A DNA stretch of 64,000 nucleotides from Syntrophus sp. (in: bacteria) (GTDB taxonomy: Bacteria > Desulfobacterota > Syntrophorhabdia > Syntrophorhabdales > Syntrophorhabdaceae). Both the position numbers and the translations under genes were made by a program. Each line of letters opens with the position of its first letter. The stretch's first letter is position 1. The stretch is from assembly GCA_013824835.1 (NCBI GenBank), contig PNOM01000003.1, forward strand, positions 1-64,000. Direction: 5' to 3'. This document shows, one piece after another, positions 1 to 64,000 of the stretch. The notes under the pieces are model-generated. The model did no database searches. It worked only from the letters and a program-made list of their open reading frames with translations, and was not told the DNA's origin.

Positions 1-97
1 ATGATTACGCCCCCTCACCCTACCCTCTCCCGCGAGGGGCGAGGGAATATGGTTACCCCGAAGCAGAGCTTCGAGGAATCTATTGATTGAAACGGAT
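1..97. repeat. Partial copy of a dispersed GC-rich intergenic repeat
   Basis: The first bases carry a C-rich/G-rich inverted structure. Positions 8-21 (cgccccctcaccct) are identical to 28955-28968, in another gene-free stretch, and the copy at 3018-3318 carries the related reverse-strand ggggg-cgac end. After it comes taccccgaagc (55-65), also found at 7530-7540. These shared words in unrelated gaps suggest a REP/MITE-like family, of which this is a partial copy. The rest of 98-296 shows no gene; a TATAAT hexamer sits at 277-282 just before the first CDS, without a convincing -35 box. Confidence 0.45.
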
Positions 98-296
98 ATT
101 CCTGGTTGAAAAACAGTTTCCCTTTTATTATAACTTGCAAAGACTCCTTCGCTGTGATATTCGATAAAAATATGTGTCTCAGTTCATCATGCATTATCTA
201 TAAGTGCCTTTCAGCGTTCTTCCTTTCGTCGAACACGAATATTGGGATTAATGAGCTTGTTCTACGCTTGATAAAATATAATACAATGGGGGTAAT

Positions 297-1511
297 ATGG
301 GAGATGCAGGTGCTGTTCTTATCATCGCAACCATGGATACTAAAAGCAGAGAGATACTCTATCTGGGGGAGTGTTTCAAGGAGTGCGGCACACCAGTTGT
401 TTTGCTGGATGCCGGGATTATGGGTGAGTCCCCATTCCCGGTAACGATTACCCGGGAAGAAGTTGCGCTGGCCGGCGGGATGACTCTGGCTGACGTTAGA
501 AGTCTCGGCAGCGAAGGGGATGCCCTTGATGTTATGATACAAGGAGCAATAAAATATGCAAAAGACCTTTATCTGAAGGGAAAGATCAAGGGGATTATAG
601 GCATCGGGGGCTCTATGGGCACTACCCTCGGCACAGGGGTAATGAGGGCATTTCCCGTGGGGTTCCCGAAGGTAATGGTATCAACTATGGCTTCCCGCAA
701 CACCCGCTCATTTGTAGGTACCAAGGACATCATGATGCTTCACTCAGTGTGCGATTTATCAGGGATTAACCGCATTACCGGAAAGATACTCCGGAATGGA
801 GCCTTTGCTATTGCGGGCTTAGTAAAAGATACTGCCGGTTTTTCCTTACCCGAAAAACCTCTTATAGTTCTATCAACCTTGGGAACCACCGAAGGGTGTG
901 CCAAGATGGTGAAGCAGGCCCTGGAGGACATGGGGAAGGAAGTCGTTGTTTTCCATACAGTAGGATCTGGCGGAGAGGCAATGGAAGAATTTATCCGGGA
1001 GGAAAACGTGGAGGCATTAATCGATCTATCTCTTCACGAACTGATGGACCATTATTTCGGGGGAGATTATGATGCAGGCCCTGAGCGTGGCGTGGCTGCC
1101 CTGGAGAAAGGTGTACCTACGATTCTTGTGCCGGGAAATATCGATTTCCTCGTTACTGGTCCTCTGAACACAGCGAAAGAACGTTTTCCCGGACGGCTCT
1201 ATCATACCCACAATGCCGCAATTACAACGGTGCGAACAAAAAAGGAGGAGATGGAGTTCATCGGGATTAAGATTGCAGGGTTTTGTAGTAGGGCAAAAGG
1301 TGCGGTATCAGTTGTTGTGCCTGTACAGGGGTTTTCTGTGTGGGACAAAAAAGACGGGCCTTTCTATGATCCCGATGGAGTAGACGCCTTTATTAAGCCC
1401 CTGAAGAGCGGGCTTTCATCTAACATGCCATTACACCTTCTGCCATACCATATAAACGACCCTGAATTTGCACGTTCACTTCTTGAGATACTGTATGACA
1501 TGATGAATTGA
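297..1511 (+). CDS. Tm-1-like ATP-binding protein (UPF0261 family)
   Basis: A 404-residue protein with the length and motif order of the UPF0261 / Tm-1-like family: a beta-strand start (AVLIIATMDTKSREILYL), a Gly-rich stretch near residues 99-112 (GIIGIGGSMGTTLGTG), then STMASRNTRSFVGTKDI. Family members occur in bacteria and fungi, and the plant homologue is the tomato Tm-1 inhibitor of tobamovirus replication, whose N-terminal domain binds ATP. The bacterial role is unsettled; members often sit next to TIM-barrel PEP-mutase-like enzymes, but none is seen here. The start ATG is preceded by GGGGG at about 288-292. The next gene begins 19 bases after the stop, so co-transcription is likely. 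The family call is firm; the function is unknown. Confidence 0.85.
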   Translation: MGDAGAVLIIATMDTKSREILYLGECFKECGTPVVLLDAGIMGESPFPVTITREEVALAGGMTLADVRSLGSEGDALDVMIQGAIKYAKDLYLKGKIKGIIGIGGSMGTTLGTGVMRAFPVGFPKVMVSTMASRNTRSFVGTKDIMMLHSVCDLSGINRITGKILRNGAFAIAGLVKDTAGFSLPEKPLIVLSTLGTTEGCAKMVKQALEDMGKEVVVFHTVGSGGEAMEEFIREENVEALIDLSLHELMDHYFGGDYDAGPERGVAALEKGVPTILVPGNIDFLVTGPLNTAKERFPGRLYHTHNAAITTVRTKKEEMEFIGIKIAGFCSRAKGAVSVVVPVQGFSVWDKKDGPFYDPDGVDAFIKPLKSGLSSNMPLHLLPYHINDPEFARSLLEILYDMMN

Positions 1512-1530
1512 AAAAAGGAAGGGTGTAATT

Positions 1531-1995
1531 ATGGCAGATCAACGGAGAAACGGGAAAAAATTGCTAAAGCTGTGTGCCCTTGCCATGGCACTGCTCCTCA
1601 TTGGTGGTATTGTATGGATATTTTTTGAAGGAATGAGGGAGAAGGAAGGACGTATTAAAGTTGTTCTTGTCATGACTAAGGCCAAAGAAATACAGGACAT
1701 AATAGAAAATTATTACATAGAACGTAAAATGCTGCCATCCGATAATGATGCGCTACGCCTTCCCGGTAGAGAATCTACACCCTATCTTACTGCTTTTGAA
1801 GAGAGAGGAAAATTATCCTACAGGGTTCATATATCGAACGGCGTCCTCACGGTGACGTTTTCGCCAGACCAAAGGCCCCTGTCCGGAAAGACACTTATCT
1901 TTGTTCCTCGAATCTCTGATGAAAAGTTTGACTGGACCTGCGACACCGGTTCAGTGGATCTGAAGTACCGGCCTTTGAAATGCCGGGGCCGATAA
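1531..1995 (+). CDS. Membrane-anchored protein with a type IV pilin-like head domain
   Basis: A 154-residue protein with one membrane segment at about residues 11-33 (LLKLCALAMALLLIGGIVW). The rest follows the order of a type IVa pilin head: a helix with an ENYY motif, a proline after it (RKMLPSDND), a beta strand with SNGVLTVTF, then SGKTLIFVPR, WTCDTG and KYRPLKC. The two cysteines match the pilin C-terminal disulphide (D-region). What is missing is the prepilin signal: there is no G-F-T-L-I-E cleavage motif and no Glu5 equivalent, so the hydrophobic helix looks like an ordinary anchor. It could act as a minor-pilin mimic or an adaptor for the pilus machine encoded at 7.5-15.8 kb. Function is inferred; the fold similarity was read by eye. 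Confidence 0.65.
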   Translation: MADQRRNGKKLLKLCALAMALLLIGGIVWIFFEGMREKEGRIKVVLVMTKAKEIQDIIENYYIERKMLPSDNDALRLPGRESTPYLTAFEERGKLSYRVHISNGVLTVTFSPDQRPLSGKTLIFVPRISDEKFDWTCDTGSVDLKYRPLKCRGR

Positions 1996-2001
1996 AGATT
2001 C

Positions 2002-2043
2002 CATACCCTCCTCCCCTCTTCGCGAAGAGGGGAGGAGGGTATG
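2002..2043. terminator. Perfect 42-nt palindrome between convergent genes
   Basis: Bases 2002-2022 are the exact reverse complement of 2023-2043, with no loop bases left over, so a transcript from either side would form a very strong hairpin. It lies between the pilin-head gene (+) and the His-rich secreted protein gene (-), where a shared terminator is expected. No clear T-run follows on either strand, so it may instead be an intergenic repeat related to the GC-rich elements at 1-97 and 28950-29045. Confidence 0.55.
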
Positions 2044-2092
2044 TTGTTACAAAACTAAGGGATTGTTCACTTCCTATAGCAGTAACGTGTTA

Positions 2093-2620
2093 TTAACGGC
2101 AGACCATGTTGCAGCCCCCATGGTGATGGCATACACGAAACCAGGTACAGTCGAAATGTCTTCGGTGATGGGGTCGGTCATAATAACCGTAATGATGACC
2201 ACCATGACCACCATGACCACGAACCGCTGTTTTTTCAGGTGGCTCCTGGACTTTTGCGATGACTGCAAGCAGTTCCTCGTCACCGGCTGCATATTGTTTT
2301 GCCTGCCCCAACAGCGCTACGCGATCATACTTGGCACCGCTTTTTCCATCCTGGCCTGGTTTTGAGATCCCGTCGAAGGGCAGGCTATCCAGCAGCTTTA
2401 CTGCACTTATGAGGATCAAGGGGTCCTTGTTGGCCTCACCATAGGAGGCGATCTGAATAAAAAGATCAGCCTTTTTTGAGAATTCAGCACTGTCTTTTGC
2501 ATCCGGCATTGCCGCTGCCTGTTTTGTTGCATCAGGTTTTTTATCCTGAGCCCAGACTGCAGTGATAGCCATGGCACACACAAAAACCATTACACAGATA
2601 ATGCAAAACATTTTTTTCAC
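2093..2620 (-). CDS. Secreted protein with His/Gly-rich C-terminal tail
   Basis: A 175-residue protein with a clear Sec signal peptide: a Lys-rich start, a hydrophobic core (CIICVMVFVCAMAITAVWA) and a likely cut after AWA-like residues at about 24. The middle (about 45-115) is predicted helical and unassigned. The last 45 residues are extreme: GHGGHGGHHYGYYD followed by HHRRHFDCTW and CHHHGGC, giving many histidines and three cysteines. Such tails usually bind Ni, Cu or Zn ions or act as metal stores; that is inference. The start is GTG at 2620, placed by an AAGGAGG ribosome site eight bases upstream. The gene stands alone and converges on the pilin-head gene. No family recognised. Confidence 0.7.
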   Translation of the reverse strand: MKKMFCIICVMVFVCAMAITAVWAQDKKPDATKQAAAMPDAKDSAEFSKKADLFIQIASYGEANKDPLILISAVKLLDSLPFDGISKPGQDGKSGAKYDRVALLGQAKQYAAGDEELLAVIAKVQEPPEKTAVRGHGGHGGHHYGYYDRPHHRRHFDCTWFRVCHHHGGCNMVCR

Positions 2621-3409
2621 TGTAATACCTCCTTTTAATTAAGTGTATGACCCAGTTTGCTGGGACATTATTAAACACATCTAAATAATTAGAATGCCAG
2701 ATCATTTCTTGCTGCGTGACCACCTCCCTTGGGTTTTATAAACACATATTATAGAAGGGCGCTATGTAACAGATTCGCTGGTGTTGGCCTCTTTCTGCCT
2801 TATTGTAGCAATATCTGTGCCTATTAGTAAAGAATGCAGAAGTATATGTAATATCTTCAGTTGTTGTTGTCCATAGAGTGGCTCAATTTCCTGGTTTCAG
2901 GTAACAAACGTCGAATGACCTATTTATATTCGACATAATTGTCGTTTTATGTGGATTGGGTCTTGCAAATAACCATGGGAGAGGCATAAGGTCTAAAAAG
3001 ATACCATCGATTCGTTCGAGCTATAGATTCCCATGGGCTCACATCTGCGGGGAACGATTCATCGCGAAAGTAATTGAGCGGCATCTATTCAGCTCGCACG
3101 GCGAGCGAGAGAGGGTGGCATGAAACCCTGTTCTACGTTCAATGTTCTATGTTCAGCGTTGAACCTTGAACATGAAGTTGTGGAGGAGGCGACCCCGTAT
3201 CAAGTACGGGGCAGGCTTGAGCCCCTTTTTGGTTAAAGCGTCGTTTAGCCCGCACGGCGGGCGCGAGGGGGTGGCTCCAAGAGTTTTACTCTTGGAGGGG
3301 GCGACGTGAGCCCCTTTAAATGAAAACTCCTTGACTTTTTAGAGAGGTGGTAATTATATAAAGGAGTTGGCTGGGTTCTGCTTTGCAAAGGCAATCTTGA
3401 GGAGTGAAA
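2621..3409. other. 789-bp gene-free region with hairpins and repeat modules
   Basis: I see no convincing gene here. It holds a small hairpin in the leader of the minus-strand gene (2651-2664), a 7-bp inverted repeat around 2910-2934 (gtcgaat/attcgac), a run of gttcaa/ttgaac words at 3135-3175 that can fold back on themselves, and the repeat modules listed separately from 3018 to 3318. Confidence 0.6.
3018..3318 (+). repeat. Dispersed intergenic repeat, two modules
   Basis: Two related modules follow each other. Each starts with a GC-rich palindrome (agctcgcacggcgagcg at 3091, agcccgcacggcgggcg at 3247), runs through a G-rich gagggNGTGGC stretch and a hairpin (ccccgta/tacgggg at 3193-3211; ctccaagag/ctcttggag at 3275-3297), and ends with a GAGCCCCTTT word. 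Words from it recur on the opposite strand at 28953-29002: the 12-mer agctcgcacggc and the 9-mer gggggcgac are identical. The upstream piece gagctatagattccc (3018-3032) also has a counterpart there. This is best read as a non-coding mobile or REP-like repeat family. Confidence 0.5.
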
Positions 3410-3766
3410 ATGGTTAAGTATGTTTTGTACGTTCTGCGCTGGACTGTCCTTGCGGTTCCTGGCGCACTCTTTTTTAACAAGGTGAGGGAACTATCCGGAA
3501 TTGAGAACGTATATGCAGCCATGGTGATAAGCCAGGCATTGATGGGGGGCATGGTCTATTTTCTTGACAGACTTATTTTTTCATCAGGGGCTGTTCCTGT
3601 GCCTTGGGAAATAAAGCCAAGGGCCGTATGTGCAGACTGTGGACGGGTTGGAAAGTGTTACAGAATTGCGGGAGCGAAATGTTGTGACATGCAGGAAAAG
3701 GCAGATGAACCATGTTTCAGGTGCGAAGAGTGTGCCGTAAAAAAGATGCAGGAGATAAACGGCTGA
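3410..3766 (+). CDS. Small membrane protein with Cys-rich C-terminus
   Basis: 118 residues from the ATG at 3410, placed by AGGAG at 3400-3404; an in-frame GTG at 3404 overlaps that ribosome site and is less likely. Two hydrophobic segments (about residues 5-22, VLYVLRWTVLAVPGALFF, and 35-55) are followed by a soluble tail with eight cysteines arranged as CADC, GKC, KCC, CFRC and CAVKK-type pairs, resembling a metal-binding knuckle, though spacing does not match a named zinc finger. The next gene (J-domain membrane protein) begins three bases after the stop, so the two are probably translationally coupled. Not recognised; possibly a partner of the J-domain protein. Confidence 0.6.
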   Translation: MVKYVLYVLRWTVLAVPGALFFNKVRELSGIENVYAAMVISQALMGGMVYFLDRLIFSSGAVPVPWEIKPRAVCADCGRVGKCYRIAGAKCCDMQEKADEPCFRCEECAVKKMQEING

Positions 3767-3769
3767 CAA

Positions 3770-4729
3770 TTGAATACATTAATTGATAAGTATTTTCGAG
3801 TACTCGGGGTCTCCACGCATGCCACCCATGAAGAGGTGAAGCAGGCCCATAGAGACCTTGCTAAAGTCTGGCATCCGGACCGTTTTCCAGGCGATCCCCG
3901 GATACAGAAAAAGGCTACAGAAAACCTTGCGGAAATAAACATCGCCTACGAAGAATTGATAAAATATTTTCAACGGGATGTCCGTTCCCATGACAGTCCT
4001 GACTGCCCCCGCGAAGATCTGCCGAAAGAGCCTCCTCCGGCAGAGAGCTATTCGGAAGTAGAATCTCCGGCATCTGCGGATAAGAAGGACGCTGCCTCGA
4101 AAAAATATATATTTGCGACAGGAATGCTGATAGTGTGTGGGCTGATTATTCTGGCTGGCGCAATAATGATACATATGGACTTCAAGAAAAAGAAGGCAGA
4201 TTTGAATAATGCTACTCCTGTTTTAACGCCTGGTCCGGTATTGCCTGCTGAGCTTGTTGACAAGGGGCTGTTATTAAAAAAACCTTCGGCCCCAATAAAA
4301 CCTTCAGAAAAGCAAGGGGATGCTTCTCCAGCAACACATCTGCCACCAAAAAAGGAATTCTTTAACTTTGGGTCTTCAAAAGACGATGTGCTCGCTTCAC
4401 AGGGAACCCCCACGCAGATATCCGGCAACAGATGGAACTACGGGTTCTCCTATATTGATTTCGAAAAGGGAAAAGTCGTAAAGTGGTACAGCAGCACTCT
4501 GGACCCCCTGCGGGTAAGAATGATGCCCTCCAGGGGACACGAAGGGGGTAAAGAGTTTTTTACCATTGGGTCTTCAAAAGACGATGTGCTCGCTTCACAG
4601 GGAACCCCCACGCAGATATCCGGCAACAGATGGAACTACGGGTTCTCCTATATTGATTTCGAAAAGGGAAGAGTCGTAAAGTGGTACAGCAGTGATGAGA
4701 ATCCATTGCAAGCCGAGGGGGAACCTTGA
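3770..4729 (+). CDS. J-domain membrane protein with two tandem SmpA/BamE-like modules
   Basis: 319 residues. Residues 6-68 form a J domain with the HPD triad at 35-37 (WHPDRF), which in the DnaJ family stimulates DnaK ATPase. A charged linker leads to one membrane helix at about 113-136, putting the C-terminal part in the periplasm. That part has two nearly identical modules (about 200-242 and 266-308), each with GSSKDDVLASQGTP, an RWNYG motif and FEKGxVVKWYSS; the pattern resembles SmpA/OmlA-type folds. At DNA level, 4368-4494 and 4566-4692 differ at one of 127 bases (K to R). The start is taken as TTG 3770 because the J domain begins at once and no ATG is available; its ribosome site (AGGAG at 3750-3754) is distant. 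Confidence 0.75.
   Translation: MNTLIDKYFRVLGVSTHATHEEVKQAHRDLAKVWHPDRFPGDPRIQKKATENLAEINIAYEELIKYFQRDVRSHDSPDCPREDLPKEPPPAESYSEVESPASADKKDAASKKYIFATGMLIVCGLIILAGAIMIHMDFKKKKADLNNATPVLTPGPVLPAELVDKGLLLKKPSAPIKPSEKQGDASPATHLPPKKEFFNFGSSKDDVLASQGTPTQISGNRWNYGFSYIDFEKGKVVKWYSSTLDPLRVRMMPSRGHEGGKEFFTIGSSKDDVLASQGTPTQISGNRWNYGFSYIDFEKGRVVKWYSSDENPLQAEGEP
4368..4692 (+). repeat. In-frame tandem duplication, 198-bp period
   Basis: Copies at 4368-4494 and 4566-4692 are identical over 126 of 127 bases and offset by 198 bp (66 codons). The near-identity at silent positions points to a recent duplication or to gene conversion within the J-domain gene. Confidence 0.9.
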
Positions 4730-4756
4730 GAATGCAAGTTGTTTTGCACAATATTA

Positions 4757-4784
4757 TTGATAAATATACCTTCCGTGGTATAAT
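4757..4784 (+). promoter_or_regulatory. Sigma70-type promoter for the GT2-DUF2304-SLT-TPR operon
   Basis: TTGATA (4757-4762), a 16-bp spacer and a perfect TATAAT (4779-4784), about 75 bp before the glycosyltransferase start. Confidence 0.6.
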
Positions 4785-4857
4785 TGGGGGCAATAAACAA
4801 CCAATTTGTTAATGGTGTAATCAAGGAGCCCATTTCTATGTATGAGGTATCAGACAC

Positions 4858-5556
4858 GTGAGCATGCGTACTGCGGTCATTGTTCCTGCATATAATGAGG
4901 AGTATACAATAGGCGATGTAGTGAAGGCCATTAAAGCCCTGGGTGAGGGATACGATGCTATTGTAATTAATGATAATTCAAATGACAGGACATCCGGGAA
5001 GGCTTCAGAGGCAGGCGCGACGGTCATTGAGCTTCCCTGCAATCTGGGCATAGGTGGGGCAGTCCAGACCGGATATAAATATGCTTTTATGAATGGTTAC
5101 GATGCGTGCGTCCAGGTGGATGGCGATGGTCAACATCCGGCACAGGGCATTCCCCAATTACTTAAACCCTTATTCGAAGATGGATATGATATGGTTATCG
5201 GCTCCCGGTTTGTCGCGGATACGGATTACGAAATTTCTTTAATGAGAAGCCTGGGGATCAGGATAATATCCTTTTTTCTAAAGATTACTACAGGCATGGT
5301 AGTGAAGGACCCCACAAGCGGATTCAGGGCAATAAACAAAAAGGCCATTCAGCTTTTTGCCCTCCAGTATCCCCAGGATTATCCTGAGCCTGAATCACTT
5401 GTATTTGCCTATAAAAGTCATTTTAAGGTACTGGAAGTGCCCATAGAGATGAAGAACCGGATGTTCGGCATATCCTCAATTACCCCTCTCCTTGCTGTGT
5501 ACTATATGGGGAAGGTATTACTTGCAATGTTTATAGATCTTTTTAAGAAATTGTAG
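4858..5556 (+). CDS. Family 2 glycosyltransferase (dolichol-phosphate-mannose-synthase-like)
   Basis: 232 residues with the GT-A fold signature: VIVPAYNEE at about residues 7-15, INDNSND at 37-43, and the metal/nucleotide-sugar DxD motif in QVDGDGQH (about 86-93), then GSRF and the DPTSGFRA segment typical of polyprenyl-phosphate sugar transferases. It should move a sugar from a nucleotide donor to a lipid or polyprenyl phosphate at the inner face of the membrane; it lacks the C-terminal membrane helices of DpsE/ArnC-type enzymes. The start may be GTG 4858 or ATG 4864. It heads a run of four tightly packed genes, with DUF2304 starting 11 bases after its stop, a pairing often seen in surface polysaccharide loci. 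Confidence 0.85.
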   Translation: MSMRTAVIVPAYNEEYTIGDVVKAIKALGEGYDAIVINDNSNDRTSGKASEAGATVIELPCNLGIGGAVQTGYKYAFMNGYDACVQVDGDGQHPAQGIPQLLKPLFEDGYDMVIGSRFVADTDYEISLMRSLGIRIISFFLKITTGMVVKDPTSGFRAINKKAIQLFALQYPQDYPEPESLVFAYKSHFKVLEVPIEMKNRMFGISSITPLLAVYYMGKVLLAMFIDLFKKL

Positions 5557-5567
5557 GGGGTAGCGTT

Positions 5568-5933
5568 ATGCTCCAGATGCAGGTGTTCGTTGGTATTATA
5601 AGCGTTATTTTCTTTATCGTTACCTTTGAACTCATAAGAAAAAGATATCTCAGAGAAGAATATGCCATCTTGTGGCTCCTTACATCTTCAGTCATTGCAG
5701 TCCTGAGTCTCTGGCCGGGAATGGTAGATACGCTCAGCCGTATCAGCGGGTTCTATTATATTACCGCAGTTCTGGTGATCATCTTTGTATTCCTTATTTT
5801 TCTATTGATGCATTATTCTATTGTGATATCAAAGATTAAAGAAGTGAATAAGGAACTGATCCAGAGCTATGCCCTCCTTGAACTCCGATTGCGTGAGGTT
5901 GAAGAGAAAAAAGAAAGAAGTTCTTTAGAATGA
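5568..5933 (+). CDS. DUF2304 membrane protein
   Basis: 121 residues: three hydrophobic helices (about 5-22, 34-51 and 62-86) and a charged C-terminal helix (SYALLELRLREVEEKKE) predicted as coiled coil. Length, topology and the KRYLREEYAILWLL motif between helices match DUF2304. The function of the family is unknown, but members commonly follow GT2 glycosyltransferases, as here, so a role as membrane partner or flippase helper is a reasonable guess. The stop overlaps the next start (ATGA at 5930-5933), showing translational coupling. Confidence 0.8.
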   Translation: MLQMQVFVGIISVIFFIVTFELIRKRYLREEYAILWLLTSSVIAVLSLWPGMVDTLSRISGFYYITAVLVIIFVFLIFLLMHYSIVISKIKEVNKELIQSYALLELRLREVEEKKERSSLE

Positions 5934-6424
5934 AATTAATAATTATGTTTATTGTAATCATACAGCCTTCAGCGCTGCTCGCATTTTGTTTTGAAAATGC
6001 AGGCGCCCAATACGGCATACACAATCGTCTTCTTGAGAATATTGCGAGAGTGGAATCAAATTTGAACCCCCGGGCAATTAATGTGAATACCAATGGTTCT
6101 TCCGATATGGGACTTATGCAGATAAATTCCTTCTGGATCAGGACGCTCAGCCTTCGCAAAGAGGAGCTTCTTTCAAATCCATGCTATAATGTTATGGTTG
6201 GGGCAAGTATTCTGAGAACATGCATTGACAGGTTTGGTTATTCTTGGGAAGCTGTTGGTTGTTACAATGCTACGGGCAAAGACAGGAAGATTACCTATGC
6301 CTGGAAGGTGTTCAATATGATGAAAAGGGATAATTATAGGAATAGCAGAAACCATGATACGGATACCACATCAAAGCCATCTCTTGTTTTTGAAGTGAGG
6401 GATTCTTTTGACAGGGATAGATGA
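5930..6424 (+). CDS. Lytic transglycosylase (SLT domain), pilus/secretion-associated
   Basis: 164 residues with an N-terminal signal sequence (residues 1-18) and an SLT/goose-lysozyme-type domain: catalytic Glu42 in ARVESNLNP, then GSSDMGLMQINSFW and AVGCYNATG, the usual second and third motifs. It should cleave peptidoglycan glycan strands with 1,6-anhydro product formation in the periplasm. The short, single-domain form resembles the VirB1/IagB group that opens the wall for envelope-spanning machines. Its overlap with the MshN-like gene (ATGA at 6421-6424) and the facing MSHA-like cluster support such a role. Four cysteines are consistent with a periplasmic location. Confidence 0.85.
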   Translation: MKLIIMFIVIIQPSALLAFCFENAGAQYGIHNRLLENIARVESNLNPRAINVNTNGSSDMGLMQINSFWIRTLSLRKEELLSNPCYNVMVGASILRTCIDRFGYSWEAVGCYNATGKDRKITYAWKVFNMMKRDNYRNSRNHDTDTTSKPSLVFEVRDSFDRDR

Positions 6425-7500
6425 CAATGAGTCTTCTTAATGAACTGCTTTCAAAAGTAACCCATGATAAACATGATAAAAAGGAAAGCGGGGTTCCCCC
6501 GACCCTCGTGCAGGCTGTTACAGATTCTGGAAACAAGAAGGTTGCGAGGCGAAAGTTTGCGGTAATAGGTATGATTGGAATAGTAATCATCCTTGCAGGA
6601 TTCGGCATAATCTACTATATAGAAGCCCTTTCAGGACCTCAGCTGACAACCAAGGCTGCGCAAGGCAGCGTGAATATACAGGCAAAGGCACCACTCAGGG
6701 AACTCAATCCTCCTCAACCGGTGCAGCCGGCAGAAGTAAAACCGATTGAACCGATTGAACCGATTGAACCTAAAGATAAAGGGGGGGAAGAACCAAAAAA
6801 GGCGGTATCATCATTGCCTGCCTCCAAGACGCAAGTACACGTGAAAAATGAGTATGTTCCATCCCGTAACACTGCTGCAAAGAACGATAACACGTTATCT
6901 GTAAAAGCGCCAAAGGCGCGGACTGATCAATCAAGACAGGAAAGGGATAGTTTTCTTTATACAGCAAAGAGCTATGAAGCCCTTGGGGATAATTCGCAGG
7001 CCCTTGATTATTACAAAAAGGCATTGGAAATGGATGGCAGAAACTATGTGATAATGAATAATATTGCCCGGATTATGATCAGTGCAGGCAATTTTGCAGA
7101 GGCAATGAAGTATTCCGGAGAAGCCCTTGTCATAAAGAAAGATCATGTCCCTTCCCTTGTAAACCTTGGTATATCCTATCTGAAATCAGGGAGAATAACA
7201 GAGGGGAAAAACACCCTTTTAAAGGCCCTGACCCTGGAGCCTTCAAATAATTATGTTCTCTTAAACCTTGCCATCTTCTTTGAGAAGGAGAAGGATTTTA
7301 ATGAAGCGCAAAAACTGTACGGAAAGCTCAAAGAGCTGGACAATATACAGGGTAATCTGGGCATTGCGAGACTTGCTGAGAAATCAGGCAAGGGGGAAGA
7401 GGCGAAAAGGATCTACAGAGATATGCTCACGAAGGGGGGCATTGATATAAAAACAAGAAACCTGGTGATGGATAGGCTGGCGGTCCTGGAGAACAGATAA
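6421..7500 (+). CDS. MshN-like TPR protein
   Basis: 359 residues. A short cytoplasmic N-terminus (SLLNELLSKV), one membrane helix at about 43-62, a Pro-rich linker with PIEPIEPIEP, and at least four tetratricopeptide repeats from about residue 175 onward (for example SYEALGDNSQALDYYKKALE and a PSLVNLGISYLKSGR repeat). The layout of short N-terminus, single helix, Pro linker and periplasmic TPRs is that of MshN/PilF-like proteins of the MSHA pilus. It ends 56 bp from the converging minus-strand MSHA-like cluster, and could scaffold secretin or pseudopilus assembly. The MshN name is a context-backed inference. Confidence 0.7.
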   Translation: MTMSLLNELLSKVTHDKHDKKESGVPPTLVQAVTDSGNKKVARRKFAVIGMIGIVIILAGFGIIYYIEALSGPQLTTKAAQGSVNIQAKAPLRELNPPQPVQPAEVKPIEPIEPIEPKDKGGEEPKKAVSSLPASKTQVHVKNEYVPSRNTAAKNDNTLSVKAPKARTDQSRQERDSFLYTAKSYEALGDNSQALDYYKKALEMDGRNYVIMNNIARIMISAGNFAEAMKYSGEALVIKKDHVPSLVNLGISYLKSGRITEGKNTLLKALTLEPSNNYVLLNLAIFFEKEKDFNEAQKLYGKLKELDNIQGNLGIARLAEKSGKGEEAKRIYRDMLTKGGIDIKTRNLVMDRLAVLENR

Positions 7501-7529
7501 TCATAGTTATTTATTACCCTGCGGGTTCA

Positions 7530-7553
7530 TACCCCGAAGCTTGCCGCGGGGTA
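7530..7553. terminator. Hairpin between convergent operons
   Basis: Arms taccccg (7530-7536) and cggggta (7547-7553) form a 7-bp GC-rich stem between the stop of the TPR gene and the stop of the minus-strand ATPase. A smaller acccTGCgggt hairpin lies at 7516-7526. The word taccccgaagc is shared with 55-65, so this may be a fragment of the dispersed repeat serving as terminator. No strong T-run. Confidence 0.4.
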
Positions 7554-7555
7554 GT

Positions 7556-8773
7556 TCAGCTCTCCTGCATCATGACAACCCTATCTGAAATCCAGGCATC
7601 GTTATGGTTTGGTAACTTCACCTTATGCCATTTTATCCCGCCTGTGTCCGTCAGTTCATCAAGGGAAACAAGAACTTTTCCCTTTGATACCCATGCGACC
7701 TTCTCATCCCTTATGGACGGGCCGGACCTTACGTGTGCATCCATGGTGACGGTAATGATCTTTCGGACCTCATGACGGTCAGGGGGAGGTGGAGGGGGAG
7801 GCTTAAGGGGCATGTTCTGCGCAACAGCAGCATTGCTGGCCAGTCTCGCTCTGGTCTGAGCCTTGTACTCTGTTATTTTGATGATGCCTATTATCACTAT
7901 AACAAAGAAGAGAGTCAGTCCGAGAGCCCCATAAATCGTAAGCCTGGGGCTAATGCTTCTTTTGACATTATCACCTGAAAGGTGTTGTTGTGCATATTCT
8001 ACATGTTTTCTCTTAATTGACAGGCTGCCTTCAATATAGGCGGCCATAAGTGATCGGGACGATATAAGATTAATTAACCGGGGGATGCCCCTGGAAAGTC
8101 TGTAGATATGTTTTTTCGCCTCATCCGTGAAGTCTGTTTGACCTTTCCCTGCCTTTGCAAGCCTGAAGCTGATGTAGTCATAGGTCTCAACGGCGTTTAA
8201 GGGTCTTAAGGTTGCCTGGACAGCTATCCTCTGGCTCAATTGTTTCAGTTCTTCGGTGGATAGTCTCTTTCTGAGTTCCGGTTGACCGATAAGTATAATC
8301 TGGAGAAGCTTTTCCTTATCTGTTTCAAGGTTTGAAAGCAATCGCAGTTCTTCGAGAGTTTCAAAGGGCAGGTTCTGGGCTTCATCGACAATGATTATTA
8401 CCCGTTTATCGGACAGGGAATGGGCAATAAGGGTATCCCTGAAGGTCTTGATCATTTCGTTTTTATTGCCTTTATCAACGTTAATGTTAAGGTCTTCCAG
8501 AAGGGCCTGCAAAAATTCTTCAGGGGAAAGTCTTGGCGTCATAATAAGGGCTATTTCTGCGTGTTTGTTCCATTTTTCCATGAATATACGCAAAATAGTG
8601 GTTTTCCCTGTCCCCGGTTCTCCCACTATGAGGGAGAAGCCCTCTTTTTGTTCGATTGCATAGTTGAGTGAAGAGAGCACGTCATTATGTTCTTTTGAGG
8701 GGTAGAAAAAGAAGGGGTCAGGGGTTAACCTGAAAGGGTCTTCTGATAAATTAAAAAAGGCGAGATAGTCCAT
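7556..8773 (-). CDS. ExeA/GspA/MshM-type AAA ATPase with C-terminal SH3-like domain
   Basis: 405 residues. The N-terminus has the family opening FFNLSEDPFRLTPDP, Walker A GEPGTGKTT (51-59) and Walker B VIIIVDEAQNL (about 125-134). A membrane helix at about 278-300 is followed by a PPPPPPP linker and a bacterial SH3-like domain (about 342-402, with VRSGPS and AWISDRVV), which would sit in the periplasm and bind peptidoglycan, as the C-terminal domain of ExeA does. ExeA/GspA and MshM help to thread secretins through the wall. It is the last gene of the seven-gene minus-strand cluster and follows the GspF-like gene by 24 bp. Confidence 0.85.
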   Translation of the reverse strand: MDYLAFFNLSEDPFRLTPDPFFFYPSKEHNDVLSSLNYAIEQKEGFSLIVGEPGTGKTTILRIFMEKWNKHAEIALIMTPRLSPEEFLQALLEDLNINVDKGNKNEMIKTFRDTLIAHSLSDKRVIIIVDEAQNLPFETLEELRLLSNLETDKEKLLQIILIGQPELRKRLSTEELKQLSQRIAVQATLRPLNAVETYDYISFRLAKAGKGQTDFTDEAKKHIYRLSRGIPRLINLISSRSLMAAYIEGSLSIKRKHVEYAQQHLSGDNVKRSISPRLTIYGALGLTLFFVIVIIGIIKITEYKAQTRARLASNAAVAQNMPLKPPPPPPPDRHEVRKIITVTMDAHVRSGPSIRDEKVAWVSKGKVLVSLDELTDTGGIKWHKVKLPNHNDAWISDRVVMMQES

Positions 8774-8797
8774 ATTCAGTCAGATCCTTACCATGTA

Positions 8798-10000
8798 CTA
8801 TTTGAATTTTGATACCACATCATAGATAGGAAGCAGTATTGCCATGATCATTACTGCAAATATAACACCAACTACGGTCATCAATATTGGTTCTATCATC
8901 TTGCTCAACTTATCGGAGAGTGCGTCCAGTTTTTTAAAGTAGATATCTGAGAGGAACGCAAGCTGTTCATCCAGATTTCCGCTCGATTCACCGATATCAA
9001 AGAGTCTTATCACCATGGGGGGAAAGATCGGGTATCCTCTCAAGGCATCGGATATGCGGCTGCCTGTCAGTATCTTTTCCCTTATGCCGGTCAATGCCCT
9101 CTTGAACACCTCTGAATCCATGGAAGCGGCGACTATGGAGAATGACCTGTCAAAGGTGAGGCCGGCAATCACCATAATCCGCATCTGTTCGGAAAAAAAG
9201 GCAAGGAGTTTATTATGGATGAAGAGCTTGACTATGGGCAGCTTCATTATGAACAGGTCGAGATAATAACGGGTGTTCTCCCTTTTTTTCGCTGCCTTTA
9301 TCATGAATATAAGGACGACGGGAATGATAGGGATTATATACCAGTGGGACTGGGTTAAGTTACTCACAAAAAGCAGCATCCTGGTCAAAAAGGGAAGTGG
9401 TACCCCCATTTCTTTAATAACGACAAAAAGCTTCGGCATTACATAGACAACCCAGAAGAGTAAGGCGCCCCCTGTAGTAATCAGAACGAAGATGGGGTAC
9501 ATGAGGGCCCGTTTTACAGCTTCCGACAGATCTTCCAGTCTCTGGAGGTGATTCGCTACATCCATAAGGCTGAGTTCCAGCCGCCCGGTCTCTTCTCCTA
9601 TCTTTACAATTCTCATGAGGATGTCAGGAAAAACATGTCCATTGGCCTTAAAGGCGTCCGACATGGTGGACCCTGATGTAATCCGTTCCTTGATGTCGAG
9701 GATGGCTGCTTTGAGATCCTTGTTGTCCGTTGTTTGTCCCAGATCGTCAAGGGCATCAAGAATAGGAATGCCTGCCTTGAGGACCATACTTGTGCTTCTT
9801 ACGAATTCTATGACATCACGCCGTTTTACCTTGCCTGATCTTTTGCGGAGCTTGCTCGCGCTGCCTGCAGCCTTGATTGTAAGAATGCTTAATCCTTTTG
9901 ATACGAGGTCCTTCTGGGCTTCATTCAATTCCTCGGCTTGAACGAAGCCCTTTGTGAGACCCCCATGTATATCTATGCCCTTATATGCGAAAAGCCCCAT
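8798..10000 (-). CDS. Type II secretion / pilus inner-membrane platform protein (GspF/PilC/MshG)
   Basis: 400 residues with two copies of the T2SF domain (about 65-190 and 268-390) and three membrane helices (about 168-188, 215-235 and 370-395), the standard GspF/PilC plan. Conserved words include GIPILDALDDL, IGEETGRLE and DIGESSGNLDEQL. It forms the cytoplasmic-membrane platform on which the ATPase acts to push subunits into the fibre. It follows the GspE-like gene by four bases and is clearly co-transcribed. Length is typical. Confidence 0.92.
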   Translation of the reverse strand: MGLFAYKGIDIHGGLTKGFVQAEELNEAQKDLVSKGLSILTIKAAGSASKLRKRSGKVKRRDVIEFVRSTSMVLKAGIPILDALDDLGQTTDNKDLKAAILDIKERITSGSTMSDAFKANGHVFPDILMRIVKIGEETGRLELSLMDVANHLQRLEDLSEAVKRALMYPIFVLITTGGALLFWVVYVMPKLFVVIKEMGVPLPFLTRMLLFVSNLTQSHWYIIPIIPVVLIFMIKAAKKRENTRYYLDLFIMKLPIVKLFIHNKLLAFFSEQMRIMVIAGLTFDRSFSIVAASMDSEVFKRALTGIREKILTGSRISDALRGYPIFPPMVIRLFDIGESSGNLDEQLAFLSDIYFKKLDALSDKLSKMIEPILMTVVGVIFAVMIMAILLPIYDVVSKFK

Positions 10001-10004
10001 AGAT

Positions 10005-11654
10005 TTATCCGGCGACCCTCAATGCTTCTTCGATGGTAGTGATCCCCTGGACAGCCTTCATTAAAGCGTCCACTTTCAGCAAGCGCATGCCCCCCTTGAT
10101 TGCGTTCCCTTTCATTGTGGTGATCGATGCAGCGGAATAGATCAGCTCGCGCATCTCATCATTTACCACAAGAATTTCACCAATCATTGTTCTTCCCGAA
10201 TATCCTGTAAGGTTGCACTTCGGACAGCCCTTGCCCCGGAACCCCTTTGTTGCGTTTATTTCATATTCCCTGAGAATGGATATCTCCATGTCATTCAGGT
10301 CATACTCTGTTTTGCAGTGTACACATGTCTTGCGTATTAATCTCTGGGCTATGATGGCAAGAAGTGATGCGGAGAGCATGTATCTGTCGACATCAAGGTC
10401 TATGAGGCGGGGTACTGCAGTCAGGGCATCATTTGTGTGTAGGGTGCTTATCACGAGGTGCCCCGTAACTGATGCCCGTATGGCAAGCCTGGCGGTTTCC
10501 TCATCCCTGATCTCACCCAGGAGAATCACATCAGGATCCTGTCTCATAAAGGTCCTTCCTGCGAGGGCGAAGTCATAGCCTGCTTTTTCATTCACCTGGG
10601 TCTGTTTCACAAAACTCAACTTGTATTCCACGGGATCTTCAACAGTAAGCACGTTCCTTTCGAGTATGTTAATTTCCCTCAAGGCAGCATAGAGGGTTGT
10701 TGTTTTTCCGCTCCCTGTGGGACCTGTGACGAGGATGATCCCATAGGGTTTCTGAAAGAGGTTTTTTACTTTCTCCGTGTTTACAGAATCAAAGCCAAGA
10801 TTCTCAAGGCGCAGGAAAGATGCTTTTCCGGTAAGGATCCTCATGACCACATTTTCGCCGTAAATAGTGGGCGCCGTGGAGATACGGATGTCATAGCCCC
10901 TGTTCAGAAAATTGTACGTAAAAGCACCGTCCTGGGGCAGTCGTGTTTCTGCAATATTGAGCTGCGAGAGGATCTTTATCCTCGATACAACACCGCTCTG
11001 AACAACCTTAGGCAGACAGTGGGCAAACTGCAGTACCCCGTCTATTCGAAAGAATATCTGGACCACGTTTTCGGCGGGGTTTATATGAATGTCAGTAGTA
11101 TTTTTTCTGATACCATCCATAATGATTGTGTCTGCAAGAGAGACTACATCATTTCCTCCAAGGGTGCCTGTTCGCTGCACCTCTTTGATGACGCTGTCTA
11201 TCCTCTGCTGTACAGGGTTTTCAAGGAAGAAGTAGGACCGGTCAACTGCTTCATTGTAGGCGTCGCTGTCAACGAGATAGACTTTAGGCTGGTTTTTGGT
11301 GATTCTTGAAACCGTATCGATGGCCAGTATATTGCCGGGATTAGTAATGCCGATGCTCAATCTCCCGTTTTCCATTTCGATAGGTATAAATTCATTTTTT
11401 TCCGCTATTGCCTTGGGTATGACTTTCAGCGCATCATCAAGCATTAAATTTTGGCTGCCCAGGTCATAGAACTCTACACCCGATTGCTCGGCGAGTATCT
11501 GGGTTCGTTCTTTGGAGGATATAAATCCGAGCTTCACAAGCACATCGCCGAGGAGATCACCGGTTACCCGCTGCTGAATGAGCGCAATCTGAAGCTGCTT
11601 GTCAGTGATCATTCCTTTTTCGATTAAAATGTCGCCAAGCTTTATTGTTGCCAT
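10005..11654 (-). CDS. GspE/PilB/MshE-type assembly ATPase
   Basis: 549 residues. The N-terminal part (about 1-140) contains MshEN-type motifs, KLGDILIEKGMITDKQL and LLGDVLVKLGFI, the class of motif that binds cyclic di-GMP in MshE. The ATPase core has Walker A GPTGSGKTT (311-319), Asp box VEDPVEY (about 338-344), Walker B VILLGEIRDEET (376-387), His box GHLVISTLHTND (398-409), and the C-terminal tetra-cysteine zinc site CVHC (444-447) and CPKC (477-480). It powers pilus or pseudopilus assembly from the cytoplasm. Both MshEN motifs deviate at the leading Arg (Lys and Leu), so regulation by c-di-GMP is plausible, not certain. Confidence 0.93.
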   Translation of the reverse strand: MATIKLGDILIEKGMITDKQLQIALIQQRVTGDLLGDVLVKLGFISSKERTQILAEQSGVEFYDLGSQNLMLDDALKVIPKAIAEKNEFIPIEMENGRLSIGITNPGNILAIDTVSRITKNQPKVYLVDSDAYNEAVDRSYFFLENPVQQRIDSVIKEVQRTGTLGGNDVVSLADTIIMDGIRKNTTDIHINPAENVVQIFFRIDGVLQFAHCLPKVVQSGVVSRIKILSQLNIAETRLPQDGAFTYNFLNRGYDIRISTAPTIYGENVVMRILTGKASFLRLENLGFDSVNTEKVKNLFQKPYGIILVTGPTGSGKTTTLYAALREINILERNVLTVEDPVEYKLSFVKQTQVNEKAGYDFALAGRTFMRQDPDVILLGEIRDEETARLAIRASVTGHLVISTLHTNDALTAVPRLIDLDVDRYMLSASLLAIIAQRLIRKTCVHCKTEYDLNDMEISILREYEINATKGFRGKGCPKCNLTGYSGRTMIGEILVVNDEMRELIYSAASITTMKGNAIKGGMRLLKVDALMKAVQGITTIEEALRVAG

Positions 11655-11694
11655 ATAAACCCTGCCTCTTTATAAATGGTTAATTTTAAATGCC

Positions 11695-13248
11695 CTATTT
11701 TGATACCAGGAACGGCTGTAACAGCACAACAAGCTCCCTTTTAAACTGCTCTTTGCTCCTGCTCTTAAAAAGATACCCCAATACAGGTATATTCCCTAAA
11801 AAGGGCACCTGACTATCCTGAAGGCTTTCGGTTTTATCGATAAGGCCGCCGATTATGATCATCTGTCCGTTCCAGACCTTTACCGTAGTGCTTAATTCCC
11901 TGAGGTCAATGGTAGGAAGTTGCATGGTTACCTGACTGCTTGTTATGGTAGCACCGATAACGCTTGGCGTCATCTTAACAAGATTGGAAATGATTGGTGT
12001 AATAGTCAGGGATATCTCGCCATTCTCATTTATATAGGGAACAATGCCGATCATAATGCCGGAGAGTACGCTACCTGTCTGAATTGAATAGGTTTGAATA
12101 GGGGTGACCCCTGTAGTCGTGGTGGAATCAACCTTGGAGATATATGATTGATTCCTGCCCACGCTTAAAAGGGCGGTCTGTCCATTCATGATATTAATCC
12201 TCGGATTCGAAAGAATCCTCACTTCCCCTTGCTCCTCCAGGGCCTGAAGCACAGGGGAGAAGTTGCTCCATGTTGCCGCTATTTTCACCATGGAACCGGA
12301 TGAAGGCACAACACCTGCAAAATTTGTTGTGCCCAGATTGACCTTGCCCGCAATATAACTCCAGTCAATACCGAACTTCAGGTTATCGGTGAGGGTGACC
12401 TCTATAATCTTTGCCTCTACCAGAACCTGTCTGCTGATGACCATTCTCACATTGTTGATATATCTTTCGACCTTCTCAATGTTGCGTTTCGAGGCAGTGA
12501 CCATAATGATTCCGGTAAGCCTGTTTACGGTGAATGACGGTGAAGATTCCGTCAACGCAGCAGGAGAGCCTGCGGCGCTTATGCGGAGAAGGTTGGCGAT
12601 AGAACGCTCGATTGTATCCCAGAATTTGTAGGCTGTTTCATCGGCCTTGAAGTTCTGGGTGATGTTGCCCTTAATGCCGCTGGTGGAAGAAGAACCGCCT
12701 CCGGAGCCGCCCGATGAGGAGGTCCCTGAAAGGATATCGCCCCCCACGTCAATGGCATACTTCTGTTCGAGGGCAGGGTGGCCCAGTTCAAAAATAAAGG
12801 TATCCATTGCCTTCACGACAAGCATATTTTCCTTGACCGTATAAAAATAGTCAACGGAAGAAAAAATCGTATTAAGGGCATATTCGGCAGTGACGTTTTT
12901 CAAGGTTAGATTTATCTTAGCCTCAGGATCGACACCCTTTTCCATGACCAGATTGAGACTTGATGCCTCGGCGATAACATGAAGCACCTCCCTGAGGGGT
13001 GTGCTCCGGGCCGAAATATTGACAATTCTTGTTTTCAAGGGGGTAATATCCTCGGCAACAGGCGAGAAATCAGGTATCTTCGGGGCCGTCGGAGACTCAG
13101 TCATTGCCTTCTCAGGTTCCTTGGGAATCTTGATATCCCGGTCTATATCGATCCTGGTGTGCCGGTATGGACCGCAGGATACAAGAAAAAATAAAGAGAT
13201 CAGACATACTGAAAGAAGCGTGAACCCATCTGTTTTGTGTCGCATCAT
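11695..13248 (-). CDS. Outer-membrane secretin, MshL/PilQ type, lipoprotein
   Basis: 517 residues. A lipoprotein signal peptide ends in the lipobox LVSC at about residue 25. An STN-like domain lies at about 75-135 (RSTPLREVLHVIAEASSLN). A Gly/Ser-rich loop (SSGGSGGGSSSTSG) at about 175-190 precedes the N1 and secretin domains, with RQVLVEAKIIEVTL, the SVGRNQSYI region and the C-terminal signature VPFLGNIPVLGYLFKS and ELVVLLQP. It should form the outer-membrane channel of the machine. Architecture and the lipoprotein form match MshL. Its start overlaps the stop of the upstream gene (ATGA). Confidence 0.92.
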   Translation of the reverse strand: MMRHKTDGFTLLSVCLISLFFLVSCGPYRHTRIDIDRDIKIPKEPEKAMTESPTAPKIPDFSPVAEDITPLKTRIVNISARSTPLREVLHVIAEASSLNLVMEKGVDPEAKINLTLKNVTAEYALNTIFSSVDYFYTVKENMLVVKAMDTFIFELGHPALEQKYAIDVGGDILSGTSSSGGSGGGSSSTSGIKGNITQNFKADETAYKFWDTIERSIANLLRISAAGSPAALTESSPSFTVNRLTGIIMVTASKRNIEKVERYINNVRMVISRQVLVEAKIIEVTLTDNLKFGIDWSYIAGKVNLGTTNFAGVVPSSGSMVKIAATWSNFSPVLQALEEQGEVRILSNPRINIMNGQTALLSVGRNQSYISKVDSTTTTGVTPIQTYSIQTGSVLSGIMIGIVPYINENGEISLTITPIISNLVKMTPSVIGATITSSQVTMQLPTIDLRELSTTVKVWNGQMIIIGGLIDKTESLQDSQVPFLGNIPVLGYLFKSRSKEQFKRELVVLLQPFLVSK

Positions 13249-13841
13249 TGTTTTATGCCCTCTATTTGTTTTATGATTTTCTCCTGGTCAGCCTTTATCC
13301 CTTTTAAGAGAACCTCGCTTGGAAGGGGGACGCTTTTCTGGTCCGGGACAGGATGCTGTATTGCATTGCTATCCTTTTGAAGCGATCCCCTTTCTTCGGC
13401 TCCCAGGGACAACCATTTATTTACTCCCCCTTCGCCGACGAGCACCCTGTCCTTCTCTATTCTTAAAACCCTGGCCTTGTCGAGGGTATCACCCTCCCTT
13501 ACAAACTGATTATTTATAAGGGCCGTCTTCTGTCCATTTTTAATGAGGATGAGAGAGACTCTTTTTTCTTCTATTGGAGGCCCGAGCGCCATTTCGGAAA
13601 GAGGGATCCGTGGGAATTCCCTTGAAGGGCCTGAAATGATACCCACAGGACATTTTAGACCTGATGTATCGACTGGCGCCCTCATTGCCATATTGATCTT
13701 ATCAAAGGAAAAATTGGCTAGTTCTTTCTCTCTTGAAAATGATAAGGGTTGTATTTTTATATGTTGCAATCCTGCATAGAGTGATGCCGTCAGGATAAGA
13801 GATGATGCGATAAGTATGATCAAATGTTTATATATATGCAA
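13245..13841 (-). CDS. PilP/GspC-like (MshK-like) periplasmic coupling protein
   Basis: 198 residues with an N-terminal membrane anchor (about 7-24). Residues about 95-150 resemble the HR domain of GspC/PilP: VSLILIKNGQKTALINNQF, VREGDTLDKARVLRIE and DRVLVG, the strand pattern that contacts the N-terminal domains of a secretin. It lies immediately upstream of the secretin gene and overlaps it by four bases, the position occupied by PilP before PilQ and MshK before MshL. The short C-terminal tail is charged and helical. The assignment rests on position and weak motif similarity. Confidence 0.6.
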   Translation of the reverse strand: MHIYKHLIILIASSLILTASLYAGLQHIKIQPLSFSREKELANFSFDKINMAMRAPVDTSGLKCPVGIISGPSREFPRIPLSEMALGPPIEEKRVSLILIKNGQKTALINNQFVREGDTLDKARVLRIEKDRVLVGEGGVNKWLSLGAEERGSLQKDSNAIQHPVPDQKSVPLPSEVLLKGIKADQEKIIKQIEGIKQ

Positions 13842-13844
13842 TTT

Positions 13845-14438
13845 CTATGTCCCCGCCTTTCCTGGACCCTGTTCTCCTGGACTGTTATTGTTTTTCAGAA
13901 TACTCAATATGCCCTGGATCTCATATGCAACCATCCCTCCTCCCGCTTTTTCGCTTCGGGATAATGCGAGACTGGTAAAGGTAAAAAAGGGAAACCTCAT
14001 TGACTGGAGGTAGCCCACATTCTTAACAAATTGTGAATAGTCATTGATTGAACCAGTTATGACAACGGGCAGCCGTAATTCATTATCTTTTACTTCAATG
14101 GTGGTAAAGGCTACATCAGCCTCGCCTAAACGGTTTTTTAGATCGTCGAGACCAACAAAGATGAATTTCTCAGAAGACTCACTATAGATGCCCGGAGGGA
14201 TTGTTCTATTCATATCAGGAAGAGAGGCGGTAATTTCTTTGGTTGCAATGACTATCTTTGAAGCGTTTGCCTTGAGCCGGTAAAGTTTATTGACCGTTTC
14301 CTGAAGGGATTCTAAATATTTACCATAAAATATTAACGATGAAAGGCATATCATGAAGCAGAACACCGCTGCAATGTAATATGCAAAGAGTCGCTTCAGT
14401 TTACTTCGTACAAAAACCTGCTCTTTTATGATTTCCAT
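13845..14438 (-). CDS. PilO/GspM-like (MshJ-like) protein
   Basis: 197 residues: a short cytoplasmic end, one membrane helix (about 17-38), a coiled-coil segment (SLQETVNKLYRLKANASKI) and a periplasmic ferredoxin-like part with LPVVITGSINDYSQFVKNV and SMRFPFFTFTSLAL, as in the PilO/GspM fold. It would pair with the PilN-like half of the neighbouring protein to align the inner-membrane platform. The start overlaps the end of the upstream PilM/N-like gene by 13 bp. The overall similarity is weak but gene order supports it. Confidence 0.6.
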   Translation of the reverse strand: MEIIKEQVFVRSKLKRLFAYYIAAVFCFMICLSSLIFYGKYLESLQETVNKLYRLKANASKIVIATKEITASLPDMNRTIPPGIYSESSEKFIFVGLDDLKNRLGEADVAFTTIEVKDNELRLPVVITGSINDYSQFVKNVGYLQSMRFPFFTFTSLALSRSEKAGGGMVAYEIQGILSILKNNNSPGEQGPGKAGT

Positions 14439-15802
14439 TTAACCTCAACAACAAAACTCTTTATTTTTGCGTCAAGAGTCTGGGTTGTGATTTCCATATC
14501 CCTGGCGCTTTTTATCGCTTCAATCAGCTTGCTGAAGCAGGTGTCCATATCAGTATAGCTTTTTGCAGTCACAATGCCCTGGAGGCGGATCACTATTTTT
14601 TCCTCTTTCATCTGAATATGAACCGAGTCTACCCTGATATTCTCTACAGGTAGAAATTTGAGGGCTGCAAGGGTTTTCTGCATATCAGCAGCAGAATTGA
14701 CTTTATTCATATGGATAATAAAAGGCACAACCCGCTGTAGTTCTCTGTGGCTACTCTGAAACTCATGAAAGACCACCTCGTTCCGGGATATATCTTTCTT
14801 TAAGCCCTCAATGTTTCTTTTCAGGTGCGACGACTCAGGGATTCTCCAGGCAATGCTGCCTATGCTGATCAAAGAGAGAAGGATAAACAGGGCCACAGAG
14901 AGGGAGACCACCTTTTTCTGAACCCAAAGGGCCTGATATGACGCCGGCAGAAGGTTGCCCCAATGGGCATTACGGTGAAAAAAGACTGAGGAAATAGGAA
15001 GCAAATATTCATCAATAACCTGAGGAAGGGCTATTATGTCCTTGGGTTGTTGAAATGTTGTTACTGGAGCTATAAGACCGGAGACCGACTCGTAAGGGTA
15101 GTCAGTGGTGCCTACGAAGACTATTTTCGACGGATTAATCCTGAGGGTCTGACGAAAATAATTTGCCGTCATGTTGATATTGTCGATATCGGGTGCGCTT
15201 ATTCCGGGATTCTCTGATTGAGTTACCCTGACAAATCTTATTTTACCGTTTTTTACAAGAAAAAGTGTCTTCTGGATACCCAGATCGAGAATGCAGAACA
15301 GGGTCTCATCGGGTAGGGCGCCTGATTCTAATATGCCGGCTAAGGGAACAATGCTCGGGTAGAGGGCAATGATCGTCTTGTCAAAGCGGTTGAATCGCTC
15401 AATGATAGGGTTTAAATCATCATAGTTTACTGCATAGACAAAGATTTCCTTTGCTTTTACCCCTTCGTTCTCAGCAGTTCCGAGGAAGCTGTAAAAAAAA
15501 GAAAAACCTGAAACACCGGTAAAGTGCTTTTCTATCTCAATTCTGGCCAGTTCCTTGAGGTATTCATCTTTTGCCGGGGGCAACAAAAAAATGTCCTGAT
15601 ACATTGTATAAAAACTGTGTACAACAATAAATTCCTTGTCACGGGTATTTTTCAGAAAATCGTCAAACTCGGCATCAGGGACCGTTCTGGTGCGCTGAAC
15701 AACCAGATTCTTGTCGTCTTGCTGCACATAGGCTATTTTCATCAAATCGTTTTCGAAGCTTACGGCCACATACTTTTTATGGAGATACTTAGTAAGGCTC
15801 AT
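14426..15802 (-). CDS. GspL/MshI-like protein: PilM-type ASKHA part fused to PilN-type part
   Basis: 458 residues. Residues 1-280 look like an actin-like PilM/GspL cytoplasmic domain (AVSFENDLMKIAYVQ, the CILDLGIQKTLFLV strand and the IVFVGTTDYP strand). A membrane helix at about 300-323 (VVSLSVALFILLSLISIGSIAW) is followed by a coiled coil and a PilN-like ferredoxin domain (LAALKFLPVENIRVDSVHI, VIRLQGIV). This PilM-PilN fusion is the layout of GspL and MshI. It is the first gene of the minus-strand cluster; no pilin or prepilin peptidase gene lies upstream. It would recruit the GspE-type ATPase to the membrane. Confidence 0.7.
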   Translation of the reverse strand: MSLTKYLHKKYVAVSFENDLMKIAYVQQDDKNLVVQRTRTVPDAEFDDFLKNTRDKEFIVVHSFYTMYQDIFLLPPAKDEYLKELARIEIEKHFTGVSGFSFFYSFLGTAENEGVKAKEIFVYAVNYDDLNPIIERFNRFDKTIIALYPSIVPLAGILESGALPDETLFCILDLGIQKTLFLVKNGKIRFVRVTQSENPGISAPDIDNINMTANYFRQTLRINPSKIVFVGTTDYPYESVSGLIAPVTTFQQPKDIIALPQVIDEYLLPISSVFFHRNAHWGNLLPASYQALWVQKKVVSLSVALFILLSLISIGSIAWRIPESSHLKRNIEGLKKDISRNEVVFHEFQSSHRELQRVVPFIIHMNKVNSAADMQKTLAALKFLPVENIRVDSVHIQMKEEKIVIRLQGIVTAKSYTDMDTCFSKLIEAIKSARDMEITTQTLDAKIKSFVVEVKWKS

Positions 15803-15988
15803 GCGCGTATTCCTGTATGGAAATGTTTTTTATCCAAACACTTATGCAATTATATACAGTTTACCTTAAATATATTGTAATCGGCAACAAACGGTTATGT
15901 CCATACATTTTTAAAAGGGTAGACCATGAGGGCAGTCTTCTCAACGCCGGCAATGGATATACTAACGCCGTGGGATGAATACCGGGTG

Positions 15989-16402
15989 CTATTCAGGTCT
16001 TGTGCCGTTCTTTATATATTGGAAAAAATCAAAAATGATCTGCCTATGGTCAAAAGCTATGATATCCGGCAGATTCTCCTCCCCGAATACCTGTGCCTGC
16101 CGCGCATCATCCTGACCTTTCAAGGCACCCCATCCTTTTCCAATAAAGACAACAGAGGCGGTATGGAACCGTGGGTCGCGGTCAGGCCGGGAATAGGCGT
16201 GAAACTGTTCAATCAGGGTAATATCAAGAGATGTCTCTTCTTTTCCCTCCCTTTTCGCAGCATCTTCAAGGGATTCGCCGATCTCAACAAAACCGCCGGG
16301 CAGGGCCCATCCAGGGGGGTAGTTTTTCCGCTCAATAAGGACAATGCCGCGCTGATATTGAATAATTACATCAACCGTCAAAAGAGGGGTTTTTAAATCC
16401 AT
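15989..16402 (-). CDS. Nudix hydrolase (ADP-ribose pyrophosphatase-like)
   Basis: 137 residues, the usual single-domain length. The Nudix box begins [18 protein letters not shown] and continues KEETSL: the REGKEE core with its metal-binding glutamates is present, but the canonical hydrophobic after RE is Gly and the Gly after EE is Thr/Ser. It should hydrolyse a nucleoside diphosphate linked to another group; WALPGG and the RPDRDPR segment recall ADP-ribose or NADH-type members, yet substrate cannot be told from sequence. It stands divergently from the amidohydrolase gene, with about 20-90 bp between the starts. Confidence 0.85.
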
Positions 16403-16495
16403 TTTTCTTATTCTACATGCTCCATGAAAGGTTCATTGTTCAAGGTCAATACCATCTTGAATTTATATAGCATTTGTGGTATCAATTCTTCAACC

Positions 16496-17242
16496 ATGGA
16501 TTTTGAATATATCATTGACAGCCATACCCATTGGGGACCTTCCATAACCCTCGGGACTCATGTAAGCACGGGGGAGATTAAAAGGCAGCAGGTAGAGACA
16601 GGCATAACCCATGTGGTTGTAATGCCGTTTCCGTCAACAGCTATTGAAAACAACGCCATTAATACCCGCCTTTTCGCTGAGACGGAAAAAGAAAAGGCAT
16701 TCATACCTTATCACTACATAAGAGAAGACTATGACAGAGATGGTTTTGACCCTGTACCGGAGGAATATTATGGGGGTAAATGGCACTGGATGAGGGGGTG
16801 GCAGGACACGGCTTCGAATTATAAAATTCTCAATGACAAGAACCTCCCAGGGCTGATCGAAAAGTTGAGGAAGATCGATAAGCCGGTTATCTTCGAGGAA
16901 GAATTATCCTTTACTGAACAATTTGTTGCCATGGCCGATGGGTTGAAGCTTATCATTCCCCACCTCGGCATGCTTGGCGGTAACCCTGTTGATTTTTTGA
17001 GAAGCCTTAAAAACTGTGAGTCGGTTTATTTTGATACCGCCCTTGCGTCACAGGATACGATTCTCCGATTTGTTGAGATTATAGGCCCTGAGAGGGTCAT
17101 CTTTGGTTCTGATATCCCTTTCGGTACAATGAAGACCGAGCTTTCCAAAGTCCTCACCTTGTCTATCCCTGATAAAGACAAGGAACTGATAGTCTCGGGC
17201 AACATCATACGGCTGACAGGCTGGCAAGGGCAGTGCGGGTGA
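16496..17242 (+). CDS. Amidohydrolase-family TIM-barrel protein
   Basis: 248 residues from ATG 16496; an upstream in-frame ATG at 16424 would add 24 residues with no family similarity and neither start has a good ribosome site. The barrel begins at once with YIIDSHTHWG, the H-x-H metal site of strand 1, and later shows VIFEEE, LIIPHLGMLGG (second metal His) and VIFGSDIPFG (metal-binding Asp of strand 8). This is the amidohydrolase_2 pattern, covering decarboxylases and C-C or C-N hydrolases with one or two metal ions. Substrate unknown; no pathway neighbour points to it. Confidence 0.8.
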   Translation: MDFEYIIDSHTHWGPSITLGTHVSTGEIKRQQVETGITHVVVMPFPSTAIENNAINTRLFAETEKEKAFIPYHYIREDYDRDGFDPVPEEYYGGKWHWMRGWQDTASNYKILNDKNLPGLIEKLRKIDKPVIFEEELSFTEQFVAMADGLKLIIPHLGMLGGNPVDFLRSLKNCESVYFDTALASQDTILRFVEIIGPERVIFGSDIPFGTMKTELSKVLTLSIPDKDKELIVSGNIIRLTGWQGQCG

Positions 17243-17254
17243 TTGCAGTCTTTG

Positions 17255-17452
17255 TCAGGCTGTTTTTTCTTCCGGTGTTATCTGTTTCAATCGTTTGGTG
17301 ACAGCTTGCAGGGACCTCTCCCTTTCGTTCAATGCTTCACGAAACTCGCGTCTATGGGTTCGATGGATCTCTACGCCAAGATGGAGCAGGTAGTTTTCAA
17401 GGACATTCAATAATAGTTTTGCCTCGTCTTCGTTCATTTCAAAGTTGATCAT
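17255..17452 (-). CDS. Small conserved-looking helical protein
   Basis: 65 residues, placed by a strong AAGGAGG ribosome site just upstream of ATG 17452. It is almost wholly helical and charged (NEDEAKLLLNVLENYLLHLGVE, then HRTHRREFREALNERERSL), with no membrane segment and no Cys. The pattern of a small helical pair could fit an antidote-like or regulatory protein, but I do not recognise a family. It faces the amidohydrolase gene tail to tail, with 12 bp between them. Confidence 0.6.
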   Translation of the reverse strand: MINFEMNEDEAKLLLNVLENYLLHLGVEIHRTHRREFREALNERERSLQAVTKRLKQITPEEKTA

Positions 17453-17535
17453 GATGACCTCCTTTTTGGTGATCTTTATATAGATAAATATAGCTCATAT
17501 TATGCCGATTGCAAGGAGTTTGTTCTAAGTACATG

Positions 17536-17565
17536 TTGACTTTTAGGCCTCTGTTTTGTTATAAA
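17536..17565 (+). promoter_or_regulatory. Sigma70-type promoter for GAPDH
   Basis: TTGACT (17536-17541), an 18-bp spacer and TATAAA (17560-17565). The predicted transcript has a leader of roughly 280 nt before the GAPDH start, in a 400-bp stretch (17453-17852) otherwise free of recognised genes. Confidence 0.5.
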
Positions 17566-17590
17566 TACAGTATACGTAAGGGGATTACAG

Positions 17591-17752
17591 ATGCCTGCCA
17601 CTGTCCGGAACATAAGCTCATCAACTTTTATGAGGGATAAATGTGGGGTAAAAGAGGCAAAAAACATGGCGTTCAGACCCTCTTTCAGGAAGCATTTCTC
17701 ATATATTATCCCTGTAGGCGGGGTAACATACCGACATTCCCGGATTAAATAG
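17591..17752 (+). CDS. Possible 53-residue leader ORF
   Basis: An ATG at 17591 sits eight bases after AAGGGG and opens 53 codons ending at TAG 17750-17752. It is basic (several Arg/Lys, one Cys: RDKCGVKEAK) and lies in the long leader of the GAPDH transcript. No family recognised. It may be a real small protein, an upstream regulatory ORF, or chance. Confidence 0.3.
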   Translation: MPATVRNISSSTFMRDKCGVKEAKNMAFRPSFRKHFSYIIPVGGVTYRHSRIK

Positions 17753-17852
17753 AATACAAGGGTACCACGATGTATCAGGGGGACACGCTTTTCACAGGAA
17801 GTCTCTCTTTAATGGAAAATGCGCTGATATTTTTAAATTGGAGGTTATTGAA

Positions 17853-19130
17853 ATGGCTAAAGCTCAGGTTTTTGAAAACAGGCCACCGGTCCTTGGGATA
17901 AACGGATTGGGAAGAATCGGGAAGCTGACGTTATGGCATCATATAGCCAGAAAATATTTTAAAGAGATTGTAATAAACCAGGGAAGAGAAGTGGGTATGG
18001 GATTATCGTCAATTGCCCAGTTTATTGAAAAGGATGCTACATATGGACTGCTCCACAAGTTTTTGCATGGGATAAAGGCGGAGCGGGTTATTGAGATCAT
18101 TGATGAGAAGAAGGGGACAATGCGTATCGACGGAATGCCTGTAACGGTCCTGCGGGAGGCAAGGAATCCCAAGGATATCCCGTGGCGTGACTTCGGCATC
18201 GAGATTGTTGCCGAATGTACAGGTAAATTTGGTGACCCCACTGCATCCTTTGATAATGACAAGGGTTCAATAAAAGGGCATTTCGCCGGCGGCGCAAAAA
18301 TTGTAATCAACTCATCTGCTTTCAAGATCAAGAATAAAGCCTTGTCTATGCCTGATGATGCGGTGACCCTCATATACGGCATCAATCATCATGCCTTTGA
18401 TTACAAAAAACACAGGCTCATATCAGCCGCATCCTGCACGACAACAGGGCTTGCCCATATGGTAAAGCCCCTTCTTGAAAACAAAGAGACGAGCAGGATC
18501 CTTACTGCCTCCATGTCAACCGTTCACGCGGTAACAAATACGCAGAGCGTGCTTGACAATGTACCGAAGGCCGGGGAGAAGGACCTCAGGAAGAACAGGA
18601 GCATTCTCAATAACATCATCCTAACCTCTACCAACGCTGCAGATGCGCTGGCGCAGGTTATCCCCGCAGTGCGGGAGATCGGCTTTATGGCTGACTCAAT
18701 ACGGGTTCCTACGAATACGGAATCTCTGATAGTGCTGAATGTAACCTTCCAGCCTCAGATGAGCAAGGACGGGACTACACCGTTGATTACCACGAAGACC
18801 ATAAATGATATCTACAAACAGGTGGCAGAGATCGACCCTGAACACCTTCTTATATACACGGAGGAGCAGAATGTTTCAACCGACCTCATTGGCGTGGATG
18901 CGGCGATTGTTATCGAAGGACAATTTAATCATACCCGCACTGCTTTTCAAACAATTGATCTTTCACGAATACCCAATATTCCAGATATACTGGTGAAGGC
19001 GATGGAAAACGAAACCTTACGGGTGCCGGTTGTCCACGCGAAGATATTCGGTTGGTACGACAATGAATATGGGAGCTATACGAACAGGATGGGGGATTTA
19101 ACGGTCTTTGCCCATAAACAGTTAACATAA
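17853..19130 (+). CDS. Glyceraldehyde-3-phosphate dehydrogenase (long, divergent form)
   Basis: 425 residues from ATG 17853, chosen by GGAGG at 17840-17844; a TTG at 17838 overlaps that site. Motifs are GAPDH: NAD-binding GINGLGRIGKL (15-25), ECTGKF (121-126), the catalytic Cys195 in SAASCTTT, and YDNEYGSYTNRMGDL near the C-terminus. It is some 90 residues longer than usual GapA (about 335), and the strict SNASCTTN signature is altered to SAASCTTT, so cofactor or substrate use may differ. It should interconvert glyceraldehyde 3-phosphate and 1,3-bisphosphoglycerate. Monocistronic, closed by the hairpin at 19138-19176. Confidence 0.85.
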   Translation: MAKAQVFENRPPVLGINGLGRIGKLTLWHHIARKYFKEIVINQGREVGMGLSSIAQFIEKDATYGLLHKFLHGIKAERVIEIIDEKKGTMRIDGMPVTVLREARNPKDIPWRDFGIEIVAECTGKFGDPTASFDNDKGSIKGHFAGGAKIVINSSAFKIKNKALSMPDDAVTLIYGINHHAFDYKKHRLISAASCTTTGLAHMVKPLLENKETSRILTASMSTVHAVTNTQSVLDNVPKAGEKDLRKNRSILNNIILTSTNAADALAQVIPAVREIGFMADSIRVPTNTESLIVLNVTFQPQMSKDGTTPLITTKTINDIYKQVAEIDPEHLLIYTEEQNVSTDLIGVDAAIVIEGQFNHTRTAFQTIDLSRIPNIPDILVKAMENETLRVPVVHAKIFGWYDNEYGSYTNRMGDLTVFAHKQLT

Positions 19131-19137
19131 TGAATAA

Positions 19138-19183
19138 TACCCAGGATGTCGCTTCATGGAAGTGGCATCCTGGGTAGGTTTTT
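19138..19183 (+). terminator. Rho-independent terminator of GAPDH gene
   Basis: Arms tacccaggatg (19138-19148) and catcctgggta (19166-19176) form an 11-bp stem followed by five T residues (19179-19183), eight bases after the GAPDH stop. Confidence 0.85.
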
Positions 19184-19184
19184 G

Positions 19185-22100
19185 TCAGATCATTATTTTC
19201 AAAGGTTCTTCAGATTTACTCTCATGTTTTCCAAGATAGACAGTGCCGCTCCACCCGTCAATACTTATAAAATCTCCCCCCTTAATCTTCCGGCTGTCAA
19301 TGAGGCTGTAGCCTTCTATTTCGTAGACCCGCAGTTTATTGAAACCAACGACACCCACTTTGTTGAGCTGGGGGATTGTTACTGCAGCATGGGAGGTGCC
19401 GCCCCCTTTAGCGGTCAGCAGGCCGTCAGCCTGGAGAATAATCCCCACATCTTCTGATACGGTATCGGGGCGGATCAGGATGAGGGGGGTATCCGGTTCT
19501 CTTTCCCGGTAATATTTGATCTCATCTTCCGAGTAGACTGCCCTGCCTGAGAGGGCGCCGCCGCTGACGCCAATCCCTATGCCGAGAAGAGAGACCTGGA
19601 GATCCGGGGTATCGCGAAAGATATTCAAGCGCCTTGTTTCAGTCTGGGTCATGTCCCGGGTTTGAAGTATATAGAGGCTATCTCTTGTTGAGTTTTCAAA
19701 GGTGAACTCAATCTCCTGATGACGGAAACCCTTTTCATAGATGAGAATTTCGGCAAGCCTGACAAGCTCATGATAGATTTCAGGGAATTTTATCTCAAGA
19801 GAAATGGTAGAGTCTCTTGGTTCCGCAATTCTTTGATTTTCGGAAATAGGATAGGTTTCAACAAGGCCGGACACAATGTCATCCCCCTGGACGCCGAAGA
19901 TGAAATCACCATACAATGCAACCTCAGGGGACGGCCCCTTCGGGTTTCTCGTGAATATTACCCCTGACCCTGAGTCTTCATTCAGGTTTCCGAAGACCAT
20001 AGCCTGCACAATGACTGCGGTGCCCCATTCGTCAGAAAGGTGCATCTCGTGACGGTATATATTCGCCTGATCGGAATACCAGGATGCAAAGACCCGCAGG
20101 ATTGACTGCTGAAGCTGTTCAAAGGGGTCATCAATAACTTCAATGCCTCCTTCCTCCATGGCGCTCTTGTAAGAAAGGGCAATTTGCCGCATCTGTTCCG
20201 CATTGAAGAGTATCTTTCTGTCTATATTATATTTAAATTTGAAATTGTTGATAATTCTGTCAAAAAAATTCCTGTCCAGGTTATGGAACATACCCCACAT
20301 CTGGAGAAACCTTCTGTAGGAGTCCCACGCTGCCCATTCAAATCCCTTCTTTGTACTCAGCCCCTCTGCGATTGCCTCGTTGATGCCTACATTGAGGAAG
20401 GAATGCATCATTCCAGGGAGGGAAATAGTGGCGCCGCTTCGTACGGAGAGGAGCAAAGGGTTATGGTGGTCACCGAATTTCTTGCCCTCTGCCTTCTCAA
20501 GCTTTATTATCTCGTTGTATATACGGTGGCTTACGTCATTAAAGATGTACTTGTACCCAACCACTGCGTCATATTTTCTGAAAACCTCGGTGGTAAGGAT
20601 AAAGCCGGGCGGGACGGGGAAATTAAGGGCTGCGAGTTCCTTTAGAAAATATCCCTTGTTTCCGATAAGTATCTGGTTGTCAGTCTGTTTATTTTTCTTG
20701 TAAATAGTTGAAATTGTCAGTTCAGGCATGTAGGCCATAACAAGGTTCAGGATCTGCTTGTTATCCTTGAATTTCTCCAGTTCGGCATTCAAGGTCCTGA
20801 TAATGGCGTTGATGAAATTATCGAGCACCTGGAGCCCGAAGGCAGAGGATATGACGGATCTGCAAAAGTTTTCCGAGGCCTGATATACTACCTCCTGATC
20901 CTCCTGACCAAGGCTCGCAATCGCTGCTGTTCCATCCTTTTGGGAATTTTGCCGTATAATGATCGGCAGATTCCCGCTATGGGCATTTATGTAGTAGTCC
21001 TTGATAATATCCCTGATGCCCTTGGAGATGAATTGAAAGATATCAACATATTGATCCACGGAGAACTGTTTGATCTGGAGTGCACTGGTGATGTATTTCA
21101 TCTTGGCGACAAGGCCTTCTGTGGTAATGCCCTCCAGATCAAGGGCTTTTACATATAGCCAGAGACATTTGTGGATATTCATAAGGGTGCTTTTTGTAAT
21201 GAATTTGAGGTTTAAGGAGACTATCAATTCTTCAAATAATGTGGTGGCAAAATGTTCGAGACGGAGCGAAAGCCCAACGGCCTCGAATTTTTCTTCCTGG
21301 TATGTTCCGTACATGGACGGAATGCCGGCAGCAATATGTCTCTTGTAGTAGATATTCTCAAAATAGGTCGTCTTTATGGGAGAAAGAATCCGTTCCTTGA
21401 GGATTGAGAGAAACCCGAGAATGATGGTGAGACTTTGATAGTAGTTCTTCTTATGGATATGTCTTCTCAGGGTACGGATTGTCGGAGTGCTGAAAATTCC
21501 TGTAGCCTCCAGGTCTTTGAGTAAATCAATAGGGAGGAAATTATACTTCTTGTATAAAAGCTGGTACAACCGGATCATGAGCGCTGCCCGCTCTTTGTCC
21601 CGTTCTGTAACGCCTTTAATTTGCTGTATTGCCCTGTGCGCCTTTGCTGAATCCCAGTCAAGAAAACTATGGGGCTCGTTCTGTATCTTCGGAAAGAGGA
21701 GAGAGAATACCCTGTGCATACCATCGAAATACTCGCCTTTGTCGGCTACCTGTTCATACACCTCGAGGGGAAGGTGATCCCTGATATACATTTTGCTGCC
21801 CGAATGCCAGAAACGAAATATATCTTCAATAAAGCTCACGAGCAGGCTGTTGCTCTCTACATGGGATTGTTTGCGAAGGTAGTAGACAAGCTTGTCATTC
21901 CTTTGGGAAAGCTCATCTACTCTGGTTGATGTATCCCGTAACTCGCCCTCCGCGCCGATTTCATTAAAATAGATAGGAAAGATTCGCAGGAGCTGTTTCA
22001 CGAGATTATATGCCGGTGTTATCTCTGAGTTGAGAAGACCTGAAATCTCTTTTTGCAGAAGGTCTGTATCCCGCACAAAAACCCCGCCGATTTTCAGATT

Positions 22101-23399
22101 GATAATGAGGGCTGACAGGAGCCTTTTGGTCCACCGGGGCCGCAAAGCAATAATCTCAAGCCATGACCGTATATTCATGATATGAGCGGGGTTTACCCTT
22201 ACCTGCCACTCGGCGGTTGAGCCTGTAATCTCAGGACGCTGAAAACCGAAAAGGATTAATTCTTCAATCATGGTATCCACAAGGGGGTGGTTTTTCTGGG
22301 CAAAGACCTCCCTCGCAATGGTAGTGACACAGTCTATTATGACACTGCGGTGTTCATAGGATGCACTCTGCTTTAAAAGGGCAAAAAGCTTCTTCACAAA
22401 GTCGTTCAGATCGCCATCGTTTTCCTCCTTGAATACTACACGGAGGCATCTGTTGATCTCCTGGAGCACACTATTGTAGATGTCGGAAAGACCGGAGACA
22501 TTCATCATATTGAACAGGAAATCGAGTTTTACCATGTGGCGGTGCCCTGGAAACGCGGATGACCTCTCCAGATCATCCGCAATCAGGAGATATCCGTTTA
22601 CGATCTGGGCATGATCAGGCAAGGTAAGATATGTGGCGATAAGGCTATTGTCATTGGCCATGATCCGGTCATGGAGACCTTCCAGATTTCCCAGCAGAGA
22701 CTCAATATTTCTGTGGCTTAAGGGTTTTATGAGGGCCTCAAAGACGCTTGCCCCTTCATTATTTTCTGTATCCCGACTAAACCACTCTGCGGGGTCAGGC
22801 TGGGTGAGCCAGAATATATATGTTTCCTTAAAAAAACCGTAGAGAACCATTTTTAAAGAATCTACAGGTACATCAAACCCTGGGTCAACGACAGATTTAA
22901 GAAGCGCCTTCAAATAGGTGGAACTTTTCCTGAAAAGAGGGCCATAGTCATTATATGCCTTTTTCAAAGACTCGGCGAGAAAGGGAAAAAGGACGAGGTT
23001 CCGGGGAAGGAGTTCCCTGCTGTTTGAGACGATTGTGGCGACATAATCAAAAAGGTAGCGGATCGATGTTTCTCTGATCTCCTCACTTGAGGCGGCTCTT
23101 ATGATGTCGAAATAGATGGAAAGAATGATTTTGAGGGCACCGCACCCATCCCTGTGCATGTTTATTTCGTAGAAATCGCCTATGGAGAGGGTTCTGAGTT
23201 CTTTTAATACATATTCCCAGTTTACATAGGGGTGGTTAAGCTCAAGGAGCAACTCACGGGTACGCTTGGAAACACCGTAGTGTCCTTCCACGACCTCAAG
23301 AAGTCCGTTGTATTGTTCCGGTATCGCTACATTTGCGGCCGTACGCTCCAGATTTACCTGAAGGGCTGAAGAATTAAGGGGTTTTATCTGTTCATCCAT
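19185..23399 (-). CDS. Giant PPDK/PEP-synthase-like protein without PEP-binding barrel
   Basis: 1404 residues. The C-terminal 500 residues are recognisable: a pyruvate phosphate dikinase ATP-grasp domain from about 905 (GNKGYFLKELAALNFPVPPGF, LLSVRSGATISLPGMMHSFLN, VFGNLNEDSGSGVIFTRN, LQTRDMTQTE) to about 1265, then the phosphohistidine swivelling domain with TAKGGGTSHAAV, the phosphorylated His near 1336. The chain stops soon after, so the C-terminal PEP/pyruvate TIM barrel of PPDK and PpsA is absent. The first 900 residues are helical and unassigned. It probably makes a phosphohistidine from ATP and passes it to an unknown acceptor or partner. The gene is alone, tail-to-tail with GAPDH. Function inferred. 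Confidence 0.75.
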   Translation of the reverse strand: MDEQIKPLNSSALQVNLERTAANVAIPEQYNGLLEVVEGHYGVSKRTRELLLELNHPYVNWEYVLKELRTLSIGDFYEINMHRDGCGALKIILSIYFDIIRAASSEEIRETSIRYLFDYVATIVSNSRELLPRNLVLFPFLAESLKKAYNDYGPLFRKSSTYLKALLKSVVDPGFDVPVDSLKMVLYGFFKETYIFWLTQPDPAEWFSRDTENNEGASVFEALIKPLSHRNIESLLGNLEGLHDRIMANDNSLIATYLTLPDHAQIVNGYLLIADDLERSSAFPGHRHMVKLDFLFNMMNVSGLSDIYNSVLQEINRCLRVVFKEENDGDLNDFVKKLFALLKQSASYEHRSVIIDCVTTIAREVFAQKNHPLVDTMIEELILFGFQRPEITGSTAEWQVRVNPAHIMNIRSWLEIIALRPRWTKRLLSALIINLKIGGVFVRDTDLLQKEISGLLNSEITPAYNLVKQLLRIFPIYFNEIGAEGELRDTSTRVDELSQRNDKLVYYLRKQSHVESNSLLVSFIEDIFRFWHSGSKMYIRDHLPLEVYEQVADKGEYFDGMHRVFSLLFPKIQNEPHSFLDWDSAKAHRAIQQIKGVTERDKERAALMIRLYQLLYKKYNFLPIDLLKDLEATGIFSTPTIRTLRRHIHKKNYYQSLTIILGFLSILKERILSPIKTTYFENIYYKRHIAAGIPSMYGTYQEEKFEAVGLSLRLEHFATTLFEELIVSLNLKFITKSTLMNIHKCLWLYVKALDLEGITTEGLVAKMKYITSALQIKQFSVDQYVDIFQFISKGIRDIIKDYYINAHSGNLPIIIRQNSQKDGTAAIASLGQEDQEVVYQASENFCRSVISSAFGLQVLDNFINAIIRTLNAELEKFKDNKQILNLVMAYMPELTISTIYKKNKQTDNQILIGNKGYFLKELAALNFPVPPGFILTTEVFRKYDAVVGYKYIFNDVSHRIYNEIIKLEKAEGKKFGDHHNPLLLSVRSGATISLPGMMHSFLNVGINEAIAEGLSTKKGFEWAAWDSYRRFLQMWGMFHNLDRNFFDRIINNFKFKYNIDRKILFNAEQMRQIALSYKSAMEEGGIEVIDDPFEQLQQSILRVFASWYSDQANIYRHEMHLSDEWGTAVIVQAMVFGNLNEDSGSGVIFTRNPKGPSPEVALYGDFIFGVQGDDIVSGLVETYPISENQRIAEPRDSTISLEIKFPEIYHELVRLAEILIYEKGFRHQEIEFTFENSTRDSLYILQTRDMTQTETRRLNIFRDTPDLQVSLLGIGIGVSGGALSGRAVYSEDEIKYYREREPDTPLILIRPDTVSEDVGIILQADGLLTAKGGGTSHAAVTIPQLNKVGVVGFNKLRVYEIEGYSLIDSRKIKGGDFISIDGWSGTVYLGKHESKSEEPLKIMI

Positions 23400-23453
23400 C
23401 GATACACCTTAATGCACTGTTCCGGTCTTTTATTGTGTGAATATTGTGTTAAT

Positions 23454-23489
23454 AAAAAAAGGGGGGTATTCACCAACCCCCCTTTTTTT
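23454..23489. terminator. Bidirectional-looking terminator after etfA
   Basis: Seven A, six G, a ten-base loop, six C and seven T (23454-23489) give a strong stem with a T-run on both strands. On the minus strand it ends the thiolase-crotonase-etfBA operon 17 bases after the etfA stop. Confidence 0.9.
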
Positions 23490-23505
23490 AGGCATCAACG
23501 CATAA

Positions 23506-24492
23506 TTATTTGTTCAATTTTGCTTTGAACTTTTCAATAAGTTTCGGGACAAACACGTTAATATCTCCCACTACGCCAATGGTGGCATTCTTAAAGATCG
23601 GGGCATCGGCATCTTTGTTGATGGCCACGATACAATCAGATGTCCTCATTCCTGCAAGATGCTGGATGGCTCCGGAGATACCGCAGGCTATGTAGATTTT
23701 CGGCTTTACTGTCTTTCCTGTCTGACCTACCTGATGGTCATAGGATATCCAGTCTGAATCAACTGCGGCACGGGATGCACCCACTGCGCCGCCCAGGAGA
23801 TCGGCAAGCTCTTTGAGCATGGTAAAGCTTTCTGCCTTACCTACGCCTCTGCCGCCTGAAATAATAATATCAGCCTCAACGAGATTTACTGACGTTGCGG
23901 ATGGTATAAATTCGACTACCTTGGTGTGAAGGCTATCTTCCGATACTGAAACGGATTCTTTTACAACCTCGCCCTGTGCTGCGGCATCTTTCTCAGGCAT
24001 GGCAAATGCCTTTGGTCTTACGGTAGCAATCTGAGTCTGTGCCTTCTCATTAACCACGGTTACCGTGAAGTTGCCGCCAAAAGCAGCCCGTGTCATCTTC
24101 AGCTTGCCGCCGTCGATTACGAGACCGATGGTATCAGCACAGAGACCTGTCTGAAGCTTTGCGGCTGCGGCTGCTGCCATATCGGAACCCTGACTTGTAC
24201 CCCTGAAGAGCGCAATCTCAGGTTTGTACTTCTCAATGAGAGTCTGTGCGGCCTTTACATATGCATCAGCCCTGAACCCTTTGAATACGCCGTCTTCTAC
24301 TGTATATACCTTTGAAGCGCCATAAGCTATAGCGTCTTTTGCGATCCCGTCAACGCTGTCTCCTATGACAAAGGCGCATACATTTGAGCCCAGGTCTTTA
24401 GCAAGCGTTTTACCAATGCCCAGGATTTCAAAGGACATTGGGGATGCATTTCCGTCTTTATGTTCTATATATACCCATACATCGTTAGCCAT
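23506..24492 (-). CDS. etfA: Electron transfer flavoprotein alpha subunit
   Basis: 328 residues, normal length. The C-terminal FAD domain carries [33 protein letters not shown] and the family signature [16 protein letters not shown], with IVAINKD and DAPIF following. ETF alpha binds FAD and, with EtfB, carries electrons from acyl-CoA dehydrogenases to membrane quinone or, in bifurcating systems, between NADH and ferredoxin. No bifurcation-specific partner is present in the window. It is the last gene of a four-gene operon and starts 18 bp after etfB. Confidence 0.95.
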
Positions 24493-24510
24493 TATTATCC
24501 CTCCTCCCGG

Positions 24511-25308
24511 TTATTTTATGACTTTCAAGTCAATAAGTTTGTCTACAACCGTAGTTGCGATGTCTTCGAGCTCGCCTTTCAGGATTTCTCCTGCGCCTCT
24601 TGGTGGTGGTACTGCGATTTCCACAACCTTGGTAGATGAGCCTGCTGCTCCTACTTTACCCTTATCCAATCCGAGGTCATCGGCGGTCCACTGGGGTATT
24701 GCAATCTTTGAGGCCTTTCTGATGCCCATGAGGTTGGGAAGACGGGGTTCATTGATGCCTTTAATGACGGATACTACTGCCGGCAGTTTTGCCTCAACAA
24801 CCTGTGTGCCGCCTTCAATTGCCCTTTCCACTATTATCTTCTTGCCTGCTTCATCGATTGAACGGACCTTGGAAACATAGGTAAGCTGGCTGAAGTCGAG
24901 TATTGAAGCAAGAAATGCACCCACAACGCCGGTATTGCCGTCTGTGGACTGTTTACCACAAAAGACTACATCCACATCACCGATCTTCTTAATGGCAGCT
25001 GCGAGCACTGATGCGGTTGCATAGGTGTCGGAGCCGGCAAATGCGTCATCGGTAAGCTGATAGACTGAATCTACCGTGAGGGCAAGGGCGTTTCTCAAGA
25101 CGTCTGCTGCTTTGTCCGGGCCCATGGTAATTGCGACGATCTCACCGTCATAGTTTTCTTTTGTAAGCAGGGCTTCTTCTAATGCGAACTCGTCAAAAGG
25201 GTTCGTTACCGAGTCCATCCCTTCTCTGTTGAGTGCGCCCTTTGGAATGTCCCACTTCACTTCTGCTTCAGTGTCGGGAACCTGTTTTATACACGCTACT
25301 ATCTTCAC
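24511..25308 (-). CDS. etfB: Electron transfer flavoprotein beta subunit
   Basis: 265 residues from GTG 25308, selected because AAGGAGGA sits five bases upstream and the family start KIVACIKQVPDTEAEVKWD follows at once; the longer reading adds nine residues without support. Motifs include NPFDEFALEEAL, TMGP, FCGKQSTDGNTGVVGAFLA (AMP or second FAD site) and the C-terminal recognition-loop region RLPNLMGIRKASK. Together with EtfA it forms the soluble cytoplasmic heterodimer. Whether it is a bifurcating type cannot be told safely by eye. Confidence 0.95.
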   Translation of the reverse strand: MKIVACIKQVPDTEAEVKWDIPKGALNREGMDSVTNPFDEFALEEALLTKENYDGEIVAITMGPDKAADVLRNALALTVDSVYQLTDDAFAGSDTYATASVLAAAIKKIGDVDVVFCGKQSTDGNTGVVGAFLASILDFSQLTYVSKVRSIDEAGKKIIVERAIEGGTQVVEAKLPAVVSVIKGINEPRLPNLMGIRKASKIAIPQWTADDLGLDKGKVGAAGSSTKVVEIAVPPPRGAGEILKGELEDIATTVVDKLIDLKVIK

Positions 25309-25327
25309 AGTCTCCTCCTTGTTGTTT

Positions 25328-26110
25328 TTATTCACCTTTAAAGGTGGATTTTCTTTTTTCTACAAATGCGGTCATGCCTTCTTTCTGATCCTTTGTGGCA
25401 AAACATAGCCCGAAGTCTTTGGCCTCAAGCATAAGGGCATCGTCAGTGCTCATGTAAAGACTTCTGTTTATTAACTGTTTTGCAAGCCTTATGGAAAAGG
25501 GACCATTTGCCTTTATTTTCCCCGCCAACGCCATCACATCGCTCATCAACTGATCGTGAGGCACCACTTTATTGATGAGCCCCATGTCATATGCCTCCTG
25601 AGCGCCAATGGTTTTCCCGGTGAATATCAATTCCTTGGTTTTAGCGAGGCCGGCTAATTTTGCAGTTCTCTGAGTTCCCCCGAACCCGGGAAAAATCCCG
25701 AGGGTCGTTTCAGGGAAGCCAATCTTTGCCTTTTCTGAGGCGTAAATGAAGTCGCATGCGAGGGCTACCTCAAAACCCCCACCCAGGGCATAGCCGTTCA
25801 CTGCTGCAATGACAGGCTTCTGCATGTTTTCTAATGCAGCAAAGGCATCGTGACCCCTTTGAGAAAAGGCCATACCTTCCAGTGCAGTCAGGTCTTTCAT
25901 CTCGAGTATATCAGCCCCGGCGATGAATGCCTTGTCTCCTTCACCGGTCACAATTACCACCCGAACCTCAGGATTGCTTTCGAGGGCTTTTGCTGCATCC
26001 ATGATTTCTATCAGGGTCTCTGAATTGAGGGCATTTAATGCCTTCGGTCTGTTTATCTTTAAAACCCCTATACCATCGTTGATCTCAACGATCACGTTTT
26101 TGTAATCCAT
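25328..26110 (-). CDS. Enoyl-CoA hydratase (crotonase family)
   Basis: 260 residues from ATG 26110; the longer open frame upstream overlaps the thiolase gene and has no family similarity. The crotonase signatures are present: AFIAGADILEM (oxyanion hole), NGYALGGGFEVALACDF with both catalytic-region glutamates, and FPETTLGIFPGFGGTQRTAKLAG. It should hydrate trans-2-enoyl-CoA (crotonyl-CoA) to 3-hydroxyacyl-CoA in the cytoplasm. It follows the thiolase stop by four bases and precedes etfB by 20, so beta-oxidation or butyryl/crotonyl-CoA conversion is the obvious pathway. A 3-hydroxyacyl-CoA dehydrogenase is not in the window. Confidence 0.93.
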   Translation of the reverse strand: MDYKNVIVEINDGIGVLKINRPKALNALNSETLIEIMDAAKALESNPEVRVVIVTGEGDKAFIAGADILEMKDLTALEGMAFSQRGHDAFAALENMQKPVIAAVNGYALGGGFEVALACDFIYASEKAKIGFPETTLGIFPGFGGTQRTAKLAGLAKTKELIFTGKTIGAQEAYDMGLINKVVPHDQLMSDVMALAGKIKANGPFSIRLAKQLINRSLYMSTDDALMLEAKDFGLCFATKDQKEGMTAFVEKRKSTFKGE

Positions 26111-26114
26111 ATGA

Positions 26115-27398
26115 TTATGCCTCGCTTTCGAGAATTGCTGCCAACCCCTGTCCGCCGCCGATACACATGGAAACAAGACCATACTTGAGGCCAAGCCGCT
26201 GCATCTGATAGAGGGCCGTAGTGACAAGCCTTGCGCCTGTACAACCGATGGGGTGACCCAATGATATCCCGCCGCCAAACATATTACATTTGTCAGGATT
26301 TACCTTAAGCTCTCTCATGCAGGCGATAGCCTGGGATGCGAAGGCCTCATTGAGTTCGATCAGGTCTATCTGATCAAGGGTCATGTTGGCTTTTTTCAGA
26401 GCCTTTCTGATTGCAGGTATCGGACCAAGGCCCATGTACTGTGGATCAAGTCCACCGCCCGCATAGGCGATGATTTTACCCATGGGTTTGATCCCTAAGG
26501 CCTGCGCCTTTTCTCTTGTCATCAACACAACCGCTGATGCCGCGTCATTGAGACCTGATGCGTTCCCTGCGGTTACTGTTCCGTCTTTCTTGAAGGCTGT
26601 TCCAAGTTTTCCCATTTTTTCAATGGTAGTATCCATGGGTCTCTCGTCTGTATCGAAAACAACAGGATCACCCTTTTTCTGGGGTATTACAACGGGAACG
26701 ATTTCCGGTTTGAAGAGACCTTCTTTTATAGCCTTCATTGCCCGCTGGTGACTCACAAGACCGAATGTATCCTGTTCCAGTCTTGTAATGCCGTAGAGTG
26801 CTGCAATATTTTCTGCGGTTACGCCCATATGGTATCCGTAGAATATTTCCCATATACCGTCAAGGACCATGAGGTCTACCATCTTGGCGTCAAACATACG
26901 TGCGCCCCACCGTGCGGAAGGTACTGAGAAGGGTGCAAGGCTCATATTTTCCATGCCTCCGGCGACCACTACTTCGTTATCCCCTGTATTAATTGACTGG
27001 ATGCCGTTAATGATGGCCCTCAGTCCGGAGGAACATACCTTGTTGAGTGTGTAGGCATTTGTTTCCTTGGGGACCCCGCCGAAGATGCTGGCCTGTCTTC
27101 CTGAATTCTGGCCAAGCCCTGCCTGGAGGACATTACCCATGATAACCTCATCAATTTCGACTTCCTTCAGACTGCTGTCAAAATCATAGTATTTTGCTTC
27201 AAGATCCGTATCTGTTTTTCCACCAAAGATGTCCGGTGCTACATCTTTATCCTTATTCCTTGAAGGCCTTATGCCTGCCCGTTTTATTGCCTCTTTAATT
27301 GCGAGACCCCCCAACTGCACTACAGGCACGTCTTTCAAAGAACCGCCGAAACTACCGATTGCTGTTCGTGCGCAAGACACTATCACTGCTTCTTTCAT
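26115..27398 (-). CDS. Acetyl-CoA acetyltransferase (thiolase) with an insertion
   Basis: 427 residues against the usual 390-395. All catalytic parts are there: nucleophile Cys122 in KVCSSGLRA, NEAFASQA, GGGISLGHPIGCTGAR with the catalytic His, and C-terminal CIGGGQG with the second Cys. The extra length is an insertion at about residues 44-79 (PSRNKDKDVAPDIFGGKTD region) between the first helix and the IDEVIMGNV strand. It should condense or cleave acetoacetyl-CoA. First gene of the operon thiolase-crotonase-etfB-etfA; AAGGAG lies eight bases upstream of the ATG. Confidence 0.93.
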   Translation of the reverse strand: MKEAVIVSCARTAIGSFGGSLKDVPVVQLGGLAIKEAIKRAGIRPSRNKDKDVAPDIFGGKTDTDLEAKYYDFDSSLKEVEIDEVIMGNVLQAGLGQNSGRQASIFGGVPKETNAYTLNKVCSSGLRAIINGIQSINTGDNEVVVAGGMENMSLAPFSVPSARWGARMFDAKMVDLMVLDGIWEIFYGYHMGVTAENIAALYGITRLEQDTFGLVSHQRAMKAIKEGLFKPEIVPVVIPQKKGDPVVFDTDERPMDTTIEKMGKLGTAFKKDGTVTAGNASGLNDAASAVVLMTREKAQALGIKPMGKIIAYAGGGLDPQYMGLGPIPAIRKALKKANMTLDQIDLIELNEAFASQAIACMRELKVNPDKCNMFGGGISLGHPIGCTGARLVTTALYQMQRLGLKYGLVSMCIGGGQGLAAILESEA

Positions 27399-27439
27399 AG
27401 GCTTCTCCTTTCAAGTCAATTTGAAACAAATTTCACAAT

Positions 27440-27468
27440 CTTTTATCCTAAACACACAAAAATGTCAA
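27440..27468 (-). promoter_or_regulatory. Promoter of the thiolase-crotonase-etfBA operon
   Basis: Read on the minus strand: TTGACA (27468-27463), a 17-bp spacer and TAAAAG (27445-27440), about 40 bp before the thiolase ATG. The -35 box is perfect; the -10 box matches four of six. Confidence 0.5.
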
Positions 27469-27513
27469 TGAATTTAATGCACAATGAATTTAATACGTAA
27501 TCGATTTAATGCC
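27466..27513. repeat. Three tandem 16-bp repeats at the beta-oxidation promoter
   Basis: Units caatgaatttaatgca (27466-27481), caatgaatttaatacg (27482-27497) and taatcgatttaatgcc (27498-27513) follow without gaps and overlap the -35 box. This is a likely binding array for a regulator. Confidence 0.6.
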
Positions 27514-27586
27514 TTAAGAATTGAAGCATTACGGGTTTTGATTGATAAAACCATAAAAATCACGCATTATATACAACATAAAATAA

Positions 27587-27670
27587 TGCCGAAGGCGGGA
27601 CTTGAACCCGCACAGGCTTGCACCTACTAGACCCTGAACCTAGCGCGTCTGCCTATTCCGCCACTTCGGC
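27587..27670 (-). tRNA. tRNA-Leu (anticodon CAG)
   Basis: Reading the minus strand from 27670: acceptor GCCGAAG, a leucine-type D arm (TGGCGGAATAGGCAGACGC), anticodon stem CTAGG/TCTAG around the loop TTCAGGG giving CAG, a short variable arm as expected of class II tRNA, T arm with GGTTCAAGTCC and the closing CTTCGGC, discriminator A at 27587. 84 nt. CCA is not encoded. Confidence 0.96.
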
Positions 27671-27718
27671 GTACCACTTTAACTTATATGGATATTACGT
27701 TTATGTCAAGAGGAGTCT

Positions 27719-28663
27719 ATGAAAATATTTGAAACTCTCAATATAGCAGAGAAATTTCCGAATCCTGTACTTACTGTCGGCAATTACGACGGCCTTCATA
27801 CAGGTCACAGGATGATTATCGAAAAGGTGAAGGCAAAGGCCGCGGAAATAGGGGGCGCATCTATGCTCATGACCTTTAATCCCCATCCCATGAGCCTCCT
27901 GGCGCCGGAAAAGCAGATCGGTCTCATTACGCCGGTCCACGCAAAGAAACGGATCATTGAAGAAACGGGAATCGATGTCCTTATACTGGCCCCCTTTACC
28001 CCGGAGTTCCGGGCCATTGATCCCGAGCACTTTGTGAAAGATATTCTTTTGGGACGACTGGGCATAAAAGGTCTTATCGTGGGGTATGACTTCAAGTTCG
28101 GCAAAGGGGGCAAAGGGGATGTCCATTTGTTGAGACGTTTCTCTGACGAGCTTGGGTTCTTCTTTGACGTGGTGGATGTAATTACCCTCCATGGTGAAAA
28201 GATCGGGAGCAACAGGATCAGAAAGATGATAAAGAATGGTGAAACAGAGAGGCTGATCGGTTTTCTTGGCAGGCCCCATATGATTGAGGGAAGGGTGGTA
28301 AAGGGCCTTGGAAGGGGCGCCGGCCTTGGATTTCCCACAATCAACCTGGAAACAGACTTCGATCTTATCCCGAAGGAAGGCGTCTATGTGACTCAGATTG
28401 AGATGGCGGGTGTAAAATACCCCGCGGTCACGAATATCGGCCGTAACCCCACATTCGATGGTAAGACCTTGACCATCGAGACGTTTATACTCGATTTCTC
28501 TGGAAACCTTTACGGTCAGGAGGTATCGCTCTATTTCTACCAGAGAATAAGGGATGAAATGAGATTTGGCTCGGTGGATGAGTTGCTCAAGCGGATTTCA
28601 TTGGATGTGGAGATAGCGAGAGGGTATTTCAGGAACAATCAAGATAAGGAGGGCACACCATGA
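27719..28663 (+). CDS. ribF: Bifunctional riboflavin kinase / FAD synthetase
   Basis: 314 residues, standard RibF. The N-terminal adenylyltransferase domain shows GNYDGLHTGHRMI (nucleotide-binding G-x-D-G-x-H-x-G-H), then LMTFNPHPM, GYDFKFGKGGKGD and GSNRIRKMI. The C-terminal riboflavin kinase domain carries GLGRGAGLGFPTINLE and the strand pair ending FDGKTLTIETFILDF. It makes FMN and FAD in the cytoplasm, a sensible need beside ETF genes. It lies just after the tRNA on the other strand. The stop overlaps the start of the SDR remnant (ATGA). Confidence 0.95.
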   Translation: MKIFETLNIAEKFPNPVLTVGNYDGLHTGHRMIIEKVKAKAAEIGGASMLMTFNPHPMSLLAPEKQIGLITPVHAKKRIIEETGIDVLILAPFTPEFRAIDPEHFVKDILLGRLGIKGLIVGYDFKFGKGGKGDVHLLRRFSDELGFFFDVVDVITLHGEKIGSNRIRKMIKNGETERLIGFLGRPHMIEGRVVKGLGRGAGLGFPTINLETDFDLIPKEGVYVTQIEMAGVKYPAVTNIGRNPTFDGKTLTIETFILDFSGNLYGQEVSLYFYQRIRDEMRFGSVDELLKRISLDVEIARGYFRNNQDKEGTP

Positions 28664-28848
28664 ACAAACCTCATTCAGGCAAGACTGCAATTGTTACCGG
28701 TTTCAGTTCCGGCATAGGGCGCGTCTCCGTGGTCATGCCCGGAAAAGTGGTCAGCGAATTCCAGGGTGTGGCCGGTTACAATCAGGAAAACTTCGGGAAC
28801 GCGGTTGCCCAGTTCGGTAAACTGCTTGAGGCTGTAAATGCAACTTAA
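28660..28848 (+). pseudogene. Remnant of a short-chain dehydrogenase, internal deletion
   Basis: 62 codons. Residues 6-20 are the classic SDR opening, KTAIVTGFSSGIGR, with the T-G-x3-G-x-G NAD(P) motif. From residue 22 the sequence jumps to what looks like a C-terminal SDR end (VSVVMPGKVVSEFQG, with the V-x-P-G-x-V-x-T/S-E signature), and stops. The central 150 or more residues with the catalytic Ser-Tyr-Lys are gone, in frame. It cannot be an active dehydrogenase. It overlaps ribF by four bases, so it is probably still translated. Loss by an in-frame deletion is the simplest reading. Confidence 0.7.
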
Positions 28849-28862
28849 ATAAGAAAGAACCC

Positions 28863-28893
28863 AAAAAAATGCCCCTTATCGCATAAGGGGCAT
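28863..28893 (-). terminator. Rho-independent terminator (minus strand) after the HU gene
   Basis: Arms atgccccttat (28869-28879) and ataaggggcat (28883-28893) give an 11-bp stem; on the minus strand it is followed by seven T (A-run 28863-28869). It probably ends the HU transcript; on the plus strand the stem could also end ribF readthrough. Confidence 0.75.
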
Positions 28894-28949
28894 TCATGAA
28901 GCGCAACAGTAATAAATTATTGCCTGTTCCAGTCTCTATCAAAGGGACT

Positions 28950-29045
28950 CGCGTCGCCCCCTCACCCTCGACCCGCAAGCGGGTACCCCGGCCGTGCGAG
29001 CTATATAGATTCCCTCAGGCTCATGTCCGTGGGAATCTATATAGC
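28950..29045 (-). repeat. Dispersed intergenic repeat copy with terminal inverted arms
   Basis: Contains the 14-mer shared with 8-21 and, on the minus strand, the 12-mer agctcgcacggc shared with 3091-3102. At its end, gctatatagattccc (29000-29014) and gggaatctatatagc (29031-29045) are exact 15-nt inverted arms around a 16-nt loop. The right arm runs over the HU stop codon (29037-29039), so the repeat has shaped the 3' end of that gene. Confidence 0.55.
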
Positions 29046-29306
29046 GTCCTTAAATGATTTTCCAGCGGTAAATTTTGGCACTTTACAGGCAGATATATTT
29101 ATTTCTTTGCCGTTTCGCGGATTTCTTCCCTTCCGGGCTTTTCTCTTTGAGACAGAGAAAGAGCCAAATCCAACCAGGGTTACTCTTTCGTCTTTCTTTA
29201 AGGCTGTTTTAATGCCATCAAAAAAGGCATCGAGAGCTTTAGCGGCAGCAGCCTTGGATATTTTGGCGCCTGAGGCCATTGTGCTAATCAGTTCTGCTTT
29301 TGTCAT
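29037..29306 (-). CDS. HU-family DNA-binding protein
   Basis: 89 residues, the standard HU/IHF length: KAELISTMASGAKISKAAAAKALDAFFDGI dimerisation helices, then VTLVGFGSFSVSKRKARKGRNPRNGKEI, which holds the DNA-binding beta arm with its RNP tip, and a closing KVPKFTAGKSFKDAI. It should bend and compact DNA as a homodimer. A strong AAGGAGGG site precedes the ATG. The gene is monocistronic with its own promoter and terminator. HU rather than IHF is preferred from the arm sequence. Confidence 0.95.
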   Translation of the reverse strand: MTKAELISTMASGAKISKAAAAKALDAFFDGIKTALKKDERVTLVGFGSFSVSKRKARKGRNPRNGKEINISACKVPKFTAGKSFKDAI

Positions 29307-29368
29307 ATAGAACCCTCCTTTGAATGTGAATTTTTGATAATGCTCATGATAACCACCCCTGTAAATAC

Positions 29369-29398
29369 TTTATACTGCTTAACATAAATAATATTCAA
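29369..29398 (-). promoter_or_regulatory. Promoter of the HU gene
   Basis: Minus strand: TTGAAT (29398-29393), 18-bp spacer, TATAAA (29374-29369), about 60 bp before the HU start. Confidence 0.5.
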
Positions 29399-29435
29399 CA
29401 TTTATTTGGTATATTCCGTTTTTATCAGCTCGGAT

Positions 29436-29786
29436 TTATACACGGCCATAATCATCCTCGATCCGCTCTATATCATCTTCGCCGCAGTAATCGCCCCTTT
29501 GTACTTCGATAAACATAAGCTCATCAAACCCTGTATTGAAAACGCGATGAATGGTTTTCTCGGGAATATCGATGGAATCACCTTTTTTGAGGTGTACTTC
29601 CCTATCACTACACCTTACCAATGCCTCTCCGGCCAGGATATACCAGTGTTCGTTACGATGGAGGTGACGCTGGAGACTCAATCGTTTACCCGGGTAGACA
29701 ATGATTCGCTTGACCTTATATGATGTTTCATCGCAGAGAACCTGATAATAGCCCCACGGGCGATGGTCTTCCGTCTTGATGCACAT
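29436..29786 (-). CDS. Cupin of the mannose-6-phosphate isomerase type II group
   Basis: 116 residues from ATG 29786, chosen for GGAGG about ten bases upstream; the longer frame opens with TTG and lacks a ribosome site. The chain matches the C-terminal isomerase domain of ManC-type enzymes: RPWGYYQVL, YKVKRIIVYPGKRLSLQRH with the metal-binding His residues, HRNEHWYILAGEALV, and KGDSIDIPEKTIHRVFN. Stand-alone proteins like this may isomerise mannose 6-phosphate and fructose 6-phosphate, or bind another sugar phosphate. The gene is alone; no nucleotidyltransferase partner lies nearby. Confidence 0.85.
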   Translation of the reverse strand: MCIKTEDHRPWGYYQVLCDETSYKVKRIIVYPGKRLSLQRHLHRNEHWYILAGEALVRCSDREVHLKKGDSIDIPEKTIHRVFNTGFDELMFIEVQRGDYCGEDDIERIEDDYGRV

Positions 29787-29891
29787 AAGAACAGTTCCTC
29801 CATTATTTTTTTCGGTTATCAATTATTTTCAACCATTATAAAGATATTTGTAATAGTCAGTCAACAAAAGAGCGTTCCCGACAAGAAACTA

Positions 29892-29921
29892 TTGGAAGAA
29901 TCCTACTGATCAGTTTATAAT
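29892..29921 (+). promoter_or_regulatory. Promoter of the malic enzyme-fumarase-inositol operon
   Basis: TTGGAA (29892-29897), 18-bp spacer and perfect TATAAT (29916-29921), about 60 bp before the malic enzyme start. Confidence 0.55.
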
Positions 29922-29979
29922 ACGAAAAAATGTTTTAAGTCATGGGCAGCTTTTCAGCAAACCGGCTTAAGGAGGAGAC

Positions 29980-31329
29980 ATGGAAAAGCCCGGGGTAACA
30001 AAAGAAGAACTTATTGAGAAGGCAAAGAAGCCTGCTCACGATTCGATGAAAATGCATCCCTTTTATAAGGGAAAGATTGAGATAGTCCCCAAGTGTGTCA
30101 TACGGGACATAAGGGACTTTGCGATCTGGTATACCCCGGGGGTAGCAGCGCCGTGTATGGATATCTATAATAACCCCGAGAAGTCCTTTGAATATACAAA
30201 CAGGGCAAATTTGGTAGGAATTGTTACCGATGGGACAAGGGTACTCGGGCTGGGCGATATAGGACCTCTCGCAGCAATGCCTGTCATGGAGGGAAAGGCA
30301 TTGCTTTTCAAGTATCTTGGCGGAGTAGATGCGTTCCCTATTTGTCTTGATACAAAAGATCCTGAGGAGTTCATCAGGACCGTAAAGCTTTTGACCCCAT
30401 CTTTCGGAGGCATAAACCTTGAGGACATAGCAAATCCTAAATGTTTCTACATCCTTGAAAAATTGAGAGCAGAGGCAACGATACCTGTATGGCATGATGA
30501 CCAGCAGGGGACCGCAGCAGTTACCCTTGCAGGGTTGATTAATGCCCTTAAGGTCGTGAAAAAAAGAATCGAAGATGTAAAGATCACCATGATCGGGGTA
30601 GGGGCGGCAAATGTCTGCATAACAAAGATGATAATAAAGGCCGGCGCAGATCCGAAGAAGTTCATCGTTGTGGATAGTAAGGGCATACTCAATAGAAAGA
30701 GAGACGATATAAGGCAGCCCCATAAAGAAAAGATGGAGTTCTGCCAGACGACAAATGGTGAAAACAGGGATGGAGGTATAGAGGAAGCCATGAAGGGGCA
30801 GGATGTGGTTATAGCCCTTTCTAAGCCAGGTCCTGATGTAATCAAAAAAGAATGGATTTCAGCGATGGCCGACAATGCGGTTGTTTTTGTATGTGCAAAT
30901 CCGATACCGGAAATATGGCCCTGGGAGGCAAAAGAGGCGGGGGCAAGGGTAGTAGCCACAGGAAGAAGTGATTTTCCGAATCAGGTAAATAATTCCGTTG
31001 GATTCCCTGCTATTTTCAGGGGCACCCTCGATGTTATGGCGAGGACCATTACAGATGAAATGTGCATCGCCGCAGCATATGAGCTTGCAAAGTGCGCGGA
31101 GGATAAGGGATTGCATGAGGATTATCTTTTACCCACCATGGATGAATGGGAGGTTTTTCCGCGGGAGGCAGTAGCAGTTGCGAAGATGGCTATGAAGCAG
31201 GGTGTAGCAAGGCTGCATCTGTCAGAAAAAGAACTTTTCACTATAGCGGAAACAAAAATAAAGAGGGCGCGGGATGAAGTTGCCATTCTCATGGAAAAAG
31301 GTATTATCGCACCATATGTTGAGGAATAG
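29980..31329 (+). CDS. NAD(P)-dependent malic enzyme
   Basis: 449 residues, the short bacterial form without the phosphotransacetylase-like tail. Motifs: IWYTPGVAAP near residues 47-56 with the catalytic Tyr, NLVGIVTDGTRVLGLGDIG, the catalytic Lys region GKALLFKYLGGVDAFP, metal-binding NLEDIANPKCF and WHDDQQGTAAV, and the Rossmann fingerprint GVGAANV. It decarboxylates malate to pyruvate with reduction of NAD(P). AAGGAGGA precedes the ATG. It leads a five-gene run with gaps of 9-30 bp; fumarase comes next, so fumarate to malate to pyruvate is encoded in order. Confidence 0.93.
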   Translation: MEKPGVTKEELIEKAKKPAHDSMKMHPFYKGKIEIVPKCVIRDIRDFAIWYTPGVAAPCMDIYNNPEKSFEYTNRANLVGIVTDGTRVLGLGDIGPLAAMPVMEGKALLFKYLGGVDAFPICLDTKDPEEFIRTVKLLTPSFGGINLEDIANPKCFYILEKLRAEATIPVWHDDQQGTAAVTLAGLINALKVVKKRIEDVKITMIGVGAANVCITKMIIKAGADPKKFIVVDSKGILNRKRDDIRQPHKEKMEFCQTTNGENRDGGIEEAMKGQDVVIALSKPGPDVIKKEWISAMADNAVVFVCANPIPEIWPWEAKEAGARVVATGRSDFPNQVNNSVGFPAIFRGTLDVMARTITDEMCIAAAYELAKCAEDKGLHEDYLLPTMDEWEVFPREAVAVAKMAMKQGVARLHLSEKELFTIAETKIKRARDEVAILMEKGIIAPYVEE

Positions 31330-31354
31330 ATAATAATTTGCCGGGGGCCACATA

Positions 31355-32194
31355 ATGAGGGAGCTTCATGTGGGGGAGATCATATCTACCCTTGAAAACC
31401 TGTTTATTGATGCAAACATCAATCTGCCCGGAAGCGTGATAAGGGCCTTTGAAGAGTCAATAGACAAGGAAGATTCGCCTGTAGGCAGAGAAGTCTTCAG
31501 GGAATTATTGAGAAACGCGGTAACAGCGAAAGAAGAGCGTATACCAATATGTCAGGATACGGGTCTTGCAGTTACTTTTATTGAGATCGGGCAGGATGTC
31601 CATCTTTATGGAGGTGCTCTTGAAGACGCAGTCAATGAAGGGGTCAGAAGGGCTTATAAAAATGGTTATTTAAGAAAATCATGTTGCGATCCTTTTTCAA
31701 GACGCAACACCAATGATAACACCCCTGCGATTCTCCATACGAGGATTGTCCCGGGAAATCAGGTGAAGATTACCGTTCTTCCGAAGGGCGGGGGGAGCGA
31801 AAATTATGGGGAGGTTAGGATGCTTGTGCCCTCCCAGGGGAAAGAAGGGGTGCAAGCATTTGTGCTCGACATGGTAATGAAGGGAGGGCCCAACCCGTGT
31901 CCGCCTATTATTGTAGGAATAGGCATCGGGGGTAATTTTGAGACGTCTGCTCTTCTTTCCAAAGAAGCCCTGATGGTTCCCCTGAACATAAGAAATGAAG
32001 ATCCTGCTATTGCCGATTTTGAGCTTGAGATCCTCCGCTCAATAAACAGAACAGGCATAGGCCCTCAGGGCTATGGAGGCACGGTGACGGCACTGGATGT
32101 TCACATAAAGATTATGCCCTGTCATATTGCATCTTTGCCTGTTGCGGTAAATATTCAGTGTCATGCCCATAGAATCAAGGAAGCCTTGATATAA
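31355..32194 (+). CDS. Class I fumarate hydratase, alpha (N-terminal) subunit
   Basis: 279 residues, the FumA/TtdA-like N-terminal half. The iron-sulphur cluster cysteines are in IPICQDTGLAV, KSCCDPFSRRN and GGPNPCPPI; KGGGSENYGEV and HTRIVPGNQVKITVLPKG are typical. Class I fumarases carry an oxygen-sensitive [4Fe-4S] cluster, fitting an anaerobe. Tartrate dehydratase is the usual alternative for this family; placement beside malic enzyme argues for fumarase. The beta subunit follows after 30 bp. Confidence 0.92.
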   Translation: MRELHVGEIISTLENLFIDANINLPGSVIRAFEESIDKEDSPVGREVFRELLRNAVTAKEERIPICQDTGLAVTFIEIGQDVHLYGGALEDAVNEGVRRAYKNGYLRKSCCDPFSRRNTNDNTPAILHTRIVPGNQVKITVLPKGGGSENYGEVRMLVPSQGKEGVQAFVLDMVMKGGPNPCPPIIVGIGIGGNFETSALLSKEALMVPLNIRNEDPAIADFELEILRSINRTGIGPQGYGGTVTALDVHIKIMPCHIASLPVAVNIQCHAHRIKEALI

Positions 32195-32224
32195 AGAGGA
32201 CCTGGAAAAAGGGTGAGGTAACTC

Positions 32225-32776
32225 ATGGAGATAAGGCGCATCAAAACACCATTGGAAGAAAATGTCATAGAGTCCTTGAAGTCAGGTGAAAAGGTCTTCC
32301 TGAGCGGCCATATTTATACTGCCCGTGATGCGGCCCATAAAAGATTCATGGAAACATTAAGGGAAGGGAAACCCCTCCCTTTTGATATAAGGGGTCAGAT
32401 TGTTTACTACTGTGGTCCTTCCCCTGCACCCCCGGGAAAGATTATAGGCGCCTGTGGGCCTACTACCAGCTCAAGGATGGATACCTACACCCCGACACTC
32501 CTTTCTCTCGGATTAAAAGGCATGATAGGAAAAGGAAAAAGATCAAAGGCGGTTAAAGAGGCCATTCAAACACACAAGGCAATATACTTCGGAGCTACAG
32601 GCGGTGCAGGCGCTCTCCTTTCAAAGAGTGTTGTATCCTTCGAGACAGTTGCCTATGAAGACCTTGGTCCTGAAGCAGTGGTGCGACTCGGGGTGAAGGA
32701 TTTCCCTTTATTTGTCATTAATGATATAGAAGGAAAAGATTTATATGAGGCAGGCACTGAACAGTACAAAAAATAG
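32225..32776 (+). CDS. Class I fumarate hydratase, beta (C-terminal) subunit
   Basis: 183 residues matching FumB/TtdB-like beta chains: VFLSGHIYTARDAAHKRF, IVYYCGPSPAPPGKIIGACGPTTSSRMD, MIGKGKRS and FGATGGAGALL, then a substrate-binding end with YEDLGPEAVVRL. It completes the active site of the alpha subunit. Its separation from alpha into two genes is the common arrangement in anaerobic bacteria and archaea. GAGG precedes the ATG. The following inositol synthase gene starts 29 bp later in the same operon. Confidence 0.93.
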   Translation: MEIRRIKTPLEENVIESLKSGEKVFLSGHIYTARDAAHKRFMETLREGKPLPFDIRGQIVYYCGPSPAPPGKIIGACGPTTSSRMDTYTPTLLSLGLKGMIGKGKRSKAVKEAIQTHKAIYFGATGGAGALLSKSVVSFETVAYEDLGPEAVVRLGVKDFPLFVINDIEGKDLYEAGTEQYKK

Positions 32777-32805
32777 ATTATCTTCAATAAAAATAAGGGG
32801 TTGAT

Positions 32806-33897
32806 ATGGGAGAAGTCCGTGTCGGAATCGTGGGTGTTGGTAACTGCGCAAGTTCCCTTGTACAGGGCCTGAGTTACTACTCCCGGAAAAATGATGAAAT
32901 AATAGGGCTCATGCATTACGACATCTGCGGATATGAGCCGAAGGATATCAAGGTAGCAGCCGCCTTCGATATAGACAGGAGAAAAGTACGTAAATCCCTC
33001 GGAGAGGCAATCTTTGCAGCGCCGAATTGCACCAGGATCATTGAAAAGGATTTGTTGCCATCCAATGTGACTGTAGCTATGGGCAATGTACTCGATGGTG
33101 TCTCGCCCCATATGATTGATTACTCCGAAGAAAGGAGATTTCTTGTATCCGAAGAGGACCCTGATGATGTAGTCCGGATATTAAAAGAGAGCGGTGTCGA
33201 GATATTAATAAACTACCTGCCTGTAGGATCGCAGAAGGCCAGCGAGTTTTATGCCCGATGCTGTCTTGAATGCGGGGTGAGCCTTATTAACTGTATACCC
33301 GTGTTTATTGCATCTGAGACTAAATGGGCAGCGCTTTTTGAGGTAAAGGGAATACCTATCGTTGGCGATGATGTAAAATCCCAGATAGGAGCTACTATTA
33401 TCCACAGAACCCTTGCGAAATTGTTTAATGACAGGGGGGTAAAGATAGACCGGACTTACCAGCTGAATACAGGGGGGAACACCGACTTTTTGAATATGCT
33501 CAATAGAGAACGGCTTGCATCAAAGAAGATTTCTAAAACTGAGGCCGTTCAATCAACCCTTGATATCCCGATCCTGCCCGACAATATTCATATAGGCCCT
33601 TCTGATTACGTTCCCTGGCAGGAGGACAATAAGGTCTGCTTCATCAGGATTGAGGGAAGAATTTTTGGAGATGTTCCTATTAATCTGGAGTTGAGGTTAT
33701 CAGTCGAGGACTCGCCGAATAGTGCGGGTTCCATGATAGATGCAATACGATGTTGCAAGGTTGCACGGGACAGAGGGATTGGAGGAGTTCTCCAGTCCAT
33801 ATCTGCATATACAATGAAGCACCCCTTGAAACAGTTTCCCGATGAAGTAGCGCGGGAGATGGTTGAAGAGTTTATCAGAGGGGACAGAGAGAGGTAG
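32806..33897 (+). CDS. ino1: myo-Inositol-1-phosphate synthase
   Basis: 363 residues, the length and form of the actinobacterial/archaeal Ino1 group. NAD-binding GIVGVGNCASSLVQGL at the start, then AAFDIDRRKVRK, INYLPVGSQKASEFYA, FIASETKWAALFEVKGIPIVGDDVKSQ with catalytic lysines, TYQLNTGGNTDFLNML and SAGSMIDAIRCCKVARD. It cyclises glucose 6-phosphate to inositol 1-phosphate using NAD as a hidden cofactor. Such enzymes are rare in Proteobacteria-like groups. The CDP-alcohol phosphatidyltransferase gene begins nine bases later, which points to phosphatidylinositol-type lipids. Confidence 0.93.
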   Translation: MGEVRVGIVGVGNCASSLVQGLSYYSRKNDEIIGLMHYDICGYEPKDIKVAAAFDIDRRKVRKSLGEAIFAAPNCTRIIEKDLLPSNVTVAMGNVLDGVSPHMIDYSEERRFLVSEEDPDDVVRILKESGVEILINYLPVGSQKASEFYARCCLECGVSLINCIPVFIASETKWAALFEVKGIPIVGDDVKSQIGATIIHRTLAKLFNDRGVKIDRTYQLNTGGNTDFLNMLNRERLASKKISKTEAVQSTLDIPILPDNIHIGPSDYVPWQEDNKVCFIRIEGRIFGDVPINLELRLSVEDSPNSAGSMIDAIRCCKVARDRGIGGVLQSISAYTMKHPLKQFPDEVAREMVEEFIRGDRER

Positions 33898-33906
33898 GTG
33901 CCGTAA

Positions 33907-34488
33907 TTGATAAGCTCAAGAATCGGCCATTCCCTTGATCCTCTTATTCTTAAAATATATCGCATCCTCTTTATGGGCAAGTCTCTGCACCCCAATGTAC
34001 TGACTTTGTTGGGCGTATTCTTCGGTTTCATAGCTTTTATCCTTATCCTGCGGGATTTTCTTATATTGAGCGGTCTGGCCCTTATGATTTCAGGTCTTTT
34101 TGACCTTATGGATGGTGCTATCGCGAGAAACACGGATCACGTGACTACCTTCGGCGGGTTTCTTGACTCTGTTCTTGACAGATATACAGATCTGTTTTTA
34201 ATGTGCGGTGTTGTAATGTATTTTATGAAAAGGGGTGATCAGTTTAATGTCCTTATGGCATTTATTGCTTCCATAGGAATTGCCTTAGTGCCTTATGCAA
34301 AGGCAAGGGCGGAGGCATCCCGCATTTCCTGCAATACGGGCCTTCTCGAAAGGCCGGAAAGATTGTTTATCCTCCTGTGCGGTCTTCTCTTCAATATACT
34401 TCCTTATGCAATAATAGTTCTTGCCCTCTTTACCCACATAACGGTAGTTCAAAGAATTATATATGTGAAAAGGGCTGTGAGAGATTAA
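33907..34488 (+). CDS. CDP-alcohol phosphatidyltransferase (likely inositol-phosphate phospholipid synthase)
   Basis: 193 residues with the family signature D-G-x2-A-R-x8-G-x3-D-x3-D in DGAIARNTDHVTTFGGFLDSVLDRYTD and about five to six membrane helices. The enzyme joins CDP-diacylglycerol to an alcohol phosphate at the inner membrane. Lying nine bases after ino1, it is best read as phosphatidylinositol-phosphate (or archaetidyl-like) synthase using inositol 1-phosphate; plain phosphatidylglycerophosphate synthase is the alternative. The start TTG 33907 is the only one fitting the family; GGTG just upstream may be its ribosome site. It ends the operon, 18 bp from the ispG stop. Confidence 0.8.
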   Translation: MISSRIGHSLDPLILKIYRILFMGKSLHPNVLTLLGVFFGFIAFILILRDFLILSGLALMISGLFDLMDGAIARNTDHVTTFGGFLDSVLDRYTDLFLMCGVVMYFMKRGDQFNVLMAFIASIGIALVPYAKARAEASRISCNTGLLERPERLFILLCGLLFNILPYAIIVLALFTHITVVQRIIYVKRAVRD

Positions 34489-34506
34489 TAGAAGAATTAT
34501 GTCCTG

Positions 34507-35568
34507 TCAGGTTGCCACAAGGTTGTAAATCTCCTCTTTCAGGATGTCCTTGGCCATTTCCTTCGGGATGTTTGTTTTTATGATTTTCCCTTTGGAGAAC
34601 AAGACTGCGTTATTTTTACCAAAGGCTATACCTATATCAGCCCCTTTTGCTTCACCGGGACCATTAACCTCGCAGCCCATAAGGGCAACATCGAGATAGG
34701 CATCGATACTGGCAATATCCTTTTCAAACTCTTCCACTATTTCAGCAAGGTTTGTTGTGCATCTTCCGCAGGTGGGGCACGAAATGATATTGATGCCTCT
34801 TTTTCTGAGACCAAGGTCTCTCAGAATATGATACGCGGCAATAACTTCATACACCGGGTTGCCGGTGAGAGAGACCCGTATTGTGTCCCCGAGTCCTTCA
34901 TGGAGCAATATGCCTATGCCTATGGCGGACTTAATGGCCCCTGAGAAGATGGGGCCCGCCTCAGTGATACCGATATGAAGAGGGTAATTCGATTGTTTGG
35001 AGAACTTCTTGCATGCATCTATGGTTTCGTGGATATTTGATGCCTTAAGAGAAACCTTTAATTCAGTCCAGCCCGTGTCCTCGAAGAGTTTCGTATAGTA
35101 AAGGGCGCTTTCAACCATTGTTTTTGCATCTGGTTTCACCTGTCCCTTTAAGAGCCTTTTTTCTATGGAACCTATGTTTATCCCGATCCTGACAGGAGTC
35201 TTTGTATCTGCGGCAACAACTGCAATCTCCTTAACCTTTCGTACATTATTGATTGTACCGGGATTTATCCTGACCCCGTCTATGCCCAATTCCATGGCCT
35301 TTATGGCAATTTTATGATTAAAATGGATATCGCCGATAATAGGAACATCTAATTCCTGTTTTAAGAACGGAATAATCTTGCAGGTATCCAGCTCAGGTAA
35401 TGCAATGCGTATCAGCTCACACCCCGCCTTTTTTAATTCTCTTGACTGATTCAGCGTCTCCTGAAAATTATCGGGGTTTGTATTCAACATTGACTGGACA
35501 ACTATCGGTGCATTGCCTCCGACATATACGTCTCCAATTTTAATCTTTTTTGTATTCTTTCTTTTCAT
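34507..35568 (-). CDS. ispG: (E)-4-hydroxy-3-methylbut-2-enyl-diphosphate synthase
   Basis: 353 residues, standard GcpE. The TIM-barrel start PIVVQSMLNTNPDN, then CELIRIALPELD, IGDIHFNHKIAIKAMELGIDGVRINPG and LKVSLKASNI are typical; the [4Fe-4S] ligands lie in CPTCGRC and MGCEVNGPGEAKGADIG near the C-terminus. It converts methylerythritol cyclodiphosphate to HMBPP in the MEP isoprenoid pathway. No ribosome site is visible before the ATG, and the predicted promoter leaves a leader of only about nine bases, so translation may be nearly leaderless. Monocistronic. Confidence 0.95.
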   Translation of the reverse strand: MKRKNTKKIKIGDVYVGGNAPIVVQSMLNTNPDNFQETLNQSRELKKAGCELIRIALPELDTCKIIPFLKQELDVPIIGDIHFNHKIAIKAMELGIDGVRINPGTINNVRKVKEIAVVAADTKTPVRIGINIGSIEKRLLKGQVKPDAKTMVESALYYTKLFEDTGWTELKVSLKASNIHETIDACKKFSKQSNYPLHIGITEAGPIFSGAIKSAIGIGILLHEGLGDTIRVSLTGNPVYEVIAAYHILRDLGLRKRGINIISCPTCGRCTTNLAEIVEEFEKDIASIDAYLDVALMGCEVNGPGEAKGADIGIAFGKNNAVLFSKGKIIKTNIPKEMAKDILKEEIYNLVAT

Positions 35569-35583
35569 GCGGGCGTTTCATCA

Positions 35584-35612
35584 ATTGTATAATCTGTGTG
35601 AGATGTTGTCAA
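35584..35612 (-). promoter_or_regulatory. Promoter of ispG
   Basis: Minus strand: perfect TTGACA (35612-35607), 17-bp spacer, TACAAT (35589-35584). The transcription start would be near 35577, about nine bases before the ATG. Confidence 0.6.
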
Positions 35613-35695
35613 TCACGAATCATTCATTCAAATGGACAAAATGTATAACCTGTTGTAGATTATGAAGAATATTATTTATTAACGTCGGGATAATA

Positions 35696-37756
35696 ATGGG
35701 GTTAACATCGCATATGAACAATGAAAGTCACCTTATAAAAGAACTTGTTGAAGAGCTTGCATCAAAAAACGAGATAATTGCCTCTCTGAAAAAGTCTGCT
35801 GAAGAACTGAAGAGGGTTGAGAGGGCATTACGGGAAAGCGAGAAAAGATACAGATCCCTTATCAGGCAATCGTCAGACGGTGTCTATATTTTTCATCATG
35901 AAACCGGCAGGATTCTCGAAGCGAACGATCAGTTTCTCAGAATGCTCGGCTATACTGAAGAGGAGATTACCTCTCTCCGTCTCTATGACATTGTGACCCT
36001 TGATAAGAATATTGTAGACGCGAATATTCAGAAGGTGCTGCAGGACAGGCAATACTTATTTGGTTTAAGACAGTATGTCTGTAAGGATGGCAGCCTTATA
36101 GATGTTGAGATCAGTTCTACCCTGATTCGCTACGGCAGTTCTAAAGTCATCATGGTAAATGTCAGGAATATGTCTGAAAGGATGCGTGATGAAAAAGAAC
36201 TGCAGATACAGACCGATAAAATGCGTGATCAGGCTGAATTACTCGATATTGCAGAGGATGCGATAATCGTGGGCACCCTTGATGGAACGATCATCTTCTG
36301 GAACCATGGGGCAGTGGAAAGGTACGGCTGGTCAAAAAAAGATGCCATGGGTAAACAGGTTCAGATACTTCTTAATTCGCAGTTCCCCGAGTCTATAGAT
36401 AAAATCCGGGAAGATCTTTTTCGGGAAGGTAGATGGGAAGGGGAAGTAATACATCAAAAGTCGGACGGCACAAAGATTATTGTCGACAGTAAGTGGGCTT
36501 TAAGGAAGAACAAAGACGGCAAACCGGCTGCAATAATGGAGATAAACAATGACATAACGAAAAGGAAACGGGCCGAAGAAGCGTTACAGAAGACCAAGGA
36601 TGAGCTTGAACTTCGTGTAGAAGAAAGGACAATTGAATTAAAAGAAATGAACGAACGGCTCATCAACGAACTTAACCGGCGAAAGCAGATTGAGGATTTG
36701 TTAAGGAAGGGCGCCGAGCGCTATAAGAATTTGTTTGAAGATTCTCCGATTGGTATTTATAGAACGAACCCCGATGGCCGTATTCTCATGGCAAATCCTA
36801 TTCTGGTACGGATGCTCGGGTTTTCTTCCTTTAATCAACTTGCTTCAACGCCTTTGAAAAATGGTGATTATGAGCCTTCCTATCTCAAAAAGAAGATGAA
36901 AAAGCGCCTTGAACGGGAAGGGCGGGTAAGAGGGTTTGAAGCAAAGTGGAAACGTTTTGATGGATCCACAATCTATGTGAGGGAAAACGCACAGGCCGTA
37001 CGTGCTCCGGATGGAACAGTGATCTACTATGAAGGAACGGTTGAAGATATAAGCGAACAGAAAAAGGCGGAAGAAAAGATTAATTCCTACCAGAATCAAC
37101 TGCGTTCATTGGCATCCGATCTGTCATTAGCGGAAGAGAGGGAAAGAAGACGTATTGCAACAACCCTTCACGATCATATCGGACAGATTCTTGCAATTTC
37201 AAAGATTAAGCTTGGCGCACTCCTTGAATGCGCCAAAGAAAGTGACATTGAGGAAAGCTTGCGGGAGGTCCGTAGCCTTGTTGGGCAGGCCATCCAGTAT
37301 ACACGGTCCCTGACCTCCGAACTAAGCCCTCCCATCCTTTATGAGCTTGGACTTGAGGCAGCCCTTGAGTGGCTTTGCGAACAGGCCCATGAGCAACATG
37401 GTATTGCCTATGAATTTGAAACTGATCAGCACATGAAACCCGTGAGTGATGAAATACGTATTTTTCTTTTTACCGCAGTTCGCGAACTTCTGGTGAATGT
37501 GGCAAAACATGCCAATGCACAAAAGGTTAAAGTGACTGCCAGAAGAATTGACCGGAACATCTCCATTCATGTGGCAGATGACGGTATCGGGTTTAATACA
37601 TCAAAAGTAACCTTTTATCTTGATAAGAACAAGGGTTTTGGTCTCTTCAGCATAAGGGAACGGCTTACCCATCTCGGAGGTCAGATGGAGATAAAATCTC
37701 AACGTGGTCGAAGCGCACGAATCATACTGTCAGCGCCGTTAAAAACCGAGAAATGA
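35696..37756 (+). CDS. Multi-PAS sensor histidine kinase (HisKA_3/NarX-like)
   Basis: 686 residues, no membrane segment, so a cytoplasmic sensor. Three PAS domains: about 45-160 (RYRSLIRQSSDGVYIFHHE), 178-295 (AEDAIIVGTLDGTIIFWNHGA) and 345-460 (YKNLFEDSPIGIYRTNPDG), each followed by a PAC segment. A coiled coil at about 298-340 links the last two. The kinase part has the HisKA_3 H-box RRRIATTLHDHIGQ (phospho-His near 491) and HATPase motifs VRELLVNVAKHA, DDGIGF and GFGLFSIRERL. This kinase class normally pairs with NarL/LuxR-type regulators, but none is adjacent, so it is an orphan here. Start ATG 35696 or 35714. Confidence 0.9.
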   Translation: MGLTSHMNNESHLIKELVEELASKNEIIASLKKSAEELKRVERALRESEKRYRSLIRQSSDGVYIFHHETGRILEANDQFLRMLGYTEEEITSLRLYDIVTLDKNIVDANIQKVLQDRQYLFGLRQYVCKDGSLIDVEISSTLIRYGSSKVIMVNVRNMSERMRDEKELQIQTDKMRDQAELLDIAEDAIIVGTLDGTIIFWNHGAVERYGWSKKDAMGKQVQILLNSQFPESIDKIREDLFREGRWEGEVIHQKSDGTKIIVDSKWALRKNKDGKPAAIMEINNDITKRKRAEEALQKTKDELELRVEERTIELKEMNERLINELNRRKQIEDLLRKGAERYKNLFEDSPIGIYRTNPDGRILMANPILVRMLGFSSFNQLASTPLKNGDYEPSYLKKKMKKRLEREGRVRGFEAKWKRFDGSTIYVRENAQAVRAPDGTVIYYEGTVEDISEQKKAEEKINSYQNQLRSLASDLSLAEERERRRIATTLHDHIGQILAISKIKLGALLECAKESDIEESLREVRSLVGQAIQYTRSLTSELSPPILYELGLEAALEWLCEQAHEQHGIAYEFETDQHMKPVSDEIRIFLFTAVRELLVNVAKHANAQKVKVTARRIDRNISIHVADDGIGFNTSKVTFYLDKNKGFGLFSIRERLTHLGGQMEIKSQRGRSARIILSAPLKTEK

Positions 37757-38089
37757 TTCAAAGAAGGACAAGGTATCAATACATGGTTTTCGGCAATGAC
37801 ATACAATCAAAGAGAAAGCTGTACATGTAAACTTATAGGTTCATAGAAGTTTTATTAAGAATAAATATCTATTATAAAAATTATCAAAAGGCTTATGAGA
37901 AGGCTTGACATTGCAAAAATAAAAATGTTTAATTAAACGCCAAGTGAAAATTTTCATTACATCGCAAAGGGTAGGTTTAAGCCTGATAATTCGGCATAGG
38001 AATGATATCCTTGACTCCTTTTATGCCCGGCTTGCCGTTCCCTTGAGAATAGAAAAGGCTGCATTAATTCTTACACAAGGAGGTTATGA
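37757..38089. other. 333-bp gene-free leader region before oadB-like gene
   Basis: AT-rich. It holds the promoter at 37905-37933, a 12-nt palindrome tgaaaattttca (37945-37956) just downstream that could be an operator, and a good AAGGAGG ribosome site at the end. I see no gene or recognised riboswitch. Confidence 0.5.
37905..37933 (+). promoter_or_regulatory. Promoter of the oadB-like operon
   Basis: TTGACA (37905-37910), 17-bp spacer, TTTAAT (37928-37933): a strong sigma70 match, about 157 bp before the start codon. Confidence 0.6.
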
Positions 38090-39247
38090 ATGAGTTTAAA
38101 CGAAATTTGGGATTTGCTTATCGGCACACTCAAGACTACCGGTTTCCCTATGCTGTTTGCTGCAGGTGGCTGGAAGTATGTTATTATGTGGGCCTTCGGC
38201 TGTTTCTTTCTCTACCTGGCAATAGTTAAGGATTTTGAGCCTCTCCTTCTCCTGCCCATCGGTTTCGGTATCTTTGTAGTAAACTTCCCGAATACACCAT
38301 TGTTCGGGTTTGCTGAGAACGGTCAACCCGAGCTGCTGATGTTTTTCTACAAATATGGTATCCTCTGGGAGGTTATTCCCTGCCTTATATTCCTCGGTCT
38401 CGGGGCAATGACTGATTTTGAACCCCTGATTTCCAACCCGAAGATGCTCCTCATTGGTGCCGGGGCACAGCTCGGCGTCTTCGTGACCTTTACCGGTACG
38501 ATCCTTGCCGGTTTTACTATTAAAGAAGCCGCATCAGTAGGTATCATCGGCGGCGCAGACGGCCCGACAACGATTTATATTACCGCAAAGCTTGCACCCC
38601 ATCTGTTAAGCGCCAATACCCTTGCCGCATACTCCTATATGTCCCTTGTTCCTGTTATTCAGGCACCGATCATGCGAATGATGACAAGCGACAAGGAACG
38701 TCTCATCAAGATGAAAATAGGGAGAAGGTGTTCCCATACAGAACTTGTGCTCTTTCCCCTCATCTGCGGCGGTATTATCGCCTTGATGGTCCCGGCAGTT
38801 ATGCCCCTCATGGGTATGCTGATGTTCGGCAACCTCATGAGAGTGAGCGGTGTGGTAAAGCGGTTAACTGAAACTGCTTCAAACCAGCTCATGGATATTG
38901 TAACGATCTTTCTCGGCCTCAGCGTTGGCGCCTCCATGCAGGCCCACGTTTTCCTCACCTATAAACCCATGCTCGTTTTCGGCCTTGGTCTTGTCGATTT
39001 TATCGTTTGCACCATGGGTGGTATCCTCACCGTAAAGATCATTAATATTTTTGCAACAAACAAGATCAACCCCCTTATCGGCAACTCGGGGGTCTCTGCA
39101 ATTCCTATGGCGCCGAGGCTTTCTCAGCTTATCGGACAGCAGTATGACAAGAAAAACTTTCTCCTCATGCATGCGATGGCAGCGTGTCTTGCCGGCTCCA
39201 TCGGTTCACCGGCAGCGGCAGGTATGCTTATATCCATGTTTGAGTAA
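38090..39247 (+). CDS. Na+-translocating decarboxylase beta subunit (OadB/GcdB/MmdB type)
   Basis: 385 residues, about nine to eleven membrane helices. Family motifs: FFLYLAIVKDFEPLLLLPIGFG, the ALPLLIFLGLGAMTDF-like stretch, AASVGIIGGADGPTTIYI (the Asp of GGADGPT takes part in Na+ transport) and NSGVSAIPMAPRLSQ near the end. It forms the membrane channel that couples decarboxylation of a biotin-bound carboxyl group to Na+ export. The carboxyltransferase and biotin carrier subunits are not in the window, so the substrate (oxaloacetate, methylmalonyl-CoA or glutaconyl-CoA) is open. Start fixed by AAGGAGG. The next gene begins 11 bp later. Confidence 0.93.
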   Translation: MSLNEIWDLLIGTLKTTGFPMLFAAGGWKYVIMWAFGCFFLYLAIVKDFEPLLLLPIGFGIFVVNFPNTPLFGFAENGQPELLMFFYKYGILWEVIPCLIFLGLGAMTDFEPLISNPKMLLIGAGAQLGVFVTFTGTILAGFTIKEAASVGIIGGADGPTTIYITAKLAPHLLSANTLAAYSYMSLVPVIQAPIMRMMTSDKERLIKMKIGRRCSHTELVLFPLICGGIIALMVPAVMPLMGMLMFGNLMRVSGVVKRLTETASNQLMDIVTIFLGLSVGASMQAHVFLTYKPMLVFGLGLVDFIVCTMGGILTVKIINIFATNKINPLIGNSGVSAIPMAPRLSQLIGQQYDKKNFLLMHAMAACLAGSIGSPAAAGMLISMFE

Positions 39248-39258
39248 GGGGGATTGAC

Positions 39259-39807
39259 ATGAAGACGATAAAATATTTGATGCTTATTTGTTTAATGTTC
39301 GGAATAACCCTTATCCCGATGGTTGCTGCGGCTTCCGGCGCCCCTGCAGGGAAAAAGGTAATTACCCCTGAAGAGGGGATAGCTGCATTGGAGGCTACTC
39401 CCTATGAAAAGAAATTCGGAGCGCCCATTATGCCCGGCGGCAAAATCGTAAAAACCGAGGATACGGCAGCTTTTTATGAAATCAGCCAGCCCCATGAAAA
39501 GGTGGTTGAATTCTACAAGGAAGTCCTGAAGGTCTATGGCGATGAAAAATTCCGTGATTGGAAGGATCAGATATACATAGAGGATCTGGGTGGTGCAAAA
39601 TGGCATTCCATCGGTATCATGAAGGGCGACGGAGAAAAGACTACCGTAAAGATTACCCGTGATAACATGACATGGGTATTCAGTACCCTTATCATACGGT
39701 TTGCCGGTGTCTTTTTTGTCCTTTGCGTGCTCTGGGTTCTCCTTAATCTCAACAGTTTCTGCATGAAGAAATTTTTCCCGGATACAAAAAAGGCTGCTGC
39801 AAAGTGA
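39259..39807 (+). CDS. Signal-peptide protein with C-terminal OadG-like membrane helix
   Basis: 182 residues. A Sec signal peptide (residues 1-24, ending near VAAA), a periplasmic domain of about 110 residues (PGGKIVKTEDTAAFYEI, VVEFYKEVLKVYGDEKF), a single membrane helix at about 140-166 (STLIIRFAGVFFVLCVLWVLL) and a short basic cytoplasmic tail ending KKAAAK. The helix and tail recall the gamma subunit of Na+ decarboxylases, a small one-helix protein holding the complex together, but the large extracytoplasmic domain is not part of standard OadG. Position 11 bp after the beta subunit supports a gamma-like role. Family not recognised for the domain. Confidence 0.6.
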   Translation: MKTIKYLMLICLMFGITLIPMVAAASGAPAGKKVITPEEGIAALEATPYEKKFGAPIMPGGKIVKTEDTAAFYEISQPHEKVVEFYKEVLKVYGDEKFRDWKDQIYIEDLGGAKWHSIGIMKGDGEKTTVKITRDNMTWVFSTLIIRFAGVFFVLCVLWVLLNLNSFCMKKFFPDTKKAAAK

Positions 39808-39838
39808 TGTAACCTGTAACAAATAACAATTATTTCAA

Positions 39839-39870
39839 TGAAACCCCTTTTCTCAAGAGAAGGGGTTTCA
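39839..39870 (+). terminator. Terminator after the oadB-like operon
   Basis: Arms tgaaacccctt and aaggggtttca within 39839-39870 give a long stem followed by a T-rich stretch (tttatt). Confidence 0.75.
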
Positions 39871-39944
39871 TTTATTCAGGATACTGCATATAGAGGCAAA
39901 AAGAATATGATGCGATAGAGAATTCAGGAATAAAGGAGAGATTT

Positions 39945-41600
39945 ATGAACACGAATTACACGATTTCCCGCTACCTCCTCAGCCGCCTGCAGGAAGTCGG
40001 CATTAAACACCTCTTTGGTGTTCCCGGTGATTATGTTCTCGATTTCCTGGACGAGGTTATTGCCAGTCCCATTCAATGGGTAGGTAACTGTAATGAGTTG
40101 AATGCCGGTTACGCAGCTGACGGCTATGCCCGCATTAACGGGGCAGGGGCCGCAGTTGTAACCTATGGTGTGGGAGGGCTGAGCATTTTGAACGCTGTAG
40201 CCGGTGCCTTTGCCGAGCATGTGCCCATGATTGTCATCAGCGGTGCCCCGCCTGCCCGACGGAGGGAATCGGGCGCCATGGTGCATCACCTTGTTTCCAA
40301 TTACTACCTCCAACTGGATATCTTCAGAAAAATGACGGTTGATGCGGCCATACTGACCGATCCCAATACTGCCCCTGATGAGATTGACCGCGTTATCCGG
40401 AATTGCATAACCCGGAAGCTCCCTGTCTACCTTGAGCTTCCTATCGATATGGCTCATGCCCCTTGTCGCCGACCAGGAGCGCTGCCCGCTATTGATTCGT
40501 TGCCTTCTGACAAGGATAGCCTGGCAGAGTGCGTATCAGAGGCTGCGGAGATGTTTAATAGCGCTGATCATCCCCTGATCCTCGCCGGTGTGGAGCTGCT
40601 CCGCTTCGGACTTGGAGGCGATACGCTTCATCTTGTTGAGACTGCTGAGGTTCCTTTTGCCACAATGCTAAGCAGCAAGTCTGTATTGCCCGAGCTTCAT
40701 CCCCAGTTTGTCGGGATCTACCAGGGAGGCTGGAGCCGGGAGGTGGTTCGCCGTCAGGTAGAGGATTCCGACTGCCTCTTGTCCCTTGGGGTCTGGATAA
40801 CCGATCTGGATACGGGTTTGTTTAGCGTAAACCTGGACAACCGTCGGATGATTGCCGCCGGAGGAGGCCAGGTCCGTATCGGCAGCCATTATTACCATCA
40901 AATAGAATTGGCGGATTTCATCGGTCGGCTGGCCTTGGCAGTTCAACCACGTTCCTACCTGACCTCCCATCCGGCTGAATCCTATCAGCCCAGGCAACCA
41001 TTCACACCTGAGACGTCGTCTGTTTTGACGGCCCCTCGCCTATACGAATGTCTGAACCATTTTCTCGATGACCGGATGGTTCTTCTCGCAGAGCCTGGTG
41101 ATGCCTTCTGTGCAGCCCCGGAGTTTCATATTGAAGAGGCTGAAAACTTCATCGTCCAGATCTATTACTCCTCCATCGGCTTCTGTACCCCGGCTGCCTT
41201 GGGAGTTGCCCTGGCGCGTCCTGATAAGCGGCCGGTAGTCCTCACCGGTGACGGCGCCTTCCAGATGACGGCGCAGGAGATCTCCACCATGATCCGGGAA
41301 CGCTGCCCGGCTTTGTTTATAATCATTAATAATGACGGCTATCTGGTTGAACGGCTCCTCCATGTAGACGGGCCCTATAACGACATTCAGATGTGGCACT
41401 ACGCAAGGCTGCCTGAGGTATTTGATGATGGGTCTCATGCCATCGGTATCAGGGTGACCACAGAGGAAGAGCTGGCGCAGGCCATGGAAATAGCCGCTCA
41501 GGAGAAGCAAAAACTCGTGCTTATTGAGGCCTGTCTGCCAAACCGTGACTGCTCTGCAGGTCTGGAGCGCCTTGGGAAAACCTTTCGGCAGGTACAGTAA
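39945..41600 (+). CDS. ThDP-dependent 2-keto acid decarboxylase (pyruvate/indolepyruvate decarboxylase family)
   Basis: 551 residues with the full PDC plan. Catalytic Glu51 in NCNELNAGYAADGYAR, the diagnostic His pair H114-H115 in MVHHLVSN, cofactor motif GDGAFQMTAQEI near 436 with partner INNDGYLVERLLHVDG (about 460-475; the Glu matches that of Zymomonas PDC), and DGPYNDIQMWHY. The HH pair and the Glu favour a non-oxidative decarboxylase giving an aldehyde (acetaldehyde, phenyl- or indoleacetaldehyde) over acetolactate synthase. An aldehyde dehydrogenase is not next door. Codons look more GC-rich than in nearby genes, which could reflect transfer. Own ribosome site AAAGGAG; converges with a small membrane gene. 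Confidence 0.85.
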   Translation: MNTNYTISRYLLSRLQEVGIKHLFGVPGDYVLDFLDEVIASPIQWVGNCNELNAGYAADGYARINGAGAAVVTYGVGGLSILNAVAGAFAEHVPMIVISGAPPARRRESGAMVHHLVSNYYLQLDIFRKMTVDAAILTDPNTAPDEIDRVIRNCITRKLPVYLELPIDMAHAPCRRPGALPAIDSLPSDKDSLAECVSEAAEMFNSADHPLILAGVELLRFGLGGDTLHLVETAEVPFATMLSSKSVLPELHPQFVGIYQGGWSREVVRRQVEDSDCLLSLGVWITDLDTGLFSVNLDNRRMIAAGGGQVRIGSHYYHQIELADFIGRLALAVQPRSYLTSHPAESYQPRQPFTPETSSVLTAPRLYECLNHFLDDRMVLLAEPGDAFCAAPEFHIEEAENFIVQIYYSSIGFCTPAALGVALARPDKRPVVLTGDGAFQMTAQEISTMIRERCPALFIIINNDGYLVERLLHVDGPYNDIQMWHYARLPEVFDDGSHAIGIRVTTEEELAQAMEIAAQEKQKLVLIEACLPNRDCSAGLERLGKTFRQVQ

Positions 41601-41612
41601 AAAAGTAAAATA

Positions 41613-41978
41613 TCACTCAGTTTGAGCTTCTGTCTTATCGTGCGCTAAATCCTGACCGGCCCTTTTTCGGCGCGCCTTGTCTATCCTGATGATTCCTATA
41701 TACCAGAAGATCAGGGTAATGACGAGGAAAAACCTTAAGGGTATTCTCTTGGGTATGAGTATGGAGTAATCGAGGGTTTTTGGTTTGCCGTTATCAATGC
41801 CAACAGCCTGACCTCTTATATCCTCCGGTTTCTCCTTTTTTATGGGGATACCCATTTTATAGATATTTTCAAAAAACCCTTTATCCTTTGAATAACTTGA
41901 TAAAAAGGGGAGGGTCAGCAAGGGTATGCAGATACCGACAATAATAAAGATTACGCCAATCTTTGTTTCTCGATCCAT
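41613..41978 (-). CDS. Small two-helix membrane protein
   Basis: 121 residues with a hydrophobic helix near each end (about 8-27, GVIFIIVGICIPLLTLPFL, and 80-97, RFFLVITLIFWYIGIIRI) and a roughly 50-residue loop between them, then a charged tail (RRKRAGQDLAHDK). No motif recognised. It lies 100 bp downstream of the P-type ATPase on the same strand, separated from it by the hairpin at 42020-42061, so it may be read on its own. Convergent with the ThDP decarboxylase gene, 12 bp between stops. Confidence 0.55.
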   Translation of the reverse strand: MDRETKIGVIFIIVGICIPLLTLPFLSSYSKDKGFFENIYKMGIPIKKEKPEDIRGQAVGIDNGKPKTLDYSILIPKRIPLRFFLVITLIFWYIGIIRIDKARRKRAGQDLAHDKTEAQTE

Positions 41979-42019
41979 GCCTCCAATATACCATATTCTT
42001 TACATAATTACCCCATATA

Positions 42020-42061
42020 AAGATCGGATGTGATTCCAGAGTAATGATCATATCCGATCTT
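42020..42061 (-). terminator. Hairpin after the first P-type ATPase gene
   Basis: Arms aagatcggat (42020-42029) and atccgatctt (42052-42061), with further pairing inside. No T-run follows on the minus strand, so it may only attenuate. Confidence 0.45.
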
Positions 42062-42077
42062 CTGTGAGACTCCCCGA

Positions 42078-44699
42078 TCATCGCTGCCAATGGCGTTTTA
42101 ACCATTTCTCGGCTTCTACAGCAAAGAATACCAGTGACGAGATGCCGATACAGAGGAGTAACTGGCTCATACTCAGTGGCTGTGTCTTAAAAATTGAGTT
42201 GAGGAAGGGCACATACGTTATGGCAAGCTGGAGGGCAAAAGAAAGGACTACTGCCCCAAGGAGGGGTTTATTGGAGAACAACCCCTGGCGGAAGAGGGAT
42301 TCCTTTTCAGAGCGCACTGCAAGAACATGCCCGAGTTGCGTGAGGCAAAGTACCATAAAAACCATTGTCTGCCATTCCGGCATGGCCTTTTGTATTCCCC
42401 AGAACTGCACGCCAAGAATAAGGACCGCCATAAAAAGACCAACCCATAAAGCATGAATTCCCAGTCCCTGGGCGAAAATACTCTCCTTCGGGTTTCGCGG
42501 CGGTCTGCGCATGACGTCCCCTTCCGAGGGTTCAATGGAAAGGGCCAGCGCGGGGAGACTGTCTGTTACCAGGTTGACCCAGAGGATATGGATGGGAAGA
42601 ATCGGTACGGGAAGCCCTACGAGCTGAGCGATAAAGAGCGTCCATATTTCCCCGGAATTGGTTGTAAGAAGATACTTTATAAACTTTCTGATGTTGTCGT
42701 AAATCTTGCGTCCTTCCTGGACTGCCTTGATGATAGTAGAAAAATTATCGTCAAGGAGGATCATGTGGGCTGCTTCCTTTGAAACATCACTGCCGGTAAT
42801 CCCCATGGCAATTCCGATATCAGCCCTTTTCAGCGCTGGCGCGTCATTGACGCCGTCACCGGTCATGGCAACAAACTGATGCTTGTCCTGAAGGGCCTTT
42901 ACGATCTTCAGCTTCTGTTCCGGAGCAACGCGGGCATAGACACGGATATGCTCAACCCTTTTCTCGAATTCCTCCAGAGAAAGGTCTTCCAGTTCCCTCC
43001 CGCTTATAATAACGTTCTTGTTATCATTTTCATTGAGTATGCCGATACGGTTTGCAATTGCAGCGGCTGTAACAGGGTGGTCTCCGGTAATCATCACCGG
43101 TATAATGCCGGCGGCCTTACATAAAGCCACAGCATCCCTTGCTTCATCTCTCGGAGGGTCCATCATGCCCACAAGACCAAGTATGATAAGGTCGTGTTCA
43201 ACCGTCTCGGGGGTATAGGAGCCAGGTAGTTCCTCCCATCTTTTTAATGCAATACAGAGGACCCGTAAGCCGCGAGAAGCCATTTCTTCGTTTACCCTTA
43301 ACAGCTCTGCTCTGTCGAGGGGTCCGGGGCCGTCATTTACCCATGCTGCATTGGCCTTTTCAATGACCATCTCAGGGGCGCCTTTTGTAAATGCGATGAA
43401 TGCCCCGTCGCTCCATTTGTGGATAGTAGTCATGCTCTTCCGGTCTGAGTCAAAGGGAATCTCGGCAATTCTCGGGAATTCACTCTCCAGCTTCTTTTTA
43501 TCGAAACCGTGTTCTTTCGCGATACGATAAAGGGCAATTTCCGTAGGATCGCCAATCTCCGCGCCTTCGGCGTCCTCTTGAGAATCATTGTTGAGTGCAA
43601 TCCCTGCCATCAGATAAACGAGGTCAGGGGTGGTCTGGTCGCTGCTTTTTAGAAGCCTTCCGTTGCCGTACACCTCTTCAACGGTCATGCGGTTATAGGT
43701 AAGGGTTCCCGTCTTATCTGAACAGATATAAGTGACAGAACCCAATGTTTCTACAGCAGGGAGCTTCCGCATGAGGGCATTTATTTTCACCATCTTCTTT
43801 GCCCCAAGGGCCAGCGAGATGGTAATGACCGCCGGGAGCGCCTCTGGAATAGCTGCTACGGCAAGAGAAATTGCTGTAAGGAGCATAAGGAGGGGTTTTT
43901 CTCCCCGCAAAAGGCCCATACCGAAGACAACAGCACAGATAATGAGAACGGCAACGGCCATCCTTTTTCCAAATGTGGTAAGCCTTTTCTGGAGAGGAGT
44001 TCTGGTCTCAGCTTCATCCTGGAGCATGGAGGCGATCTTTCCCAGTTCTGTAGCCATCCCCGTTCCGACAACAATACCAAGGCCCCGTCCATTCACAATG
44101 ATGGTGCCTTTATAGAGCATATTCTTACGGTCCCCGATAGAGAGTGCCGGGTCTTGAAGGGCTTTTTCCATTTTTTCAACGGGCACTGATTCGCCTGTCA
44201 GTGCAGCCTCTTCCGCCCTTACCTGAAAAGCTTCCACGAGCCGCATATCAGCGGGCACGATGACACCGGCTTCGATGGCTACGAGATCACCGAGTACAAT
44301 CTCACTGGAGCTGATTTTTTTGGGAGTCCCTTCCCGTATCACTGTTGCGGCTGATGATGCCATCTTTTTGAGGGCTTCCATGGCGCGCTCCGCGCGGTAC
44401 TCCTGGATGAATCCGATGACGGCATTGGCAATGACGATGGCAATAATGACTAGGGTGTCTGTCATCTCTCCGATGATACCGGCAATGACAGCAGCGGCTA
44501 TAAGGATGATAATCATGAAGTCCTTGAATTGATCAAGGAGCATCATTGCCGGCGTCTTCTTTTTCTTCGCCTGCAGTTCATTGGGGCCGTATTGCTGGAG
44601 ACGTTTCTCTGCCTCGCCTGCAGTGAGGCCCTCTTTGCCCGTATTCAGCCGCTTAAAGATGTCTTCGATGTTTTCCTGATGGCAGTGTGGCTGTGTCAT
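42078..44699 (-). CDS. P2A-type cation (Ca2+-like) transporting ATPase, first copy
   Basis: 873 residues from ATG 44699, set by AAGGAGATGATA. It has the N-terminal cation ATPase segment, the actuator motif TGES, the phosphorylation site CSDKTGTLT (Asp near 328), KGAPE nucleotide site, MTGDGVNDAPALKRADIGIAMG hinge, and about ten membrane helices. Residues matching the SERCA calcium sites are kept: IPEALPAV in M4 (Glu), TTNSGEIW in M5 (Asn and Glu) and NLVTDSLPALAL in M6 (Asn, Thr, Asp). It should pump Ca2+ or a similar ion out of the cytoplasm. It is divergent to the permease gene across a repeat-rich spacer. Confidence 0.9.
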   Translation of the reverse strand: MTQPHCHQENIEDIFKRLNTGKEGLTAGEAEKRLQQYGPNELQAKKKKTPAMMLLDQFKDFMIIILIAAAVIAGIIGEMTDTLVIIAIVIANAVIGFIQEYRAERAMEALKKMASSAATVIREGTPKKISSSEIVLGDLVAIEAGVIVPADMRLVEAFQVRAEEAALTGESVPVEKMEKALQDPALSIGDRKNMLYKGTIIVNGRGLGIVVGTGMATELGKIASMLQDEAETRTPLQKRLTTFGKRMAVAVLIICAVVFGMGLLRGEKPLLMLLTAISLAVAAIPEALPAVITISLALGAKKMVKINALMRKLPAVETLGSVTYICSDKTGTLTYNRMTVEEVYGNGRLLKSSDQTTPDLVYLMAGIALNNDSQEDAEGAEIGDPTEIALYRIAKEHGFDKKKLESEFPRIAEIPFDSDRKSMTTIHKWSDGAFIAFTKGAPEMVIEKANAAWVNDGPGPLDRAELLRVNEEMASRGLRVLCIALKRWEELPGSYTPETVEHDLIILGLVGMMDPPRDEARDAVALCKAAGIIPVMITGDHPVTAAAIANRIGILNENDNKNVIISGRELEDLSLEEFEKRVEHIRVYARVAPEQKLKIVKALQDKHQFVAMTGDGVNDAPALKRADIGIAMGITGSDVSKEAAHMILLDDNFSTIIKAVQEGRKIYDNIRKFIKYLLTTNSGEIWTLFIAQLVGLPVPILPIHILWVNLVTDSLPALALSIEPSEGDVMRRPPRNPKESIFAQGLGIHALWVGLFMAVLILGVQFWGIQKAMPEWQTMVFMVLCLTQLGHVLAVRSEKESLFRQGLFSNKPLLGAVVLSFALQLAITYVPFLNSIFKTQPLSMSQLLLCIGISSLVFFAVEAEKWLKRHWQR

Positions 44700-44806
44700 T
44701 ATCATCTCCTTTCCGGTTATACAATGAGCCGGCAGCAAGAAGCTTTACCGGATCACTGTTATCTGGTAAAGGTCTCGCTTGTTAGCCCATTCTAACCGGC
44801 ATACCG

Positions 44807-44823
44807 GTCGGCATGATGCCGAC
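44807..44823. promoter_or_regulatory. Operator-like palindrome
   Basis: GTCGGCAT-g-ATGCCGAC: exact 8-bp arms around one base, with an accggcat/accggt neighbour just upstream, in the divergent spacer between the ATPase and permease genes. Confidence 0.4.
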
Positions 44824-44902
44824 GTATTGACGATAATGACGATGTAAGCTACTCCCCTTTGTCCTGATATATGATACATGACACCAGGATGCACGTCAAT
44901 AT

Positions 44903-44946
44903 GTTTGCATTTTGTTTGCATTTTGTTTGCATTTTGTTTGCATTTT
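44903..44946. repeat. Four exact 11-bp direct repeats
   Basis: The unit gtttgcatttt occurs four times without gaps or changes (44903, 44914, 44925, 44936) in the middle of the 387-bp divergent spacer 44700-45086. An 11-bp period is close to one DNA turn, so all copies face the same side of the helix. The spacer has no gene; the open frame running through it on the minus strand is a by-product of the repeat. Confidence 0.9.
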
Positions 44947-45086
44947 GTCATCCATGAATCAGGCATTTCTAATGAGTTACCCCTATAAACCCCTTGCCTT
45001 TATGGGGAATATTTTTGTAAACTGGTGGCGGCAAGGAGTTAAGAACTTATGATAACAGCTAATATAAATTATAGGGGGTAGCGGGG

Positions 45087-46421
45087 ATGGAGTTTTTACC
45101 AATTGCGGCAAGCGTGATCTTTCTCGTAAGCATATTTTTTGTCATCACCGGGTGGATTGACAGTGTTCTCGCAGCCCTTATAGGCATTGCCCTGATGATC
45201 ATAGTCGGTGTCTACAGCGATGTGGACGCCTTTAAGATCGTTGACTGGAATGTCATTGCGATCCTCGTTTCTATCTGGATCATTTCTGGCTATTTCGGGA
45301 AATCCGGGGTGCCTGATTACCTCGCGGCTGTCATCCTCAAGATGTCGAAGGGGAATGTTGCTGTATTCGTCACCTTTATCGGGATGCTCGCAGGATTTGT
45401 TTCCATGTTGATTGACAACGTGGTGGTGGTCATGATGTTTGCCCCTGTCATCTTCCATGCCTGCAGGCGTTTCGGTTTTCCTGCCTTTGCGCCCCTCCTG
45501 TTTGTTGGTTTGTGCGCAAACTTCATGGGTACTGCCATGCTCCTTGGCGACCTGCCTCCCCAGATGCTCCATAGTGTCTCCGGCATTGAGTTCAGCGGTT
45601 TTATCTGGCATTCTGGAAGACCATCGTCATTCTTTATGCTCCTTATCTCATATATCATTACCTGTTCGTACTTTTACTGGATATTTTCAAAGAAGTATAA
45701 AGCTATCCGGATGGATATCGCTTCCATGGCAGGAGAAAAGCCGAGTGATCTTATCAAGGATAAACCCTTTGCAATAGTGACCTGTGGGATCTTCCTTCTC
45801 ACGATTACCTGCATGGCCTTCAGGCCCTTTTTTGGATATTCCCTTGGTTTTATCGCCCTCTGGGGCGCCCTTGCGATCATCCTTGTCTTTGAACTTTTCA
45901 AGAGCCGTTTTACCGTGGAGCTGCCCAGTGTTGAGCATGTCCTGGCGGAGCTTGACTGGAGAGCAATCTTTTTCTATGTGTCACTTTTTGCCCTTGTGGG
46001 AGGTCTTGAGCACGCTGGGGTCATCAAGATGGTGGTCAATGTTATTACCCCCATTATTAAATCGAGCCTTGTTGTCGGCGCCACAGCCCTTTACTGGGTC
46101 ACAGCCCCGATTGTAGGTATTGTGGAGCATGATGCCTATATCCTCACCATGCTCTATGTCATAAGGGACCTTGGGAAAGAGACGGGCATGAACCCCTGGC
46201 CTCTCTACTGGATGCTCTTATGGGCTGGCACCCTGGGAAGCAACCTGACTGTAGCCGGTGCACCTGCATTGTTTGTTGCAAAAAGCCTCGGCGAAAAGGA
46301 GGACAAGAGGAGAGTGGGCTTAAAGGAGTTCCTCAGTATTACCGTACCCTATGTTATCGTTTCACTTATTTTCTGCTTCATTCCTGCCATGCTTGTATGG
46401 GTTTATCCATTTGCTAAATAA
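45087..46421 (+). CDS. ArsB/NhaD-type (SLC13-like) anion or ion permease
   Basis: 444 residues, about eleven to twelve membrane helices. The ArsB/NhaD-superfamily pattern is seen in TGWIDSVLAALIGIALMIIVGVYS, FVSMLIDNVVVVMMFAPVIFHACRR (the half-site between helices) and SNLTVAGAPALFVAKSLGEKE (second half-site, near residue 390). Related members export arsenite, exchange Na+/H+ or move dicarboxylates; no ArsR, ArsA or ArsC is nearby, so arsenite is unlikely to be the obvious substrate. GGGGG-type ribosome site before ATG. The kinase-like gene follows by 12 bp and is surely co-transcribed. Confidence 0.85.
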   Translation: MEFLPIAASVIFLVSIFFVITGWIDSVLAALIGIALMIIVGVYSDVDAFKIVDWNVIAILVSIWIISGYFGKSGVPDYLAAVILKMSKGNVAVFVTFIGMLAGFVSMLIDNVVVVMMFAPVIFHACRRFGFPAFAPLLFVGLCANFMGTAMLLGDLPPQMLHSVSGIEFSGFIWHSGRPSSFFMLLISYIITCSYFYWIFSKKYKAIRMDIASMAGEKPSDLIKDKPFAIVTCGIFLLTITCMAFRPFFGYSLGFIALWGALAIILVFELFKSRFTVELPSVEHVLAELDWRAIFFYVSLFALVGGLEHAGVIKMVVNVITPIIKSSLVVGATALYWVTAPIVGIVEHDAYILTMLYVIRDLGKETGMNPWPLYWMLLWAGTLGSNLTVAGAPALFVAKSLGEKEDKRRVGLKEFLSITVPYVIVSLIFCFIPAMLVWVYPFAK

Positions 46422-46433
46422 TGGGGAGGGCAT

Positions 46434-47267
46434 ATGTCAATATTGACGATATCACGAGAGTATGGGAGCGGCGGCAAGGATATAGGAAGGGCTGTAGCGG
46501 AGCGTATGGGATACCGGTATATTGATAGAAAACAGATCCTCGAAGAGATGAAAAAGGTAGGGACTCAATGGGAAGAGAAGACAAAATATTTTGATGAAAA
46601 CCGGCCGAATATTAGGGAAAGACACGACTGGTTTTACCGGGGTTTTGTTGCTTTAAACCAGAGCCATATCCTGAAAAATGCCTTAAAGAATAATGTAGTC
46701 ATCATGGGAAGGGGCGGCAGCTTTCTTCTGAAAGGCATCCCCTTTGCCCTCAGTGTCCGTACAACAGCGCCAATAGAGAAACGCATTGAAAATGTTATGC
46801 AATGGGAAGATATTAACAGCGAAAATGCCCGATATCTGATAGAAAAAGCGGACGAAGAGATGGCAGGCGCAGTCTATGTGATTTACGGCCGTCACTGGGA
46901 TGATCCGGAGCAGTATGATATTGTATTTGATACAAGCGCTAAGAGTTATGAAGATATTGCATATATTATCTGTGATGAACTTATGAGGCGGGAGCAGTTT
47001 AATACGGAGGATAATAGAAAGATACTTGCCTTGAGAGCCCTTGCTGCAGATATAAAGGCGCAGATTTCCATAGATCCCCTTCTGTCCGTTTCAAAGATCG
47101 ATGTCTTCCCGAAGGAAGAGGGTATGACTGATTACGGGCTTGTACTGCGCGCTGTTGTCCATAATAACGAGGATATCAGAATTATTGAAGAAAAGGCCAA
47201 AGAACTATCCCTCGGAGCGCCGATCGAGTGCACCATACATTATCACTGGCAATCCCGTTTTAAGTAA
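46434..47267 (+). CDS. Cytidylate-kinase-like P-loop protein with C-terminal BON-like domain
   Basis: 277 residues. Residues 1-195 match the cytidylate-kinase-like family: P-loop REYGSGGKDIGRAVAERMGYRYIDR, VIMGRGGSFLLKG and a C-terminal YDIVFDTSAKSYEDIA strand. True Cmk residues for CMP binding are not evident, so the substrate is unknown. From about 205 to 277 a second part (ISIDPLLSVSKIDVF, VLRAVVHNNEDIRIIEEKAKEL) resembles a BON or related alpha-beta domain that binds membranes or ligands. It is coupled to the permease, suggesting it senses nucleotide or controls transport. The function is inferred only from context. Confidence 0.75.
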   Translation: MSILTISREYGSGGKDIGRAVAERMGYRYIDRKQILEEMKKVGTQWEEKTKYFDENRPNIRERHDWFYRGFVALNQSHILKNALKNNVVIMGRGGSFLLKGIPFALSVRTTAPIEKRIENVMQWEDINSENARYLIEKADEEMAGAVYVIYGRHWDDPEQYDIVFDTSAKSYEDIAYIICDELMRREQFNTEDNRKILALRALAADIKAQISIDPLLSVSKIDVFPKEEGMTDYGLVLRAVVHNNEDIRIIEEKAKELSLGAPIECTIHYHWQSRFK

Positions 47268-47277
47268 AGATGCACAG

Positions 47278-47317
47278 AAGAGAGGAGCTTCGGATTTGGG
47301 TCTGAAGTTCCTCTCTT
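47278..47317 (+). terminator. Hairpin after the permease operon
   Basis: Arms aagagaggagcttc (47278-47291) and gaagttcctctctt (47304-47317) pair with one mismatch, 11 bases after the stop. The T-run is weak. Confidence 0.6.
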
Positions 47318-47423
47318 AATCTCTACTCATATCTATCCGGAATTCATTAAAGAGCGCACATTTTTTTAAGGTGGACAGAGTGCATGAACAGGGCGCTGCA
47401 CTGTGTTTCCATGCCGAAAACTG

Positions 47424-47450
47424 TTGACATAAGGGATTATCCTGTACTAT
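47424..47450 (+). promoter_or_regulatory. Weak promoter candidate for the second P-type ATPase
   Basis: Perfect TTGACA (47424-47429) with TACTAT (47445-47450) at a short 15-bp spacing. The rest of 47318-47549 shows no gene. Confidence 0.3.
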
Positions 47451-47549
47451 CTTTTTGCCGGACATACGGTTAACTAAATCTGATTGCCAGGTAAACTGTA
47501 TAGGATAAAAATCGAATAATGTATCACCCCCGTATTACCCCGGAGGTAA

Positions 47550-50381
47550 ATGATGGAAATGACTTCCTACCACCATAAGACGATTGAACATACTGCTGAC
47601 GACCTTAAAACCCATATTGAAAATGGTATTTCGAGTTCAGAGGCAGAAAACCGCCTTAAAAAAATAGGATACAATGAGTTAGCTGAACGCCCTCGCCCTG
47701 GTTTTCTTAAGATGCTTGCTGGTCAGTTCAACAACTTTCTTGTTATCATTCTGATTATTGCAGCGGTTATTTCACTCCTCCTTGGTGAGGTAGTCGATGC
47801 TGTGGCAATAATTATTATCGTTGTCCTAAATTCCATTGTTGGTGTTGTTCAGGAATCAAAGGCGGAGGCAGCCCTGGAGGCTCTTAAGAAAATGTCTGCT
47901 CCGAATGCCCAGGTAATTCGCGATGGACACCAGATTACCATACCTTCACGGGAACTGGTGCCAGGGGATGTAGTCCTTCTTGAGGCTGGAAACTATATTC
48001 CCGGAGATATGCGTCTTGTTGAAAGCCATAATCTGAAGGTGGAGGAGGCTTCACTCACCGGAGAATCAGTACCTGTTGAAAAAGACGCGACCATTGTCCT
48101 TGAAGAGGATATCCCCTTGGGGGACAGGCATAATTCCGTATATATGGGTACCATAGTAACCTATGGCAGAGGCAAAGGCATCGTAAAGGCAACAGGCATG
48201 GAGACACAGATAGGTCTGATTGCCGAAATGCTCCAGTCCTATGGAGATGAACAGACCCCCCTTCAGGGAAAACTCAACCAGCTTGCCAAGGTGCTCGGCA
48301 TTGTCTGCCTGACTGTCTGTGGCATCATATTTATATATGGTCTTATACGGGATACCCATATTGGAACTATCGCAAAAGAGGGCATTACCACATATTTCCT
48401 CAATGAGAAAAAAGACATTATCGATCTTTTCATGATAGCGGTGAGCCTTGCCATTGCCGCGATACCTGAAGGTCTTCCTGCGGTTGTCACAATCTGCCTT
48501 GCCCTTGGCATGCAGAAGATGATAAAGCGTCATGCCCTTATCAGAAAACTTCCCGCTGTGGAGACCCTTGGGTGTGCTACGGTCATCTGCTCTGATAAAA
48601 CAGGCACCCTTACCCAGAACGAGATGACTATTGTACAACTATGGGCTAACAACAAAAGAATGAAGGTTTCCGGTGAGGGGTACAGCCCGACAGGTGAATT
48701 TTTTTTAAACGATGTTGCTGCTGATCCCCATGGAGACCCTTCAATATCATTCCTCCTTGCCGGAGGCCTCCTCTGTAACGACGCCAAGCTGGAGATGAGC
48801 GGGGAAGGGGATGGAGAAAAGACATGGCGGATTGTCGGTGATCCCACAGAAGGGGCAATGATCGTTGCAGCGGCAAAGGCTGGGTTATGGCGAAAAGATA
48901 TCGAAGGGGCCTTGCCGAGGATCATGGAAGTTCCCTTTGATTCAGACCGGAAGAGGATGTCTACCATCCATGAAATTTTAGACCCGAGCATGCTCCCCAT
49001 TAAATCTGTTCAATACCCGCAATTTATTACCCTGGTCAAAGGCGCGCCCGATATCATTCTTGACCTCTGCAAGTACATTATGCTTGAGGGGGAGCTCATA
49101 GAGCTGACCGATGAAAAGAGAACAGAAATCCTTGCAGTCAACAGGGAGATGGCAAGTCAGACCCTCCGTGTTCTGGCAGTTGCCTTCAGGCCCATGAATG
49201 AAAAACCGGCAACCCATGAATATCAGAAGATAGAGTGTAGCCTTACCTTTATGGGCCTTGTAGGCATGATGGACCCTGCGCGCCCTGAAGTAAAGGAGGC
49301 AGTAAGACTGGCAAAAGGGGCCGGGCTCAAGACTGTCATGATTACCGGTGACTATAAAGAAACTGCAGAGGCAATTGCGAGGGAAATAGGGATCCACAGT
49401 GGTGAAGGGTTGGTACTCACCGGCAGGGACCTTGACGCCATGACTGACGAAGAGCTTGCCGAGGTTATCCATAAGGTAGATGTATGCTGCCGTGTATCGC
49501 CCCAGCATAAGACAAAGATTGTTGATGCCTTTAAGACAAGAGGCCATGTCGTTGCCATGACCGGAGATGGAGTTAATGACGCCCCTGCCCTGAAAAGGGC
49601 AAATATTGGTATAGCAATGGGTATTACCGGTACTGATGTTACAAGAGAGACCGCAGATATGGTACTCACGGATGACAACTTTGCCAGTATCGTCTCTGCC
49701 ATAGAAGAAGGCCGTATTATCTATGCAAATATCCGCAAATTTGTTTTTTATCTTGTCTCTTGTAATATTGGTGAAATTCTCATCATCTTTCTTTCCATGC
49801 TCTTTGGCATGCCCTCTCCATTAAAGCCTGTGCAGCTCTTGATGCTCAACCTTGTTACTGACGGGGCTCCGGCATTGGCTCTCGGTATGGAAAAAGGTGA
49901 TCCGGATATTATGAAACAGCCGCCCCGGCCGACGAAACAGCCTGTAATAAATTGGGAGATGCAGAGAAGCACTATTGTTCAGGCTACTGTGATGACCATC
50001 GCTGTATTGCTTGTCTATTATTGTGCAATAAAGTTGTACCCCCAGGATGCTAAACATGCCCAGACAATTGCCTTCGGCACCCTATGTTTATCCGAGCTTC
50101 TCAGGGCTTTTACTGCAAGGAGTGAACGCCATAGCATTTTCTCTATCGGCATCTTTACAAACCGATGGATGACATGGGCAGTCATCGGATCAGCAATTAT
50201 TGTTTTTATGGCCATATATGTACCTTTTTTGCAACCTATTTTTGACACTGTTTCACTTACCTTCACGGATTGGTGCCTGATGGCGCCCTTCATTATTATG
50301 GACTCAGTTGCTGCTGAAATTAACAAGATTTTCATGCGAAGGGCTGTCAGGAAAAAGGCTGCAGCAACGAATATACAATAA
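47550..50381 (+). CDS. P2A-type cation (Ca2+-like) transporting ATPase, second copy
   Basis: 943 residues; the start is ATG 47550 or 47553, with GGAGG at 47542-47546 favouring the second. Motifs: TGESVPV, CSDKTGTLTQN (phospho-Asp near 349), KGAPD, MTGDGVNDAPALKRANIGIAMG. SERCA-type calcium ligands are kept: IPEGLPAV in M4, SCNIGEIL in M5, NLVTDGAPALAL in M6. It differs clearly from the 42-kb copy, which has PEALPAV and DSLPAL at the same places, so the two are old paralogues or separate acquisitions, not a recent duplication. It should pump Ca2+ or Mn2+. A 140-residue region between phosphorylation site and KGAPD is longer than in the first copy. Confidence 0.9.
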   Translation: MMEMTSYHHKTIEHTADDLKTHIENGISSSEAENRLKKIGYNELAERPRPGFLKMLAGQFNNFLVIILIIAAVISLLLGEVVDAVAIIIIVVLNSIVGVVQESKAEAALEALKKMSAPNAQVIRDGHQITIPSRELVPGDVVLLEAGNYIPGDMRLVESHNLKVEEASLTGESVPVEKDATIVLEEDIPLGDRHNSVYMGTIVTYGRGKGIVKATGMETQIGLIAEMLQSYGDEQTPLQGKLNQLAKVLGIVCLTVCGIIFIYGLIRDTHIGTIAKEGITTYFLNEKKDIIDLFMIAVSLAIAAIPEGLPAVVTICLALGMQKMIKRHALIRKLPAVETLGCATVICSDKTGTLTQNEMTIVQLWANNKRMKVSGEGYSPTGEFFLNDVAADPHGDPSISFLLAGGLLCNDAKLEMSGEGDGEKTWRIVGDPTEGAMIVAAAKAGLWRKDIEGALPRIMEVPFDSDRKRMSTIHEILDPSMLPIKSVQYPQFITLVKGAPDIILDLCKYIMLEGELIELTDEKRTEILAVNREMASQTLRVLAVAFRPMNEKPATHEYQKIECSLTFMGLVGMMDPARPEVKEAVRLAKGAGLKTVMITGDYKETAEAIAREIGIHSGEGLVLTGRDLDAMTDEELAEVIHKVDVCCRVSPQHKTKIVDAFKTRGHVVAMTGDGVNDAPALKRANIGIAMGITGTDVTRETADMVLTDDNFASIVSAIEEGRIIYANIRKFVFYLVSCNIGEILIIFLSMLFGMPSPLKPVQLLMLNLVTDGAPALALGMEKGDPDIMKQPPRPTKQPVINWEMQRSTIVQATVMTIAVLLVYYCAIKLYPQDAKHAQTIAFGTLCLSELLRAFTARSERHSIFSIGIFTNRWMTWAVIGSAIIVFMAIYVPFLQPIFDTVSLTFTDWCLMAPFIIMDSVAAEINKIFMRRAVRKKAAATNIQ

Positions 50382-50399
50382 ATAGGAGCGATAAAAATA

Positions 50400-50428
50400 T
50401 TGTTTAGGAAATTTAAGTCCTGTATGAT
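50400..50428 (+). promoter_or_regulatory. Promoter of the PEP carboxykinase gene
   Basis: TTGTTT (50400-50405), 17-bp spacer, TATGAT (50423-50428), about 35 bp before the ATG at 50464. Confidence 0.5.
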
Positions 50429-50463
50429 GTGTGAAAGCAAGAATAAAAATAGGAGACAATACT

Positions 50464-52422
50464 ATGATAACATTGAAAAAAGGGATTGACATCTTATCTG
50501 ATCTGGGCGGGATAAAAACAGTACAGGAAGCGCTGATGCTTTTCGAGAAGAAATGTGACCAGGCTAACCTGGCAAAGCTGCAGAAAATCACGCATCAAGA
50601 GGCCTTGTTGAAAATTGCCAATGCCATTGCCATGATGCAGCCGGATGCGGTGTTTGTGAATACCGGCTCAGCGGCTGACATACAAGCCATTCGCAAGATG
50701 AGCATTGCCAAAGGCGAAGAAACGCCACTAACTATGCCGGATCATACCATTCACTTTGATTACACCAAAGAACAGGGTCGCGTGGTGGACAAGACGCTCT
50801 ATATTGTCAATGAAGATGAAGACGTGAGTGTAATGGCCAAAAAGATTTTGCGCCAGGATGGGCATGCCTATATAAAAGAGCAGATGACCGGCATTGCTCA
50901 AGGCAAAACACTGCTTATCGGATTCTTCAGCCGTGGCCCGATTGGCGCGCAGGCCTCGTTGCCGGCCCTTGAAATTACTACGTCAACCTACGTTATGCAC
51001 TCTGCTAATCTGCTCTATCGCAATGCCTATGCGCACTTTGACGCGGAATTGGCGCGGGCAGGGTATGTAATTACGAATGTTCACAGTGAAGGTGCGGGTG
51101 ATCCGGCAGATTTTCCTAAAATGCGCGTGTTTATGGATCGCAGTTGGCTGACAACGTTTTCGATGCACTGTACTTATGCCGGAAACACCCTGTTGATGAA
51201 GAAAGGCAACCATCGGTTTGCGGTAGATTTAGCAACCTACTACCAGAAAGAATCGCAGCTTTCGGAACACATGTTTATCACCGGTCTTCGCGGCCCGGGT
51301 GGACGGAGTATCTATTTTGCCGGCGCTGCGCCGTCAGGGTGCGGCAAAACCACAACTGCGATGGTAGGCGAAGACTTTATCGGCGATGATTTAGCCCAGA
51401 TATGGATTGACGATCAAGGTATTGTGCGGGCCGTCAATCCGGAATGCGGCATTTTCGGTATCGTGGAAGATGTGAACCGCGAAGGTGATCCCTACCTGAT
51501 GAAATGTCTTCGCGAGCCTGGCTGTGAAGTGATCTGGTCGAACGTCCTGATTGACGAGAACAAAGTCCCCTATTGGGTCGGCTGCGGTGAGGAAATTCCC
51601 GGAAAAGGCGTAAACTACACGGGAGAATGGTGGAAAGGCAAGGTTGATGAAGACGGAGAACCGATTCCGCCGTCCAACCCAAACGCCCGTTGTACACTAT
51701 TGAGCGCTAATATGCCGAATTATAATGAGAAAATGGCCGAAGACCCAAAAGGTGTACCAATAAAAGTGATCACCTACAGCGGCCGAGATAGCGACACCAT
51801 GCCTCCCATTGTGGTCGCAAAAACTCCGGACCAGGGTGTGGCGATTGGGGCCTCGATCCTGTCTGCCGCGACTGCCACGGAAATAGGAGTGTCAGGTGTG
51901 CGTCGTCAGCCCTGGGCGAATGAACCGTTTATTCCAGGCGCACTGGCTGACTATATGGATGCACAGTTTATCTTTTTCAACTCCCCTAAGATTAAGGTAA
52001 AGCCGACTATGGCCGGGATCAATTACTTTCTGACACAGGGAGCGCGCGGCGGCGAAGGCAACAAACTGTTGGGCGAAAAACGCGATGTGAAGGCCTGGCT
52101 TGGCTGGCTGGAACTGTATGCCAATGGTGATGTAAAAGCCATTGAGACACCGATCGGATTTATCCCGAAATATGAGGATCTGAAAAAACTGTTTGCAGGT
52201 ATTGAGAAAGAATATTTGAAAGAGCTGTATGACAAACAATTCGCTTTATATGTGGATAACATTTTGGGGCGCATTGATCTTCAGACAGCAGCCTACAGAA
52301 AAGAGGAAAATGTACCTCCAAGACTGTTTGAAATCTACGAAGAACAACGCAAAGGTCTGGAAAGTCTGAAAGCGAAATATGGTTCAATTGTGGCCGTGGA
52401 ACAACTCATGGAAGCATTGTAG
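50464..52422 (+). CDS. Phosphoenolpyruvate carboxykinase, GTP type (divergent)
   Basis: 652 residues from ATG 50464, set by AGGAGA; a GTG 33 bp upstream is not supported. PEPCK motifs: the FVNTGSAADIQAIRK and PDHTIHFDYT region, FSRGPIGA, P-loop APSGCGKTT (289-297) with the reactive Cys293 of GTP enzymes, and GEDFIGDDLAQIW for metal binding. The FLWPGFGxN guanine-binding motif of classical GTP-PEPCK is absent; GARGGEGNKLLGEKRD stands in its place before ETPIGFIPKY. It should interconvert oxaloacetate and PEP; nucleotide choice (GTP, ITP or ADP) is uncertain. Single gene with its own terminator. Confidence 0.88.
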   Translation: MITLKKGIDILSDLGGIKTVQEALMLFEKKCDQANLAKLQKITHQEALLKIANAIAMMQPDAVFVNTGSAADIQAIRKMSIAKGEETPLTMPDHTIHFDYTKEQGRVVDKTLYIVNEDEDVSVMAKKILRQDGHAYIKEQMTGIAQGKTLLIGFFSRGPIGAQASLPALEITTSTYVMHSANLLYRNAYAHFDAELARAGYVITNVHSEGAGDPADFPKMRVFMDRSWLTTFSMHCTYAGNTLLMKKGNHRFAVDLATYYQKESQLSEHMFITGLRGPGGRSIYFAGAAPSGCGKTTTAMVGEDFIGDDLAQIWIDDQGIVRAVNPECGIFGIVEDVNREGDPYLMKCLREPGCEVIWSNVLIDENKVPYWVGCGEEIPGKGVNYTGEWWKGKVDEDGEPIPPSNPNARCTLLSANMPNYNEKMAEDPKGVPIKVITYSGRDSDTMPPIVVAKTPDQGVAIGASILSAATATEIGVSGVRRQPWANEPFIPGALADYMDAQFIFFNSPKIKVKPTMAGINYFLTQGARGGEGNKLLGEKRDVKAWLGWLELYANGDVKAIETPIGFIPKYEDLKKLFAGIEKEYLKELYDKQFALYVDNILGRIDLQTAAYRKEENVPPRLFEIYEEQRKGLESLKAKYGSIVAVEQLMEAL

Positions 52423-52470
52423 AAATAAGATGTAATATTATAAGTGATGGAGATGCCCTGACTTCAATAT

Positions 52471-52518
52471 AAGCACCGGATATATTCCTGAAAAGATCAT
52501 AAATTCCGGTGCTTTGTC
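52471..52518 (+). terminator. Terminator of the PEP carboxykinase gene
   Basis: Arms aagcaccgga (52471-52480) and tccggtgctt (52505-52514), a 10-bp stem followed by ttt. Confidence 0.65.
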
Positions 52519-52611
52519 GTTGGAGTAATCAAATCCTGAGGTGTGCGGACCCGGGCTATTTTACTGTTAACCCAAATAATGCAGTTGCCCTCAATTAACC
52601 CTTAACAAGAA

Positions 52612-52670
52612 TCCTCCTTTCGCAGTAGAATCAATTACTTGCCGGCAACCAACCCCATACGAAAGGAGGA
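52612..52670 (+). promoter_or_regulatory. Hairpin masking the transposase ribosome site
   Basis: tcctcctttcg (52612-52622) is the exact complement of cgaaaggagga (52660-52670), which contains the transposase Shine-Dalgarno. A transcript entering from outside would fold this 11-bp stem, with a second palindrome ttgccggcaa (52639-52648) in the loop, and hide the site. Transcripts starting inside the loop would not. Confidence 0.65.
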
Positions 52671-52678
52671 ACAAAACA

Positions 52679-53962
52679 ATGCAGAAGAATTCTACCACAA
52701 CAGCCCATACAAACAAAGTGAGAATTACCTTTACCAAGAAGAAGATGACTGCCTATGGAGGCTTTGCGCTTATCGCAGCATTCTTTGAGCGGATCGGCTT
52801 TGCAGAGATGATTGAGAAGGCGATGCCGATCACGGAATGTTCCCCGAACGGCATGGGGATATACGGAAAGGCTATTGCCTTTATTGCCATGGTCTATGCT
52901 GGGGCTGATCGGTTTTCTCACCTTGTATACCTCGGCAACAAGGAAGTTCTCGCAAAGATATTCGGGGTCAAGCGACTGCCCGATGCTGCCACGACCCTTA
53001 CCCGGATGTTCAACAAACTTAAAACTATCAAAACGGCAGATGTGCTGTCCCGCAACGTGTGGGCATATCTTACGCAACTTATCCCCTGGGAGACGATTCG
53101 GGAAGACTGGCTCACCTTCGACTCCAGCGTTCTTACCCGTTACGGAGAACAGGAGGGTGCGAAAAAGGGATACAACCCTGCCAAGCACGGCAGGCCAAGC
53201 CACAATCCTCTTCTCGCTTTTCTCAACAGGAGTAAGTACGTGATCCACCTCTGGAACCGCTCCGGCAACGTTGCCTCCTGGAATAATATCGTTGCCTTCT
53301 TCGCTGACTCCCATGACCGCATCCGCGACCGCATCAGGGTACTCGGCGTCATTGCGGACAGCGGATTCTACCTGAAGCAGTTCATTGAAAGACTTGAGGA
53401 GGAACATCTCATCTACATCATTGCGGTGAGACTCATAAGACCCCTCCAGCGGAGGATCTACTCTCTTGCCGACTGGAAGGAAATTGCGAAAGGACTTTCC
53501 GTATCAGAGTTCTCCTTTATGCACCCTCTCTGGGGAAAGGAGAGACGGTACATCGTGGTCAGGCAGGATATCACCAGGAGAAGAAAGGCGATGGGGAAAA
53601 CACTGCCTTTGTTTGCCAACGAGACTTTCATAAGAGACTACCGCTTCAGCGCGTGGATCACTAATTCAAAAGAACTGCCTTATGAGGTGTGGACCATGTG
53701 CAAGCCCCGGGCAAACGATGAGAATACCATCAAAGAGTTGAAAGAAGATTTTGCCCTCGGAGGCTTTTCGATGAAGAAGTTCTATGCAGTAGAGGCGGCT
53801 ATGGTCTTGAGAGTCCTTGTCTATAACCTCTTTCTGCTCTTCAGACATGAGTTTCTCGGGAAGAAAGAAAAGACCCAGCGTCTCAAGACCATACGATACA
53901 AGTATTTTGTGCTCCCTGCTCAAATGGGAAGCGACGGGAGAGACACCGTTCTCCGGAAATGA
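52679..53962 (+). CDS. IS1380-family transposase
   Basis: 427 residues, intact. Typical family words: FDSSVLTRYGEQEGAKKGYNP and KHGRPSHNPLLAF (DDE Asp in the first), NVASWNNIVAFF, a second acidic region GVIADSGFYLKQF, and YEVWTMCKPRANDENTIKELKEDF carrying the late Glu. DDE-type chemistry on element ends is expected. The frame is uninterrupted and all three acidic positions are present, so the element may still be active. AAAGGAGG lies ten bases upstream of the ATG but is in the hairpin described above. Confidence 0.93.
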   Translation: MQKNSTTTAHTNKVRITFTKKKMTAYGGFALIAAFFERIGFAEMIEKAMPITECSPNGMGIYGKAIAFIAMVYAGADRFSHLVYLGNKEVLAKIFGVKRLPDAATTLTRMFNKLKTIKTADVLSRNVWAYLTQLIPWETIREDWLTFDSSVLTRYGEQEGAKKGYNPAKHGRPSHNPLLAFLNRSKYVIHLWNRSGNVASWNNIVAFFADSHDRIRDRIRVLGVIADSGFYLKQFIERLEEEHLIYIIAVRLIRPLQRRIYSLADWKEIAKGLSVSEFSFMHPLWGKERRYIVVRQDITRRRKAMGKTLPLFANETFIRDYRFSAWITNSKELPYEVWTMCKPRANDENTIKELKEDFALGGFSMKKFYAVEAAMVLRVLVYNLFLLFRHEFLGKKEKTQRLKTIRYKYFVLPAQMGSDGRDTVLRK

Positions 53963-54093
53963 GGAAAAGCCCTGAAGGGCCTTACGCTACAGGTGCGGGA
54001 ACTGTAAATGCAGTTTTTGGGTTAATCAGGTAATCCCTGATATTAGGCTTCGAAAAACATGAGAAGCAGGGTATATAAACCTGATATTAACCC

Positions 54094-54121
54094 TTGACAG
54101 CCCCCAAATAATTAATATAGG
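54094..54121 (+). promoter_or_regulatory. Promoter of the V-ATPase operon
   Basis: Perfect TTGACA (54094-54099), 16-bp spacer, TATAGG (54116-54121); TAGGAT at 18 bp is the alternative -10. It is 69 bp downstream of the IS end and so intact. Confidence 0.55.
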
Positions 54122-54199
54122 ATAAAGCACTTTGTTATGAATATAAACAATATTTCATACCCTCCAAAAGAATAATTGATAAAAAAGGAAGGATCAGCC

Positions 54200-54820
54200 T
54201 TGACAAAGACACTGGGTGATATTACACAAGAACTGACTGAAAGGGTTCTTTCTCCGGCAAAGCTTGAATCCGAAAAAATGCTCCAAGAGGCCCATGCAAA
54301 AGCTGCAAAGATTATAGCAGATGCGGAAAAAGATGCATTGGGAATAAAAAATATGGCAAGACAGGAATCAGAACAAATTTTTAAACAAATGGAGACAGGC
54401 CTGAGGACTGCTGCCAGGGATTTTATTCTCCTCCTGCAAGAACGATTGGAGGGGGCAATTGCAATCCCGATGGTCCAAGAGGAAATCAGGGGGGCGCTAA
54501 AGGATGGAGATTTTCTGAAGAACATCATAGAGGTCGTTCTCCAGGGGTTTACCAGGCTTGGCGGCACAGAAAACAAGATTGAGATACTGCTGCCGGAAAA
54601 GGAAAGGGAAGAGTTGGGTAGGTGGTTTATAAAAAAGTTTCACGAGAAAGCCCTCAACAATATCAACGTTAATTTTACCGATAAGGTGTCTTTCGGGTTC
54701 AAGATGGGGCTTGAAGAGACCGGAACTCATTTTAATTTTGGTGAAGGTTTGGTCGAGGTTTTCGCGGATTTTTGCGCTCCCCGTTTCAGAAAATATTTTT
54801 TTACTGAAAAAATGGGTTAG
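54200..54820 (+). CDS. V-type ATPase subunit E
   Basis: 206 residues from TTG 54200, chosen for GGAAGGA just upstream; TTG 54176 would add eight residues. A long N-terminal helix (LESEKMLQEAHAKAAKIIADAEKDA) forms the peripheral-stalk coiled coil and a globular C-terminal part follows, as in AtpE of V/A-ATPases. It links the A3B3 head to the membrane subunit I and prevents it from turning. First gene of a seven-gene operon E-DUF2764-A-B-D-I-K. The sequence is weakly conserved but context makes the call safe. Confidence 0.85.
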   Translation: MTKTLGDITQELTERVLSPAKLESEKMLQEAHAKAAKIIADAEKDALGIKNMARQESEQIFKQMETGLRTAARDFILLLQERLEGAIAIPMVQEEIRGALKDGDFLKNIIEVVLQGFTRLGGTENKIEILLPEKEREELGRWFIKKFHEKALNNINVNFTDKVSFGFKMGLEETGTHFNFGEGLVEVFADFCAPRFRKYFFTEKMG

Positions 54821-54826
54821 GAAAGG

Positions 54827-55573
54827 ATGGGAAAATATTTTTTTTTGGCCAGCGCACTCCCCGCTATGCCGGTTTCCCTGGGTGACCAACTTTCCCTCCC
54901 TTTTTCTGATATCGCCCGCATTGTTCTGCGAAATATCGAACCTCAGGACCTTCCCCTTGCAAAGGCGCTGCTTATGAAGATCGATATATCCAACTTTGAA
55001 GCGATACACCAGGACCGTGATGTTTTTATAGACGGCGGTATGCTTACCCGTGATGAGATTGAACACAAACAAAATCTCCCTCTTTTCATTCAGAGTTTTC
55101 TTGACGAGAAAGAAAGGGGTGTCCATCGCCCATACCTGTTTGATGCCCTATGGGAACGTTATTATGAATATGTTTATTCCCTTGGTCAAGAGATGGAATG
55201 CAGGTTTTTGATTGATTACATCTCCTGGGATATCAGTTTAAGAAACCATCTTGTTATGGTGCGAGCCAAAGAGAGCACTCGGGAAGAAGATAATTATACC
55301 CTTGCATCTCATATCGGTACACATGACCTTTCTGCTGTTCTTGCCCAGTTGAGAAATCAAAGGGGCCCTCTTCTGGCTGAACGGATGCTTGATGAGGAAC
55401 GGTTGAGACAATTATTTCATTGCGAGGGGAGTGACCCTTTTTCCGTGGATGCGATACTTTCCACCATAGAAAAGGCCCGTATTTTTGAAAGATGGGAGAA
55501 GATGAATTTGCCCTTTATGACTGATGCGACGATTCTATTTAAGGGAGGAGTATTTGACAAGCACAATGGATAG
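54827..55573 (+). CDS. DUF2764 protein, V-ATPase-associated (subunit C place)
   Basis: 248 residues, the start matching DUF2764: MGKYFFLASALPAMPV, then RNIEPQDLPLAKALLMKID, LRNHLVMVRAKE and the long helical end. This family occurs in V-ATPase operons of Bacteroidetes, Chlamydiae and spirochaetes between subunits E and A, where the classical subunit C is missing, so it very likely fills the C role of connecting the rotor to the membrane ring. Its 3' end overlaps the start of subunit A by 20 bp. Confidence 0.88.
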   Translation: MGKYFFLASALPAMPVSLGDQLSLPFSDIARIVLRNIEPQDLPLAKALLMKIDISNFEAIHQDRDVFIDGGMLTRDEIEHKQNLPLFIQSFLDEKERGVHRPYLFDALWERYYEYVYSLGQEMECRFLIDYISWDISLRNHLVMVRAKESTREEDNYTLASHIGTHDLSAVLAQLRNQRGPLLAERMLDEERLRQLFHCEGSDPFSVDAILSTIEKARIFERWEKMNLPFMTDATILFKGGVFDKHNG

Positions 55574-57314
55574 CCGGATTGTGGCGGTCAATGGACCGCT
55601 GGTCACCGTGGAAACCGTCAAGGCGCAGGAGGTCATGATGAACGAAGTGGCCTATGTGCTTTGTAACGATGTGTTTTTGAAGTCTGAGATTATTCGGATT
55701 CGGGGAAGACTTGTGGATATGCAGGTGTTTGAGAACACCGTCGGCTTGAAGGTGGGAGATCGGGTTGATTTTACAGGCAGCTTGCTATCTGCTTCATTGG
55801 GGCCCGGCATATTGGGACAGATTTATGACGGGCTTCAGAACCCTTTGAGTAAACTCGAAAATGACCAGGGTTATTTTCTCAGAAGGGGACAATATATTAG
55901 CTCTTTAAATGAGGACAGGAGGTGGGAATTTACCCCTTCGGTTAAACCGGGCGACACAGTGAGGGCAGGATATTATCTCGGAAGCGTTCCCGAAGGCATT
56001 TTTGAACATCATATCCTTACTCCCCTTGCTCTCCAGGGAGCCTGGGAAGTGGTGGATATAAACCAACAAGGAGCCTATACGGTCACAGACAGAATTGCTA
56101 CCCTGAAGAATCGTGAAGGTGTGGAAGTTCCCATAAAGATGGCACAGCAATGGCCTGTAAAATTGCCTGTCCGGGCCTACAAAGAAAGGTTGCTGCCTGA
56201 CCGGCAACTGCTTACTCAGTGTCGCCTGATCGATATTTTCTTTCCTCTTGCCGAGGGAGGAACAGCGTGTATCCCCGGACCGTTCGGTGCCGGGAAAACT
56301 GTATTGCAACAGATTGTTTCACGGTACGCTGAGGCGGATATTGTAATTATTGTAGCATGTGGAGAGCGTGCAGGGGAGGTGGTGGAGACGATCAGGGAAC
56401 TGCCATTGCTGGAGGACCCTCGAACAGGCAAATCACTTATGGATCGCACGGTAATCATTTGTAACACCTCTTCCATGCCGGTAGCGGCACGGGAGGCATC
56501 GATCTACACCGGCGTTACCCTGGGTGAATATTACCGGCAAATAGGACTCAAAGTTCTTCTACTTGCAGACAGTACCTCGCGATGGGCGCAGGCGCTGAGG
56601 GAGTCTTCGGCGAGATTGGAAGAGATACCGGGAGAAGAGGCTTTCCCGGCTTATCTTGAGAGCAGGATTGCCGCTCTCTATGAGAGGGCTGGCGTAGTAA
56701 GACTTTATGATGATTCTACGGGCTCCCTGACCCTGATTGGCAACGTCTCTCCGGCAGGAGGAAATTTTGAGGAACCTGTGACTCAAAATACCCTTAAAGT
56801 TGTAAGCGCTTTTTATGGCCTTTCACGGACGAGGTCTGATAGGAGACGATATCCTGCCATTGATCCCCTCATCTCGTGGAGTCTCTATTTAAAACAGATG
56901 AAAGAGTCTCTGTGTGAACGTCACCCTGAATGGGTATCGTGGGTTGAGGAAACCCAGAATCTGTTTATCCAGGGAAATGAGATCCATCAGATGATGCTGG
57001 TTGTTGGAGAGGAAGGGGTAGGCATTGATGACTTTGTAACCTATCTGAAGTCGGAAATGGTGGACGTCGTTTGTTTGCAGCAGGACTCTTACGATGCAGT
57101 AGACCGCGCCACGGGCAGAGATAGACAAATCAGTGATTTTACGCTGCTCATTCGAATGGTGCACCACCGCTTTGATTTTGAAACCAAAGGGGAAGCAAGA
57201 CAGGAAATGACACATCTCCAGAATCTTTTTTTTCAGATGAAATATTGTTTGTTCCAGGGAGTGGAATATATGAAATACCGGACAGAGATTGAATCCATCC
57301 TGAGAAAGGAGTAA
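55554..57314 (+). CDS. V-type ATPase catalytic subunit A
   Basis: 586 residues from TTG 55554, which is five bases after GGAGG (55545-55549); the first ATG (55566) is too far from it. P-loop GPFGAGKTV (242-250), catalytic Glu in [33 protein letters not shown] and the non-homologous insert typical of A subunits (residues about 105-190). It hydrolyses or makes ATP in alternation with B subunits. Length is normal. Overlaps DUF2764 by 20 bp and precedes B by seven bases. Confidence 0.96.
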
Positions 57315-57321
57315 TTGCGTA

Positions 57322-58623
57322 ATGATTATTGAATACTCTCGAATTACACAAATTCAGGGGGATATCATCTCGGTTATTGCTTCCGGAGTTCAGTACAGCG
57401 AACTGGCTGTTGTCAAGAGCCACATGAAGACATCCCTTGCCCAGGTGATACGTTTGAGGGGAGATGAGGTATTTCTCCAGGTTTTTGCAGGCACTCGCGG
57501 AGTTGCTACGGGAGATCAGGTACGGTTCCTGGGGCATCCCATGCAGGTGCCCTTTGGCGATGCCTTGTTGGGGCGAATTTTCAATGGCTCCGGGTATCCC
57601 ATTGACGGTGGTCCTGAGCTGAAGGTTTTGCCTCGTCTCGAAATTAACGGTCCTTCGGTGAACCCTGTTATGCGTGTCATTCCCAGGGGATTTATTGAGA
57701 CAAGAGTGCCCATGATTGATATGTTCAACCCCCTTGTGGAGAGCCAGAAGTTGCCCATTTTTGCCGCAGCCGGGGAGCCCTATAATGAATTGCTCGCCCG
57801 AATCGGTATATGCGCTGATGCGGACATAGTTATTCTCGGGGGTATCGGCCTGAAGCATGATGAATACCTTAAATTCCGTCGGGCCTTCGAGGAAAGCGGT
57901 ATTTCGTCGCGTACTATCATGTTCGTGCATACAGCATCCGATCCTGTTGTAGAAAGGCTTCTTGTTCCTGACCTTGCCCTTGCCGTAGCCGAACAGTTCG
58001 GAGTAAAGGGGAAAAGGGTACTTGTCCTTCTTACCGATATGACTGCTTTTGCTGATGCAATGAAGGAAATTGCAATTTCCATGGATCAGGTCCCGTCAAA
58101 TCTTGGTTACCCGGGATCATTATACAGCGACCTCGCTTCTCGGTATGAGAAGGCGGTCGATTTTGAAGGCGCCGGGAGTATTACGATCCTTGCGGTAACA
58201 ACAATGCCTGGAGATGATGTGACCCATCCAGTCCCGGATAATACCGGTTATATTACTGAAGGGCAGTTTTATCTGAAAAAGGGGGTTATTGAACCCTTCG
58301 GCTCCCTGTCTCGCCTAAAGCAGCTTGTGATAGGAAAAGTAACCAGACAGGACCATGGGCATATTATGAACAGTATGATACGCCTTTTTGCCAAGGGCAG
58401 GGAAGTGGAACAAAAGCTTGCCATGGGGTTTGAAAGGACGGCGGATGATGAACGGTACCTGCGTTATGGAAAACTCTTTTATGAACGGTTTATGGATCTG
58501 AAGGTTAATATGGGTCTGGATGAAGCCCTTGACCTCGGGTGGTACACCCTTGCGGAATGTTTTCGCCCCGACGAGGTGGGCATCAAGCAGGAACTCATTG
58601 ACAAACATTGGCCCAGGGCATAA
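57322..58623 (+). CDS. V-type ATPase subunit B
   Basis: 433 residues. Signature words: [51 protein letters not shown] (degenerate nucleotide site in place of a true P-loop, as expected for B), [28 protein letters not shown] and [19 protein letters not shown]. It is the non-catalytic partner in the A3B3 head. The stop is 18 bp before subunit D. Length and motif order are typical. Confidence 0.95.
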
Positions 58624-58641
58624 GATAAACGGTTCAATTTT

Positions 58642-59247
58642 ATGGCAGAACGGATCAAGCTCAATAAAGTTTTTTTAAGAGAGCAAAAACAAAAACTGGC
58701 AATGTATGAGCGTTTTCTTCCAGCTCTTGAAGCGCGGAAACAGCAATTCCTTATGCAGCTTGCAATAATCAGAAGAACTATTGACGACAGGCAGTCCATC
58801 ATGGATATGTGGCTGAAGGAGATTGCCCCATGGTCTCCTCTCTATTGGGATATGCAGAATATCCTTCCTTTTTTTGTCGACATCCGAGAAGTCCGGGTCA
58901 AATTGAAAAACGTTGCGGGATTGAAAGTGCCTGAATATGAGGAGGTAATCTTTGATGAACCCCCCTACAGTCTCTTTGCTACACCTTATAGCTTTGATAT
59001 GGTATTGTTAAAAACAAGGGAAATAATCTCTATCAGGGAAAATATAAAGGTATTGAAAAAGCAGGAAGATGTGCTCTCCGATGGATTCAGAAAGACAAGC
59101 CAACGGATCAATCTTTACGAACAGAGATTAATTCCTGATTGCAGGGAAGCAATTCGCAAGATCACGGTATATCTTCAGGACCAGCAGGCAGCGGCTGTCG
59201 GGGTCGCAAAGGTTGCCAAAAGGCTCGAGGAAGAGGCATTATATTGA
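58642..59247 (+). CDS. V-type ATPase subunit D (central rotor)
   Basis: 201 residues, two long antiparallel helices: KLNKVFLREQKQKLAMYERFLPALEARKQQFL at the start and ITVYLQDQQAAAVGVAKVAKRLEEEAL at the end, the coiled-coil axle that turns in the A3B3 head. The middle part varies, as in the family. Subunit F, usually its partner in A/V-ATPases, is missing from the operon and from the window; many Bacteroidetes- and Chlamydia-type operons also lack it. Same operon, 18 bp after subunit B. Confidence 0.88.
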   Translation: MAERIKLNKVFLREQKQKLAMYERFLPALEARKQQFLMQLAIIRRTIDDRQSIMDMWLKEIAPWSPLYWDMQNILPFFVDIREVRVKLKNVAGLKVPEYEEVIFDEPPYSLFATPYSFDMVLLKTREIISIRENIKVLKKQEDVLSDGFRKTSQRINLYEQRLIPDCREAIRKITVYLQDQQAAAVGVAKVAKRLEEEALY

Positions 59248-59310
59248 TGACACTACAGGGAGGAGCCGCTTGCGAATGCCGCTTTGCTATATTGACAGAG
59301 GGAGGTTGTT

Positions 59311-61131
59311 ATGGCTCTTGCTAAGATGAGAAGGGTTTATCTGGTAGGGCCTGTAGATCAGAAGGAAAAAACAATGAAATTCCTTCAAGAGAGAGGGGTT
59401 GTACACATCGAACCAGTAGTGAAGCTCACAGGTGAATCAGAGAAGGAATTTGCGATAATCCAGCAACAAGCCAGGAAAATCGGGCAGGTTTGTGAGGGCG
59501 TCAGCCGTTATAAAGGGGAGACGGATAAAATGCCGGCACAGGTGCCGGACGATCAACTTGTATCCTTCTGTGAGTCAAGGCTGGCGGATCTCCAGGAAAT
59601 AAAGGGTCGCAAACAAATCCTCCGGAAAATGATAAAGGAGTTACAAATCTGGGGGGATTTTGATCCTGACAGGCTACGTGATTTTGAGAAGGAAGGGGTA
59701 TTTATTCAGCGCTTTCATGTCGAGGGAAAACTGGCAGCAGATTTTTCCTTTCCCGATGATGTATACATCGAAATGGTTTCCAGGAAACCATTTCTCAACT
59801 TTTTTACTGTCAATATCGATGGTCCGGTTCAGATTCATCAGGCTATCCCGCTAAAATACCCTGAGATAGGGCTGAGGAAGGCACAGGAAGAACTTGTTCA
59901 GCTTCAGGAAAAGGAAAAAAGGCTTATCCGTGAATGTGCCGGCGCATTTGACAGAATCGAGGTTTTAAAAGGACAATACAATGTCATTCTTAACAAAGCG
60001 AGTTTTGCCGAGCATTGTGGCGTCATTCTTTCTGAAGAGCATCTTTTCGGCCTCCAGGGATGGATTCCGGCAAACACTGAGGATGGCTTTATTAAGGAAA
60101 TCAAGTCGTCAAAGTTGCCCGTTATGGCTACCACACGAGACCCCCTCGATGACGAGATTCCTCCGACACTCTTTAAAAATAACTGGTTTATACGACAGAT
60201 CGAACCCCTTCTCAAGCTTTACGGGTTGCCCGCGTACAGAAGCATAGACCCTTCTTACTTTTTTGCCCCTTTTATGATCCTCTTTTTCGGCATTTGTCTG
60301 GGGGATGCAGGATATGGCCTTGTTTTTTTACTCCTGTCGACATGGCTCAAGAAAAAATGGCGGTGGCGGGGTGAGACATTCTCTCTTGCCATGACACTTT
60401 GTCAGGCATTTTCCATATCCACGATAATTATCGGTTTACTTACCGGCTCCGTGTTCGGTTACAACTTCGAGAACCGGAATTGGATACTGATGGACCTGGA
60501 CATAGATAAAGGAAACCCCATGATTCTTTTTTATGTCAGTCTTGGGCTGGGGGTACTTCACCTTTCCCTATCATACCTCCTTGGGATGTTTGATGCAAAG
60601 ACTCGATATGATGTACTGCAGAGACTGGGCATCATGCTGGTTCTCTGGGGTGGAGTATTTCTTGTTAGCCGGAATATCTGGTTTTTTAACCCGGCTTCAT
60701 TATTCAATATGCCATTTAATTATGCTGGATGGGGGGTTCTCGCTCTCGGCTTATTGCTTACGTTCTTTTTTGCATCGGATAGCACAAGTTGGGGAGTACG
60801 TATCGGGCTGGGGTTCTGGGGCATATATGGGTTAACCGGACTTATAGGAGACCTACTTTCATATGCACGCCTTTTTGGACTGGGGATTGCCACCGCGGCG
60901 ATTGCTGCTGTAATGAATCAGCTTGCAGGAAGGGTTCATGATGCAGCAGGCCCTGTTGTTGGAGGTGCCCTTGCCTTGTTTCTCCTTATTATAGGCCATG
61001 CCTTTAACTTGGCTCTTTCTATCCTGGGCAGCACAGTTCACTCGGCCCGTCTCCATTTTGTTGAGGCTTTCAGGAGTTTCTTTCAGGGTGGAGGCGTTCA
61101 ATATAAACCATTCAAAATTAAAAGGGGTTAA
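59311..61131 (+). CDS. V-type ATPase subunit I (membrane stator, subunit a)
   Basis: 606 residues. The N-terminal 315 residues are cytoplasmic and helical (DQKEKTMKFLQERGVVHIE at the start); the rest has about seven to eight membrane helices, with FAPFMILFFGICLGDAGYG, VFGYNFENR, SYARLFGLGIATAAIAAVMNQLAG (the essential Arg of the ion half-channel) and FVEAFRSFFQGGGVQYKPF at the end. It carries ions to and from the K ring. Slightly shorter than the common 640-700 residues. GGAGG lies before ATG; subunit K starts four bases after the stop. Confidence 0.93.
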   Translation: MALAKMRRVYLVGPVDQKEKTMKFLQERGVVHIEPVVKLTGESEKEFAIIQQQARKIGQVCEGVSRYKGETDKMPAQVPDDQLVSFCESRLADLQEIKGRKQILRKMIKELQIWGDFDPDRLRDFEKEGVFIQRFHVEGKLAADFSFPDDVYIEMVSRKPFLNFFTVNIDGPVQIHQAIPLKYPEIGLRKAQEELVQLQEKEKRLIRECAGAFDRIEVLKGQYNVILNKASFAEHCGVILSEEHLFGLQGWIPANTEDGFIKEIKSSKLPVMATTRDPLDDEIPPTLFKNNWFIRQIEPLLKLYGLPAYRSIDPSYFFAPFMILFFGICLGDAGYGLVFLLLSTWLKKKWRWRGETFSLAMTLCQAFSISTIIIGLLTGSVFGYNFENRNWILMDLDIDKGNPMILFYVSLGLGVLHLSLSYLLGMFDAKTRYDVLQRLGIMLVLWGGVFLVSRNIWFFNPASLFNMPFNYAGWGVLALGLLLTFFFASDSTSWGVRIGLGFWGIYGLTGLIGDLLSYARLFGLGIATAAIAAVMNQLAGRVHDAAGPVVGGALALFLLIIGHAFNLALSILGSTVHSARLHFVEAFRSFFQGGGVQYKPFKIKRG

Positions 61132-61135
61132 CTAA

Positions 61136-61648
61136 ATGAGAAAAAAAGGTATCGTCCTTGCAAATCTTCTTGTCGCAACACTCATTGTTTTTACTGCCTC
61201 ATCAGCCTTTGCGCAAACAGGCTCTGGAGATAAGTCATTGGCTATCCTTGTGGCAAAGATTATAATGGGTTTGAGTCTATCTCTCGGTCTTGCAGGTTCT
61301 GCAGTAGGTCTTGGGATTGCATTTTCCGCATTGCTGGGGGGAGGACAAGAAAATTTTTTCAAGAATATAGCGGTGGCGCTGATGCCATCCACCCAGGGAA
61401 TCTATTCCATTGTCTGCCTCTTTGCGAATATGGGTAATTTTGATACAGATCCCATTTCTGTTGCAGGGAAGGCAGCGACCTTCGGATTTACCATGTTCTT
61501 CAGCGCCTGGTATCAGGGTGTAGTCTGTGCAGCAGGAATAAGAAGCATCCTGGAGGGAAAAAATACGCTGGCCAATGCAATGGTTTCCGGCGCCATGCCT
61601 GAAACGTATGCAGTGTTCGCCCTCGTTATGACCTTCATAATGAAATAA
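61136..61648 (+). CDS. V-type ATPase subunit K (ion-binding proteolipid), Na+-type residues
   Basis: 170 residues. An N-terminal hydrophobic segment ending SAFA (1-26) looks like a signal sequence and is followed by four membrane helices forming two hairpins. The first hairpin has PSTQGIY (Thr86, Gln87, Tyr90) without an acidic residue; the second has Gln127 in WYQG and the ion-binding Glu156 in PETYAVF. These match the Na+ ligands Thr64, Gln65, Tyr68, Gln110 and Glu139 of E. hirae NtpK, so a Na+-driven ring with one site per four helices is predicted. Last gene of the operon. Confidence 0.92.
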   Translation: MRKKGIVLANLLVATLIVFTASSAFAQTGSGDKSLAILVAKIIMGLSLSLGLAGSAVGLGIAFSALLGGGQENFFKNIAVALMPSTQGIYSIVCLFANMGNFDTDPISVAGKAATFGFTMFFSAWYQGVVCAAGIRSILEGKNTLANAMVSGAMPETYAVFALVMTFIMK

Positions 61649-61711
61649 TATGTTTTCAACTATTCAATAAAAATATCAAGACATGGGATGAGTGACAGCG
61701 GGTCCAAAGGT

Positions 61712-63529
61712 TCACATCTCATTTCTTGTTACTACACCGTGAAGCTTGTTTGAGGGGAGATCATGAAAGTGAATAAACGGGGGGGCAATCTTTTTCAATA
61801 GAGCAAACATCTTCCAGATTACATTATTCGTGGCGATCTCTTCAAGGCCATAAAAGATCGCCTTTTCCACGATGCCCGCCTTCTGGAGTATTTCTTCAAT
61901 ATTAATTACCTCCATATATCCGACCTCAATGACAAATGTCCTGAGTCCCCGGGCGGGGCTGTCTTTAAAAAAACCCTTTACTCCGAATGGTTCATCCAGT
62001 GTAGCGATAGATACAATGACATTATCCTCATATATTATGTTATTCATAAACATGGTATGGACAATATAGGAGGGGATTTTTTTTATCCCACGGGCAAAGA
62101 AGAGGGCTGTGCCGCTGATCTTATTGAGGGCCTCGTATAGTTGGTTATAACTTACAAGAAAGATGTCCAGATCAAGGGGGGCCATTGACCGGCGAAGTTT
62201 TCTCTGACCTGCGCTGTATATCAGTATGACAGTAAGGGGGATAACAGCAATCACGATGGACCAGTATCCGCCATGGGGAATCTTATAGGTATTTGAGACA
62301 AGAAACGCTATGTCTGCAAGGGTGACAAGGACAGCAACGATGGTTTTCAGGACATCCTTCCGCAGATAGAATATGGCAATCATAAAAAGCCCGGTAAGGG
62401 TCATAGTGCCTGTTACGGCCAATCCATACGCTGCCGCCAGTTTATTGGACTCCTTGAAGAGATACATAATAAAGAGGACGGAAATAAGGAGGAACCAGTT
62501 GACAAAGCCGATATATATCTGGGATCTCATCTTTGATGATGTATAATCAATTTTAAAGAGGGGCAGGAGGCGCGTATTGATCCCCTGGTACACTATGGAA
62601 AACATACCGCTGATAAGGGCCTGGGAGGCGATGACCGTTGCCATGATGCTCAAGATGAGGAAGGGTATATAGAGAAGAGGGGACTGATCAGATACCATAC
62701 AGAAAAGGACATTTAATGTGGAATGAGGGTTTCTGAGAACATATGCACCCTGTCCGAGATAATTGAGGATAAGGGCTGCAAAGACAAAATACCATGCCCT
62801 GATGATAGGTTTTCGTCCAAGATGGCCCATATCCGCATATAGCGCCTCTCCTCCGGTAGCGCAAAGGATTACCTCTGAGAGGACAAAAAAACCTGCAATA
62901 CCGTTATCATAGAGAAACGTAATGGCATATAGAGGATTTATGGCCTTCCAAACATGAGGGTTGTGAACCAGGGATATAATACCAGAGAGGGAGAGTACGA
63001 TAAACCACAGGAGCATAAGAGGCCCAAAGGCGCCCGCAACCTTTTCTGTTCCTTTTTTTTGAAAGAAGAAAAGTATGATTGCAATGATGCCCGCGATAAT
63101 AATGAGGGTTGTCTGTCTCGTTTCCTTAAAAAAAGGTATAAGAACAATACCTTCAACAGCGCTCAGAATACTGATGGCAGGGGTGATTACACCATCGCCA
63201 ATAAGGAGAGATACCCCTACAAAGGTCAGTATAGTTACAAATACCATGGATCTGCCCTTTTTAAGGAGAGGAATGATTATGCCTCTCAGCACGAATGTGC
63301 CGCCTTCGCCTTTCTGGCCAAGACTCATTGCGAGCCATGCATATTCTACGGAGACCAAAATGGTAAGGGTCCAGACAATGAGGGAGAGAACTCCCATGAC
63401 GTTCGCCTCGCTCGGTTTAAGGAGGATCAAGATAACTGTCAATGTGTAGATAGGGCTTGTCCCTATGTCTCCAAAAACGAGACCAAGGGATCGGATAATG
63501 TCCTTTATAGCGGATGTTTTTTCAGTCAT
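61712..63529 (-). CDS. kup: KUP-type potassium uptake protein
   Basis: 605 residues with twelve membrane helices in the first 430 and a soluble C-terminal domain. Family motifs: LGLVFGDIGTSPIYTL near residues 16-31, GEGGTFVLRGIIIPL, GDGVITPAISILSAVEGI, GGEALYADMGHLGRKPI and NYLGQGAYVL. It imports K+ with protons. It stands apart from the V-ATPase operon and converges with it; downstream of its stop only a short 63-bp spacer remains. The next minus-strand gene starts upstream, 40 bp away. Length is a little under E. coli Kup (622). Confidence 0.94.
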   Translation of the reverse strand: MTEKTSAIKDIIRSLGLVFGDIGTSPIYTLTVILILLKPSEANVMGVLSLIVWTLTILVSVEYAWLAMSLGQKGEGGTFVLRGIIIPLLKKGRSMVFVTILTFVGVSLLIGDGVITPAISILSAVEGIVLIPFFKETRQTTLIIIAGIIAIILFFFQKKGTEKVAGAFGPLMLLWFIVLSLSGIISLVHNPHVWKAINPLYAITFLYDNGIAGFFVLSEVILCATGGEALYADMGHLGRKPIIRAWYFVFAALILNYLGQGAYVLRNPHSTLNVLFCMVSDQSPLLYIPFLILSIMATVIASQALISGMFSIVYQGINTRLLPLFKIDYTSSKMRSQIYIGFVNWFLLISVLFIMYLFKESNKLAAAYGLAVTGTMTLTGLFMIAIFYLRKDVLKTIVAVLVTLADIAFLVSNTYKIPHGGYWSIVIAVIPLTVILIYSAGQRKLRRSMAPLDLDIFLVSYNQLYEALNKISGTALFFARGIKKIPSYIVHTMFMNNIIYEDNVIVSIATLDEPFGVKGFFKDSPARGLRTFVIEVGYMEVINIEEILQKAGIVEKAIFYGLEEIATNNVIWKMFALLKKIAPPFIHFHDLPSNKLHGVVTRNEM

Positions 63530-63569
63530 GCTGTAGTGGTCTCCATTTTAAGCGAAAACGAAAACTAAT

Positions 63570-64000
63570 TCAACGATTAATCGCCTTGATCAAGCCATTC
63601 AGCCGATTAATATCCTCCGTGATAAATCTCTTGTCCTTAAAGTACAGGGCTTCAAATTCCTTTACAAACTCGAATGCCTGCAGCCGCACCTGATTATCCT
63701 CAATGGAAGAGACGAATTCTTCCAATCCTTGCGAGGCTTCCTTCCTGTAACCAAGTCTTTCCATTTTTCTTAGAAATTTGACAAGTATCCTTTTTTCGGG
63801 GGATTTTTGTCTTCTACGGAATTTATGAAAAAAGAACCCTGTAAAAAACAGTACTGCCAGAATAAATGCGAATTGCATGACTCTGGTTTTATTAAAAGAC
63901 AGGTTAAAATGGGGATTTTTAAAGGCAGTCCTGACTTTGAATACAAAAGATATTTGTTTTTCAAAGTCATAATTTATCACGAAGGCATACCAGTAGTAGT
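63570..64000 (-). CDS. C-terminal part of a TgpA-like transglutaminase, cut by the window end
   Basis: The open frame runs past the right edge: before the internal GTG at 63980 the minus strand still reads YYWYAFV without a stop. The visible 143 residues carry the segment WYAFVINYDFEKQ typical of the end of the TgpA transglutaminase core, a membrane helix (VMQFAFILAVLFFTGFFFH) and a cytoplasmic DUF4129-like tail with FLRKMERLGYRKEASQGLEEFVSSIE. TgpA proteins have several membrane helices and a periplasmic transglutaminase domain. The catalytic Cys-His-Asp lie outside the window. The call is an inference from the tail only. Confidence 0.65.
   Translation of the reverse strand, partial: YYWYAFVINYDFEKQISFVFKVRTAFKNPHFNLSFNKTRVMQFAFILAVLFFTGFFFHKFRRRQKSPEKRILVKFLRKMERLGYRKEASQGLEEFVSSIEDNQVRLQAFEFVKEFEALYFKDKRFITEDINRLNGLIKAINR

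Follow-up and report, generated by a model that had tools for sequence, protein, structure and literature searches.

A PPDK-like protein without a PEP/pyruvate barrel and its link to a divergent GAPDH paralogue

The window, which is the whole 64,000-nucleotide stretch of DNA that was analysed, contains a PPDK-like gene (PPDKL) that converges with the gene of a divergent GAPDH paralogue (GAPDH2). A terminator-like hairpin lies between the two genes (Table 1). The PPDKL frame starts with ATG and is open over all its codons. Its only Pfam matches are PPDK_N (residues 956-1256, E 7.5e-31) and PEP-utilizers (residues 1305-1385, E 4.9e-10), and NCBIfam and PDB searches widen the ATP-grasp match to residues ~903-1265 and that of the histidine domain to ~1271-1397. 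The PEP-utilizers_C barrel (PF02896) is not found in PPDKL by the Pfam search, and the aligned relatives likewise lack it. The domain layout that had been read from the letters, an ATP-grasp and a swivelling phosphohistidine domain in a chain that stops where the barrel is expected to start, is thus borne out.

Table 1. Features of the PPDKL-GAPDH2 locus (positions are those of the window).
Feature	Position	Strand	Details
GAPDH2, 430 aa, divergent GAPDH paralogue	17838..19130	+	Cys200 (=C149) at 18435-18437, His230 (=H176), Thr235 at position 181
18-pair hairpin followed by a T-run, terminator-like	19138..19176		between the convergent GAPDH2 and PPDKL genes
PPDKL gene, 1404 aa	19185..23399	-	helical N-terminal region, ATP-grasp and phosphohistidine domains, without barrel
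Phosphohistidine (swivel) domain, residues 1305-1385	19245..19487	-	His1337 in GGGTSHAA at 19389-19391
PPDK-type ATP-grasp domain, residues ~905-1256	19632..20687	-	K915, R987, E1231, Q1246, R1248
PPDKL N-terminal region, residues 1-896	20712..23399	-	all-helical in model; relatives detected only within the PPDKL family
Conserved block 2, residues 681-715, candidate acceptor site	21255..21359	-	KRHIAxxIPSxYGxYxExKFxA...R713-x-E715
Conserved block 1, residues 385-515, candidate acceptor site	21855..22247	-	conservation across relatives

PPDKL is widespread in the phylum. A profile search with the N-terminal region detects it in 117 of the 395 sampled genomes, and in most of these the frames met are ~1370-1590 codons long. 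The 26 relatives from named assemblies have nearly equal length and the same layout; 18 of them were aligned, show 61-66% identity and share, with small variations, the C-terminal motif SIDGWSGxVYxGKH. None of the relatives was found on a plasmid. Given the common length and C-terminus, and the full-length frames met by the profile, a frameshift that hides a C-terminal barrel, named beforehand as an observation that would count against the architecture, is ruled out. Single breaks of the PPDKL frame do occur in two other genomes (G106 and G333) and might suggest an artefact, in the form of a frameshift, an assembly error or a pseudogene. This explanation is refuted by the conservation of length, C-terminus and catalytic residues across many families, and its probability is practically nil. 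Joint decay of PPDKL and GAPDH2 in G106 was also considered and rejected, as only the PPDKL frame is broken there.

The catalytic part is of the PPDK type: the ATP-grasp part scores 365 bits with the PPDK model TIGR01828 versus 57 bits with PEP synthase. The whole protein stays below the equivalog cut-off of the former (365 versus 843 bits). The features of PPDK are present in the form of an ATP-grasp domain with the catalytic Lys, Arg, Glu and Gln and a phosphohistidine domain with TSHA, and Lys915, Arg987, Glu1231, Gln1246, Arg1248 and His1337 are identical in all complete relatives aligned. Judged from these residues, PPDKL appears fully equipped to phosphorylate its own histidine but has no pyruvate site. 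Because it could load the histidine without a site for pyruvate, another acceptor would be needed; this part of the original prediction is supported by the invariant loading residues and the absent barrel.

PPDKL might also be one half of an ordinary PEP synthase or PPDK that is completed by a separate barrel protein, as its PPDK-like ATP-grasp and histidine domains would allow. In the window's genome, however, PF02896 matches only two frames, one of 923 codons that encodes a complete PPDK and one of 599 codons that is of EI size; the co-occurring free barrel that had been proposed for survey is not found in this assembly, which is 93.9% complete, and no barrel gene is conserved beside PPDKL. 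Such a two-piece enzyme is very improbable. The identification of PPDKL as a normal PEP synthase is contradicted, and a separate, ordinary barrel-containing PPDK is encoded in the same genome. Candidate phenylphosphate synthase genes are found in this genome as well.

The first ~900 residues were predicted to match nothing familiar, and Pfam, PDB sequence and fold searches agree. The N-terminal part has no sequence match in Pfam or PDB. The structure prediction that had been suggested gives an all-helical model of moderate quality with no significant fold relative: all 595 matches of the fold search are weak, with E above 0.001 throughout and listed TM-scores of 0.19 or less. Such weak matches are typical of what any helical solenoid model gives. 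Across the phylum, residues 401-550 and 651-760 are conserved at ~0.6-0.75, the level of the catalytic domains, versus 0.37-0.56 for residues 1-400. The conserved residues of block 1 are W398, H406, D444-T445-D446, I481-GAEG-485, R488, D495-E496, R500, R509-K510, H513 and E515. The charged residues R488, R500, R509, K510, H513, K686, R687, H688, K704 and R713 are invariant, a pattern that fits a binding site for a substrate with several charges. A model of residues 380-1404, which covers the N-terminal blocks and the catalytic part, has too low a confidence (pLDDT 46) to dock the blocks on the swivel domain. No structure thus places the conserved residues near His1337, which counts against the reading preferred below.

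The all-helical N-terminus, with its weak fold matches to generic protein-binding solenoids, would also suit a regulator. In this reading the phosphohistidine would hand its phosphate to a protein, perhaps GAPDH2 or a carrier of the PTS type, and the N-terminus would serve as a scaffold for docking and sense the energy charge. The genes ptsN and rapZ and a PTS EIIA-like gene lie near the cluster in some families, and ordinary glycolytic enzymes are also encoded. On the other hand, the two N-terminal blocks, with their many invariant charged residues, are conserved far above the level expected of a docking surface, and the ptsN neighbourhood is missing from the window's own lineage, whereas the linkage to GAPDH2 is constant. 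A regulatory role is unlikely.

GAPDH2, which the original prediction did not mention, gives the strongest hint to the identity of the PPDKL acceptor. Among the 395 sampled genomes, 114 contain both genes, three only PPDKL and two only GAPDH2. Two of the three PPDKL-only genomes hold remote relatives (L089 and L090) from which the KRHI/IPSxYG and IGAEG motifs are missing as well, and the two GAPDH2-only genomes are MAGs that are 62% and 79% complete. Both genes are jointly missing from other genomes of families f1, f4, f12, f13, f35 and f51, so the association does not reflect one inheritance event. The two genes share a contig in 91 cases; in 87 of these they are adjacent, with GAPDH2 directly downstream of PPDKL, 70 being co-directional and 17 convergent. 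The gene order gap1-PPDKL-gap2-pgk-tpi-secG is found in L073, L074 and L075, and L080 has the same cluster but with both gap genes after PPDKL. No paper describing the pair was found in the open-access literature.

The GAPDH2 proteins are ~425 residues long, ~90 more than type I GAPDH, and carry several insertions. The residues C149, H176, T179, T208, R231 and N313 are kept in 33/33 sequences, and GAPDH2 is therefore probably a working GAPDH-type enzyme. Asp181, at the substrate-phosphate site, is replaced by Ser/Thr in 33/33 sequences (Asp in 13/13 ordinary GAPDH), and for this reason the substrate may differ from glyceraldehyde-3-phosphate. The SCTTN motif is SCTTT in all 33, and the scores with TIGR01534 (297 bits in the window, 326 in L074) are below the cut-off of 367 bits.

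These replacements, the insertions and the low score also suit an enzyme of the same kind with another small carboxylate or alcohol as acceptor, in which GAPDH2 would be a specialised aldehyde or acyl-phosphate dehydrogenase on the same side path. An ordinary PGK is encoded in nearly all PPDKL genomes, which rejects the replacement of PGK by PPDKL, and in the window's genome an ordinary GAPDH lies directly before PGK. The module is thus not a simple replacement, and the presence of both ordinary enzymes adds to the case for a side path. Against it, several families have the two genes within the gap-pgk-tpi cluster, and no pathway gene beyond this cluster is conserved beside the pair. This alternative is rather unlikely.

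The reading that we prefer, with a probability of about 0.45, is that PPDKL is a PPDK-derived dikinase in which the barrel is replaced by a helical N-terminus that binds another acceptor, likeliest 3-phosphoglycerate, and that forms a bypass with GAPDH2. The ATP-grasp domain would bind ATP (and, by analogy with PPDK, Pi) and phosphorylate His1337, with formation of AMP and PPi; the use of Pi is assumed since the ATP-grasp part scores as PPDK and not as PEP synthase. The swivel domain would then bring the phosphoryl group into a basic pocket made of the two conserved N-terminal blocks, where it would be transferred to a small anionic metabolite that is a product or a substrate of GAPDH2. With 3-phosphoglycerate as acceptor, the product would be 1,3-bisphosphoglycerate, which GAPDH2 would reduce to glyceraldehyde-3-phosphate. 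Together the two proteins would bypass the PGK/GAPDH step with formation of AMP, by a route chiefly useful for gluconeogenesis in anaerobes near the energetic limit; it could also run in reverse and yield ATP from AMP and PPi. That the pair converts 3-phosphoglycerate to glyceraldehyde-3-phosphate and back, using ATP/AMP and Pi/PPi in place of ATP/ADP, through a new acceptor domain of the PPDK superfamily, is possible but doubtful.

Glycolysis and gluconeogenesis are usually regarded as completely known in their lower trunk. Within the gap-pgk-tpi cluster of this trunk, several lineages contain a conserved two-gene module of unassigned function, present in ~29% of the genomes sampled from a major anaerobic phylum. 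The module suggests an uncharted coupling of carbon flux to AMP and PPi in organisms with very little energy. If the proposed route is true, it would be a third chemistry here, in addition to that of PGK/GAPDH and that of the non-phosphorylating dehydrogenases. The N-terminus adds to the PPDK/PEP synthase/rifampin phosphotransferase superfamily a candidate acceptor domain unlike the known ones, and the partner GAPDH2 makes the orphan PPDKL a directly testable biochemical question.

Among known systems, PPDK (e.g. PDB 1KBL) has the same domain order and catalytic residues, and the top PDB hits of PPDKL are chains of this enzyme (260 bits). PPDKL differs in the missing C-terminal PEP/pyruvate barrel, the 900-residue N-terminal extension and the link to GAPDH2. 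Type I GAPDH (TIGR01534) shares Cys149, His176 and most phosphate-site residues with GAPDH2, which differs in length, in position 181 and in its score below the family cut-off. Phenylphosphate synthase (PpsA/PpsB) is likewise a PEP-synthase-derived phosphotransferase without a barrel and with another acceptor, but has split subunits and acts on phenol. The N-terminus of PPDKL is dissimilar to its acceptor-side, alpha-like subunit (hhalign probability 0.2%), and similarity to PPDK was likewise rejected (0.1-0.2% over the two comparisons). Glucan, water dikinase is also a dikinase with a non-barrel acceptor, but is a plant enzyme with the phosphohistidine domain before the nucleotide-binding domain and with starch-binding N-terminal modules. 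The large Desulfovibrio vulgaris protein DVU1833 ('PpsA', 132.6 kDa), listed next to the pyruvate carboxylase DVU1834 under gluconeogenesis (PMC10920352), may be comparable but is ~200 residues shorter than PPDKL. Rifampin phosphotransferase (RPH) combines an ATP-grasp domain, a C-terminal phosphohistidine swivel and a non-barrel acceptor domain (PMC4844700), to which PPDKL may be analogous in principle. By sequence PPDKL is PPDK-like and does not qualify as an RPH, with 31 bits versus a cut-off of 999 for the model NF041857, and its domain order differs: the RPH acceptor domain lies between the ATP-grasp and swivel domains (PMC4844700), whereas the sole candidate for such a domain in PPDKL precedes the ATP-grasp domain.

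The simplest reading of PPDKL, the PPDK-like protein without a PEP/pyruvate barrel, and of its neighbour GAPDH2, a divergent GAPDH paralogue (gene gap2), is that the two would have an acyl phosphate in common, most likely 1,3-bisphosphoglycerate. The only Pfam matches of PPDKL are PPDK_N and the phosphohistidine domain. Comparison with NCBIfam and the PDB places the ATP-grasp domain at residues ~903-1265 and the swivel domain, after which the chain terminates, at ~1271-1397, with PPDK as the closest relative. PPDKL is nevertheless rejected as a PPDK by membership, owing to the missing barrel and a score below the cut-off. With each species represented by a single genome, a scan yields 27 PPDKL loci, all in assemblies of syntrophs or their relatives (Syntrophorhabdus, Syntrophus, Smithella, unnamed Syntrophaceae and Deltaproteobacteria). 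The lengths are about equal in 26 loci, the remaining one being cut by a contig end, and the 19 aligned sequences (the window's and 18 relatives) have a C-terminal motif in common. The barrel's absence is therefore a family trait. Single frame breaks split PPDKL in two genomes, in G106 near residue 590, within a weakly conserved stretch, and in G333; these may be sequencing errors or true splits.

Lys915, Arg987, Glu1231, Gln1246, Arg1248 and His1337 are identical in every aligned member with complete sequence, and the catalytic part is, by its residues, intact. By analogy with PPDK and rifampin phosphotransferase, ATP should phosphorylate His1337. Pfam and the PDB indeed contain nothing similar in sequence to the N-terminal region, earlier said to match nothing known. 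The structure of this region, predicted from 26 sequences (mean pLDDT 76), is all helical save a few short bridges, and Foldseek returns only weak matches, to solenoid proteins of a generic kind (karyopherins, for example). Conservation equals that of the catalytic domains at residues 401-550 and 651-760 and is much lower in the first 400 residues. The conserved blocks, the candidate acceptor site, hold many invariant charged residues, including R488, R500, R509, K510, H513 and E515 in the first and K686, R687, H688, E702, K704, R713 and E715 in the second; their loops are modelled with low confidence.

Coordinates of the features discussed
Feature	Position	Strand	Remark
GAPDH2 gene	window 17838-19130	plus	430 residues
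PPDKL frame	window 19185-23399	minus	open over 1404 codons
etfA, etfB, enoyl-CoA hydratase, thiolase genes	window 23506-27398	minus	upstream of PPDKL
PPDKL frame break, L098 (G106)	about 4700		
PPDKL frame break, L100 (G333)	about 3150		
Remote relative, L089 (G413)	5734-10365		1543 aa
Remote relative, L090 (G343)	6873-11330		1485 aa
gap2-pgk pair, first copy (G141)	C1:505485-507924		complete genome
gap2-pgk pair, second copy (G141)	C1:1777503-1779942		complete genome

GAPDH2 scores under the type I GAPDH cut-off. Cys149, His176, Thr179, Thr208, Arg231 and Asn313 are kept in 33/33 sequences, and thioester formation is predicted. Asp181, kept in 13/13 ordinary GAPDHs, is replaced by Ser/Thr in all 33, and Gly209 by Asn in 23; the substrate phosphate may be bound differently. 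The altered Asp181 also speaks for a rival reading, in which the pair may use a substrate other than 1,3-bisphosphoglycerate.

In the window, the GAPDH2 gene lies downstream of PPDKL and convergent to it, across 55 bases with a terminator-like hairpin, and in this lineage it is the sole constant neighbour. The etfAB/enoyl-CoA hydratase/thiolase order recurs before PPDKL at two other loci (L008, L023). Reading of the sequences at four further loci assigns a single-strand run gap1 - PPDKL - gap2 - pgk - tpi - secG to L073, L074 and L075, gap1 being the other GAPDH gene, and the order PPDKL - gap2 - gap1 - pgk - tpi - secG to L080. At L074 the run extends upstream to rimI, a PTS EIIA-like gene, rapZ, ptsN, hpf and rpoN. 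The gap2-pgk pair is doubled in one complete genome.

Among 395 genomes sampled from the phylum, the PPDKL N-terminal profile matches 117, mostly in frames of ~1370-1590 codons, and the GAPDH2 profile (E <= 1e-60) matches 116; 114 have both. The three with PPDKL only are two remote relatives and a 76% complete MAG, and the two with GAPDH2 only are 62% and 79% complete. The Fisher test (3e-93) overstates the association because the genomes are related; the stronger point is that double-positive and double-negative genomes occur together in at least six families (f1, f4, f12, f13, f35, f51). The genes lie on separate contigs in 23 genomes and widely separated on one chromosome in the complete genomes G057 and G232, so that co-occurrence is not merely a by-product of adjacency. 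The sequence distances of the two proteins correlate (r = 0.97; 0.95 vs 0.86 in the subset having ordinary GAPDH), a weak support for the pairing since common descent alone predicts high values. The remote relatives (L089, L090), matched over only ~145 residues, keep the layout and the active His, lack GAPDH2 and the KRHI/IPSxYG motifs, and have a sigma-54-type regulator gene alongside; they are perhaps a second subfamily using another acceptor.

The window's own genome also contains an ordinary GAPDH gene immediately before a PGK gene (contig C34) and a complete PPDK including the barrel (C12), and PPDKL and GAPDH2 are thus additional enzymes. On C29 (L028), an ATP-grasp-only protein (378 aa) adjoins a phosphohistidine-only one (446 aa), followed by a UbiX-like gene; the pair is probably phenylphosphate synthase PpsB/PpsA, and the genes suggest phenol degradation by this organism. 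L029 encodes a PPDK_N protein of 867 aa whose N-terminal part is unrelated; no match to the PF02896 barrel occurs on its contig, C78, and the protein is possibly another acceptor-swapped relative. Across the phylum, many genomes of families f35, f51 and f83 match PGK much more weakly (E about 1e-75, elsewhere about 1e-150), reflecting a divergent or split PGK.

A shared acyl phosphate would most simply account for four features together: PPDKL is a phosphohistidine enzyme that lacks a pyruvate site, its N-terminus has a conserved basic site, its partner resembles GAPDH, and the genes have gap, pgk and tpi as neighbours. Carboxylate phosphorylation is within reach of the transfer potential of phosphohistidine. 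Syntrophs and other organic-acid-using anaerobes chiefly require gluconeogenesis, and AMP formation would strengthen its driving force. The role of the pair may instead be regulatory. No paper describing PPDKL with GAPDH2 was found in the open-access literature. A parallel is offered by rifampin phosphotransferase, in which the swivel domain shuttles phosphate from one site to another far away (PMC4844700). Although domain order and score reject PPDKL as a member of that family, by analogy it would work similarly in principle.
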